A stretch of 49,294 nucleotides of DNA from Parcubacteria bacterium C7867-007. Its GTDB lineage: Bacteria > Patescibacteriota > Minisyncoccia > Phycocordibacterales > Phycocordibacteraceae. The translations under genes and the position numbers were made by a program. The stretch lies in assembly GCA_001189195.1 (NCBI GenBank), contig LFCQ01000006.1, positions 120,841 through 170,134 on the forward strand, written 5' to 3'. The notes under the pieces were generated by a model. It saw only the letters and a list, made by a program, of their open reading frames with translations, was not told the origin of the DNA and made no database searches. Below are positions 1-49,294 of the stretch, piece by piece (position 1 is the first letter of the stretch; every line of letters begins with the position of its first letter).

Positions 1-12
1 GTTTTAAATCAT

Positions 13-168
13 ATGAACAAACAACTCACACGTAAGCAGTTTCTCATGTACGTCGGGTCATTAATTGGCGTCTTTGTGCTATCGCGATTACCAGGCACGT
101 CAACAAAGAGTGCTCCCGTGGCACATACGTATGGCGGAGGATCATATGGAGGTTCTTCCACGTCCTAA
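13..168 (+). CDS. small secreted/membrane protein, 51 aa (MNKQLTRKQFLMYVGSLIGVFVLSR...HTYGGGSYGGSSTS)
   Basis: ATG-initiated ORF read by hand (below the ORF-track length cutoff); basic N-terminus, hydrophobic segment, Gly/Tyr/Ser tail; overlaps the start of the next gene. Confidence 0.6.
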   Translation: MNKQLTRKQFLMYVGSLIGVFVLSRLPGTSTKSAPVAHTYGGGSYGGSSTS

Positions 169-1327
169 TCGCCTTGCAGTTGCAGTCCTCGTCCTAATGA
201 TTGGCGGGAGTATATTGTGTACCTCACTCTTTTCTCCACTTTCTGCAGCAGCAGATACCGCATATGGTTCAGGTTTGTACGGTGCGGCTCTCTATGGTGG
301 TGTGGTGCTTGATGCAACAGGCCCTGTTATTTCCTCTATTGTCGAAGGAACACCAAGTGACACCTCGATAACGATTACTTGGAGCACGGACGAAGCAGCG
401 AACTCACGTATTGATTATGGCGCTACCGTCTCATATGGCTCTGCTTCTACTTCAGCCTCACTTGTAACGTCACATTCAATTACACTTACAGGTCTCTCTC
501 CATCCACAACCTACCACTACCGTATTCAGTCTGCAGATACGTTGAGCAACTCAACTAACAGTTCTGATGGCACCTTCACTACCTCAGCAACACCAGATGT
601 TACTGACCCTAGCATCTCTTCAATATCTGCACGTACCCCAGATAGCACTGAAGTAACTATCCGCTGGACCACAGATGAATCATCAGATTCTGCAGTTGCA
701 TATGGCACAACTGCTTCATACGGTGCCACAACAACCAGTTCTTCACTTGTAACTTCACATTCTGTGGACCTCTCGAATCTCTTACCGCTGACTACGTATC
801 ATTATCGAGTTCGTAGTGCAGATGGTTCAGGGAATGCAAGTTTTTCCTCAGACCAGACATTTACCACAGCAGAACAGGGAACCACACAGAATCGTCCCGG
901 TCAGTCTGTATCTATAGCGCGAGGACCCGCAGGATATGCAGGAGGAACCTCAACAGGAGTTTCAGCTGAAATAAGCGCCATAATTATCGCAAACCGAGAT
1001 GTATTCCTCTTCGCACAAGCACAAGGGATTGCACTTCCGGCATACATTCTCCAAGTCCTGGGCATGGGAGGTACTGCTGCAGGATCCTTCACCCGTGACC
1101 TTGAAACAGGCGCAATGGGAGTAGATGTTCGTACCCTTCAGGTATATCTAAATACGCACGGTGCAGTGGTAGCTGCCACAGGAGCAGGTTCAGTAGGGAA
1201 TGAAACTCAATTCTTTGGCCCTGCCACTAAAGCAGCACTTATACGATTTCAGACAGCAAACGGTATTGTGCCAGCAGCAGGATACTTTGGCCCCAAGACG
1301 CGTGCGTACATCGCATCACATCCTTAG
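146..1327 (+). CDS. secreted protein with two fibronectin type III-like repeats and a C-terminal peptidoglycan-binding (PG_binding_1-like) domain
   Basis: Tandem repeats 'ISSI..GTP..T.ITI.W.TDE...S...YG...SYG' and 'SLVTSHS..L..L.P.TTYHYR..SAD'; C-term 'DVRTLQVYLNTHG...FGPATKAALIRFQ...GYFGPKTRAYI'. Start may be 131 or 146. Confidence 0.8.
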   Translation: MEVLPRPNRLAVAVLVLMIGGSILCTSLFSPLSAAADTAYGSGLYGAALYGGVVLDATGPVISSIVEGTPSDTSITITWSTDEAANSRIDYGATVSYGSASTSASLVTSHSITLTGLSPSTTYHYRIQSADTLSNSTNSSDGTFTTSATPDVTDPSISSISARTPDSTEVTIRWTTDESSDSAVAYGTTASYGATTTSSSLVTSHSVDLSNLLPLTTYHYRVRSADGSGNASFSSDQTFTTAEQGTTQNRPGQSVSIARGPAGYAGGTSTGVSAEISAIIIANRDVFLFAQAQGIALPAYILQVLGMGGTAAGSFTRDLETGAMGVDVRTLQVYLNTHGAVVAATGAGSVGNETQFFGPATKAALIRFQTANGIVPAAGYFGPKTRAYIASHP

Positions 1328-1662
1328 CGAGAACGTTTCGGCTGCCACTGGTTTGCCTTTAAGTCTACCGTTGTTCCATTTGTTTTAAAAGAAACTCCCT
1401 CCTTCTGGAGGAGTTTCTTTTTTGTGGAGAGTCCATCACCATAGGCATATCCAGCAAGAGTTCCATTCGATGCAACGACGCGATGGCAGGGAACGGTATG
1501 TGTATCTTTGTTGTTACGCATACAGGTCCCAACTGCACGTGCCGCACCGGGTCTTCCAGCAAGTTCTGCTATCTGTCCGTACGTAGCTACTGATCCCCTT
1601 GGAATGCTTGCGACCACTGAATATACCGTGCTCTGGAAATTGCTTTTAGGTACGTTCTTCAT
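1324..1662 (-). CDS. methylated-DNA--[protein]-cysteine S-methyltransferase family (MGMT/Ogt or Atl-like)
   Basis: 'VASIPRGSVATYGQIAELAGRPGAARAVGTCMRNNKDTHTVPCHRVVASNGTLAGYAYG': PCHRVV active-site motif; start chosen at MKNVPKSNF. Confidence 0.9.
   Translation of the reverse strand: MKNVPKSNFQSTVYSVVASIPRGSVATYGQIAELAGRPGAARAVGTCMRNNKDTHTVPCHRVVASNGTLAGYAYGDGLSTKKKLLQKEGVSFKTNGTTVDLKANQWQPKRSR
1387..1426 (+). terminator. intrinsic terminator of the FnIII gene, embedded in the convergent ogt-like CDS
   Basis: AAAAGAAACTCC-C-TCC ttct GGAGGAGTTTCTTTTTT, near-perfect stem plus T-tract. Confidence 0.7.
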
Positions 1663-1697
1663 GGGTTGAAGTATATCAAAGCTGCTATGATAGCAGC

Positions 1698-2204
1698 ATG
1701 TATCAAGGGGTAGACGAGCCGCATAAAAGACAATATGTCCTATACGGCATAGCGGGGATCGTAGCACTCGGACTTGTTGGAGGATGGCTCTGGCATGCAC
1801 GACCATTCATGTCCGATAGCACACTTTCTGTATTCCCCACCACTCCCACTACTGCATCAAGTCCCATTTCATTTGAGATAGTAAGCAGTGAGAAAGACAG
1901 AGCACAGGGACTAAGCGGGAGAAAGAATATTAAGCCTGATTACGCAATGCTCTTTGTATTTGAAACAGATGGCTCATACGGTATCTGGATGAAAGGCATG
2001 TTGGTTCCTCTCGACATACTTTGGCTATCGGACAACGGTACGATAGTCACCCTAGAACAGAATGTTGAACCATCCTCCTACCCGCATGTCTTTTATCCTG
2101 ATATGCCGGTGCGATACGTGATGGAAATGCGTGCAGGACAGGCGGCGGCGCGAGGATGGACAGTCGGCACTACCGTGCAGCTCCCCTTGCCATACGGGAA
2201 ATAA
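1698..2204 (+). CDS. DUF192 family protein with N-terminal TM segment
   Basis: 'FEIVSSEKDRAQGLSGRKNIKPDYAMLFVFETDGSYGIWMKGMLVPLDILWL...YVMEMRAGQAAARGWTVGT' matches the DUF192 pattern. Confidence 0.85.
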   Translation: MYQGVDEPHKRQYVLYGIAGIVALGLVGGWLWHARPFMSDSTLSVFPTTPTTASSPISFEIVSSEKDRAQGLSGRKNIKPDYAMLFVFETDGSYGIWMKGMLVPLDILWLSDNGTIVTLEQNVEPSSYPHVFYPDMPVRYVMEMRAGQAAARGWTVGTTVQLPLPYGK

Positions 2205-2312
2205 ATTCTCGAGTGCAGTGTCCACAGTCTGATTCGATGAAGCAGCGGTACAATTCATATACGTCGACATCATCCTCGTTCTTCGGCGCCTATTATCTCT
2301 TACCCAAACCCT

Positions 2313-4685
2313 ATGGCTAAAACCACGAAGTCCGCAGTGCTCTCTTCAAAGAAAAAAGTAGTATCTGCAAAAGTAGCGGTACCCGCAGAGAGCAAGGAGA
2401 CGAAGCGATACCGCGAACTAATTCCTAAGATAGAGAAGCGCGACGGACGGATGGCAGATTTCTCATTTGAGAAGATTGTTTCGGTAACCCATAAGGCAAT
2501 GGCTGCGGCCAATGAAGGAGGAGAGGATGATGCAGTGCTCGTAGCACACCAGGTAGCAGGCGAACTCGCTCGCTTTGCAAAGAAGTACAAGAATTTCCTT
2601 CCAACCGTGGAGGGAATTCAGGATGCGGTTGAGAAGCAGCTCATGTTGAATGATTTCACCGGTTCTGCAAAAGCGTACATTCTATACCGCGACAAGCGGA
2701 ACCAGATGCGCACAGAGCATATTGAGATTCCAGACGATGTACGTCGCCTCGCAGATGAGAGTAAGACGTACTTCAAGGGAAACGCTCTTGGAGAATTCGT
2801 ATACCTTCGTAGCTATTCGAAGTGGAGTCCTGCAGAGGGTCGTCGTGAGACCTGGGTAGAGACAGTAGACCGCTACATCGGATTCATGAAAAAGAATCTT
2901 GGAAAGAAACTTAGTGATAAGGAATACGCAGAGCTTCGTGAAGCAATTCTCAAGCAGGAAGTGATGCCATCAATGCGTCTTATGCAGTTCGCAGGTGAAG
3001 CGGTAGAGCGTTGCAATGTTGCAGCGTATAACTGCTCGTTCATTGCACCATCGAAGATCGCAGACTTTGCAGAGATTATGTACATCTCCATGTGTGGTAC
3101 TGGTGTTGGGTACTCTGTTGAGAGCGCAAACGTACAGGCGCTTCCACAGATCGGGGCACAGACTGGTGAGAAACTCCCAACACATGTGGTGGGGGACTCA
3201 AAAGAAGGTTGGTGCGATGCTCTCACACTTGGTCTCAAGACCTGGTTTGCAGGCAACGATGTAGACTTCGATTTCTCTCAGGTTCGTCCCGCAGGTGCAC
3301 GCCTTAAGACTATGGGTGGAAAGGCATCAGGCCCTGAACCACTTCGTAGTCTCCTCGCCTTCTCTCGTGAGCGTATCTTGAGCCGTCAGGGCCGTCGTCT
3401 TCGTAACATCGATGTACACGACATGATCTGCAAGATCGGTGAGTGTGTGGTGGCAGGTGGAGTACGCCGCAGCGCCATGATTTCCCTCTCAGATCTTGAT
3501 GATGATCTTGTTCGTGATGCTAAGAAGGGTGAGTTCTGGAACACCAACCCTCAGCGCTCCATCGCAAACAACTCAGCTATTTATAACGAGAAGCCAACAA
3601 ACGCAGAGTTCATGGATGAATGGGTTGCGCTTATGAAATCAGGTTCAGGTGAGCGCGGTATCTTCAACCGTGGCGCACTTGCACAGCAGCTCCCAGAGCG
3701 TCGTGTTGAGTTCTGGAACAAGACCGGATACATCAAGGCAGATAAGGTGGTGGGTCCTGCAGGAACCAATCCCTGTGGTGAGATCATTCTTAAGTCCAAA
3801 CAGTTCTGCAACCTCACTGAAGTAATTGCGCGTGCAGGGGACACAAAGGAATCACTCGTACGCAAGGCGCGTCTCGCAACCATCCTTGGTACCTATCAGT
3901 CCACCCTCACCAGCCTCAACTATCTTTCTAAGGAGTGGACCGAGAACTGCGAAGCAGAGCGTCTCCTTGGTGTATCTGTCACTGGCCAGTGGGACTCAAA
4001 GGCATCACGTACAGCAGACACTCTTAAGGCAATGCGTCTTGAGACCATCAAGACTAACAAGAAGTATGCAGAGAAGATGGGTGTGAGTGCGTCTATGGCA
4101 ATCACCTGTGTGAAGCCATCAGGTACCGTATCGCAGACCTTCGATGTCTCTTCTGGCATGCATCCTCGTCACTCACCGTACTATGTTCGTCGTATTCGTA
4201 TTAGTGCAACCGATTCCCTCTTTAAGTTCATGCGTGATGCAGGTGTACCGTTCTTCCCTGAAGTGGGGCAGAACCCAGAGACGGCAAACACCTATGTACT
4301 CGAGTTCCCGGTGAAAGCTCCAGAAGGTGCTATCTCCAAGAACGACATCACGGCACTTGATCAGCTTGAGCACTGGAAGCTCGTGAAGCAAAACTATACT
4401 GAGCACAATCCATCCGTAACGGTATCTGTGGGAGATGATGAATGGATCAAGGTTGCTAACTGGGTATATGAGAACTGGGAGATTGTTGGAGGACTCTCAT
4501 TCCTCCCTCGTGATAACCACGTATATCGTCTTGCTCCATACGAGCCAATTACCAAGGCAGAGTACGAAACTCGTATGAAAAACTTCCCAACCGTTGATTA
4601 TGCAAAACTCATGCTCTACGAGCGCGCTGATGAGACGGAGCTCAAGAAAGAAATGGCCTGTGTGGCGGGTATTTGCGAGATTTAA
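2313..4685 (+). CDS. nrdJ: adenosylcobalamin-dependent (class II) ribonucleoside reductase with N-terminal ATP-cone
   Basis: N-terminal ATP-cone-like region; 'AYNCSF', 'MCGTGVGYSVE', 'NPCGEI', 'FCNLTE', 'CVKPSGTVSQTFDVSSGMHPRHSPYYVRR', C-terminal Cys pair 'CVAGICEI'. Confidence 0.88.
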   Translation: MAKTTKSAVLSSKKKVVSAKVAVPAESKETKRYRELIPKIEKRDGRMADFSFEKIVSVTHKAMAAANEGGEDDAVLVAHQVAGELARFAKKYKNFLPTVEGIQDAVEKQLMLNDFTGSAKAYILYRDKRNQMRTEHIEIPDDVRRLADESKTYFKGNALGEFVYLRSYSKWSPAEGRRETWVETVDRYIGFMKKNLGKKLSDKEYAELREAILKQEVMPSMRLMQFAGEAVERCNVAAYNCSFIAPSKIADFAEIMYISMCGTGVGYSVESANVQALPQIGAQTGEKLPTHVVGDSKEGWCDALTLGLKTWFAGNDVDFDFSQVRPAGARLKTMGGKASGPEPLRSLLAFSRERILSRQGRRLRNIDVHDMICKIGECVVAGGVRRSAMISLSDLDDDLVRDAKKGEFWNTNPQRSIANNSAIYNEKPTNAEFMDEWVALMKSGSGERGIFNRGALAQQLPERRVEFWNKTGYIKADKVVGPAGTNPCGEIILKSKQFCNLTEVIARAGDTKESLVRKARLATILGTYQSTLTSLNYLSKEWTENCEAERLLGVSVTGQWDSKASRTADTLKAMRLETIKTNKKYAEKMGVSASMAITCVKPSGTVSQTFDVSSGMHPRHSPYYVRRIRISATDSLFKFMRDAGVPFFPEVGQNPETANTYVLEFPVKAPEGAISKNDITALDQLEHWKLVKQNYTEHNPSVTVSVGDDEWIKVANWVYENWEIVGGLSFLPRDNHVYRLAPYEPITKAEYETRMKNFPTVDYAKLMLYERADETELKKEMACVAGICEI

Positions 4686-4690
4686 TCTAA

Positions 4691-4742
4691 GACGAACCAA
4701 ACAAAGAAGCACCCAATTGGGTGCTTCTTTGTTTGGTTCGTC
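4691..4742. terminator. 52-bp perfect palindrome, likely bidirectional terminator between convergent genes
   Basis: GACGAACCAAACAAAGAAGCACCCAA|TTGGGTGCTTCTTTGTTTGGTTCGTC: exact 26-bp self-complementary halves. Confidence 0.8.
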
Positions 4743-4763
4743 CCTAGTCCACTAGCTAAAATA

Positions 4764-5075
4764 CTATTTTTGAACCTTTGTTACGCTTGTCCTTGATCTA
4801 GAAAGCATCAAAGCGCTAACAGCGATAATAATGGAAACGCACACTAAGGCGCCTGCCGCCAAATCATCTCGTGATTTAATTCTGCGCTCAGACTCACCAA
4901 GTTCTTTGACGTGTTTAGAAAACGCCTCCAACTTTTCTGTGCAGTCAGGACCGCGCTTCTCCACTGGAGTATTAATACAGACGCTAACATCTTGGGATGG
5001 AGTAAGTGCATACGTCTGACCAGTAGTCATTAGTCCGACACTTATGAACGTAAGTAGCAGAAGTCTTTTTAGCAT
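4764..5075 (-). CDS. small secreted/membrane protein, 103 aa, unknown function
   Basis: Signal-peptide-like N-terminus (MLKRLLLLTFISVGLMTTGQTYA) and C-terminal TM segment. Confidence 0.6.
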   Translation of the reverse strand: MLKRLLLLTFISVGLMTTGQTYALTPSQDVSVCINTPVEKRGPDCTEKLEAFSKHVKELGESERRIKSRDDLAAGALVCVSIIIAVSALMLSRSRTSVTKVQK

Positions 5076-5168
5076 CTAGTAATCCTATCATTAGGTACGT
5101 GGCTATAATCCACGCGGCGAGTAAAGAAGAAATCGCTTTATTTTTCAGATATGGTATAATCCCACCTA

Positions 5169-5490
5169 GACCGATCCAGACGATCGCTCTGAGTTTCTCA
5201 GGGAGGAAAGTCCGAACTCAGGCTAGCAATAGCAGCAGGGTAGCGGGTAACGCCCGTCCGTAGTGATACGCGAGGTGCGAGCAGAGACGCTCGAAGAGAA
5301 ATCCTAGAGCATCTGACCTCGGTCAGATGAATCCACTTGGCGACTTGTGGGGTGAAACGGCTAAATCCTTACCTCTGTGCAAGGCCGTGCCCAGTAATGG
5401 GAGCGCCGCTTGAGCCGTCTGGTAACAGGCGGCCCAGATAGATGATCGTCCGTACTTCGGTACGACAGAATTCGGCTTATCGGATCGGTC
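5169..5490 (+). ncRNA. rnpB: RNase P RNA (bacterial class A-like)
   Basis: P1 pairing GACCGATCC...GGATCGGTC; conserved GGAGGAAAGTCCG, GGTGAAACGGCTAAATCC, CAGTAATGGGAGCGCCGCTTGAGC and ACAGAATTCGGCTTATCG segments. Confidence 0.95.
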
Positions 5491-5499
5491 TAAATACAT

Positions 5500-5538
5500 G
5501 AAGAAACCTGCCCTCTGGGTGGGTTTCTTCGCTTTTTA
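5500..5538 (+). terminator. intrinsic terminator after rnpB
   Basis: GAAGAAACCTGCC ctctgg GTGGGTTTCTTC followed by GCTTTTTA. Confidence 0.75.
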
Positions 5539-5667
5539 TACGAACGTGTTCTGGTGTTCTATCCCCACTCTTTGCATACGGACCTCCTCGAAGAAGGGGC
5601 GGGACGTATACTTATATAGGTATTATTAGGTTTATCAGGGTTAATCCCGTAATTACGGTGTAACAAT

Positions 5668-8118
5668 ATGCAAACAGATACAGCTCACACAGCGGTATCC
5701 GTCGCGCCTCACCCTCGGCGCTTTTCGTTCGATACGCTAGCTATCTGGGCTCTCACGCTCACGGCTGCGCTTTCGGCGATAGCGTTCATTCCGGTGGCCA
5801 CGGTACCGTTCCTTTATACGAAAGTGTCGATCATAGCCCTTGGTGGTTTGATCGCATTGGTGTTCTTCGTTCTCGCTCGTCTTACGCGCGGCAACATCAT
5901 TGTTCCCCCGGTCGCACTGATTGGGGCACTATGGTTCCTGCCGCTTGCGTATGCACTCTCGATGCTCTTCTCTGGCAATAACCTTGCTGCAGGTGCATTT
6001 GGAAATGAGCTTGAACCAGACACGTTCGGCTTCATACTTATCCTTGCGTCATTCGCAACACTCATTGCACTGGTGTTCCGCAGAACCAATCACTACCGCA
6101 CGTTCTTCTCAGTGGCGGGTGTGGTGCTCGCAATTGCGCTGGTAGTGCAGGTTTTGTTCGTGATCATTGCAAAGGTGTCACCAAACCTCATTTCTTCAAC
6201 CTCTAACCTTATTGGATCGTTTACTGATCTTGGTACGGTGGTTGGTCTTGGGGTGGTTATTGGTCTTCTCGCTATTCGCTTTGTGTCTCTCACCCCGCGT
6301 ATTCGTACGGCACTCTGGATCTTTGGAGGTCTTGGGCTCGTTGTGCTTGCGCTCGTGAACTCAAAGCTCATATGGATTCTTGTTACCCTTGTAGCGCTCG
6401 GTCTCTTTATCGAGGCCATCATGAAGCGTCGCGGTATGGTAGATGAAGATGATCTTGAAGGAGTGGCAACACTTGAGATGACGGCTGGTCGTGAGACCAC
6501 TGTGGCAGATTCTCGTGCACTTGCCCCTGCACTGGTAACCATTGTTATTGCCCTCTTCTTTATTATTGGAGGGAATACTATTGGTGCAGCGCTTTCAAAC
6601 GCGCTTGGCACCAACTTCCTTGATGTGCACCCATCATGGCAGTCCACCTTCGCGGTGGGAAGTCACACTTATGCGTCATCACCGCTCTTTGGCTCTGGCC
6701 CAGGAACATTTGGTGAGCAGTGGCTTAAGTATCGTCAGCCAGCATTGAATGACACGATCTTCTGGAACATAGACTTCAATGCAGGTATTGGTATGATCCC
6801 AACCTCGTTTGTGACCACCGGTATTCTTGGTGTGCTCGCGTGGCTCGGATTTATAGGTCTCTTCTTATTCACTGGTATTCGGGCACTCCTCTTCCGTACC
6901 CCAGAGGACGCATACGCACGCTTCGTTGCGGTGGCATCATTTGTGGGAAGTGTGTACCTGTTTACCGTGATGATATTCGCAACACCAGGCCCACTGGTAC
7001 TTCTGGTTGGGTTCTTCCTTGTGGGTCTCTTCATCTCATCGCTCCGCTATAGCGGTACACGCCGTGAATGGGGAATCGTATTTGCGAAGAACCCTCGTGT
7101 TGGATTCGTTATCGTATTCGGTCTCACTATCCTCTTGCTCGCTTCAGTGGTTGCAGCATATACCGTGGTGGAACGATATCTTGGAAACGTATCCTACGCA
7201 CAAGGAGTGTCTGCTCTTTCAAAGGGTGACATCACCAAAGCGAGTGAAGCAGCACAGCGAGCCATACTCTTTGGAGCAAATGACCGCACCTATCAGTTGG
7301 CAGCAGCCATTGGTATTGCGCAAATGAATCGTGTAGCAGCAGATCAATCTCTTGCACCAAGCGATGCACAGCAGCAGTTCCAGGCCGCACTCTCAACCAG
7401 TATTCAGGCTGCATCAAAGGCAGTAGAGCTCAACAGCAAGAACTACCAAAACTGGGCAGTGCTTGGCGGGGTATACCAGACGGTTGTGCCACTTAACCTT
7501 GAGGGAGCGTATGAGAAATCAAAAGAGGCTTATACACGCGCCATTGAGCTTAATCCTTCAAGTCCAACCCTCCCATTTGCACTTGCACAGCTTGAGATTG
7601 CAAAGAGAAATTATCCTGCAGCAGAAGAAGCACTTCTTCGTGCAGTGAGTCTGAAGCGTGATTACACGCAAGCAATCTATCTCTATTCGCAGCTTGCTGT
7701 GCAGCAGGGCAAGGCACGTGAAGCACTTGAGGCAGCAGAAGCAGCTGCGTATCTCGCACCAAACGATCCAAATATTCTCTTCCAAGTAGGTATTCTTCGT
7801 TCAGGAAGCGGAGATGCAGATGGTGCTATTCAGGCACTCTCACGAGCAGTTGATCTGAACAAAGAGTTCGCTAACGCGCGCTTCTTCCTGGCGGTAGCAT
7901 ATGCAACAAAGGCGCAGTACGCACCGGCACTTGCACAGCTTGAAGCGATTGCCGCGCTCTCTCCAGAGAACGCAAAGATCGTGGAAGCAGACATCGCACA
8001 GCTTCGCGCAGGAAAGAATCCATTCCCTGCCTCACGCCTTGGAGCACTTGGTGTAGCTAAGCCCCCACTTCCGGATGCTCAGACATTGCCCGCAACCACC
8101 GCGGTACCCGCGCAGTAA
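5668..8118 (+). CDS. polytopic membrane protein (O-antigen ligase/polymerase-like) with C-terminal TPR repeats
   Basis: Many TM segments, then repeats such as 'AYTRAIELNPSSPTLPFALAQLEIAKRNYPAAEEALLRAVSLKRDYTQAIY'. Confidence 0.7.
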   Translation: MQTDTAHTAVSVAPHPRRFSFDTLAIWALTLTAALSAIAFIPVATVPFLYTKVSIIALGGLIALVFFVLARLTRGNIIVPPVALIGALWFLPLAYALSMLFSGNNLAAGAFGNELEPDTFGFILILASFATLIALVFRRTNHYRTFFSVAGVVLAIALVVQVLFVIIAKVSPNLISSTSNLIGSFTDLGTVVGLGVVIGLLAIRFVSLTPRIRTALWIFGGLGLVVLALVNSKLIWILVTLVALGLFIEAIMKRRGMVDEDDLEGVATLEMTAGRETTVADSRALAPALVTIVIALFFIIGGNTIGAALSNALGTNFLDVHPSWQSTFAVGSHTYASSPLFGSGPGTFGEQWLKYRQPALNDTIFWNIDFNAGIGMIPTSFVTTGILGVLAWLGFIGLFLFTGIRALLFRTPEDAYARFVAVASFVGSVYLFTVMIFATPGPLVLLVGFFLVGLFISSLRYSGTRREWGIVFAKNPRVGFVIVFGLTILLLASVVAAYTVVERYLGNVSYAQGVSALSKGDITKASEAAQRAILFGANDRTYQLAAAIGIAQMNRVAADQSLAPSDAQQQFQAALSTSIQAASKAVELNSKNYQNWAVLGGVYQTVVPLNLEGAYEKSKEAYTRAIELNPSSPTLPFALAQLEIAKRNYPAAEEALLRAVSLKRDYTQAIYLYSQLAVQQGKAREALEAAEAAAYLAPNDPNILFQVGILRSGSGDADGAIQALSRAVDLNKEFANARFFLAVAYATKAQYAPALAQLEAIAALSPENAKIVEADIAQLRAGKNPFPASRLGALGVAKPPLPDAQTLPATTAVPAQ

Positions 8119-8127
8119 TACGAGGAA

Positions 8128-9810
8128 ATGGTTCGCGAATTCCTCACAAAGCTAACAGCACCCGTACGCGGCCTACATCAGGCCGCGTACCTGCTTGCCT
8201 TGCTGACGCTTGCGTCCCAGCTCCTTGCACTTACACGTGATCGCATCTTCGCTCACACCTTTGGTGCGGGTGAGGTGCTGGATATGTACTATGCGGCGTT
8301 CAAGATTCCCGACCTCGTATTTGCCCTGGTCGCATCATTGGTCTCAGCGTACGTACTTATTCCGATGATCTCGGGAATGGAGAAGAAAGAGGCGCGACGA
8401 TTGCTCTCTGAAACAGCAACCTTCTTGGTTATAACCGGAGGATTCATCTGCATCATACTTGCAATCTTCGCGCCGAACTTCGTCTTCATTTTGTTCCCAA
8501 GCTTTGCAAACTCACCCAATGCAGATCTGTTCGTAACATTAGTACGTCTTCTGTTGATACAACCGATCTTGCTCGGACTTTCAGGTATCCTTGGCAGTGT
8601 TACGCAGATCAAACGACGGTTCGTACTGTTCGCACTTTCTCCCGTACTCTATAACCTCGGTATTATCTTCGGTACCGTATTCCTCTATCCGCAGTACGGC
8701 ATCTTAGGTATTGGTATGGGTGTTCTCATTGGTGCAACAGCGCACCTGCTTCTGAACGTGCCTATAGCATTTGGTGCAAAGCTACTTCCGTACCCCCGTA
8801 TTCCTTCGTATGGAGTGATTATGTCGGTAGTGCGCAACTCAGTGCCGCGTTCGTTAGCACTTGGTATGGGGACAATCACCACTCTTGGTCTCCTTGCAAT
8901 AGCTAGTCGTCTTGGCCCGGGCTCTGTATCCGTGTTTACCCTTGCAAGCAACCTGGAGGCAGTACCTCTTTCACTCATTGGTGCTGCATATGCAACAGCC
9001 GCATTCCCGGTGCTTGCAGAACAGCATGGCAAAGGGAAGAAGGATGAGTTTCAAGCAACCATATTTGCAGCAGCACGCCACATCATTCTCTGGTCTTCAG
9101 TGATCTTGGTGCTAACTGTGGTGCTGCGTGCACATATTGTGCGCATTATTCTTGGTTCTGGTGCTTTTGATTGGGATGCAACACGTCTCACTGCAGCTAT
9201 CCTCGGCATTATGGTGCTTTCTCTCATTGCACAGGGAATAATCCTTCTTGCAGCTCGTGCCTTTTATGCGGCGCACCGGTCGTGGAACCCGTTGTTTGTA
9301 CAACTTGCAGATTGCGGCATCTCAATCCTCAGTGCTCTTGGATTCTTGCACCTTGCAAGGACCGTACCTGAAGTACGTTATTTTGTAGAGTCTCTCTTTA
9401 GGGTTACCGATGTGCCCGGTTCAGAAATACTCTTTGTTGCCTGTGGATTCACGCTTGGTCAACTCATCATGGGAGTGGTGGCGCTCATCACCCTTCGTAC
9501 AGTGGTACCTGGTGCAGCTCGAGAACTCATCCGACCCATCCTTGAGTCATTCGGTGCAGCACTGCTTGGAGGAACCGCTGCATACGGGGCTCTCTCACTC
9601 ATGGGTAACATAGCGCCACTCACCACACTTCCCGTAGTGGTTGCAGAGGGCGCTGTGGCTGGTATGGTGGGTCTAGCAGTGGCTTGTGCGGTACTCTTCA
9701 TGCTCCAGAACAAAGAGATGAAGGCACTCTGGAACTCTCTTTCTAAGCTCCGAAACCTTCGTGCTCTCAAGCCATACGCGCCAATCGGAAATGACCAAAC
9801 ACATACGTAA
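8128..9810 (+). CDS. murJ: lipid II flippase MurJ family (MviN)
   Basis: 560 aa polytopic; 'LALTRDRIFAHTFGAGEVLDMYYAAFKIPDLVFALV' and repeated helices typical of MviN/MurJ. Confidence 0.88.
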   Translation: MVREFLTKLTAPVRGLHQAAYLLALLTLASQLLALTRDRIFAHTFGAGEVLDMYYAAFKIPDLVFALVASLVSAYVLIPMISGMEKKEARRLLSETATFLVITGGFICIILAIFAPNFVFILFPSFANSPNADLFVTLVRLLLIQPILLGLSGILGSVTQIKRRFVLFALSPVLYNLGIIFGTVFLYPQYGILGIGMGVLIGATAHLLLNVPIAFGAKLLPYPRIPSYGVIMSVVRNSVPRSLALGMGTITTLGLLAIASRLGPGSVSVFTLASNLEAVPLSLIGAAYATAAFPVLAEQHGKGKKDEFQATIFAAARHIILWSSVILVLTVVLRAHIVRIILGSGAFDWDATRLTAAILGIMVLSLIAQGIILLAARAFYAAHRSWNPLFVQLADCGISILSALGFLHLARTVPEVRYFVESLFRVTDVPGSEILFVACGFTLGQLIMGVVALITLRTVVPGAARELIRPILESFGAALLGGTAAYGALSLMGNIAPLTTLPVVVAEGAVAGMVGLAVACAVLFMLQNKEMKALWNSLSKLRNLRALKPYAPIGNDQTHT

Positions 9811-11587
9811 CTTTAGTATTATTGCTCACATCGACCATGGAAAATCGACCTTAGCTGATCGACTTCTTGAGCGTACCGGTACAATTGAAGCGCGTAAGAT
9901 GCGCGATCAAGTATTGGATAAAATGGATCTTGAACGTGAACGCGGTATCACCATCAAGATGCAGCCAGCACGCATGAAGTACAAAGCTAAGGATGGGGAA
10001 GACTATATTCTCAATCTTATCGATACTCCAGGGCATATCGACTTTGCCTATGAAGTCTCTCGCGCGCTCTCTGCCGTTGAGGGAGTGATTCTCCTTGTCG
10101 ACTCAACACAGGGTGTGCAGGCACAGACACTCACCACACTTGGTATGGCCAAGAAAGCAGGCTGTGTGATCATCCCGGTGCTTTCAAAGATCGACTCACC
10201 AGCAGCACGTATTGATGATGTAACCCTTGAGCTCGCAGAGCTTCTAGATGTACCACCAGAAACCGTTATGGCTGTCTCAGGGCGTACCGGGGAAGGTGTT
10301 GAGGCTCTTCTGGAAGAGATTATTCGATTAGTACCTGCACCACGCCCGAGTGAAGGTGATTCGGCACGTGCGCTTATCTTTGACTTCTCATACTCTACAC
10401 ATCGCGGTATTGCCGTATTTGCTCGTGTGTTTGATGGCACCCTTAAGAAAGGGGATTTGCTTCGCTTTGCTGCAGCCGGTACGCGGTTCACCGCACTTGA
10501 GACCGGTATATTTATGCCAGACGAAGTATCTACCGAATCTCTCTCTGCAGGAGAGATCGGATACATTGTTACCGGAGTGAAAGAAGCAGGAGTGGTGGCT
10601 GTGGGAGACACTATTTATGCAGACCGAGCCAATATCCCACCCCTTGAAGGTTTTGATCGTCCGCGACCAGTGGTGTGGGCATCAGTGTATCCAGAAAGTC
10701 AGGATGATCTAACTATGCTCCGTCAGGCACTTGAGCGTCTGCGCCTTTCAGACTCCTCACTATCTTTTGAAGAGGAGTCATCAGGTGTGCTTGGCCGGGG
10801 GTTCCGTTGTGGTTTCCTAGGAATGCTTCACCTTGAAATTGTTACCGAACGCTTAAAGCGCGAATTCAATCTCACCCTTATTGTTACCATTCCAACTATT
10901 GCCTACACTGTTACCAATAAGCAGGGAAAGAAGGAAACTATATACACTCCCTCAAAGTTCCCCGCCTTTGGTGATGTTGCAGAAATTGCTGAACCTTGGG
11001 TTAAGGTCATCCTTATCACCCCTGCAGAATCTCTTTCAGGGATGATTCAACTCTTTCATGATCACGAAGGGGCAGTGATGGATACCCAGACTCATCTTGA
11101 TGGTCGCATCGAACTTGCGGCAGAGATGCCACTTCGGGAGCTTATGCGTGGCTTCTTTGACCGCGTGAAGAACGTTTCTTCAGGGTATGCATCTCTTTCA
11201 TACGAATTCCTTGATGAGCGTCTTGCGGATGTGGTGAAGCTAGAGATATTTGTAGCAGATGAACCAGTACCCGCCTTTGCTCGTGTGGTGTCTCGACGTC
11301 GTGTTGAACAGGATGGTGAACGAATGGTTGAGAAACTCCATGAGATTCTTCCTCGTCAGATGTTCGTACTTAAGATTCAGGCACATGCGCTTGGTCGTAT
11401 TGTCTCTTCTAAGTCTATCTCTGCACTCCGCAAGGACGTCACAGGATATCTCTATGGAGGAGACATCACACGTCGTATGAAACTTCTTGAGAAACAGAAG
11501 AAGGGAAAGAAGGTGCGTGGGGTACACGCAAAGATGGAAATACCCCAGGAGGTATTCATGAAAATGGTGCAGGATAGTGGGCAATAG
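9791..11587 (+). CDS. lepA: elongation factor 4 (LepA GTPase)
   Basis: '[30 protein letters not shown]', '[10 protein letters not shown]', '[18 protein letters not shown]', C-term '[24 protein letters not shown]'; overlaps the murJ end by 20 nt. Confidence 0.95.
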   Translation: [598 protein letters not shown]

Positions 11588-11617
11588 GGAGGTGGAGTGT
11601 CTTGGTATACTCAGAGT

Positions 11618-11971
11618 ATGTCCAGACACAAGACAGTACCAATCAAGGAATATCTGATTGCAGGAAGTCTCATTCTTGTGATTATCTGGTTCGTCTTCCT
11701 CATCATGGGTATTGCGCGTAAAGAAGAGATCGCACGCCATGCGGTAAAGGATACACATGCACAACTTGCCGCTCTCGATGAACGCCGTGCCACTCTCCAA
11801 CAGAACCTCGATGATCTCTCAACAGACCGAGGGCAAGAGGCAGTATTGCGCCAAACATATGGTGTGGCTAAACCTGGAGAGCAGGTGATTATTGTAGTTC
11901 CTCCCAAAGCGACACCCCCACCTCCACCGCTCCCATGGTGGAAGGAAGCCCTTATCTGGCTCAAGTTCTAA
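11618..11971 (+). CDS. septum formation initiator (DivIC/FtsB-like) protein
   Basis: Short N-terminal TM, coiled coil, 'RGQEAVLRQTYGVAKPGEQVIIVV' pattern. Confidence 0.75.
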   Translation: MSRHKTVPIKEYLIAGSLILVIIWFVFLIMGIARKEEIARHAVKDTHAQLAALDERRATLQQNLDDLSTDRGQEAVLRQTYGVAKPGEQVIIVVPPKATPPPPPLPWWKEALIWLKF

Positions 11972-11972
11972 C

Positions 11973-12000
11973 TTGACAGAACCTACATAAGTACTATAAT
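11973..12000 (+). promoter_or_regulatory. sigma70-type promoter
   Basis: TTGACA - 16 nt - TATAAT immediately upstream of the 12027 CDS. Confidence 0.75.
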
Positions 12001-12026
12001 ACATACAGCAAAACAAGGGGGCTACC

Positions 12027-12479
12027 ATGTTGCTGTTCCTTCTACCGTTGGTGTTGATCCTCGTCGCCGCACGGTTTGCCTTCCAGAATCGCTGGTGGCA
12101 CGCCATTCCCGAGCGCCGGATCATCTTCCTCCTCTCGGTCGTGATCGTCATCATGCTCTACTTCATGGGTTTCTACTGGCGCTTCAAGCCGGTGACTTCT
12201 GAAGAGCTGATGGTCTTCGCCGCAGCGTGCTTCATTGGCCTGATCGCCGTGGAGCTGTGGGGAGTGATCCGCAGGGTCACGCCGCGTCTGCTGCGAGGGA
12301 TCCGCGCCAGGCCTCAGGTCTTGATCCTGGTGATCGTGGTGGGATTGCATCTGATTGCACTCCTTCCAGGATCCGATCCGAGCCTGATCTCTCTGATGAT
12401 CGGCATCGACTTCGTGTTGCTTGCTCTCTATCTCATCATCACGAGGGGTCTCAGGATCAAGCCACGGGGCTGGCCATAA
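12027..12479 (+). CDS. small polytopic membrane protein, 150 aa, unknown
   Basis: Complete ORF with RBS-like AAGGGGG, several TM segments, GC-rich codon usage unlike neighbours. Confidence 0.6.
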   Translation: MLLFLLPLVLILVAARFAFQNRWWHAIPERRIIFLLSVVIVIMLYFMGFYWRFKPVTSEELMVFAAACFIGLIAVELWGVIRRVTPRLLRGIRARPQVLILVIVVGLHLIALLPGSDPSLISLMIGIDFVLLALYLIITRGLRIKPRGWP

Positions 12480-12505
12480 CAAACGGGGTGGGACCCGAAA
12501 ATCCC

Positions 12506-12532
12506 AGCCGCTCTTGTACAGAGCGGCTTTTT
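12506..12532 (+). terminator. intrinsic terminator
   Basis: AGCCGCTC ttgtaca GAGCGGCTTTTT. Confidence 0.8.
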
Positions 12533-12580
12533 CGTTATCCCCATAACCAAAATGTTATACTGGGTACATAATCAAACTCT

Positions 12581-12823
12581 ATGGAAAAGAACATCACTAT
12601 TTACAGCACCCCAACCTGTCATTTCTGCCAGATGGCTAAAGAATTCCTCACTGAGCACAGTATTCCGTACACTGAGCACAACGTTGCTTCAGACCTTGAG
12701 AAGCGCCAGGAAATGATTGAGAAGAGCGGACAGATGGGCGTGCCCGTTATCATGGTGGGTGATGATCTTATTGTCGGATTCGACAAGGAGAAGCTCTCTT
12801 CACTCGTTGGAATTGCTGCGTAG
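12581..12823 (+). CDS. glutaredoxin-like protein (NrdH/Grx family)
   Basis: 'ITIYSTPTCHFCQMAKEFLTEHSIPYTEHNVASD...GQMGVPVIMVGDDLIVGFDKEKL': CxxC and cis-Pro motifs. Confidence 0.9.
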   Translation: MEKNITIYSTPTCHFCQMAKEFLTEHSIPYTEHNVASDLEKRQEMIEKSGQMGVPVIMVGDDLIVGFDKEKLSSLVGIAA

Positions 12824-12837
12824 CACAGAGCAAGTAT

Positions 12838-12868
12838 AAAAGGGTCCGGCTTTTAGTCGGACCCTTTT
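12838..12868 (+). terminator. intrinsic terminator
   Basis: AAAAGGGTCCG gcttttagt CGGACCCTTTT. Confidence 0.85.
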
Positions 12869-12889
12869 ATATGCTACCCTCGCTGTACC

Positions 12890-12961
12890 GCCTTCATAGC
12901 TCAATGGATAGAGCATCTCACTCCTAACGAGACGATCTTGGTTCGATTCCAGGTGAAGGCA
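12890..12961 (+). tRNA. tRNA-Arg (CCT)
   Basis: GCCTTCA...TGAAGGC acceptor stem; anticodon loop CTCCTAA; TTCGATTCC T-loop. Confidence 0.9.
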
Positions 12962-13006
12962 CTGTAAGAAGCAGGAATGAGGGTCGTCTCCATATATACT
13001 ACGTAT

Positions 13007-13708
13007 ATGAAACGAACCAGCGCGATGGTGAATATAGGGGCAATTGTCTTCGCAGTAATTCTGTGTGGCGGTGCACTATTCCTCTTTTTCCGTCAGTCTA
13101 CAAATACCAACATCTCTGAACCTCTTGCGACGTCGACTGTGGGCATGATTTCAACGAGTACTGAACCTGCTACAAAACCAGGTATATCTGTCCCCACTAC
13201 CCGACCCTTTGGTTCCATAACCCTTAAACTAGGAGAGACTGCACGTTTTGCTGGCCTCTCCATCACTCCTATTTCAATTGTTGAAGATAGCCGCTGTCCG
13301 CTAGATGTGGTGTGTATCCAAGCCGGAACCGTTCGTGTATCAGTGCGTGTTGCAGCAGCAGCAGGAACCAACACTCAAACTCTAACCCTGAATCAAACAT
13401 TCACCACGGAAGCAGAGTCAATCACTCTGACAGAAGTTAAGCCAGCAAAGCGTCAGGGAGATATGAAATCCTCTGACTACGCTCTCACATTTAATGTACA
13501 AAAGCGTACTGTACCAAAACCCTGTTACGTGGGAGGTTGTTCATCTCAGATCTGTACGGATAAGCCAGATATGGTTTCCACCTGTGAATACCGTGCTGAA
13601 TATGGCTGCTACCGCTCCGCAACCTGCGAACGCCAGATAAACGGTATGTGTGGTTGGACACAAACTCCAGCACTGCAGGCCTGTATTGCCAATCCTCCTC
13701 AGCTATAA
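13007..13708 (+). CDS. membrane-anchored secreted protein with Cys-rich C-terminus, unknown
   Basis: N-terminal TM; C-term 'CYVGGCSSQICTDKPDMVSTCEYRAEYGCYRSATCERQINGMCGW'. Confidence 0.6.
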   Translation: MKRTSAMVNIGAIVFAVILCGGALFLFFRQSTNTNISEPLATSTVGMISTSTEPATKPGISVPTTRPFGSITLKLGETARFAGLSITPISIVEDSRCPLDVVCIQAGTVRVSVRVAAAAGTNTQTLTLNQTFTTEAESITLTEVKPAKRQGDMKSSDYALTFNVQKRTVPKPCYVGGCSSQICTDKPDMVSTCEYRAEYGCYRSATCERQINGMCGWTQTPALQACIANPPQL

Positions 13709-13743
13709 GAAATAGGGAGCACCCAGTGATATAATTGGGGTAT

Positions 13744-14166
13744 ATGAAAACACTAATTCATCGTACAAGTCGTCGGCTCTATGATCCGTCACTCGGTATC
13801 TTCTTTATCCGCCTCATGGTCGGTCTCATCTTCCTCACCCATGGATGGAATAAGGTGGTGGCTCTTTCACAAACCATGGCTATGTTCTCGAACCTCGGTA
13901 TGTGGCCACTCGTAGGGGTGTTCATTGGTTGGCTTGAGGTTATCGGTGGTCTCGCGCTTATCCTTGGCTTTGCAACACGCTTCTTTGGTGTCATCTTCGC
14001 TATTGAAATGATTGCAGCTGCACTCCTTGTTGGTGCTGCACGAGGTTTCAGTGGTATGGAGTTTGAACTTCTCCTCGCAGCATGTTCACTTGGTATCGTG
14101 TTCATCGGTTCTGGAAAGTACTCGGTATATAAGATGGAACGTCATCTTAATCCGGACGTGGGGTAG
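13744..14166 (+). CDS. DoxX family membrane protein
   Basis: 'FFIRLMVGLIFLTHGWNKV...GVFIGWLEVIGGLALILGFATRFFGVIFAIEMIAA'. Confidence 0.85.
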   Translation: MKTLIHRTSRRLYDPSLGIFFIRLMVGLIFLTHGWNKVVALSQTMAMFSNLGMWPLVGVFIGWLEVIGGLALILGFATRFFGVIFAIEMIAAALLVGAARGFSGMEFELLLAACSLGIVFIGSGKYSVYKMERHLNPDVG

Positions 14167-14168
14167 GC

Positions 14169-14486
14169 ATGGCGCTCACTGAAGAAGATAATGTAGTGCT
14201 TGCGCGCCTTGAGGAGTTGCTCGAGGAGAATCTTAAACTTGCAGAGGATACTAATCGTATCCTTCGTGAGGTACGTCGTACCGGTCTTATTTCCTTCTGG
14301 GCGAAGGTAATCCTGTGGACCATTGTACTTATCCTCCCACTCTTCCTCATTGGTCCTCTTCTAAGTGCTCTTAAGCCATACTTCAACGCAACGGTTCCAG
14401 ATGGTTCAGCAGCACTCCTTGGTGTGCCATCCCCAGAGCAGATTCAGCAAGCTGTGGAGCTGTTTAAAGCCCAAAATGGGTCGTAG
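14169..14486 (+). CDS. small single-TM protein, unknown
   Basis: ORF directly following the DoxX gene; coiled-coil N-term plus TM segment. Confidence 0.55.
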   Translation: MALTEEDNVVLARLEELLEENLKLAEDTNRILREVRRTGLISFWAKVILWTIVLILPLFLIGPLLSALKPYFNATVPDGSAALLGVPSPEQIQQAVELFKAQNGS

Positions 14487-14532
14487 CGTCAGAGATGAAA
14501 TACGGCACCTGCTATGGTAGGATAGCCGTATT

Positions 14533-14605
14533 GCTTGGGTAGCTCAGTTGGTAGAGCGTTCCCCTGAAGAGGGAAGGGTCCCCGGTTCAAATCCGGGCCC
14601 AAGCA
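14533..14605 (+). tRNA. tRNA-Phe (GAA)
   Basis: GCTTGGG/CCCAAGC acceptor; loop CTGAAGA; CCCGG TTCAAAT CCGGG T-arm. Confidence 0.92.
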
Positions 14606-14612
14606 CATTTGG

Positions 14613-15674
14613 TTGAAGCAACACGAGCGCCGTCTTGCGAGCGTAGTATTTGTAGGGGGTTTTGTTGGTGATCTGCTCACGTTCACGCTCATTGACCTAT
14701 CATTGGCAAACCTAGTGTTTATAACGTATCTCACGCTTGCTGCGGTGAGCACGTTCTTGGCCCATACCGTCTCTTCACGATTTGATACCGATGATGCGCT
14801 TTGGCGTCGGATTGTTTCCGTGCTCGCCCCCCTCGCAGCTCAGTATGCAATTGGTGCGCTACTTTCAGGTATTCTTATCTTCTACACAAAGAGTGCGACA
14901 CTGGGAGTTTCGTGGCCGTTCCTCCTCCTGCTTGCCCTGGTATTTATTGGGAATGAATTCTTCCGTGGATATCGTGCACATTTGGCATTCCAAACCGTTC
15001 TCTTCTTCTTTACGCTCTATGCCTATGCAATCTTTGCGCTCCCTCTTGCCCTTGGAACACTTGGTCCCGTCACGTTCCTTCAAAGCACCGCTCTTGCAGT
15101 ACTAGCATTTGCTGCTTTTCTCGGCCTCCTTGCATGGATAGGGTGGCAACGCTTTGCAAAGACCTTCCATATGATTGTGGGTGGCTCCATTCTTGTACTC
15201 GTCGTTCTTGTCGGCTCCTATTTCACCTCACTTATTCCTCCCATACCACTAACACTGCGTGATAGTGGTATCTATTATTCTGTTAAACACATACAAGGAG
15301 GGTATGAGGTTCTTGCAGAGAGTGAACGACAGTGGTGGGAACTCTATAAAACACAAATCATCCACCATGTACCAGGAACACCACTGTTTGCGTTCAGTTC
15401 AGTGTTTGCCCCTGGATCATTCACCGCCAAGGTATCTCATGTATGGGAGCGCTATGATGAAAATACTAAGAAGTGGATCAGGCAGAGTATGATCACCTTC
15501 CCACTCTCAGGTGGCAGGGAGGGAGGATACCGGGGATACTCAGAAGTCTCAAACGTTCAACCGGGTGCATGGCGCGTATCTATAAAAACAATATCCGGCC
15601 AAACGATTGGACGGATACGGTTTGATGTTGAGAACGTTGGAACTGCACCAACCCTACACACAGAGACTCGTTAG
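14613..15674 (+). CDS. polytopic membrane protein with C-terminal DUF2914-like domain
   Basis: Multiple TMs then 'VSHVWERYDENTKKWIRQSMITFPLSGGREGGYRGYSEVSNVQPGAWRVSIKTISGQTIGRIRFDV'; TTG start 7 nt after tRNA-Phe. Confidence 0.75.
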   Translation: MKQHERRLASVVFVGGFVGDLLTFTLIDLSLANLVFITYLTLAAVSTFLAHTVSSRFDTDDALWRRIVSVLAPLAAQYAIGALLSGILIFYTKSATLGVSWPFLLLLALVFIGNEFFRGYRAHLAFQTVLFFFTLYAYAIFALPLALGTLGPVTFLQSTALAVLAFAAFLGLLAWIGWQRFAKTFHMIVGGSILVLVVLVGSYFTSLIPPIPLTLRDSGIYYSVKHIQGGYEVLAESERQWWELYKTQIIHHVPGTPLFAFSSVFAPGSFTAKVSHVWERYDENTKKWIRQSMITFPLSGGREGGYRGYSEVSNVQPGAWRVSIKTISGQTIGRIRFDVENVGTAPTLHTETR

Positions 15675-16210
15675 GTTGATTTAACTTTAAGCTTTGTTTG
15701 ACGAGACTTATCAAGCTTTGGCATGACGATGGTGAGAAGACCATCTTTAGCTCCAGCTGATGCATTATCTACATCCACTTCCTGAGGAAGAAGGATGGTA
15801 CGAGAGAACGAACCCCAGAAGAGTTCACGGATGAAATAGTCTTCGTCCGTTACGGCATCACGTTCCTCACGAGCACCCTCAATAACCACCATATCGCGGC
15901 TCAGTGAAAGACTTATCTCATCAGGACGTACTCCTGCAATGAAGGTACGAATAACAATTTCACTAGGTGTTTGATATACATCAACCGGTAGCTCCCCATC
16001 ACTGTGCTTTTCATCAAGAGCATCAAGAGTGTTGTGTGCGCGTGTTGCAGGCATGGTTGAGATAGGAGAAGAAGGTGTTGCGGACATGGTAGAAGATGAC
16101 ATCTTACGAATGGGTTGCTGCTGAGGAACAAAATCGTCCTCGAACGCATCATAGTCGTCCGCGATCGGTACCGATCCGGAGAGTCGCTCGAAGAAAGATC
16201 GTTTTTTCAT
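15671..16210 (-). CDS. Hsp20/alpha-crystallin family small heat shock protein
   Basis: 'LPVDVYQTPSEIVIRTFIAGVRPDEISLSLSRDMVVIEGAREE...SFSRTILLPQEVDVDNASAGAKDGLLTIVMPK'. Confidence 0.9.
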   Translation of the reverse strand: MKKRSFFERLSGSVPIADDYDAFEDDFVPQQQPIRKMSSSTMSATPSSPISTMPATRAHNTLDALDEKHSDGELPVDVYQTPSEIVIRTFIAGVRPDEISLSLSRDMVVIEGAREERDAVTDEDYFIRELFWGSFSRTILLPQEVDVDNASAGAKDGLLTIVMPKLDKSRQTKLKVKST

Positions 16211-16228
16211 AAGAATGAGATAAGTATG

Positions 16229-16954
16229 TTAGCAAACGTTCTTGGCTGCGTGCCGATAGCGGAAATATTTCAAGACCTCAAAGAGTGCAAAGAAGACGAT
16301 TGCACCGGTCCAAACGATGAAGAAGGCAAGCAGCGTATGTGAACCGCCTCCATAGATTATAAAAAAGTTAAACAGGGCATGCAATGCAATCGCAAGGATA
16401 AGTCCTCCTAGTGCAGAGAGGGCACGCAGCCAGCGTGGAAGGGTATACGTGAATGCAAGTGCAAATCCAATAACAGAAGAGGCAATTACATGAAGAAGGG
16501 TTGAACCAACAAAGCGCAGATTATCGGTAGCGAGGCCTGCAAGGTATTGACCTGCACCAAATGGCTCAAGCAGGAAGAGTACGTTTTCAAGTGCTGCAAA
16601 CCCTAGAGCCACAGTGAGCATATAGATCACCAAATCAATAGATTCATTCACTTCACGACGCCAAAGTACAAAGATTGAGGCAAGAGCAAACTTAACGGTC
16701 TCTTCTATAGTGGACCACGCAATAATTTGCGGTAGCCCATCAGGCAAGAGAGAGGCGGCAATAGTTTCAAGAGGTAGGACAATAGGAACAGCAAACATAC
16801 CTGCTATAAACGCGATGGTTATGAGTGTGCGAGGCTCAGGGCAACGCTCATCTTCTTTGAGAAGGAAATGAAGCCATATAAGAGCGGGGAGTACGCCGCC
16901 GAGAAAGGCGTATCCAACCGTAACCATCGAAGGAAGCATGTATTGATTATACAA
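16229..16954 (-). CDS. PrsW family intramembrane metalloprotease
   Basis: Polytopic; 'TIEETVKFALA', 'LGFAALENVLFLLEP', 'HALFNFF' motifs. Start may be 16939. Confidence 0.75.
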   Translation of the reverse strand: MYNQYMLPSMVTVGYAFLGGVLPALIWLHFLLKEDERCPEPRTLITIAFIAGMFAVPIVLPLETIAASLLPDGLPQIIAWSTIEETVKFALASIFVLWRREVNESIDLVIYMLTVALGFAALENVLFLLEPFGAGQYLAGLATDNLRFVGSTLLHVIASSVIGFALAFTYTLPRWLRALSALGGLILAIALHALFNFFIIYGGGSHTLLAFFIVWTGAIVFFALFEVLKYFRYRHAAKNVC

Positions 16955-16974
16955 TACGGCGTGTGTTGTAGTCC

Positions 16975-19119
16975 TTACGCGCTAGGCCATTGCGCCACAA
17001 TCAACATCCCTTCTGTTTCTGGAAGACTTTGCCAGATCTCTTCAGTAACAAATGGCATAAATGGATGCAGGAGAATAAGAAGGTCCTTAAGAAGAGCACG
17101 CAGTACCGCCTTACGTGATGCGGCAGCGGCTGCATCATCGCCGCTCAAGATAGGCTTAGACTCCTCAATGATAGTTGATGCAAGCTCGCTCCATGCGTAC
17201 TGGTACAGTTTATCGGCTGCAAGATAGAGACGATATGCCTCCATATCCTTTGTCACATCAGCTGCAAGATTTGCGAATGATGCCTCTAGGGTAAAGTCAG
17301 CCTCCGTACGTGGAGCTTCAAGATCTACGTCCTCAGTGTTTTCAAGAATGAAACGAGTGATGTTCCAGAGTTTATTTGCAAAGTGCTTGTACCCCTTTAT
17401 GCGGTCCTCTGAAAGCTTCATATCTGTACCGGGAGTATTACCGATCACTAGAGAGATGCGTGCTGCATCTGCACCAAACTTATTGATTACTTCTATAGGA
17501 TCAATTCCGTTACCAAGAGACTTCGAGAACTTACGTCCCTGCGCATCCCGAACGAGACCGTGAAGGTATACCGTCCTAAACGGAATCTCACCAAGCACGA
17601 ACTGGCTCATAAGTATCATGCGCGCCACCCAGAAGAATAGAATCTCATACGCAGTTTCAAGTACATCGGTAGGGTGGAAGCGCGCTAGGTCTGGTGCCTC
17701 ATTTGGCCACCCAAGCGTTGAGAAGGTCCAAGAACCAGATGAGAACCATGTATCAAGGGTGTCTTCGTCCTGAACCCATCCCTCTGCTTTCCAGTCTCCT
17801 GCAGGTGCATCTCCCACCACAGATTCTTCACCACGGGTCCATACCGGAACTCGATGTCCATACCAGATCTGACGACTAATACACCAATCACGAAGGTTTT
17901 CGATCCAGTGATAGTACGTTTTGTCGTAGTGGTCAGGAAGAATATTGATTGCTCCTGAACGAACGGGTTCCAGCATCAATTCCTTTAGCGATTTATTGCC
18001 ACGTTCCTTAATGGGCTTGTTAACATCAATAAACCACTGCAGCTTTGGAAGCGGTTCAATAACACCACCAGTACGTTCTGCGGTTGAGATGTTCTGTGTG
18101 ATGGAAACTTCGCTTTCTAACAGATTCTGCTCCTTAAGCCACTCCACCACTTTCTCGCGTGCCTCAGCAACTTTTAGTCCATGTAGTGGACCCTCAACCA
18201 TAATCTTTGCACGCTCATCAATAACTTGAGGATGAGGAAGATTATTTCTTTCACCTATCTCCCAATCTATATGTGCATGTGCTGGTGTAACACCAAGTGC
18301 ACCGGTGCCAAACTCAGGCTCAACACTTTCGTCTGCAACAATCTTTATGTGTAGGGGTGAACCACAGAATTCAAGGTCATATTCATTTCCAATAAACTCC
18401 TTGTATCTTGGATCATTGGGGTGTACTGCTACGGCTGTATCACCAACCTTTGTTTCAGGACGGCTTGTTGCAATCGTGATAGGAAAGTCCTTCGCATACT
18501 TGAATGTATACAATTTTCCTGGACGTTCCTCGTGCACAATCTCATCATCTGAAATAGTAGTCTGTCCCTTAGGATCCCAGTTCACGATGCGTAGACCTTT
18601 ATAGATGAGTCCTGCATCATACATATCCTTGAACATCTGATTCACGGCACGATTACGCGCCTCATCAAATGTAAATGCTTCACGGGACCAGTCGCATGAT
18701 GCTCCCGTTGCACGAATCTGTTTGCGGATCGTGTCTCGACTCCCCTCAACAAACTCATCAATACGACGAACAAGTTCTTCACGACCCAGATCATGGCGAC
18801 TTTTTCCTTCGTTCTTTGAGATGTCCTTCTCAACGCGTGCTTGGGTGGCGATAGCAGCATGGTCAGTACCAGGAAGGAACAGCGCTTCATACCCTTGAAG
18901 GCGACGGAAACGAATCATGATGTCCTGAATCGTGCAGCCAAGCATGTGGCCCATATGGAGTACCCCGGTAGCATTTGGGGGAGGCATCATGATGGTGAAC
19001 GGACCCTTGGTCGCATTCGGAAGATTGTCTGGGTTGAAATAGCCACTTTCTTCCCATGCCTTATATAGGCGGGCCTCGGTCTCAGCAGGTTCGTATGGCT
19101 TTTTAAACTTCTCGTCCAT
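16975..19119 (-). CDS. valS: valine--tRNA ligase
   Basis: 'FTIMMPPPNATGVLHMGHMLGCTIQDIMIRFRRLQGYEALFLPGTDHAAIATQ', 'KFSKSLGNGIDPIEVI'. Confidence 0.95.
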   Translation of the reverse strand: MDEKFKKPYEPAETEARLYKAWEESGYFNPDNLPNATKGPFTIMMPPPNATGVLHMGHMLGCTIQDIMIRFRRLQGYEALFLPGTDHAAIATQARVEKDISKNEGKSRHDLGREELVRRIDEFVEGSRDTIRKQIRATGASCDWSREAFTFDEARNRAVNQMFKDMYDAGLIYKGLRIVNWDPKGQTTISDDEIVHEERPGKLYTFKYAKDFPITIATSRPETKVGDTAVAVHPNDPRYKEFIGNEYDLEFCGSPLHIKIVADESVEPEFGTGALGVTPAHAHIDWEIGERNNLPHPQVIDERAKIMVEGPLHGLKVAEAREKVVEWLKEQNLLESEVSITQNISTAERTGGVIEPLPKLQWFIDVNKPIKERGNKSLKELMLEPVRSGAINILPDHYDKTYYHWIENLRDWCISRQIWYGHRVPVWTRGEESVVGDAPAGDWKAEGWVQDEDTLDTWFSSGSWTFSTLGWPNEAPDLARFHPTDVLETAYEILFFWVARMILMSQFVLGEIPFRTVYLHGLVRDAQGRKFSKSLGNGIDPIEVINKFGADAARISLVIGNTPGTDMKLSEDRIKGYKHFANKLWNITRFILENTEDVDLEAPRTEADFTLEASFANLAADVTKDMEAYRLYLAADKLYQYAWSELASTIIEESKPILSGDDAAAAASRKAVLRALLKDLLILLHPFMPFVTEEIWQSLPETEGMLIVAQWPSA

Positions 19120-19148
19120 TACATGGAATATAGCAAAAAAGAGCCAAT

Positions 19149-20342
19149 TTAGCTCTTTTTTGAAAGTGAACGGTTACCGTTTGCGGTGAGTGCATCAACC
19201 TCTATAAACTCCTTGTGCAGATAACTGTAGTACGCAGCGATGCCAATCATCACGGCGTTATCTCCTGTTAGAAACTTTGGAGGAACGAATAACTTCACCT
19301 CAGGATGATCTTCCGGAAGATGTTCTTGGAAGTATCGACGGATATGAGTACTTGCAGACACCCCTCCACCAATGGCAAGAGACTTGGCACCTGTTTCGAT
19401 AAGCGCTTTAGATGTTTTTGTGTACAGTACGTCACTCACTGCATCTTCGAACGCATGGGCAAGCTGTTGCTTATCAAGTTCAGACAGTTCTTTATCTTTA
19501 ACCAGATACAGCACAGATGTCTTAAGGCCGCTAAAGGAGAAGTCACAATCCTTTGTATCAATCATTGGACGAGGAAGCGTGTATGGATTTGATCCACCAT
19601 CCTCACGATTCCTCTCAGCCAACTTAGAAATTTCTGGCCCTCCTGGATACGGGAGATGCATCATGCGTGCCACCTTATCAAAAGCTTCTCCCACCGCATC
19701 ATCACGTGTCTGGCCAACAAGCCTATACTCTCGCCAGGTGTTTGCTCCAACTATCTCTGTATGTCCTCCAGAAATGAGAAGAGCAAGTAGGGGAAGCTGC
19801 ACATCCTTCAAATCGAATACTCGTGCGTTGCTATCCGGTACTTCTGTAACGAGGGCAGAGAGTGTATGACCCTCCATATGATTTGTTGAAATGAGTGGTT
19901 TGTCCCAGAGTACGGCAAGAGCTCGTGCAAAGTTAACTCCAACCCACAGAGCAGGTTCAAGACCAGGACCCGCCGTTACGGCAATGGCATCAATATCTGG
20001 AGTCTCCATCTCAGAAAGGGAAGTCATAAAGGCTTCACCCAGATCGGGCTCACGTTCAAGAATCTTTAGTATTCGTTCCCGAACATCAGCAGGAATAGCT
20101 TGTGTATCTTCACGAAGCATTTCAGCCTCACTTAGAGTAGCCTCAAGAATAGGCACCAGATTCTTTGCGTGCTCACGCTTCGCAAGGGCCGGGAATACTC
20201 CACCGTACGGTCGGTGTATCTCTATCTGCGAGAGAAGCGTATTGCCCAGAATGGTGAACTGCGCGGCAGTATCATCACCGGTGCATTCCAGTATGGCTAT
20301 CGCTGTCTCGTCGCACGAGGTCTCAATCGCTAGTAGTTTCAT
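19149..20342 (-). CDS. tsaD: tRNA N6-adenosine threonylcarbamoyltransferase TsaD, with an inserted segment
   Basis: 'MKLLAIETSCDETAIAI', 'HMEGH', 'ISGGHTEIV', 'FSGLKTS', 'SLAIGGGVSAS'. Confidence 0.93.
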   Translation of the reverse strand: MKLLAIETSCDETAIAILECTGDDTAAQFTILGNTLLSQIEIHRPYGGVFPALAKREHAKNLVPILEATLSEAEMLREDTQAIPADVRERILKILEREPDLGEAFMTSLSEMETPDIDAIAVTAGPGLEPALWVGVNFARALAVLWDKPLISTNHMEGHTLSALVTEVPDSNARVFDLKDVQLPLLALLISGGHTEIVGANTWREYRLVGQTRDDAVGEAFDKVARMMHLPYPGGPEISKLAERNREDGGSNPYTLPRPMIDTKDCDFSFSGLKTSVLYLVKDKELSELDKQQLAHAFEDAVSDVLYTKTSKALIETGAKSLAIGGGVSASTHIRRYFQEHLPEDHPEVKLFVPPKFLTGDNAVMIGIAAYYSYLHKEFIEVDALTANGNRSLSKKS

Positions 20343-21180
20343 CTTCGATAAGTGTCCACGGGAATGGTCCTTCACGTGGGATAAGGAAGCCAGAAGAGCT
20401 TGGGTGTCCGTTGCCACCGAACTTTGCAGCAATCTTGCTCACGTCAACAGTTCCGTCTCCGCGAATAGATACACCGTAGCCATTTGGATGTGCGGCAACA
20501 ACCAGTGCAATAGGCCCCTTTTTATCAGAGAGTAAATGGCCAACCATTGATTTCAGTGACTTTAACGGATGTGCAGTTGCGTAGTAGCATTCATACCCCT
20601 CGAACGAAACTAGTTTTGCTCGATCTACAGACTTGAGAGCAAGTAGTTCAAAGTATTCAGCGTACGTACGTGTCTTCTCAAAGAAGGCGTCACGAGTTTC
20701 GGGGTCATCAAGCTTCTTTGCAGTCTCGTCCCATGCCTCAAACGTAAAGGGATGTACTTCAAGGTATGTGATCACTGCACGAGTGTCTGGGAGTGCAAAG
20801 CGGAAGAGATCGTCATCCTGCACATGTGCAAGTAGGGTTGGTATTGGAGTGTCAGGATGGAAGTAACGCCATGCAATACCTGAACCAGATAGATCACTTT
20901 CATATACGTACTCAGGCATAGACTGAATCACATCAGCAACACCTTCGTGATGATCAAGCACCGTCACCTTTGAAGCAATTGAGACAAATTTATCCATCAC
21001 GTCTTTCGTGTAGCAGAAGTCTATGAAGTATAGATGTGCACCCTCAAGACCCTCTGGAAGCGGACTGCCACGATGAAGGGGGATATATTCAGCACTATCT
21101 CCAAACTTCTTCCACGCTGCATAGGCACCACCAAAGCCATCCGGGCAGCTGCCATGATAGAGAATTACTGTTCGTTCCAT
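20323..21180 (-). CDS. DHH-superfamily phosphoesterase
   Basis: 'MERTVILYHGSCPDGFGGAYAAWKKFG', 'YFIDFCYTKDVMD', 'VTVLDHHEG', 'SIRGDGTVDVSKIAAKFGGNGHPSSSGF'; overlaps the tsaD start by 20 nt. Confidence 0.8.
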   Translation of the reverse strand: MERTVILYHGSCPDGFGGAYAAWKKFGDSAEYIPLHRGSPLPEGLEGAHLYFIDFCYTKDVMDKFVSIASKVTVLDHHEGVADVIQSMPEYVYESDLSGSGIAWRYFHPDTPIPTLLAHVQDDDLFRFALPDTRAVITYLEVHPFTFEAWDETAKKLDDPETRDAFFEKTRTYAEYFELLALKSVDRAKLVSFEGYECYYATAHPLKSLKSMVGHLLSDKKGPIALVVAAHPNGYGVSIRGDGTVDVSKIAAKFGGNGHPSSSGFLIPREGPFPWTLIEDETTSD

Positions 21181-21221
21181 ATATACGTTATAGCGTATTT
21201 GGGGTGTGTGGGCGAATTGAT

Positions 21222-21250
21222 CCGACCCGGACTGCGAGCAGCCGGGTCGG
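21222..21250 (-). terminator. hairpin terminator of the 40-aa gene
   Basis: CCGACCCGG actgcgagcag CCGGGTCGG. Confidence 0.6.
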
Positions 21251-21254
21251 TGTA

Positions 21255-21377
21255 TCAATGCATGGGTCGAGTGAGACCCTTCCAGAGAAGGAGACCGAAA
21301 ACGACGGTCACAGCCCCGATGGTGAAGACAGGAATTGATACCGTGTCTTCGATAACTTTATTTATGAATTGCCCCAT
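21255..21377 (-). CDS. 40-aa single-TM protein (MGQFINKVIEDTVSIPVFTIGAVTVVFGLLLWKGLTRPMH)
   Basis: Hand-read ORF below the track cutoff; TM helix; followed by a strong hairpin; GC-richer than surroundings. Confidence 0.5.
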   Translation of the reverse strand: MGQFINKVIEDTVSIPVFTIGAVTVVFGLLLWKGLTRPMH

Positions 21378-21413
21378 GGCAGTTTCCTTTCCTGTATATA
21401 TTGTACTGCTAAA

Positions 21414-21447
21414 ACAATACACACCTGCGTATGCAGGTGTGTATTGT
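21414..21447 (-). terminator. terminator hairpin downstream of tRNA-Val
   Basis: ACAATACACACCTGC gtat GCAGGTGTGTATTGT, perfect inverted repeat. Confidence 0.75.
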
Positions 21448-21453
21448 TGCGGG

Positions 21454-21526
21454 TGCGCGATGCAGGATTCGAACCTGCTACCTTTTCTACGTCAAAGAAA
21501 CGCTCTACCAATTGAGCTAATCGCGC
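21454..21526 (-). tRNA. tRNA-Val (GAC)
   Basis: Reverse complement GCGCGAT...ATCGCGC; loop TTGACGT; GCAGG TTCGAAT CCTGC. Confidence 0.92.
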
Positions 21527-21648
21527 ATGTGGGGCAGGATAACGTATTTTGTGCAATCCCGCCACCAAAACTTCACTGATCTGATTCTTAACTAAGTTAC
21601 GCATACTCCGCGAAGAAGAACGTAATTTGCAGAGTATACTTAAGATAT

Positions 21649-22215
21649 ATGAAAAATACGCATGCATGGGCGATTATCGGAGTCGTGTTCGTAGTTGCAC
21701 TCGGTTCTATCTGGTATATGGTCCAGAAAGTAGGTGAGTATCCTGACGTATCAGACACCGCAACTACCACGGGTGATGCCATGATGGATTCAAAGGGTGG
21801 GGCAATGGGTGGTGCAGTATCAAAGCCTGCAACAGGAGGAACCGTTACTCCAGGTGCAACAGATTCTCGCCCTAAGATCACCAAACTTACTCCTGCAAGT
21901 GGTCGTATTGGAACAGTCGCTGCTATCAGTGGTATGAACTTCGATGCAACATCGAACGTTATCACCTTCGGTCCCTCAAAGGGTCTCCATCATGAGGATG
22001 GTACTCCAGACAATCAGGTAGCGGGCATTCCTTCTGCAGATGGCAAGACCCTTACCTTTAAGGTCCCAACCTCAAAGCCAGGAGGCAATCTTTGTGACAT
22101 AAACAACAAGTGTGAGATACATCCAACACAGCAGACTGAGCCAGGTACCTATGCTGTTCGAGTCATAAACAAGAATGGTCTCAGCAATGAGATGATGTTT
22201 ACGGTGGTTGAATAA
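21649..22215 (+). CDS. membrane-anchored protein with IPT/TIG-like domain
   Basis: N-term TM; 'PKITKLTPASGRIGTVAAISGMNFDATSNVITFG...YAVRVINKNGLSNEMMFTV'. Confidence 0.75.
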   Translation: MKNTHAWAIIGVVFVVALGSIWYMVQKVGEYPDVSDTATTTGDAMMDSKGGAMGGAVSKPATGGTVTPGATDSRPKITKLTPASGRIGTVAAISGMNFDATSNVITFGPSKGLHHEDGTPDNQVAGIPSADGKTLTFKVPTSKPGGNLCDINNKCEIHPTQQTEPGTYAVRVINKNGLSNEMMFTVVE

Positions 22216-22231
22216 ACCTTCCTTGTTTAAT

Positions 22232-22260
22232 AGAAAAACCCGCCAATGGCGGGTTTTTCT
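22232..22260 (+). terminator. intrinsic terminator
   Basis: AGAAAAACCCGCC aat GGCGGGTTTTTCT. Confidence 0.85.
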
Positions 22261-22335
22261 ATATGCGTGATCCTAACGGGAAATAATTGGAACCGGTTTC
22301 TGAGGCAGATACAGGATTTTAGGGTATTGAAACAG

Positions 22336-22364
22336 CAAAAACCCCAGACGGATTGTCTGGGGTT
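22336..22364 (-). terminator. intrinsic terminator of the 22382 gene
   Basis: AACCCCAGAC ggatt... GTCTGGGGTT hairpin with a T-tract on the minus strand. Confidence 0.8.
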
Positions 22365-22381
22365 GCGAACGTACGTGCAGC

Positions 22382-23095
22382 TTATCGCTTGAGCCCTTTC
22401 GAACCCCACGGCCGCCTTACGAGCGACCAAAGGTAGTAGGGAGTGCTGATCGTGGCGCTCGCCGCTTTGAACTGTTCCCAAAACATGGATTCAGATCTCG
22501 GGAAGGTGTAGTGCGGAGGGAAACTAGTGACCTGAAGTTCGGAGAAAGGCCCTTTGTTCAGGTAGGGAATCGTCTTCCCAATGAAACCCCAAACATTCTC
22601 CGCAATCTTCTCAGGAGAAGTGCGCTCCTCGGGAGCGTAGAGCTGAGTCATGTTCTTGCAGGTTCGATACCTGAAGTCTGGGAATAGGGTTTCGTCAGGC
22701 CCGCAATTGTGGTGCGGAACCTTTCGGTATTCACCGCCCCAAGTATCTTCTCTAATTTCACTGCGGGGGACTTTTTCAAAGACGCCGATTGATGTCTTCA
22801 TGACGAGCTCGCGAACTGGAAGGAATTCGTAGTCGAACACAGCATCCCAGTGTCCCTCGACAGAATTAGAAGGTTCATTCCAATCACAGGCGTCCTCGTT
22901 GTAAGCGAGGGTCACGATAAGGCACGTATTCGGGTAATGGAAGAACAAACGTGTGTCGCGAGCCTGAGTTACAGACACGTGATACTTCACTTCGTCGGTC
23001 TGCTCAGTGGTGACGCGGGAGAAGAGCACGAAGCCCTTCTTATTCATTTCCGCGATCACTTGTTCGAAATAGGTTTCATCAACCAGATTCGTCAT
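22382..23095 (-). CDS. hypothetical protein, about 237 aa
   Basis: Complete ORF with promoter-like and terminator sequences; no family recognised. Confidence 0.55.
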   Translation of the reverse strand: MTNLVDETYFEQVIAEMNKKGFVLFSRVTTEQTDEVKYHVSVTQARDTRLFFHYPNTCLIVTLAYNEDACDWNEPSNSVEGHWDAVFDYEFLPVRELVMKTSIGVFEKVPRSEIREDTWGGEYRKVPHHNCGPDETLFPDFRYRTCKNMTQLYAPEERTSPEKIAENVWGFIGKTIPYLNKGPFSELQVTSFPPHYTFPRSESMFWEQFKAASATISTPYYLWSLVRRPWGSKGLKR

Positions 23096-23196
23096 AGCTT
23101 TCTCCAAGTGCAGATGCAGCTTTGCCCGCTGCATAAGGCCGACACACTGTATGTCTGTATTTATAGTAGCACTTTTATATTAAAAGTCAATATTTG

Positions 23197-23268
23197 TGAC
23201 CCTACGGGGAATCGAACCCCGATTTCAGCCGTGAAAGGGCCGCGTCCTAACCGTTAGACGATAGGGCC
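23197..23268 (-). tRNA. tRNA-Glu (TTC)
   Basis: Reverse complement GGCCCTATCGTCTAACGGTTAGGACGCGGCCCTTTCACGGCTGAAATCGGGGTTCGATTCCCCGTAGGGTC. Confidence 0.93.
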
Positions 23269-23341
23269 TTGTATGAAGGCAGCACCTGCCTATCCTAGCA
23301 TTTTTCACCCCAAAAATGCTAGGATACCAAAGTTAATCAAG

Positions 23342-23428
23342 GGAGAGGTGTCAGAGTGGTCGAATGAACCGGTTTCGAAAACCGGCAGGGGTGAAAACTC
23401 CTCGGGAGTTCGAATCTCCCCCTCTCCG
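23342..23428 (+). tRNA. tRNA-Ser (CGA)
   Basis: GGAGAGG...CCTCTCC acceptor; loop TTCGAAA; long variable arm; GGGAG TTCGAAT CTCCC. Confidence 0.93.
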
Positions 23429-23537
23429 CCGGATTGAGCGCTAGTGTTTAGCGTCCGTTTCCCCTCAAAGGGCGATGGGACGCCGAACTAGCGCCAAAAG
23501 AAATGACAGCCGACACTGGTCGGAGTAGTCTTTTAAG

Positions 23538-24779
23538 ATGTCTGATGAATATAAGAATCATCACTACGTTCCGCAGTGGTACCAGAAGAAATTCATGCTC
23601 CCAGGCGAGCACGAGCTATTTCATCTCGATATGAAGCCGGATACCTTTGCCGACCCGCGCGGCATAGTCCATACGAGGAAAGCGGTTAAACGACAAGGTA
23701 GCAAAATGTGTTTTGTCGAAGAGGATCTATACACCACGAGGATTAGGGGCATTGAAACAAAGGATATCGAGAAGCACTTCTTCGGCACTATTGATACAAA
23801 AGGTCGCCCAGCAGTTGAGTACTTCGAGAATTTTGGCTATCCATTGAAAGACTGGGGTACGTCTCTTGAAGACATCATGCGTTATATGAGTACGCAAAAA
23901 CTCAGGACTCCGAAGGGTCTTTCGTTCCTGAGCGAGCAAATTGGTACTTCAGATAGGGACGCAACTCTACGGACGATGCTACGACTCCGGAACATCCATG
24001 GTGCCATTTGGATGGAATGCGTGTGGCTCATCGCTGATGCATCGCAATCGGACACTAAGTTCATTGTCTCCGATCATCCAGTCACGGTATATAACCGTGA
24101 ATGCGGTCCGCGCTCTGATTGGTGTCGCGGGTCGAATGATCCCGAAATATGGCTTCAAGGAACTCACACGGTTTTCCCGCTTTCAATCGACAAGGTGCTT
24201 ATCCTCACGAACCTCTCGTGGGTCAGGAATCCATATCAAAAAGCGACGAACTTCCGACCTAACCCGAATCCTTTTCGCAACGCCATTTTCAAGTTCACTG
24301 ATGTTCAGGTGTTACGGCACTTGAGCGAACAGGAAGTACGCGAGATAAATTTCATCATTAAGAGCCGCGCGGCACGGTACATTGCCGCTGCGAAAGAAGA
24401 ATGGCTCTACCCTGAGCGACATGTGTCAAAATCGAACTGGAATACCTACGGCAATGGGTACTTGCTCATGCCAGATCCGCGCCCAATTCATTGGGGTGGA
24501 ACCATTATGTGGGGTGGTGGTCCAGGTGGATCGGGAGCAATGGACGAATATGGAAGATTGCCAGGTGATCCCGATTTTGAATCGGAAACCAATAAGGGTA
24601 CAGAACATCAAACACTTCCTTGGTTCCAAGGAGAGTTTGCGAATATGATCGGTCCGTATCGACGCGGACGCTCTATGCAAGCATTACAGATGGATAACGA
24701 ACGCGATAGTGACGAATTCCATCAGTATCATCTTGGACTTCAGAAAAAGCGTTACAAGAATCGCAACAGAAAGAACTAA
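23538..24779 (+). CDS. DUF4238-like protein
   Basis: N-term 'NHHYVPQWYQKKFM', 'FIVSDHPVTVYN', overall pattern of DUF4238. Confidence 0.75.
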   Translation: MSDEYKNHHYVPQWYQKKFMLPGEHELFHLDMKPDTFADPRGIVHTRKAVKRQGSKMCFVEEDLYTTRIRGIETKDIEKHFFGTIDTKGRPAVEYFENFGYPLKDWGTSLEDIMRYMSTQKLRTPKGLSFLSEQIGTSDRDATLRTMLRLRNIHGAIWMECVWLIADASQSDTKFIVSDHPVTVYNRECGPRSDWCRGSNDPEIWLQGTHTVFPLSIDKVLILTNLSWVRNPYQKATNFRPNPNPFRNAIFKFTDVQVLRHLSEQEVREINFIIKSRAARYIAAAKEEWLYPERHVSKSNWNTYGNGYLLMPDPRPIHWGGTIMWGGGPGGSGAMDEYGRLPGDPDFESETNKGTEHQTLPWFQGEFANMIGPYRRGRSMQALQMDNERDSDEFHQYHLGLQKKRYKNRNRKN

Positions 24780-24882
24780 CAATTCCTTTCAAGCGAAGCT
24801 GTTTGTCCACAAGTATCCGCGCTTCTCATCTAGCACATGTTTCAATGTATCTATGGTCACCCCCGAAGGGGTAACCGTGGAT

Positions 24883-25032
24883 CTACTTTTTCTTACCTGT
24901 GTCGCCGTATCCCGGCTTGGGGACACGTTCGACGACATGGGTGTTCGGCTGTGAACGAGCTTCCTTCACAGTAGTGAATTCACCTGTCTTCGCATCACGA
25001 CCCTTGAGAGTGGTTTTTGGTTCCTTGCTCAT
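24883..25032 (-). CDS. 49-aa basic protein (MSKEPKTTLKGRDAKTGEFTTVKEARSQPNTHVVERVPKPGYGDTGKKK)
   Basis: Hand-read ORF; 'GRDAKTGEFTTVKEA...TVVE'-type small protein. Confidence 0.55.
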   Translation of the reverse strand: MSKEPKTTLKGRDAKTGEFTTVKEARSQPNTHVVERVPKPGYGDTGKKK

Positions 25033-25183
25033 GGCAGTCATTGTAGTTGGTTAATAAGTTCGACGTCGACCTCGCCGGGTCTGTAGCAGCAAGAACGTCG
25101 AACCTATTCCTTCAGGAGTGCCCATAGGTACACTGATTTTAAGGAACAATTTGAATATATTTTATCAAGCGTATTGAAAGATG

Positions 25184-26506
25184 CTACTCCTCCAGCTTTA
25201 GCATCTTCTGGCTCAAGACCAACCGACTCTTAATACAGAGCAACAACTCACGCTTCTCCGTCACACTACCTTCCTTCAAGAGATACATCGCATACCCACG
25301 CAGATCGATCTCCTCATCCGGCTCAACACCTGATGCTCCAGCAAAGCTCCGCTGGAACTTCCGCATACGTTCGACCTCAGCCTCAAATTTTTGCCTCATC
25401 GTAATACGGTTCAGATCGATATTATCCATGATCTTTACGAGTTGTTCGATCAACTCTTCCTCTCGGATATACCCGCCCTTACATGCGAGGTCTCGCGCCT
25501 TGGTACATCCGTAATAGACATAGCGGTTCGAGGTGCCGTCTTTTAACTTTTTAAATTTCTCGTCAGCAGAGATACCCGAGCCGCAGTCTCCGCACATCAT
25601 GAGCTTGGTAAAGGCGAACTCCTTTATGTCAGAACGCACGATGCGGTCTCGCTTTAGTTGCTCTTGAGCGCGGTCAAACATCTCCTTGGTAATAAGCGGC
25701 TCATGCTTGCCCTGATACCAGTTGCCGGATTTTTCCGGGTACTCGAAGACACCATAGTAGAAAGGATTTTGCAGAACGAGGTACACGCTAGATAGCGTCA
25801 TATTCTTATTCGCACGGCTCGTGAAGTTCAAGTCAAACTTAAGCCATTGGTGGATACGCCTGCCGCTCCATTTCTCATTCACGCACTTTTCGAAGATCTG
25901 TTTGATGACTGGTGCGCGGAGCGGGTCGATAGCCGCGTGGCACTTCTTGTCGGCATACTTCTCGTTGCTGTATCCCACCGGTGCAACACCTGGGCGCAGA
26001 CCCATCTCACAGCGCGTCCTCAGACCACGCTTTACGTTCACGCCTCGATTGTCGTTCTCAAGCTTTGCCTGTGAACCCAGAATCATGAGAAGGAACTTCT
26101 CACTCGGGCTATTACTAAATCGCTGGCCAAACGTGCGTATCTCATGGAGCTTACCTGCATCCATAAGATCAACGATCTTGCCTAGATCACCGGCGTTACG
26201 CGAGATACGGTCTGGTGCCCAGGTAAGGATACCGTTGAATTTCCCTGCATTCAGTTCTTCGATGATCTCGTTGAAGATTGGTCGCTGACCCGTCTCCTTA
26301 GCCGAGTGCGATTCGCGCTTCATGGTCACAACCTCCAGTCCTTCGCGATCCGCGAGTTGGAGCATTTCCTTGATCTGACTGTCTATGGATAGTATCTGCC
26401 GTTCCTCGCTCTCTGTACTCTTACGGGCATACAGACAGTACGTGACCCTAATAGGAGCCTCTATTTGTTTAGCCGGAAATCCCGTCGGCGCTTGTATCGT
26501 ATTCAT
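25184..26506 (-). CDS. large serine recombinase (resolvase domain, recombinase domain, zinc beta-ribbon)
   Basis: 'YARKSTESEERQILSIDSQ', 'LTWAPDRISRNAGD', 'NPFYYGVFEYPEK...YQGKHEPLIT', 'MMCGDCGSGISADEK...YYGCTKARDLACKG'. Confidence 0.93.
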   Translation of the reverse strand: MNTIQAPTGFPAKQIEAPIRVTYCLYARKSTESEERQILSIDSQIKEMLQLADREGLEVVTMKRESHSAKETGQRPIFNEIIEELNAGKFNGILTWAPDRISRNAGDLGKIVDLMDAGKLHEIRTFGQRFSNSPSEKFLLMILGSQAKLENDNRGVNVKRGLRTRCEMGLRPGVAPVGYSNEKYADKKCHAAIDPLRAPVIKQIFEKCVNEKWSGRRIHQWLKFDLNFTSRANKNMTLSSVYLVLQNPFYYGVFEYPEKSGNWYQGKHEPLITKEMFDRAQEQLKRDRIVRSDIKEFAFTKLMMCGDCGSGISADEKFKKLKDGTSNRYVYYGCTKARDLACKGGYIREEELIEQLVKIMDNIDLNRITMRQKFEAEVERMRKFQRSFAGASGVEPDEEIDLRGYAMYLLKEGSVTEKRELLLCIKSRLVLSQKMLKLEE

Positions 26507-26525
26507 ATACTTAAGGCACCTGGGT

Positions 26526-26765
26526 TTAGTCCAAGAACTTTGGGTTCGGATTTATGCCTACTACTTCTCGCGTATCCTGTTTTATAATCCTTCCACAATC
26601 AGCGCAGACATATAGCCCGTCCCAGTCGCTACCGATGAGCGGTTCCATCTCATCCCCGTTCTTGTCGCATGGATAGAATCCTCCGTATGCAGCCATATTG
26701 CGACATATACAAATCCAAACCTCCTCATCTCCTGATTCGTAACTAATATATTCCTTGGTTTCCAT
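26526..26765 (-). CDS. small zinc-ribbon-like protein, 79 aa
   Basis: 'WICICRNMAAYGGFYPCDKNG...YVCADCGRIIKQDTREVVG': Cys motifs and ordinary start/stop. Confidence 0.6.
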   Translation of the reverse strand: METKEYISYESGDEEVWICICRNMAAYGGFYPCDKNGDEMEPLIGSDWDGLYVCADCGRIIKQDTREVVGINPNPKFLD

Positions 26766-26912
26766 AGGTTTGGTTCAAATTTTTAATCAAGGGAAAGGCT
26801 CCAAAAGCCTCCTCTGCCCTCATATCTAATGGATGACGGAGATTCCCTCAGGTGTCTAGAGCGTCCGACTTACCCTCTAGAGACAACCGATATTAGGCTA
26901 TAAAATGTCCTT

Positions 26913-28289
26913 ATGGACAGTAAGGCTAACCTTAAATCCTATCAGCACTACGCAGACCTCTACGATCGCTTCACCGTCGAACGGTGCCGCGAGCTTGAAG
27001 CACTCTCTATTCGCGAGATAACCGACGAGGAACTACCGGAAGGCATCACTAAGGAGCGAGCCGGAGCAATAATGAAATGGGCGTGCGACATGCGTGTGCG
27101 TTTTACTGCTGGAGAACGATATCTTAAGCGCGAAGAAACCATCCGTGATTGGATGGACAGAGATCGGAAGAAAGACGAGCTGTATGAGTCAGCTGAAGCT
27201 CCTGAAGACATCCGATGCCTCACATGCCGTAACCGCATGAAGCCAACTTGCAAGGACTTGTGGGATTTGGATGACAAAGAGCGTGTCTTATTCATGTACG
27301 ACTGTCCGAATCAGTGCATGCCACGTCGGGCATTTTTTAATGATGGAGAGGAATGGCGCACCAAGCCAAAGCTTTGTGTGAATTGCACCGAGCCTGTTAT
27401 CACAACCTCCGAAGAACGTCCTAACGGATATGCCACAGTCAATACCTGTACTGAATGCGGTCACTTACAGACTGATGAGCACGAATGGCACAAAGAAGAA
27501 GATGTATATGACGAGAACTTTGCCAAAGACCGTGACCGCTTCTGTCTCACCGAGGAAGAAGGAAAGAAATTCCAGGAGGAAAAATGGAACTTAGAACGAT
27601 TAGGAAAGTTTAATAAGGAGTGGGAGGAGAAACAAGAACGCTTAAAGAAGAGACTTGATGAGAACCCAAAGGGCTTCCATCTTGAAGGCGCAGGGTACAC
27701 CTGTGCCATCTGTCGGACCGATACTCCTGAAGGCGACAATTGGTATGACGACCACGGCATTAAATGCCTAGTCTGCCAGAAAGCTATTGATGAGGGCGAG
27801 ATACCGGCAACGGTAGCAAGTGACAAGGAAAGTTGGTATTCGAAGTACGATCTTGAGGATCGGTTCAGTCTTAAAGGGGCGACGCTTCGCACATGGCTTA
27901 AGGAAGGAATTATCAAGTCCCGCATTGTTTCTCATTACGGCAAAGGCACCCACTACGAACTGTTCCTCATTGAGGATAATAAAGAATTTCTACCGCCTAA
28001 GGAGTTAACTAAATCCCAGTTCGGAAATGAGATAATCAATGGAGAGAAACGACAACGGCTTTACCCATGGTACCGCTTTGTCGATCCTTTTGAGCATCTG
28101 AAGGACTATGGAATTATTAAGCATATGCGTGTCGTACCAGAAGATGAGATGAGAGAGCGTGAGGAAGCAAAGAAAAAGAAGGAAGAGGAACGAACGAAGA
28201 GATGGGAGGAAAAGCGAGCACGAAGAAAGCTAATAAAGAAAGCTCCAAGGAAAAGAAAGAAGACCAATCCTCCAAAGGAGGATGTCTAG
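26913..28289 (+). CDS. multi zinc-ribbon protein with helix-turn-helix-like segment and Lys/Arg-rich C-terminus
   Basis: Repeated CxxC pairs (CLTCRNRMKPTC, CVNC, CTECG, CAIC, CLVC); 'WYSKYDLEDRFSLKGATLRTWLKEGIIKSRIV' resembles a MerR/excisionase-like helix. Confidence 0.65.
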   Translation: MDSKANLKSYQHYADLYDRFTVERCRELEALSIREITDEELPEGITKERAGAIMKWACDMRVRFTAGERYLKREETIRDWMDRDRKKDELYESAEAPEDIRCLTCRNRMKPTCKDLWDLDDKERVLFMYDCPNQCMPRRAFFNDGEEWRTKPKLCVNCTEPVITTSEERPNGYATVNTCTECGHLQTDEHEWHKEEDVYDENFAKDRDRFCLTEEEGKKFQEEKWNLERLGKFNKEWEEKQERLKKRLDENPKGFHLEGAGYTCAICRTDTPEGDNWYDDHGIKCLVCQKAIDEGEIPATVASDKESWYSKYDLEDRFSLKGATLRTWLKEGIIKSRIVSHYGKGTHYELFLIEDNKEFLPPKELTKSQFGNEIINGEKRQRLYPWYRFVDPFEHLKDYGIIKHMRVVPEDEMREREEAKKKKEEERTKRWEEKRARRKLIKKAPRKRKKTNPPKEDV

Positions 28290-28413
28290 GTGCCCAAAAC
28301 CTGACCGTCAGTTACCTCGTGCTTAGATATCGCCCTCGAGACGCGTCGATAGTGATATACTTATATTTAGGAAGGTTGTCTTGACTACCCTTATTCTCTC
28401 CTAACTATAAAAT

Positions 28414-28644
28414 ATGAAACCATCCAAATTGATGCATGTGATCAGTGTTATAACAGGTTTCGCAGGAGTTATTACGTTTATAGCCATTGGCTTCGCTTCA
28501 TTCGGTAAAGGCGACGAGCTTGTATTTGGCGTTACGAAAATAGATGCCTTGCTCTGTGTTGTGGTTCTTCTACTTATCGCAACCTGGCTCCAGATCGCAA
28601 CCATTCATCACATGATGCTTGAAAAGAAAGGGGAACTTGTCTAA
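28414..28644 (+). CDS. small two-TM membrane protein, 76 aa
   Basis: Two hydrophobic helices; promoter-like TTGACT...TATAAA upstream. Confidence 0.5.
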   Translation: MKPSKLMHVISVITGFAGVITFIAIGFASFGKGDELVFGVTKIDALLCVVVLLLIATWLQIATIHHMMLEKKGELV

Positions 28645-28675
28645 GTGATAGACCTGCCCCGTTTCTACAAATAAT

Positions 28676-29308
28676 ATGTGCTTTTCAGCAACCGCGAGTT
28701 TTGTGGCAGGAGCGGCCTTAACTGGTACGGGTGTCCTGACTATCAAAAAGGCAGAAACTAAAGCGGAAATACCTTTCGCCAGTATTCCGTTCTTGTTTGG
28801 AATCCAACAACTTATTGAAGGCGTGGTGTGGTTGTCTTTCGGAAATGCTGCCGTCAACGTTTTGGCCACCTACTCTTTCTCGTTGTTTTCTCACGTACTC
28901 TGGCCGATACTCGTACCGTTCTCTGTCTTGCTACTTGAGACTAATCCCATACGGAAGAAAATCCTATGGATTTTCTCTATAATCGGATTAATCGTTGGAC
29001 TGTACCTCTTGTACTTCATAGTTACCGAGCCAATTACATCTAAGATTGTAAACAGAAGCATTGCCTACAATTCTCCGCATCTTTTCTTGTATCCAATGCT
29101 GTTCTTCTACTTCCTAGCCACCTGCGTGAGTTGTTTCTTCTCAAGCCATAAAATCATTAACCTATTCGGCATAGTCGCACTCGCTTCTGCCGCAATTGCC
29201 ACGTGGTTCTTTACCGAAACCTTCCTGTCTGTATGGTGTTTCTTTGCCGCAATTCTAAGTGTGCTCGTGTATTGGTTCTTTAAAAAGAAACCTACTAGAG
29301 TCTCTTGA
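28676..29308 (+). CDS. polytopic membrane protein, DUF6629-like
   Basis: 'MCFSATASFVAGAALTGTGVLTIKKAETKAEIPFASIPFLFGIQQLIEGVVWLSF' typical start of this family. Confidence 0.75.
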   Translation: MCFSATASFVAGAALTGTGVLTIKKAETKAEIPFASIPFLFGIQQLIEGVVWLSFGNAAVNVLATYSFSLFSHVLWPILVPFSVLLLETNPIRKKILWIFSIIGLIVGLYLLYFIVTEPITSKIVNRSIAYNSPHLFLYPMLFFYFLATCVSCFFSSHKIINLFGIVALASAAIATWFFTETFLSVWCFFAAILSVLVYWFFKKKPTRVS

Positions 29309-29747
29309 GAATCTCATTCATCTGGTCGATTTCCTGTTGCTGGCTTTCAATAATGCCTTGGCAGAGCTGCTGAATTTCAGGATCAGTGATGTTCGCTTTC
29401 TCGCACATAAGAACAGCACCTGAGTGATGGGGAATCATAGACTGAAGGAAACCCTTATCTCCCACAAAAGTCTGATACCGAATCATCAGGAAGGACACCA
29501 CGAGAACAATTATTCCGATAAGAATCACAAGCTTGTTAAGTTTTTTGTCCTTGTACATCATGCCCATGAGCATCATCTCTAGAATGAGCATCGGCGCGGA
29601 CATCATAAAGCCCATGTACAGGAAATTGATATTCGGAACGGCGTTTGCAAACGTGTTTACCATGGCGAACATAAGGACGAACATGGCGACAACATGGAGT
29701 CCGGCCATGAGGGCTAGTAGCTGGTATGGTGAGTGTTTCATATTCAT
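29295..29747 (-). CDS. DUF305 family protein with N-terminal TM helices
   Basis: 'GFLQSMIPHHSGAVLMCEKANITDPEIQQLCQGIIESQQQEIDQMNEIL'. Confidence 0.85.
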   Translation of the reverse strand: MNMKHSPYQLLALMAGLHVVAMFVLMFAMVNTFANAVPNINFLYMGFMMSAPMLILEMMLMGMMYKDKKLNKLVILIGIIVLVVSFLMIRYQTFVGDKGFLQSMIPHHSGAVLMCEKANITDPEIQQLCQGIIESQQQEIDQMNEILKRL

Positions 29748-29786
29748 AAGTATACCCCGGCCATTTTTATAGAGTACAATTTTCGT

Positions 29787-30122
29787 ATGCTCAGCATACT
29801 TTTCTTAAAGATAGGTCTCGGGGTAACTTTTGTGCTTACAGGCTTGCTAATATTAAGTAGTAAAGATCGGTGGGTACATATGTTGCCAGGGTGGTTCGCT
29901 AGTCGTTTGTCTTCTACGCGTGGTTTTATGATAGTGACTGCTATTGCCGACATTACTCTTGGGGTGTGGCTCTTAACTGGAATCTTTACAGCCATTGCGG
30001 CTATTCTAGCGGCCATACACCTTCTAGGTGTCCTTATAATTTCAGGCAAGCATGAATTCCATGAGGTCTATCGTGACATAGGGCTCTTATTTGCTGCTGT
30101 GGCCTTGGTATTTTCGGTGTAA
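29787..30122 (+). CDS. DoxX-like small membrane protein
   Basis: Four-TM pattern 'LKIGLGVTFVLTGLLIL...DITLGVWLLTGIFTAIAAILAAIHLLGVLI'. Confidence 0.6.
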   Translation: MLSILFLKIGLGVTFVLTGLLILSSKDRWVHMLPGWFASRLSSTRGFMIVTAIADITLGVWLLTGIFTAIAAILAAIHLLGVLIISGKHEFHEVYRDIGLLFAAVALVFSV

Positions 30123-30164
30123 ATGACTAGAGGAGTCTAGCTACCAGAACCCTCTTGATTAGGT

Positions 30165-30181
30165 ATACCCCTTAGGGGTAT
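30165..30181. promoter_or_regulatory. putative CsoR operator
   Basis: ATACCCC tta GGGGTAT perfect inverted repeat 9 nt upstream of the csoR-like start codon. Confidence 0.7.
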
Positions 30182-30190
30182 CATAAACTT

Positions 30191-30457
30191 ATGAAGTTAG
30201 AAACTAAGAAGCCAATACAGAATCGTCTTCGCCGCATCGAAGGCCAGATCCGAGGCCTCCAAAAGATGGTTGAGGAAGATACGTACTGCATCGACGTCAT
30301 CACGCAGACCTCTGCCATCAAAAGCGCGCTTTCAAGCGTCGAAGATCTGTTGCTTGAGAACCATCTCGATACCTGCGCTTCTGACCAAATGAAATCTGGG
30401 AACGTCACTAAGGCAAAACAAGAGATTCTTGCGGTATATCGGCTTAAACGTAAATAA
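30191..30457 (+). CDS. csoR: copper-sensing transcriptional repressor CsoR/DUF156 family
   Basis: '[37 protein letters not shown]...ENHLDTCA': Cys/His/Cys triad pattern. Confidence 0.88.
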
Positions 30458-30459
30458 AT

Positions 30460-32754
30460 ATGAACGACTCTCAGACCTACCGTATCAAAGGAATGCACTG
30501 CGCCTCTTGCGCAGGAATCATAGAGCGTACGGTTAAAAAGGTTGATGGCGTAGAACACATTGAAGTGAACTATGGTACTGAAACTGCGAAGATAGCTTTT
30601 GACTCAACGAAAACTGACCCCCATCAGCTTTCAGGCCACATCAAACCACTAGGGTATACGCTAGTCGTACCCACAGCTGAATCAATGGACATGTCTGCGG
30701 ACGAACACGCCTCACATACAGGTCTGAACCAATCGAAGACAGAAAAGCTAGCTGAACTTAAAGAGATGCGATGGAAGATTCTTTCAGTTATACCCCTGGC
30801 AGTTTTCAGCATATTCGTGATGGGTTGGGAAATTCTCGCGCAATTTGGCGTGACAGGAGCTATCCCTGAAATCCTGTACGAGTTCTTCCATCACCTGCTC
30901 CCGATCTTTGCTACATATGTGCTTATAGTAGTCGGACAGCCGTACCTCCTTGGCTTCTACCGCTTCCTTCGCTATGGCAAGGCGAATATGGATACTCTGA
31001 TCGGTATCGGTACCTCCGTTGCCTTCGTGTACAGTTTTATACTTACTGCTTTTGAAGAGCCATTAAGAGCTTTCCTGAACGTCGACCAAACGTATTACGA
31101 TGTAACCATCGTCGTTATCGTGTTCATCGCGCTCGGCAAATATTTAGAAGCTCAGTCAAAACTTAGAACCGGAGACGCAATTGAAAAGCTGCTTGGTCTT
31201 CAAGCAAAGACCGCTCTGGTGATGAGAGACGGCAAGGAAGTCGAAGTGCCAATTGACCAAGTTACCCATGGGGACCTTATCGTCGTGAAGCCAGGCGGCA
31301 AGATTCCGGTTGATGGCGTAATTGTCGAAGGAAATTCGTACATCGACGAATCTATGGTTACGGGAGAACCCATGGCTGTTGAGAAGAAGACTGGAGACAA
31401 TGTGGTCGCTGGAACTCTTAATACGAAGGGCCACTTTGTATTCAAAGCGACTAAAGTCGGCTCTGAAACGCTCCTTGCAAGCATTATAAGAATGGTCGGC
31501 GAAGCTCAAGGCAGCAAGGCACCGATCCAAGGACTTGCCGATAAGATCTCTAGCGTCTTTGTGCCTGTAGTTCTTGTGTTCGCCGTACTTGTCTTTATTG
31601 CATGGCTCGTGCTCGGCATTCCAACACTCGGTCTCGCACAAGCACTTTCTCTCGGCCTCACGTCATTTGTCGGCATTCTTGTTATCGCATGCCCATGCGC
31701 GCTCGGGCTTGCCACACCTATTGCCGTTATTGTCGGTGTTGGAAAGGGAGCCCAGGAAGGCATCCTCATTAAGGACGCGGCAACGCTTCAAAAGCTCAGG
31801 AGCGTAAATACTATTGTCGTAGACAAGACGGGTACGATTACGAAAGGAAAGCCCGAAGTGATTGAGCTACAGACCTTTCAAGGAAAATCAGAGCAGGAAG
31901 TTATGCGTATCCTCGCATCGCTTGAGAGTAAATCAGAGCACCCGCTTGCAAGTGCGATACTCGCGTATGCTGAGGGAAATTCTATTCGTTCGTCCGCCTC
32001 AGAGCAATTCGAGATAATCGAGGGAAAGGGGCTCAAGGGGACGATAGGAAATACCGAATACTTTGCAGGTAACGCAAAGCTTATTAATGATCTCGATATT
32101 CCGTTCGATAGTGGGGTCTTAGCTTCCCATACCAGCGAGGGAAGAACACCTGTCTTTCTTGCTACGAGCAAAGAAGTGCTCGGGCTGGTATTTATTGCAG
32201 ACGCTATAAAGCCTGAAGCAATAGATGCCGTTAAGAGGCTTCATAAGATGGGTATTAAGACGGTCATGCTCACGGGTGATAATCGGCAAGCGGCAGAAGC
32301 GATTGCGAAGCAGGTTGGTATAGACGAGGTCGTGGCAGAAGTCTTGCCAGGAGAGAAGCTCGACAAGATTAAAGAACTCCAAGCAGAAGGCCGAATAGTC
32401 GCCATGGCTGGTGACGGCGTGAACGATGCCCCCGCACTTGCTCAAGCTGACGTAGGTATCGCTATGGGAACGGGTACCGATGTCGCTATCGAAACGGCTG
32501 GCATAACGCTTCTTGGTGGAGACATCGGCAAACTGGTGAAGGCTATTCGACTTTCACGATTCACCATGAACGGAATTAAGCAAAATTTGTTCTGGGCATT
32601 TGCTTACAACATCATCGGTATTCCAATTGCAGCAGGAATACTCTTCCCGTTCTTTGGATTGCTTTTGTCGCCGGTGATTGCGGGACTCGCCATGGCGCTC
32701 TCGAGCGTTTCGGTGGTGCTCAACTCGCTTCGCTTAAAAACTGTAAAACTGTAA
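30460..32754 (+). CDS. copA: copper-translocating P1B-type ATPase with N-terminal HMA domain
   Basis: '[12 protein letters not shown]', '[10 protein letters not shown]', '[11 protein letters not shown]', 'HPLASAI', '[25 protein letters not shown]'. Confidence 0.93.
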
Positions 32755-32757
32755 CCC

Positions 32758-33774
32758 ATGGAAACCTATACTTTTCACGTCCAGGGAATGCACTGCAAGT
32801 CTTGCATCGCGCTTACAGAGGGCGAGCTTATGGATCTGCCCGAGGTTACCCACGCGGAGTCCTCGCTTAAAACCCACACGGTTGATGTTGTGGGAGAGTT
32901 TGGTGGACGTACTCAAGACGAGATCGTGGCGTATCTCACCGAACCGCTCAAGAGGCATGGCTATAGTCTCCATCTTGAGAAACAAGCGCATAAGGTCAAG
33001 TGGGCAGACTTTACCTATGCCATACCAGTAGCCGCAGTCTTCATTGCGCTGTTCATCGTTCTACAAAAGCTCGGCATCGTTAATCTGGCTGGTTCTGGGG
33101 AAATGACCTATGCAACCGCGTTTGTCATTGGACTCGTCGCTTCAGTATCGACCTGCATGGCAGTAGTTGGCGGGCTCGTACTCTCCATGTCAGCGAGCTA
33201 TGCAAAGGAAGGACAAGGAGTGCGACCGCAAATACTATTCCATGTTGGCCGTCTCGTATCCTTCTTCGTTCTCGGCGGTGTGATTGGCGCGCTTGGCTCA
33301 GCTTTCCAGCTCGGAGGTACTGGCACATTTGTCCTCAGCTTTATAGTAGCCGTGATCCTGCTCATACTCGGACTTAACCTGCTTGACGTGTTCCCATGGA
33401 CGAAGAAATTGCTACCAACCCTTCCAGCTTCGTTCAGTAAGCATGTTACTCGTTTCAAGGGAGTAAACAGTACGCTTACGCCTCTTCTTATAGGTGCGGC
33501 GACATTCATTCTCCCGTGCGGCTTTACCCAATCGATGCAGCTCTACAGTCTTACGACAGGCAGCTTCCTTCAAGGCGCGCTTACCATGACAGTCTTCGCT
33601 TTAGGAACGCTTCCGATCCTCGCGCTCCTCAGCTTCAGTTCGCTCAGTATCAAGAAGCTGCAGACGGGTGTGTTCTATAAGACGGCGGGGCTCGTCGTTA
33701 TATTCTTCGGACTTTTTAACCTCATGAATAGCTTGGTCGCCGTCGGCCTAATTCCGCCATTATTTAGCTTCTAA
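32758..33774 (+). CDS. HMA domain fused to TauE/SafE- or UreH/CcdA-like membrane domain
   Basis: 'FHVQGMHCKSCIALTEGEL' followed by six-TM 'FVIGLVASVSTCMAVVGGLVLSMSA...ATFILPCGFTQSMQLYSL'. Confidence 0.82.
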   Translation: METYTFHVQGMHCKSCIALTEGELMDLPEVTHAESSLKTHTVDVVGEFGGRTQDEIVAYLTEPLKRHGYSLHLEKQAHKVKWADFTYAIPVAAVFIALFIVLQKLGIVNLAGSGEMTYATAFVIGLVASVSTCMAVVGGLVLSMSASYAKEGQGVRPQILFHVGRLVSFFVLGGVIGALGSAFQLGGTGTFVLSFIVAVILLILGLNLLDVFPWTKKLLPTLPASFSKHVTRFKGVNSTLTPLLIGAATFILPCGFTQSMQLYSLTTGSFLQGALTMTVFALGTLPILALLSFSSLSIKKLQTGVFYKTAGLVVIFFGLFNLMNSLVAVGLIPPLFSF

Positions 33775-33788
33775 CGTATACTATTCTT

Positions 33789-34178
33789 ATGAAGAAATTA
33801 CCTATTGTCGCTTCAGTGCTCCTCGCTGCTCTAATCATTGGCGGGGCAATAGCCTTTGGTGGAAAGTCCACATCGTCTAATCAAATGGTTCAGAATGTCT
33901 CGATGGAGGGGGAGAAGCAAATAATCGAGATTGATGCGAAAGGGGGCTACTCGCCCAAGCTCACTACAGCGAAAGCCGGCGTACCAACCATTCTTCGTTT
34001 GAAGACGAATGGCACTTATGATTGCTCGTCTGCGGTGTCGGTGCCAGCCCTCGGATTCCAGAAGACATTAGAAGCGACTGGCGTCACTGATATCGAAGTG
34101 TCTTCTCAACTGGCGCAAGGAACCCTCGAGGGAGTCTGCGCGATGGGAATGTATAACTTCTCAGTGAAATTTCTCTAA
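33789..34178 (+). CDS. membrane-anchored cupredoxin-like protein
   Basis: 'GGYSPKLTTAKAGVPTILRLKTNGTYDCSSAVSVPALGFQKTLEATG...GVCAMGMYNFSVKFL'. Confidence 0.75.
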   Translation: MKKLPIVASVLLAALIIGGAIAFGGKSTSSNQMVQNVSMEGEKQIIEIDAKGGYSPKLTTAKAGVPTILRLKTNGTYDCSSAVSVPALGFQKTLEATGVTDIEVSSQLAQGTLEGVCAMGMYNFSVKFL

Positions 34179-34186
34179 CAAAAAGT

Positions 34187-34636
34187 ATGCGTTCTCAATC
34201 GATTACAACTCGAGAAAAAAAATCACGATTGCAAACTGTACTCAAGAAGTTTAGTGCAATCTTGATTGGAAGTTTTCTTACGCTTGGAATATTGCTTTGC
34301 TTTAGTTTCGTATCAGGTATCTCAAATCATTCCATAGCTGAAGTACCGGACCATTCCTGCACTTCTTCTGAAGGATCAAGCCCATGTGACTCAATCAGCG
34401 AACATATTTCATATTGGCAAACAATTTCAACGGCAGTTTTCACTGACAATTTTCTTCTACTTTTAGTTAGTGCCGCATTGTTATTTTTGTGGATTTCTCA
34501 TCGCACTAAATTTACACACAAGGGCTACGCCCTATTCCATCCGACTAAGCCGAGTATAAACCTTGGTCTGATACTCTCACGCAACCCCCTTCAAGAGGCA
34601 TTCGCATCGGGCACCATTCATAGTAAGGCTTTTTAA
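34187..34636 (+). CDS. two-TM membrane protein, unknown
   Basis: Complete ORF in the copper-cluster operon; two TM segments. Confidence 0.55.
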   Translation: MRSQSITTREKKSRLQTVLKKFSAILIGSFLTLGILLCFSFVSGISNHSIAEVPDHSCTSSEGSSPCDSISEHISYWQTISTAVFTDNFLLLLVSAALLFLWISHRTKFTHKGYALFHPTKPSINLGLILSRNPLQEAFASGTIHSKAF

Positions 34637-34676
34637 TTACACCGAGTCGTATTGATTAGCGTTAATTTAACTACTT

Positions 34677-35078
34677 ATGGACATAAAGACGAATACTAAA
34701 ATAGTAATTTCAGCAGTCGTGGGTATTATTCTGGGTGCTGGAGGTGTGATGGCCTTTTCTCAAAAGAATGAGATTGCCATGCCATCAATTTCTGGTGACG
34801 CAGTGGTTGGTCATAACACACAACAAGATCCTATGATGTCTTCACTAGCAGGAAAGAAAGGAGAGAGCTTTGATCGTGAGTTTATTATTCAGATGATTGC
34901 GCATCATCAAGGAGCAATTCAGATGGCAGAAATGGCACTTGAAACCTCAAAACGACCTGAAATTAAAGAACTTTCAACGGAAATTATCGCTGCTCAGAAG
35001 ATGGAAATTCAGAAAATGCAGGAATGGCATCTGGCGTGGTTTGGTTCGTCAGTACCAGTAACCCCTACGGGGCAATAA
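34677..35078 (+). CDS. DUF305 family membrane-anchored protein
   Basis: 'EFIIQMIAHHQGAIQMAEMALETSKRPEIKELSTEIIAAQKMEIQKMQEW'. Confidence 0.88.
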   Translation: MDIKTNTKIVISAVVGIILGAGGVMAFSQKNEIAMPSISGDAVVGHNTQQDPMMSSLAGKKGESFDREFIIQMIAHHQGAIQMAEMALETSKRPEIKELSTEIIAAQKMEIQKMQEWHLAWFGSSVPVTPTGQ

Positions 35079-35095
35079 TTGTAGTTAACAAATGT

Positions 35096-35848
35096 ATGGA
35101 AACAGATAATAAAATAGAAGTCGCATCTGCGCTGAGTAAGTACTCAACACCAATCTCAGTGTTAGTGGGTGCAATTATTATTGCAGCTGCGCTTACTTTC
35201 GGTGATGGAAAACTTCCTCAGCAGGACGTAGCAGCGAATCCAGGCCAGGCCCAGCCAGACGCTGCGGCACTTCAAAAGCAATTAGAAAATATTGCACCTA
35301 TCACTGCTGAAGACCATATTCGAGGGAATCCAGATGCACCTGTAAAAATTGTTGAGTACTCAGATACGGAATGCCCATTCTGCAAGAGATTTCACCCTAC
35401 GATGCAACAAGTAATGAGTGAATATGGTGCAGACGGCAAAGTTGCGTGGGTGTATCGGCATTTCCCTCTTGACCAGCTTCATAAGAAGGCTAGGAAAGAA
35501 GCCATTGCGCTTGAGTGTGCTGGAGATCAAGGTGGCGATGATGCTTTCTGGAAATATACAGATCGACTCTACGAAGTGACACCCTCAAACGACGGCCTTG
35601 ATCCATCGGAACTTCCAAAGATCGCTAGTGAGGTCGGACTTAATGTCACCACCTTCAACACATGTCTTGCAAGTGGAAAGTTCGATGCACATGTTGAAGC
35701 AGACGCACAAAATGCTATTGCAACCGGCGGAAGCGGAACCCCGTGGAGTATAGTTATCGGCAAGAATGGCAAGAAGTACCCACTTTCGGGTGCCCAGCCG
35801 TATGAATCAGTAAAGCAGATAATTGACCTCGCTTCACAAGGCAAATAA
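35096..35848 (+). CDS. DsbA-family thiol:disulfide oxidoreductase, membrane-anchored
   Basis: 'VKIVEYSDTECPFCKRFHPTMQQVM...HFPLDQLHKKARKEAIALECAGDQG...GTPWSIVIGKNGKKYPLSGAQPYESVKQII'. Confidence 0.9.
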   Translation: METDNKIEVASALSKYSTPISVLVGAIIIAAALTFGDGKLPQQDVAANPGQAQPDAAALQKQLENIAPITAEDHIRGNPDAPVKIVEYSDTECPFCKRFHPTMQQVMSEYGADGKVAWVYRHFPLDQLHKKARKEAIALECAGDQGGDDAFWKYTDRLYEVTPSNDGLDPSELPKIASEVGLNVTTFNTCLASGKFDAHVEADAQNAIATGGSGTPWSIVIGKNGKKYPLSGAQPYESVKQIIDLASQGK

Positions 35849-35850
35849 AG

Positions 35851-36393
35851 ATGCTGTTCCAAGCGTTGCAAAAGGTATTGCGGAGGCCGACATACATGCT
35901 ACTTGCTCTGACGGTAAGTCTGGCGGTCTTTGCACTCGCTGTGTTACTGCCAAACGCTAGTTTAATTGGTATCATCGTCAGCTCGCCTAACATATTGCTC
36001 TCCCAAAAGCTTGGAATACCATTTAGTTTGTTAGGTTCTATTATTACTAACTTCACTATCCTTTCTGCGATCTCGACAATTGCTATCGCAACTCTGTTCG
36101 GAATAAATGTTGCCATGGTGCTTTATTTCCTGAGGCGGAAAATTAGCGAAGTAAAGAAGATCGGAATTACTACTGGGTTCTTGGGTGTTACCAGTGGGAT
36201 TATCGGCATTGGATGTGCCGCTTGCGGATCACTCCTGCTTACAAGTATTCTCTCGCTGTTCGGTGCATCAAGCATACTCGCATTCCTGCCCCTCGCAGGC
36301 GGTGAATTCGGTATCCTTGGCGTCATCTTACTCGTGATATCTGCTCACAGTATAGCCAACCAAATCCAGCATCCTGCAATCTGTAAAATTTAA
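35851..36393 (+). CDS. polytopic membrane protein with GCAACGS motif, unknown
   Basis: Several TMs; 'GIIGIGCAACGSLLLTSILS'. Confidence 0.6.
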   Translation: MLFQALQKVLRRPTYMLLALTVSLAVFALAVLLPNASLIGIIVSSPNILLSQKLGIPFSLLGSIITNFTILSAISTIAIATLFGINVAMVLYFLRRKISEVKKIGITTGFLGVTSGIIGIGCAACGSLLLTSILSLFGASSILAFLPLAGGEFGILGVILLVISAHSIANQIQHPAICKI

Positions 36394-36402
36394 CTCAACT
36401 AT

Positions 36403-36942
36403 ATGGAAAATAGTCAGCCTAATGAATATGTAAGTAGCAAAGAACGGAGAGAACGTAAACAGCAAGCAAAACTGGAAGCAAAAAATTCAGTGCTTCAAAA
36501 GCGGCGCGCAGCAAAAGTTATCCGATGGATCGGTTGGAGTTTGGTTGGCGCGGCGATTATTGGAAGTTTAGTTTGGTTCGTACTATCCCAGCCTAAGACC
36601 TCTGATTCTGAAATCATCTCTCGCACTGGTATTCACTGGCATCCGGAGCTAGAGATCTATGTCAAAGGCGCGAAGGTGGAATTTCCCGCCAATATAGGCA
36701 TTGGAGTAGCACATCAGCCTGTCCATACTCACGAAGATGCTGTAGAAGGAGTTGTACATCTTGAATTCGAAGGACTAGTTCGTAAAAGCGACACTACGCT
36801 AGGACAGTTCTTTAAGAGCTGGGGCAAAGATATTCGCTCACTTGGAGCGAATGTAACGATGACTGTCAATGGTCAGGAAAATATCGATCTTGAGAATTAT
36901 CAAATGCAGGACAAGGATGAAATTGTGTTGAGGTATGAGTAA
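36403..36942 (+). CDS. single-TM protein with His-rich extracytoplasmic domain
   Basis: 'RTGIHWHPELEIYVKG...GVAHQPVHTHEDAVEGVVHLEFEG'. Confidence 0.65.
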   Translation: MENSQPNEYVSSKERRERKQQAKLEAKNSVLQKRRAAKVIRWIGWSLVGAAIIGSLVWFVLSQPKTSDSEIISRTGIHWHPELEIYVKGAKVEFPANIGIGVAHQPVHTHEDAVEGVVHLEFEGLVRKSDTTLGQFFKSWGKDIRSLGANVTMTVNGQENIDLENYQMQDKDEIVLRYE

Positions 36943-37001
36943 TACGGAACGACAATGCTCTCGTACTCCACTGAGTATCAAAACGCTAACAGCTTAAGAA
37001 T

Positions 37002-37778
37002 ATGAAACTGAAAAAGATAGCTTTGATTGGGCTCTTTGTTGTGCTGGTAGGAATTACAGGACTCATGCTTTTACAAAGCATGAAAAGTACTTTGGGAACG
37101 CAAACAGAGTCTCAGACTGAAGATGAGGTTGTTCTGGAAGTACCTGCACAGATAGCCGATCAAGAAGTCTTAATCAGTCGAGTTACGATGCCTAGTAACG
37201 GATGGGTTGTGGCACGGGGTATCGAAGATGGAAAACTCGGTCAGATTATAGAAATAAGCCCGTTTCTTGAAAAGGGTGAGTATAAAAAGGTAATTATTCC
37301 CCTCGGCGAATTCTATAATGGCGAAGAACTCATTGCCGTTATTTATGAGGATCAAAATGCTGACGGTATCTTCAATGGCCTCGATCTCCCCAAACTGGAT
37401 TCAAAAGGTCTTATGATAGCTCGCAGTGTAAAGACCGGAGAAGAAGTCGAAGGTCTTTCTGAGGCAGGTATGAGTGGGATGCTACATAATATGCCTGGAA
37501 TGGCAGACATGATCCAGATTCGATATACGAATACTGGCTTCGTTCCCAAGAATATTGAGGTGCCCGCAGGTTCTCTCGTTGAGTTCATTAATGAAAGTGA
37601 CCGGGAAATGTGGGTAGCATCCGATACTCATCCAACCCATGAACGACTCGCAACGTTCGACCAGTTTAGATCCTATCCTAAAGGCGGAGTGTATCGATAT
37701 CTTTTTGATAAGCCGGGAACCTGGCCGTATCACGATCACATCAGTCCAGCAGATGAGGGGATAATCACCGTACGCTAA
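37002..37778 (+). CDS. secreted protein: DUF7282-like domain plus C-terminal cupredoxin-like domain
   Basis: 'SRVTMPSNGWVVARGIEDGKLG...VIYEDQNADGIFNGLD', then 'NTGFVPKNIEVPAGSLVEFINESDREMWVASDTHPTH...YRYLFDKPGTWPYHDHISPADEGIITV'. Confidence 0.75.
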   Translation: MKLKKIALIGLFVVLVGITGLMLLQSMKSTLGTQTESQTEDEVVLEVPAQIADQEVLISRVTMPSNGWVVARGIEDGKLGQIIEISPFLEKGEYKKVIIPLGEFYNGEELIAVIYEDQNADGIFNGLDLPKLDSKGLMIARSVKTGEEVEGLSEAGMSGMLHNMPGMADMIQIRYTNTGFVPKNIEVPAGSLVEFINESDREMWVASDTHPTHERLATFDQFRSYPKGGVYRYLFDKPGTWPYHDHISPADEGIITVR

Positions 37779-37846
37779 TAAGCCACGATAATACTTGACT
37801 TTATTACTAAATATGATAAAGTACAATTCAATTAGGATTCTAAGTT

Positions 37847-38458
37847 ATGATTTCCGCACTGAAAACAGTAGGATTCTTTATCCTAACCGCCCTTATCTTC
37901 TTACTGTCATTTGCAGTGCTATTTGCATTTGATTTGGTTCCAGAGAGCAAATCCGAACTTACAGCGAGTGCTGAAAAAGTGGTGGACGTTCCAGCTGTAG
38001 TTGAAAGGGTTGAAGAACCTGCTCGTATCGTTGCTACAGACATTGGGTTAGACGCTTCTATCGTCAACCCGACAAGCAAAGATATAGCCGTGCTGGATAA
38101 AGCGCTCCTCTCAGGAGCGGTGCGCTACCCTGAAACGGCGCTTTTGGGAGAAGATGGGACAGCACTTTTGTTTGGGCACTCCAGCTATCTGCCTTTAGTA
38201 AAAAACAAGAACTATCAAATCTTTAACGATGTTCAAGAGCTTGAGAAAGGCAATATTGTGAGCGTGTACTCAGGCACGCGCGAGTATCGCTACGAGGTGG
38301 TGAGTGTTGAGCAAGCGAAAGCAACAGCTGATCGTATCAATCTCGAACAGAATGGTCGCTTTCTGAAGCTAGTTACATGTAACACCTTCGGTGCGAAAGA
38401 AGATCGGTTTGTCGTGACCGCCAAGTTCGTTGGAGTATATGAAACACAAAGCTCTTAA
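37847..38458 (+). CDS. sortase family protein
   Basis: N-term TM; 'GTALLFGHSSYL', 'LKLVTCNTFGAKEDRFVVTAKFV' (catalytic His and TCN-type Cys motif). Confidence 0.82.
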   Translation: MISALKTVGFFILTALIFLLSFAVLFAFDLVPESKSELTASAEKVVDVPAVVERVEEPARIVATDIGLDASIVNPTSKDIAVLDKALLSGAVRYPETALLGEDGTALLFGHSSYLPLVKNKNYQIFNDVQELEKGNIVSVYSGTREYRYEVVSVEQAKATADRINLEQNGRFLKLVTCNTFGAKEDRFVVTAKFVGVYETQSS

Positions 38459-38584
38459 CTTTTAAGATATATCTGTGGCGTCGGCAGGTCGGTTTCAAGG
38501 CGGAATCAACTTTGCATATTGAGTTATTAGCTTCTAAAGCAAATAACTAACTCCAGGACGTGTGATACTTTTAGTACGTAATCT

Positions 38585-39457
38585 ATGAACAGACACTCCC
38601 ACGACAGTCAGGGAAACATAAAGATTGCGCTCTTTCTCAATATTGGTTTTACGATTATTGAGCTTATCGGAGGTCTACTTACGAACAGTCTCGCTATACT
38701 CTCGGACGCGCTTCATGACTTTGGAGACACTATTGTTCTCTCGCTCGCGTGGTATGCCGAGAAGAAATCAAAGCAGGGTCCAGACGAGAAGCGCACCTAC
38801 GGGTATGCCCGACTTTCCGTATTCTCCGCACTTGTTTCAGGTGCTGTCCTAATCGGTGGTTCTCTTTTCATCATCTCTCAAGCCATTCCGCGTCTCTTAA
38901 ACCTTGAAGCAGTGAATGCGCCAGGCATGATGGTACTTGCTGTCATTGGAATTATCTTTAACGGCATTGGCGCACTTCGTTTAAAGAAGGGAGAAGGTAT
39001 CAGCGAACGAGTGCTTTCATGGCATCTCTTTGAAGACGTGTTTGGATGGACGGCGATACTTATTGGTGGCGGGTTGATCTATCTCTTCGACCTGCCGATT
39101 CTGGACCCCGTACTCACGATTGGCTTCACGCTCTTTATCCTCTGGGGAGTTATCCGCTCAATGGGAGAAGTGAGCAACATTCTGCTTGAAGGCGTACCGC
39201 AGCAGGTACACCTGAAGGCGCTCAAGACCGACATACTCCAGTTTGAGGGTATACTCGGTCTCCACGATGTCCATGTTTGGTCTCTTGAAGGCAAGACCAA
39301 TGTATTGAGTGGGCATATCATCATAAAGCCGCAGAGCGTTGATGAGGGACGAGCCATACAACAGAACGTAAAAGCCATGCTCAAGGAGAAACACGATATT
39401 GAGCATGCAACGATAGAATTGGAGACCGATGGAAGTTGCGAAGAGAAGAATTGCTAA
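38585..39457 (+). CDS. cation diffusion facilitator (CDF) family transporter
   Basis: 'LTNSLAILSDALHDFGDTIVLSLAWYAEKKSKQGPDEKRTYGYARLSVFSALVSG...LHDVHVWSLEGKTNVLSGHI'. Confidence 0.92.
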   Translation: MNRHSHDSQGNIKIALFLNIGFTIIELIGGLLTNSLAILSDALHDFGDTIVLSLAWYAEKKSKQGPDEKRTYGYARLSVFSALVSGAVLIGGSLFIISQAIPRLLNLEAVNAPGMMVLAVIGIIFNGIGALRLKKGEGISERVLSWHLFEDVFGWTAILIGGGLIYLFDLPILDPVLTIGFTLFILWGVIRSMGEVSNILLEGVPQQVHLKALKTDILQFEGILGLHDVHVWSLEGKTNVLSGHIIIKPQSVDEGRAIQQNVKAMLKEKHDIEHATIELETDGSCEEKNC

Positions 39458-39580
39458 GTGCTATTTATAGGCCGTACTTAAGCCATATTCTAGTCCACAT
39501 TTCTTCATAAAAGCATCATTGACCCGCCATTCTCCCACGCTATACTAGTGGAACTGGTTAGATACGGTTGTACTCAAGAA

Positions 39581-39601
39581 AAGCCTATACAGGCTTTTTT
39601 G
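39581..39601 (+). terminator. intrinsic terminator
   Basis: AAGCCT atac AGGCTTTTTT. Confidence 0.75.
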
Positions 39602-39752
39602 TATTATGAAGAAACGCTGAACGTCCCTTTGTTTTCCTATTTTACCTTCCAACTTTTCCACCCGTTCTATAGCTAACGCTAAGAAAAGGGGTACATACAA
39701 AGTTTATGGTTCGGTAGCAGCGGTATTCGCTCTATCTCTTTTTATACATACT

Positions 39753-40739
39753 GTGTCGCCACAGTCCGTGGACAGCGTCTTTCCTTTTCCACATACCGCA
39801 CATGCTCAAGGAGCAGAAGATGTAATCCTCCATGACCCTTCCATAGACCTTCTTGAGGCAGCTATAAACTCTGACCCAAACCCGGATAAGGGTGATCATG
39901 AAATGGAGGTCGCAGGAGGCATGGCGCTTCTTCCACACGGAGACCTTCCCGAAGGCGAAGCTGAAGTTTCAAGCTCGAAAGCTTCTAAACCTAAGAAGAC
40001 AGGTATTGCTATCTACACAGTGCAGGAAGGCGACTCGCTCTCTGAGATTGCTGAAGAATATGGCGTATCCACAAAGACCATTCTCTGGGCGAACGATATT
40101 CGTGATGCAAGCACCATTCGTATTGGGGATGATCTCATCATTCTTCCGGTCTCTGGGGTGCAGCATAAAGTTGCAAGCGGAGATACCCTTCAATCTATCG
40201 CCAAGAAGTATGGCTCTGACGTAAGCGATATTGCGCTCTACAACGGAATAAGCGAGTCCAAGGGGCTTATTGCAGGTTCTGAGATCATCGTACCTGGTGG
40301 TGCATTCCCCTCGGCTCCTTTAAAGAAAGTGGCGAACTCAGCTTCATCTAAGAAAAGCACTCCTGCGGCTAAGTATTCTAGTCCGTCTAGCTCATCAGGT
40401 AAGTTAGGAAACCCACTTCCAGGTGGAGTAATCACTCAGGTAAATCACGGATATAACGCTGTGGACATAGACGGAGAAACTGGAGACCCTATTTATGCTT
40501 CAGCAAGCGGCTCGGTCATCATTGCCAAGGGTGGAGGAGGATATAACGGTGGCTATGGAAATTATATCGTAATTGAGCATGGCGCAGGTGTTCAGACTCT
40601 CTACGCACATATGTCGAGTCTCGCTGTATCAGGCGGAACGGTTGATAAGGGTGAGGTTATCGGATATGTGGGGAACACGGGTAAATCAACGGGCTCGCAT
40701 CTGCATTTTGAAGTCCGCGGAGCAATTAATCCCCTATAA
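39753..40739 (+). CDS. LysM + M23 peptidase (murein endopeptidase-like); true N-terminus probably further upstream
   Basis: Two LysM motifs ('YTVQEGDSLSEIAEEYGVSTKTILWANDI', 'HKVASGDTLQSIAKKYGSDVSDIALYNGI') and 'GNYIVIEHGAGVQTLYAHMSSLAVSGG...GNTGKSTGSHLHFEVR'. Confidence 0.88.
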   Translation: MSPQSVDSVFPFPHTAHAQGAEDVILHDPSIDLLEAAINSDPNPDKGDHEMEVAGGMALLPHGDLPEGEAEVSSSKASKPKKTGIAIYTVQEGDSLSEIAEEYGVSTKTILWANDIRDASTIRIGDDLIILPVSGVQHKVASGDTLQSIAKKYGSDVSDIALYNGISESKGLIAGSEIIVPGGAFPSAPLKKVANSASSKKSTPAAKYSSPSSSSGKLGNPLPGGVITQVNHGYNAVDIDGETGDPIYASASGSVIIAKGGGGYNGGYGNYIVIEHGAGVQTLYAHMSSLAVSGGTVDKGEVIGYVGNTGKSTGSHLHFEVRGAINPL

Positions 40740-40779
40740 TCTTGCTCTGTCGGTAAGCTCTTCGCAATTGCCAAAAGTC

Positions 40780-41030
40780 TGATAGGGTCTTGGGCGATAG
40801 CGCATATGGGGCTATCATGTTCCTGTTAGCCAAGACCTAACCCCTAGGATTCCAATCCTAGGATATGGTCGAAAATCCTAGTAGAGATCAAAGGACTCCC
40901 AGTCAGAGTCACTCTACTAGGTCATATCTGGAAACAGGTATGGGTCTGGCCGAAAGGTTGGATCGCGATGGCTGGGAGCCTTTTGATTATCTCTTGGGGC
41001 TCTCTGCTACTTAAAAACCTAGTAGAAAAT
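40780..41030 (+). ncRNA. candidate structured RNA / cis-regulatory leader
   Basis: Nested inverted repeats (40783-40793/40830-40839; 40796-40801/40811-40816; 40843-40851/40854-40862; 40877-40886/40912-40921) and two hairpins capped by GAAA. Confidence 0.45.
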
Positions 41031-41038
41031 AATTACGT

Positions 41039-41518
41039 ATGGATACGCCAACAGCGTCCGCAAAGAAACCTCTTCTTAAGAAGTGGTGGGTCTGGGTACT
41101 TATCGTACTCGGCATCTTTATTATCATAGGTTCGATAGGCGGCTCTGATTCTTCAAGTTCAGGAAGCCAGAGCGCGAAGGAGGAAGTGAAGGTCGAGCCA
41201 GCTCTTACGGTCACGGCTTTCAAAATGGCTGCCGAGTACAAGGAAAACGAAGTCGCTGCAGACGCAAAGTACAAGGGCAAGCTCGTCGAAATATCAGGCA
41301 GCGTAGATACCATCGGCAAAGATGTTCTCGATACGCCGTTTATCGCCTTCTCAACTGAAAATCAGTACGAGATCATCAATCGAATTCAGTGTATGTTTGG
41401 AAAGAACGATGTGGAAGTGCTCTCAAGTGTCTCCAAGGGTCAGAAGATTACCCTTCGCGGTACTGTCTCCGGTGCTCTCGGAAACATCATTGTTAAAGAT
41501 TGCGAAATCATAGAGTAG
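41039..41518 (+). CDS. membrane-anchored OB-fold (tRNA_anti-like) protein
   Basis: N-term TM; 'AAEYKENEVAADAKYKGKLVEISGSVDTIGKD...SVSKGQKITLRGTVSGALGNIIVKDCEI'. Confidence 0.75.
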   Translation: MDTPTASAKKPLLKKWWVWVLIVLGIFIIIGSIGGSDSSSSGSQSAKEEVKVEPALTVTAFKMAAEYKENEVAADAKYKGKLVEISGSVDTIGKDVLDTPFIAFSTENQYEIINRIQCMFGKNDVEVLSSVSKGQKITLRGTVSGALGNIIVKDCEIIE

Positions 41519-43036
41519 CTAGAACCGGCTGTTAAATCCGAGTGGATACCACGGCCCTTCGCCATCGTCCCAGATGCTGTTTCTTCCGAGGTCGATAACA
41601 GTGATACGTGGTGTCGCTCTTCCATAGTGCTCAAGCCCATGATGGGCGAGAATCGTAAATGCATCGACTAGGTCGTCGTGCCGCTCTATGCCAAACCCTA
41701 CGAGCTGCCGGATCAGCTCCTCGCATCCATGCTTCGGGAACTTAATCTTTCCGTTCTGGATGAGCGCAGAAACCGTCATGAGTCGGGAACGTTTGTCGCC
41801 TGATACTTTTACTCCCTTGGCCCCGTATACGTCATGGGCGAGCTGGTCGAGGACCGCTTTCTGGTATCCGACCTCCTCAACCAAAATCTCGACTCGGTTG
41901 TATATCTTTTTGTTGGCGTGATACACCGCTTTGATCTGGTCGATAGTCTGCGGAAACGTAAGACGCTTGTTGATAGGGTTTGGTAGAACGTACAGACAAA
42001 ACTTATCTTCGTGCCCGCTTATGATGCCGGAGACCATCGCCGTGTAATCAGCGGTCTCTTTCTGCGAGATGGCGAGGTCGATACCTACTCCTATATCGAT
42101 AAAGTTTCGTGTTGATTCGGGAATCCCATCGTAGTAGTGAATCCAGTCAGGGTGTATGACCTGATCTTCGTCTGGGACGATATTCAGGAGGTACTCTCGC
42201 TGCCAAGCATACGGATTGCCGCTTTTCTTCCGCTCTACTTCTATATCGGCCATGGTCGGGTATTTCCCCGGCCAAGCGATCTTTTGTGATTCCGAGAGTA
42301 ATGGAAACATCTTGAATACACCTTCACGCTGACCTTCATCAATATCCTTCTTGAGATGCATCACGAGTGAATCCTCATGGAGTAGGTTTCCGATAACGAT
42401 AAGGCGCGTATTCAGTCCGCCGCCTGGTATCACTTCGCCTGTGAGCCAGTGATAGGTTTTCTGCCTTGATTCATAGGTCCGAACGGATTGCAGGTCTTCG
42501 ATGTCGTCGCAGATGATGAGATCCGGGCGATGCTGATTGTGCCGAAGTCCGCGAATACTCTGTTCCATGGACGCGACCGTAATACGTGCGCCAGTATTCG
42601 AGAATACCAAGGACGACGAACCCCATTCGTCGCTTTCTTCTTCAAAGGGCCCCAAGTCACTCTTGAGTAAAGAGTTGCTCTCAAGCTCACGCTTCAAGTT
42701 CATCATGTGCTGCTTGGCCTGAGTACGGGTTTGGAAGAACATTAGTACGAACTTCTTTTGCTGGATACCAAGAATTGACCACAGCGAGTACGAGAACGTG
42801 ACGAGCGTAGATTTACCCGAACCACGGAACGCGACGATGACGGCAAGTTTGTTCTCGCTGTCCTCGGTTATGCGGAAGATGTCTTTCTGGAACTCCGCTA
42901 TCGGGTACTGGACGTAGTGCGAGAAGTACACGTAGAAAAACATGAGGTGCGATTGCCGCGTGACGTGCTGGCGCACCGCGCGGTTCTTCGTGAGTTCCTC
43001 GAATGCATCGTCATCAAGAGGGCTGTTCTGGCTCAT
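41519..43036 (-). CDS. phage terminase large subunit
   Basis: Walker A 'VAFRGSGKSTL', Walker B-like 'LIICDDIED', nuclease-like 'IGVGIDLAISQKETADYTAMV', C-term 'HDDLVDAFTILAHHGLE'. Confidence 0.88.
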   Translation of the reverse strand: MSQNSPLDDDAFEELTKNRAVRQHVTRQSHLMFFYVYFSHYVQYPIAEFQKDIFRITEDSENKLAVIVAFRGSGKSTLVTFSYSLWSILGIQQKKFVLMFFQTRTQAKQHMMNLKRELESNSLLKSDLGPFEEESDEWGSSSLVFSNTGARITVASMEQSIRGLRHNQHRPDLIICDDIEDLQSVRTYESRQKTYHWLTGEVIPGGGLNTRLIVIGNLLHEDSLVMHLKKDIDEGQREGVFKMFPLLSESQKIAWPGKYPTMADIEVERKKSGNPYAWQREYLLNIVPDEDQVIHPDWIHYYDGIPESTRNFIDIGVGIDLAISQKETADYTAMVSGIISGHEDKFCLYVLPNPINKRLTFPQTIDQIKAVYHANKKIYNRVEILVEEVGYQKAVLDQLAHDVYGAKGVKVSGDKRSRLMTVSALIQNGKIKFPKHGCEELIRQLVGFGIERHDDLVDAFTILAHHGLEHYGRATPRITVIDLGRNSIWDDGEGPWYPLGFNSRF

Positions 43037-43421
43037 GAGGCTTAAGCGTTAAGTTCGCAAGCGACAACGCCTTATGGACGAGTTCTTTCTGCTCGTCCGA
43101 AAGTTCCTGAATTGTGTTCACGGTCCCTTCGATCTGCACTTTGGTGCGATACGAAGGATGGTTGTGTTTCAGCCATCCCATAACTGCGGTCATATTCCGG
43201 TCTTTGATAGCACCGATGAGCTGACCTTCTGCTAGATCGTTCACCATGAGTCTGCCTTCGAGCAGAGCGTCGTCCACGCTCTTTGCGAAGTCCGCATTCT
43301 CCGCTCGCCATCGGTATAAGGTCACACGGCTGATGCCGACCTTCTCGCATCCGACCTGAAGGATTGGTGTCTTGCGGAGTTGTTCAAGAAGCGCGGCTTT
43401 TGAGGCGTCCGACTTTTTCAT
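43014..43421 (-). CDS. terminase small subunit-like HTH protein
   Basis: 'ILQVGCEKVGISRVTLYRWRAENADFAKSVDDALLEGRLMVNDLAEGQLIGAIKDRNMTAVMGWLKHNHPSYR'; overlaps the large subunit gene. Confidence 0.75.
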   Translation of the reverse strand: MKKSDASKAALLEQLRKTPILQVGCEKVGISRVTLYRWRAENADFAKSVDDALLEGRLMVNDLAEGQLIGAIKDRNMTAVMGWLKHNHPSYRTKVQIEGTVNTIQELSDEQKELVHKALSLANLTLKPHEPEQPS

Positions 43422-44689
43422 ACCTTCACAGCCTTCTGGCCAGTTAGCCTCTCATAGCGGCGAATGATGAGATCTACGAAGATTGGCTCGCGCTCAATCA
43501 GGTATGCAGACCGCTTCAACTGCTCGCACGCAATCAAAAGACTGCCTGAACCACCAAAGCAGTCGAGGATGATGTCAGAGGGCTTGGTACAGCGCCTCAG
43601 CGCCCTCTCATGGAGCACAGGCGGCTTCTCGGTCGGGTGTTGATATCCAGTCCCATTCAGCCGCTTTACGAGCCAGATATCGAGGAGGTCATAGATGTCT
43701 TCAAGAGTCTGATTTCCCGTGCCGATCTCCTTGTTCAGGATTTCGGAGAGATTCAGCACCTTGTCCGAGAGGTACGGCTTGCCGATTGTGCCGTACACGC
43801 ACGGCTCGTACTGCTTGTTGAACGCGCTATGCGGCGTAGGTGAGGAGTTATTCTTAATCCAGAGGCACACCCGCTTGTTCGCGATGCCGGATTCCTGATA
43901 CAGGCTCTGCAAGAGCCAGATGTACCGCTGGTCGCAGTAGGTGAAAACGTGCGCGTCTTTCTTGGTAACAGCAATCGCGTTCTTGAGACAGGAAGCGAGA
44001 AATGCTTTGTATGCCTTGTCGGTGAGGGAATCATCGACAGTGCCGCCATACGACTTCTTGCCGCCTACGCCTTTGTCGTACGAAAGCCCGATGTTGTATG
44101 GCGGGTCGGTCAGGATGGTGTCGGCTTTCTTTCCGGCCATGAGTCGTGCAAACGTATCAGGGTCGGTACTGTCCCCGCAGATGAGACGGTGCGAGCCGAG
44201 CTGGTATAAATCGCCGGTCTTTGCTTTTGGTTTCTTAATCTTTGCTAACTCCTTCTCGACATCAAACTCATCATGCTCGACCTCAAGATCGTCGAAGAGA
44301 TGCGACAGATCGGTATCATCGAAGCCGCTCGCAAGCAGGGTCTCGACATCGAACTCGTCCACGAGTTTTTGCCAGTCCCAGTCTCCGTGGATACGGTTAG
44401 AACCGAGGAGGTACTGGTCGTACTCTTTCTTCGTGAGCTTGCGGTTCGGCACACGGACCGAAATAGTCTCTTTCTCGCGTCCGAGGAGTTTCAAAACCAT
44501 GAGCCGCTGGTGCCCAGCGATCACGGTGTTGTTCTTGTCGATCACAGGAAGTTCTACGAGATCGAACTTCCTGAGACTCTTCTTCAAGTCTTCGATCTGT
44601 TTTGCGCTCATAGTGCGCGGGTTTCTGATATTAGGCACAAGGTCGGCGATCTTGCGGTTCTGGGTAGTCCAGGAGAGTTTTGCTGGCAT
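43418..44689 (-). CDS. ParB-like nuclease domain fused to a DNA methyltransferase
   Basis: 'NIRNPRTMSAKQIEDLKKSLRKFDLVELPVIDKNNTVIAGHQRL' plus 'DTILTDPPYNIGLSYD' and 'DIILDCFGGSGSLLIACEQLKRSAYLIEREPIFVDLIIRRYE'. Confidence 0.9.
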   Translation of the reverse strand: MPAKLSWTTQNRKIADLVPNIRNPRTMSAKQIEDLKKSLRKFDLVELPVIDKNNTVIAGHQRLMVLKLLGREKETISVRVPNRKLTKKEYDQYLLGSNRIHGDWDWQKLVDEFDVETLLASGFDDTDLSHLFDDLEVEHDEFDVEKELAKIKKPKAKTGDLYQLGSHRLICGDSTDPDTFARLMAGKKADTILTDPPYNIGLSYDKGVGGKKSYGGTVDDSLTDKAYKAFLASCLKNAIAVTKKDAHVFTYCDQRYIWLLQSLYQESGIANKRVCLWIKNNSSPTPHSAFNKQYEPCVYGTIGKPYLSDKVLNLSEILNKEIGTGNQTLEDIYDLLDIWLVKRLNGTGYQHPTEKPPVLHERALRRCTKPSDIILDCFGGSGSLLIACEQLKRSAYLIEREPIFVDLIIRRYERLTGQKAVKV

Positions 44690-44849
44690 ATGAGTAAAAT
44701 GATGAATAAGCAGATTGCTCTGTACATCCAGCAAACCAACAATTTCATTTGCTCGACACGCCCGTTATCGTGAACGGAAAGAGAAATACCGCTCGTAATT
44801 GAGCCGTATTTCAAATCTTATCCACCGTCACGATGGCGTCCGGATGGCC

Positions 44850-45494
44850 TTAGGTGCGATGGATGAACACTTCGGGATTTAACATGTATCCAGATCCGCG
44901 ACGAGCGATAACAATCCGCTCCTTAATACCGAGCTGCTTCCTTGCCTCACCGTTGATGCCTTGCACCATCTTTCGTATAGCGTCCGTGCTATTACGACCG
45001 AGTTCTTCTCTCAGAGTTTCGGTAGCTATAGGCTGACGAGCACTCATTAGACGTACAAAGAGCCGTCTTCGCCCCTTGTCTTCAAACGCATATACGCGCC
45101 GCACATTAGAAACGGTCTTGGAAAGAATGGCCTGACGAGCATCAAAGGTGAGATCCGTGTCGGGAATCCGTACGGTTGTCACCAACTTAGCAGCTGTTAC
45201 CTCTGGCTTTGATTCAACCTCGGTCTGGGTAAAGATTCTGCTAGGGTATTCAACCGTTGGAATTGAATAGAAGCTCACCGACTCTCGCAGACGAGCCATT
45301 GTCTCAAGGGTAGGCCGCATAGACTCTGCCAAAGCCTGTATTGTTTTAAACATTGGCGCATATGACTCATTTATACGATCAGCTAGCTGGGTCATTTGGG
45401 CTATTGCCGGGGCAACGCGCATCATCGCTCGCTGCTGCTCTTCAAAAGCTCGCGCGAGGCTATTCTCGGAGATGGTTAGTAATGCGCCTGTCAT
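44850..45494 (-). CDS. hypothetical protein with C-terminal winged-helix-like segment
   Basis: N-terminal helical region; C-term 'LREELGRNSTDAIRKMVQGINGEARKQLGIKERIVIARRGSGYMLNPEV' resembles the OmpR/PhoB C-terminal fold pattern. Confidence 0.55.
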   Translation of the reverse strand: MTGALLTISENSLARAFEEQQRAMMRVAPAIAQMTQLADRINESYAPMFKTIQALAESMRPTLETMARLRESVSFYSIPTVEYPSRIFTQTEVESKPEVTAAKLVTTVRIPDTDLTFDARQAILSKTVSNVRRVYAFEDKGRRRLFVRLMSARQPIATETLREELGRNSTDAIRKMVQGINGEARKQLGIKERIVIARRGSGYMLNPEVFIHRT

Positions 45495-45691
45495 ACCTAA
45501 ATATTACGCTACATAGTGGGGATAGGGCAACGAATGTAACGCGTACAAACTGGCCCTTTGGTGTTACATTTTATATCAATGAGGAACCCGTCCGACCCCC
45601 ATCGTTTTGCCGAATCTCAGATTAGCCGTAGGGCCCTTGTGGGGCTTGGTATCCTGGGGTTCTAGTCCGACCCTGCCCGCACTCAAACAGT

Positions 45692-45719
45692 CATGGCCCA
45701 CCAGAAATGGCGGGCCATG
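45692..45719 (-). terminator. hairpin terminator downstream of the 45729 gene
   Basis: CATGGCCC-A-CC agaaat GG-C-GGGCCATG. Confidence 0.65.
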
Positions 45720-45728
45720 TGAATACAA

Positions 45729-46013
45729 TCAATGGTCTTTCTCGATGAGCTCTCCGGTCTGAAGAAGTGGATGCCAGGTGATGGTGTGTGACGTGGGTGT
45801 ACGCACGGTACCGTCCACAACCGAACCTTGCAGTTCAATCGCCCCATTTACATCAGGACGGCTGATGGAGAACACACTGAAGATCACCTCCTCACCATCT
45901 ACTTGAGTGAACCTGAGAAGCAGTTCTTTGGTCTTTATGTCGAGAAACCGTTCCAGCATACGGTTCAGGCCCGAACGATTAGGACCGAACTTGAGTTTTG
46001 TTTTGCGGATCAT
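45729..46013 (-). CDS. hypothetical protein, 94 aa
   Basis: Complete ORF with RBS-like GGGAG and a flanking terminator. Confidence 0.5.
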   Translation of the reverse strand: MIRKTKLKFGPNRSGLNRMLERFLDIKTKELLLRFTQVDGEEVIFSVFSISRPDVNGAIELQGSVVDGTVRTPTSHTITWHPLLQTGELIEKDH

Positions 46014-46105
46014 GACCAGCTCCCGTTTTCTGGTTGAATAGTGCCCTAAGAGGCTAATAACGCAAGGAACACGAAGATGTTGGGTTGCTAGGCTACACTA
46101 GTAGC

Positions 46106-46669
46106 ATGATTTCTTCTGTGGAGTGGCTACAACTTGTATTCAGTGTTTTGTTTGTTCTTCTGGCCATTAGGTTCATTTGGGGAATGATGCGTATTGGTAC
46201 GGTATCGCCATTTATACGAACACGTACTCAAGTGGCAGAGGAAGTTGCTGCAGTATTTGGAACCCTTCCCACAGGAAGTACTCTCATTGATCCAGGGTGT
46301 GGAGATGGGCGTGTACTATTTGCTATAGCGAAACAGAATCCACACACTCACTTCATTGGTATTGAGCTTCGACTTCTTCCATACCTGCTCGCTCTGCATA
46401 AAAGGAAGAGGGAAAAGAACACAACAATTGATTTTGTACATGGGAACTTCTCTCAGCACGATCTATCCTGCGCAACACATATGTATACCTATCTGTACCC
46501 GCATGTGATGGATGACTTGCTACCAAAACTGGAAAAGGAACTGCAGCCCGGTACCCAACTCATTTCACTTGATTTCTCGTTTTCTATGAAGGAGGCAGTA
46601 CGTACCATTCCACTCTTAAGTGCTGAAGAAGGGAAGCTGGGCAGACTCTTATATGTGTATCAATTCTGA
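46106..46669 (+). CDS. membrane-anchored SAM-dependent methyltransferase-like protein
   Basis: 'GSTLIDPGCGDGRVLFAIAKQNPHTHFIGIELRLLPYLLA...DFVHGNFSQHDLSCATHMYTYLYPHVMDDLLPKLEKEL'. Confidence 0.75.
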   Translation: MISSVEWLQLVFSVLFVLLAIRFIWGMMRIGTVSPFIRTRTQVAEEVAAVFGTLPTGSTLIDPGCGDGRVLFAIAKQNPHTHFIGIELRLLPYLLALHKRKREKNTTIDFVHGNFSQHDLSCATHMYTYLYPHVMDDLLPKLEKELQPGTQLISLDFSFSMKEAVRTIPLLSAEEGKLGRLLYVYQF

Positions 46670-46808
46670 TATCTAGTCATATATAGCTAGACAGATTAAG
46701 CCGTGTTGCCCTTTGCGTACAGGTACGTATACTGAGACTATCGGTCGAATCATTGCCAGCCAACCCTGGGCTGGCCTTTGCCTTTCAAAGGCCTCCCGAA
46801 AAACACCT

Positions 46809-46949
46809 ATGATTGAAGATGAAATCAAGCCTGTAGATGGAGAGGAAACTACTCCTGACATGGCAGAAGACGCTGAAGTTGTTGCTGAGGAAACTCCAGC
46901 AGTAGCAGAGGAGGGAATGGATAAGGGCGATGAGGAGGTTGTTGCGTAA
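46809..46949 (+). CDS. small acidic protein, 46 aa
   Basis: 'MIEDEIKPVDGEETTPDMAEDAEVVAEETPAVAEEGMDKGDEEVVA', followed by a strong palindromic terminator. Confidence 0.5.
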   Translation: MIEDEIKPVDGEETTPDMAEDAEVVAEETPAVAEEGMDKGDEEVVA

Positions 46950-46970
46950 GCACTTCAACTCACACCCACA

Positions 46971-47008
46971 TATAAAAACACCGCGAGCATGCTCGCGGTG
47001 TTTTTATA
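46971..47008. terminator. bidirectional terminator, 38-bp perfect palindrome
   Basis: TATAAAAACACCGCGAGCATGCTCGCGGTGTTTTTATA. Confidence 0.85.
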
Positions 47009-47016
47009 TATACCCG

Positions 47017-47940
47017 CTACTGCATCTTCACCCAGAGGTATATATCCTCAAGAGCCTTCACGGCATCCCCTGCAGCAATGTTGTTCTGATGATAGAGCTC
47101 ATCGGTACAATCCCCTGCAGCCCAGATACCCTCTACGCTTGTGTGCTGATTCTTAGGATCCGTTACGATACGTCCCACAGGATCAAGATCCACAAGACCT
47201 GCTGCAAAGCTCGTGCTTGGCATCACTCCGATTTCCACAAATACACCAGAGACAGGCAGAGTGGTTTCAACGCCGGTGGTACGCTCTTTGATCACAAGAC
47301 CTGTTACAAACTTCTCACCCTTGATCTCAATTGGTTCACTGTTGCAGATAGCCTTCATGTTCGGATGTGCTAGCACTTTTTCAATGGTGATAGCGTCACC
47401 CTTAAGCTCTCCATGGCGATGGATAAGGGTTACTGACTTCGCATACGCGAGGAGCTGTGCGGCAGTCTCAAGCCCTGCGTTTCCACCACCCACCACCGCA
47501 ACATCCATGCCCGAAAAAAGAGGACCGTCACAAGAAGCACAGTATGTGAGACCTTTATGCTCAAAGGTTTCAGCACCAGGAACCTGTAGTTTGCGACGTG
47601 ATGCACCTGAAGCAATGAGTACGGCTTTTGCATCAAACGCATCTCCTTTCGCTGTTACTGCACGGAATCCACCAGCAATCTTTTCAAGCATCGCAACATT
47701 AGAGCCTTCGTGAATAGAAACCACATCACCTGCATATGTCTCAAGGTGTTTCTTAAGAGACTTCTTTAAATCTTCCCCTGAGATAACGGGAGTACCAATC
47801 CAGTTCTCGATGCCCTCAGAAACGATAGATTGGCCTCCAAACTCTTCTGTTATAAGAACACTGCTAAGACGCTTACGCGCCGCATATACGCCTGCAGCAA
47901 CGCCTGCAGGTCCCCCTCCAATGATGATCAAGTCTTTCAT
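47017..47940 (-). CDS. thioredoxin reductase-like FAD-dependent oxidoreductase
   Basis: 'DLIIIGGGPAGVAAGVYAARKRL', 'YCASCDGPLFSGMDVAVVGGGNAGLE', 'GIWAAGDCTDELYHQNNIAAGDAVKA'. Confidence 0.92.
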   Translation of the reverse strand: MKDLIIIGGGPAGVAAGVYAARKRLSSVLITEEFGGQSIVSEGIENWIGTPVISGEDLKKSLKKHLETYAGDVVSIHEGSNVAMLEKIAGGFRAVTAKGDAFDAKAVLIASGASRRKLQVPGAETFEHKGLTYCASCDGPLFSGMDVAVVGGGNAGLETAAQLLAYAKSVTLIHRHGELKGDAITIEKVLAHPNMKAICNSEPIEIKGEKFVTGLVIKERTTGVETTLPVSGVFVEIGVMPSTSFAAGLVDLDPVGRIVTDPKNQHTSVEGIWAAGDCTDELYHQNNIAAGDAVKALEDIYLWVKMQ

Positions 47941-47960
47941 GTACGAAGTATAGCAATGTA

Positions 47961-47990
47961 AAAGAAAAGCGCCCTGTGGAGGGCGCGTTT
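47961..47990 (-). terminator. intrinsic terminator of ftsZ
   Basis: GCGCCCT...AGGGCGC stem with a T-rich tract on the minus strand. Confidence 0.6.
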
Positions 47991-47991
47991 C

Positions 47992-49275
47992 TTATTTCTT
48001 GTGGCGGCGGAGGAAGCTTGGAATGGCACCCCAGGCGTCATCCTCATCCTCTATAACAGGAGGAGTGATAGGTTGTGCTGTGTCGCGTACCTTTGGCATT
48101 GCAGTAACTATAGGTTCTTCACGTTCACGGCGAGGAGGAAGGATAGGACCTTCGTCACTAACAGGTTCAGGCATCGGGGTTGGAAGGGGCACTACTGGTT
48201 CCTCACGGCGACCAAGTACGTCATTGAAAATCTTTCCACGACTCTCCTCCTGTTCCTTTGCAGGCATGGTGAAGAGAGAACGTTCGAAACCTCCGCTAAA
48301 TGCGCTTCCGCCATCCTGTTCTGGGAATCCTGTAGCGATAACAATGATGCGGATCTGGCCCTTCTTGAGTTTCTCATCGCGCATGATACCGAAGATAACC
48401 TTTGCTGTTTTATCAACGGACTCACCGATAACCTTAGCTGCTTCCTGCACCTCAAGGATACCCAGATCCTCAGAGCCTGCGACCACGAAGAGGATACCCT
48501 TAGCACCCGTGATAGAGACGTCGAGAAGTGGGGAATTAACCGCAGCTGCTGCAGCATCCTTTGCTCGGTTGTCGCCATCGGCAATACCAATACCCATGAG
48601 TGCTGGACCTGCACCCTCCATAATTGCTTTGATGTCGTTAAAGTCTGTATTGATTTCACCGGGAGTGGTGATGATATCTGAAACACCTTCCACTGCCTGA
48701 CGAAGGATTTCATCACAGAGTGCAAATGCATTCTTAGCAGATGTCTGTGCTTCTACAATTGAAAGAAGTTTGTCGTTTGGAATGATGAGATACGCATCCA
48801 CCTCCTTCTTAAGAAGTGCGAGACCATGTTCAGCGATTTCAGTGCGCTGCTGACCCTCGAAGGTGAAGGGCTTTGTTACAACAGCAACAGTGAGAGCACC
48901 GAGCTCCTTTGCAATCTTTGCAACAACACCCGCTGCACCGGTTCCGGTACCTCCACCCATACCGCAGGTGATGAAGACCATGTCTGAACCCTGGAGTGCT
49001 TCCTGGATTTCCTGACGAGTCTCATCTGCCGCACGGCGACCGAGTTCAGGATTCATGCCTGCACCCAGACCACGGGTCAGATTCTTGCCAATATGGATCT
49101 TTCGCTTTGCGAGGCTACGGTGTAGATCCTGGGCATCAGTGTTGATAGCGATGAATTCTACGCCCTTAACCTTGGAGTTGATCATGTGATTCACAGCATT
49201 GTTGCCAGAACCACCAACACCCACCACACGAATGCGGGCGAAGGTTTCTATTTCAGGAGTAACGCGCTTGGACAT
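47992..49275 (-). CDS. ftsZ: cell division protein FtsZ
   Basis: '[18 protein letters not shown]', 'INTDAQDL', '[26 protein letters not shown]', '[18 protein letters not shown]'. Confidence 0.97.
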
Positions 49276-49294
49276 GTAGTGGTACGGATAAATT

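Follow-up and report, generated by a model that had tools for sequence, protein, structure and literature searches.

A LOOT RNA beside phage-like genes of a Parcubacteria genome as a candidate two-state leader

The window analysed here, meaning the whole 49,294-nt stretch of DNA, carries a structured RNA directly ahead of a gene for a small tRNA_anti-like protein, with terminase and ParB/methylase genes adjoining on the opposite strand (Table 1). The protein matches PHROG 8545, annotated "superinfection exclusion Sie-like" (E 2.6e-25), and PHROG 4980 (E 1.6e-7), and it resembles the products of superinfection-exclusion morons. The only two relatives recognisable in 59 related genomes are weak N-terminal matches, and both are encoded immediately 3' of RNAs of the same kind. 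A serine integrase lies 14 kb away, and the segment from 25184 to 46013 looks like an integrated island. Between the integrase and the RNA, inspection by eye showed an ORF resembling a copper-type P-ATPase (30460-32754) alongside further genes for metal and redox functions. An FtsZ-like ORF (47992-49275) follows the ParB/methylase gene, and an ordinary bacterial RNase P class A RNA (RF00010) is found at 5168-5495.

Table 1 Features of the RNA locus and of the neighbouring genes in the window; interpretations of regulatory elements are predictions.
Feature	Position	Strand	Basis
Serine integrase	25184-26506	-	PHROG 95 match G000:C2:146213-147355, E 1.6e-63
Promoter-like region: -35 TTGGGC (40790-40795), 17-nt spacer, -10-like TATCAT (40813-40818)	40790-40818	+	Box enrichment in the family
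LOOT RNA as modelled by RF03000	40834-40964	+	cmscan against Rfam
P1 (GACC/GGTC) with hairpin P1a (CCTAGG/CCTAGG)	40834-40870	+	Window repeats, Rfam alignment, covariation in alignment A1
P2: 5' arm A (40877-40886), loop L (40887-40911), 3' arm A' (40912-40921)	40877-40921	+	Window repeats, covariation
P4 hairpin, GAAA loop	40923-40942	+	Covariation
P5 hairpin, GAAA loop	40943-40964	+	9 bp by inspection; Rfam alignment
S3', 3' strand of P3 with U-rich run at its end; pairs with L 40887-40905	40969-40987	+	18/19 pairs
S4, spacer segment complementary to S3', would compete with P3	40996-41009	+	Window pairing; family statistics
A'', A-run plus copy of P2 5' arm (AAAAACCTAGTAGA), 5' of start codon	41013-41026	+	Window repeats, family statistics
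Putative regulated gene: 159-aa tRNA_anti-like (OB-fold) protein, hydrophobic N-terminal stretch	41039-41518	+	PF12869, E 1.3e-22
Terminase large	41519-43036	-	PHROG 38, E 2.7e-75
Terminase small-like	43014-43421	-	PHROG 4044, E 2.2e-8
ParB/DNA methylase	43418-44734	-	PHROG 498, E 9e-98

The RNA belongs to LOOT (RF03000), a catalogued bacterial family, with a cmscan score of 77.5 bits against a gathering cut-off of 46.4 (E 4e-15) and a complete match that covers all model positions 1-121. A passage in the Rfam 14 article (PMC7779021) gives LOOT as one of the candidates of Weinberg et al. 2017. The first-pass annotation, which recognised no known Rfam class in the interval, was mistaken on this point, and the match rules out an unknown RNA class. 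Its list of inverted repeats is confirmed throughout, with GGTCTTGG/CCAAGACC at 40786-40793/40830-40837 enclosing GATAGC/GCTATC, CCTAGGATT/AATCCTAGG at 40843-40851/40854-40862, CCTAGTAGAG/CTCTACTAGG at 40877-40886/40912-40921, and the hairpins CATATCTG-GAAA-CAGGTATG at 40923-40942 and GGTCTGGCC-GAAA-GGTTGGATC at 40943-40964. Folding energy was -101.1 kcal/mol compared with -74.3 +/- 5.0 in 200 dinucleotide shuffles (z -5.4), which is far outside chance.

Comparison drew on about 170 LOOT copies (167 in the counts of leader position and promoter-like boxes), nearly all from Patescibacteria. The conserved CCUAA, AUGG and AAA junction and the GAAA loop are present in alignment A1, where 91% of cells in the consensus stems are paired, against 69% when shuffled, and 29 of 33 pairs show two-sided changes. 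P4 has 8 pairs, with 98% of cells paired and two-sided changes in 8/8. At the base of P1a, in the P1/P1a junction, what looks like non-canonical co-variation links CCUAAACC to GGCAUGG, and CCUAACCC to GGUAUGG or GGAUAUGG. Covariation in all stems tested bears out the earlier proposal of a structured RNA, and the alternative pairings proposed with it find support in the mutually exclusive pairings, in leader position, described below.

The P2 loop of LOOT copies is complementary to a tail lying just 3' of the end of the RF03000 model. The first-pass annotation had seen part of this pairing as CTCCCAG/CTGGGAG; it really extends over 18/19 nt, joining 40887-40905 to 40969-40987. With RNAduplex, the loop paired with its own tail at a mean of -23.3 kcal/mol versus -13.3 for swapped tails in 83 loci (z -25), and with -23.7 versus -13.1 kcal/mol in the 84 other loci left out of the discovery (z -22.7); these permutation z-scores, like those below, partly reflect kinship of the loci and are not probabilities, because the loci are related to one another. 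In a MAFFT alignment not fitted to the proposed structure, this helix, P3, has 11 pairs with about 92% of cells paired and two-sided changes in 9. Comparison among copies shows P3 to be a covarying, predicted pseudoknot absent from RF03000. Since P3 uses only the P2 loop, it can coexist with the P2 stem, and the homologues favour this pseudoknot over the obligatory competition with the CCTAGTAGAG stem that had been supposed.

The second CCTAGTAGA, noted earlier at about 41019, is present at 41017-41025 and proved more informative than any other feature of the observation. It belongs to A'', which can pair at 10/10 positions with 40913-40922 of A'. An exact downstream repeat of the P2 5' arm, 8 nt or longer, occurs in 20/93 loci and, out of sample, in 20/84 new loci, compared with ~1% when arms and downstream regions are exchanged between loci. 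Its end mostly falls 1-5 nt before the AUG, with 12 nt in the window, and AAA precedes the copy in 33/36 cases (background 13%), as it also precedes arm A itself. The sequence of the P2 arm differs among LOOT copies and the downstream repeat tracks it. The window, L098 and L306 have the arm CCTAGTAGAG and the copy CCTAGTAGA, while L307 has CCCGCTAGAG and CCCGCTAGA; L307 keeps an identical 25-nt loop despite its different arm, a triple co-change. A clear A'' is found in about a quarter of LOOTs, the window included, and some three quarters are without one.

Searches for further sites of the arm point to a local partner. Exact sites of AAANCCTAGTAGA in the whole genome number two, the arm and its downstream copy, and no trans target of AAANCCTAGTAGA was found elsewhere in the genome of the window. 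Four sites of similar pattern in another genome (G012) are two LOOTs and their own two copies. Across six genomes, 6 of 10 sites of AANNCCGACCAAG are LOOT arms and copies, one is a copy in G341, and three are stray. Comparison places the copy, like the loop mimic described below, in cis only. The idea that A'' substitutes for a Shine-Dalgarno sequence was discarded, as such motifs are about equally rare in genes with a copy (3/37) and without (19/124; Fisher p 0.41).

The spacer between S3' and A'' holds another complementary segment. Pairing of S3' with its own S4 scored -14.1 versus -10.9 for swapped partners in the first locus set (z -11.8) and -14.25 versus -11.3 in the second (z -9.9), while the control pairings of arm 5' with spacer and of loop with spacer gave no signal in either set. 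Loci with A'' have a stronger S4 (p 0.002), and comparison of the loci shows S4 to be, in all likelihood, a second mimic, here of the P2 loop. It ends 5' of A'' in 30/37 loci and therefore S3':S4 would lie within A':A'', giving a nested alternative to P2 plus P3. Over 36 loci the estimated energy of this fold (fold II) minus that of the pseudoknotted one (fold I) has a median of -2.5 kcal/mol (IQR -5.6 to +3.2) in a total of about -75, energies that can be called similar and no more, because the comparison assumes an 8 kcal/mol pseudoknot penalty.

LOOT copies stand in a consistent relation to the gene that follows. A same-strand ATG ORF begins 25-130 nt past the Rfam end in 158/167 copies, and at 40-70 nt in 126, whereas on the divergent upstream side an ATG ORF is found in 54/165 (14 at 40-70 nt) and in shuffled sequence in 14%. 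This comparison shows LOOT to occupy the position expected of a 5' leader of the next gene. Among the 167 copies, TATAAT-like boxes concentrate at 10-35 nt 5' of LOOT, and a -35/-10-like pair lies upstream in 76/167, compared with 16/167 in a control stretch. The promoter-like site in the window is weak and would put the transcript start at about 40825. The GATAGC/GCTATC inverted repeat sits inside this promoter-like region, over the -10-like box. Reading the 5' hairpin (40785-40838) as part of the RNA did not survive comparison: the repeat exists, but it is not conserved and it overlaps the promoter-like boxes. Because TATCAT lies inside it, the TAGGTCTTGG...GATAGC hairpin is likelier promoter or operator DNA than RNA, and it is probably promoter DNA upstream of the transcript. 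At the equivalent place L306, L098 and L307 carry inverted repeats of a similar kind, and the repeat at 40786-40837 is possibly an operator for a repressor.

Of 287 genomes from the phylum to which the window belongs, 62 had LOOT above the cut-off, with as many as five copies in one genome. Some members of the window's genus have it and others do not, a patchiness that would suit a mobile feature. When GTDB genomes were scanned with a degenerate pattern and then with the covariance model, LOOT was confined almost entirely to Patescibacteria and to MAGs without a name. Exceptions are probably mis-binned, among them a 5.6-kb contig labelled Candidatus Bathyarchaeota that carries a strong LOOT (2306-2444 of L158). 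Among named phage and plasmid records, blastn gave no match to the window copy. IMG/VR yielded 24 pattern matches, only one of which (L144) is a LOOT, beside serine integrase-like and ParB/methylase-like genes whose functions are assigned by resemblance to the searched families. Three near-identical LOOTs at contig ends in a single genome (L088, L089 and L112, on contigs C25, C40 and C88 of G096) fit an assembly interrupted by a repeated element.

A serine integrase (PHROG 95) lies within 10 kb of at least 37 of 63 LOOT copies versus about 3.8 expected, figures that are approximate owing to rounded genome sizes, and a terminase (PHROG 38) is near 9 versus 0.5 expected. By comparison across genomes, LOOT shows an association with putative mobile elements. 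Downstream genes are diverse and include SNase, DNA methylases, DUF4352, SHOCT, zinc ribbons and a superinfection-immunity family; no common family emerged among 102 of them, SHOCT, SNase, DUF4352, DNA methylases and others each accounting for 3-5. Nor was a conserved pathway found among the LOOT downstream genes, and, as these genes are not related among themselves, they point to no metabolite pathway. One locus (L065, G112:C3:17612-18107) has two tandem LOOT-ORF cassettes with small paralogous ORFs (MPKFKIDFWFDQ.../MPKYKIDIWFDQ...), and members of this ORF family also lie 3' of LOOT in L119 and L122.

We propose, with a probability of roughly 0.6 and from sequence comparison, that LOOT acts in cis as a translational switch with two states, placed at the start codon of a cargo gene in a mobile element or prophage. 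Two features that mark a cis switch are found here: a 5' leader position, and conserved pairings that exclude each other, one of which lies at the start codon. Fold I would comprise P1, P1a, P2 (A:A'), P4, P5 and P3 (L:S3'), leaving the spacer and AUG free. In fold II, A'' would replace A on A' and S4 would replace L on S3', producing a fully nested structure in which the final helix stops just short of the AUG. During transcription P2 would form first, and the tail could then pair either with the P2 loop, completing fold I, or with S4, whereupon A'' could displace A. Because fold I forms first during transcription on this model, fold II would need a trigger. We infer that both folds occur in the cell and that fold II blocks ribosome entry, so that fold I would be the ON state, presumably stabilised by some ligand, protein or event. 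Whether the same logic extends to a general strand-swap switch for Patescibacteria mobile-element cargo, with a copy-specific barcode stem and a near-exact replica of AAA plus arm at the gene start, is a more tentative proposition, to which we give slightly less than even odds. The start region could there take the place of the replicated arm inside the RNA, and if this is true copy-specific barcodes would prevent cross-talk between neighbouring LOOTs.

Other roles for LOOT must be weighed against this proposal. Rfam types the family as "Gene; sRNA", and a stand-alone trans-acting sRNA, whose transcript would end at the U-rich run after P3 and whose released A' would pair with mRNA start regions, would fit the promoter-like boxes of its own and the compact pseudoknot with a U-rich tail seen in nearly all copies. 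We nevertheless find it unlikely, given that the matching copy occurs in cis right after its own LOOT, that the searched genomes offer little beyond LOOTs and their own copies apart from a few strays, and that nearly all LOOTs keep a similar short distance to a same-strand gene. The U-rich stretch directly after the GC-rich P3 helix could also be taken as an intrinsic terminator, so that preventing P3 would permit transcription of the gene. Such an attenuator appears to us just as unlikely as the sRNA, because the U-run is often only CUUUGUGUUU and its first Us fall within P3, and because S4 and A'', although they track the LOOT sequence, are placed 3' of the U-run and next to the AUG, a position in which they would have no classical anti-terminator role.

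A translational activator would use the same pairings with the opposite sign, A'' docking where A would otherwise sit in the LOOT core and positioning the AUG for the ribosome, with fold II as the ON state. The copying of AAA and arm as one module, as if A'' replaced A in the junction, speaks for this, as do the tight spacing of A'' to the AUG and the scarcity of Shine-Dalgarno-like motifs. However, that scarcity is shared by loci without a copy, and a helix of 9-12 bp abutting an AUG is more often inhibitory; we regard the activator as improbable. Strong clustering with serine integrases and terminases, and the tandem cassettes of L065, might finally suggest a site acting at the DNA level in recombination, replication or packaging of a mobile element, its hairpins only RNA-like. 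Against it stand the directionality of the element, with promoter-like boxes upstream and an AUG downstream, the frequency of G-U pairs in conserved stems (33/52 at P3 pair 76-165, for example), the conserved unpaired AAA and GAAA loops, and integrase genes that are usually kilobases distant. This explanation seems very remote.

The leader position, the pseudoknot that the model omits and the self-copy at the start codon move LOOT, for which we know of no function and which to our knowledge is an orphan family, from "function unknown" to a testable model. With them, the full-length construct for probing or structural studies grows from 121 to about 220 nt. More broadly, LOOT points to a possible RNA device for accessory genes, perhaps ones for phage exclusion, in the Patescibacteria, a group that is still largely uncultured.

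Compared with known systems, the window copy shares with RF03000 the P1/P1a/P2/P4/P5 layout and the conserved CCUAA, AUGG, AAA and GAAA. The Rfam model ends at P5 and lacks P3, the U-rich tail, S4 and A''; beyond it lie P3, the leader position, the start-site copy, the S4 mimic and the serine integrase association, and a family typed as sRNA is read here as a probable cis-regulatory leader. The locus resembles prophage morons and superinfection-exclusion genes (PHROG 8545 and 4980; PF12869) in gene family, promoter-like region and position beside phage genes, but unlike them it has a leader common to many unrelated cargo genes, and we know of no morons in general that carry a LOOT leader. A mechanistic parallel may be drawn with translational riboswitches that contain pseudoknots, such as preQ1-II and SAM-II, which set a pseudoknot in competition with pairings of the ribosome-entry site and have a single leader with two folds that are close in energy. 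LOOT differs from these riboswitches in having no Rfam match to them and in that its predicted sequestering strand is a near-exact, copy-specific copy of its own stem arm.
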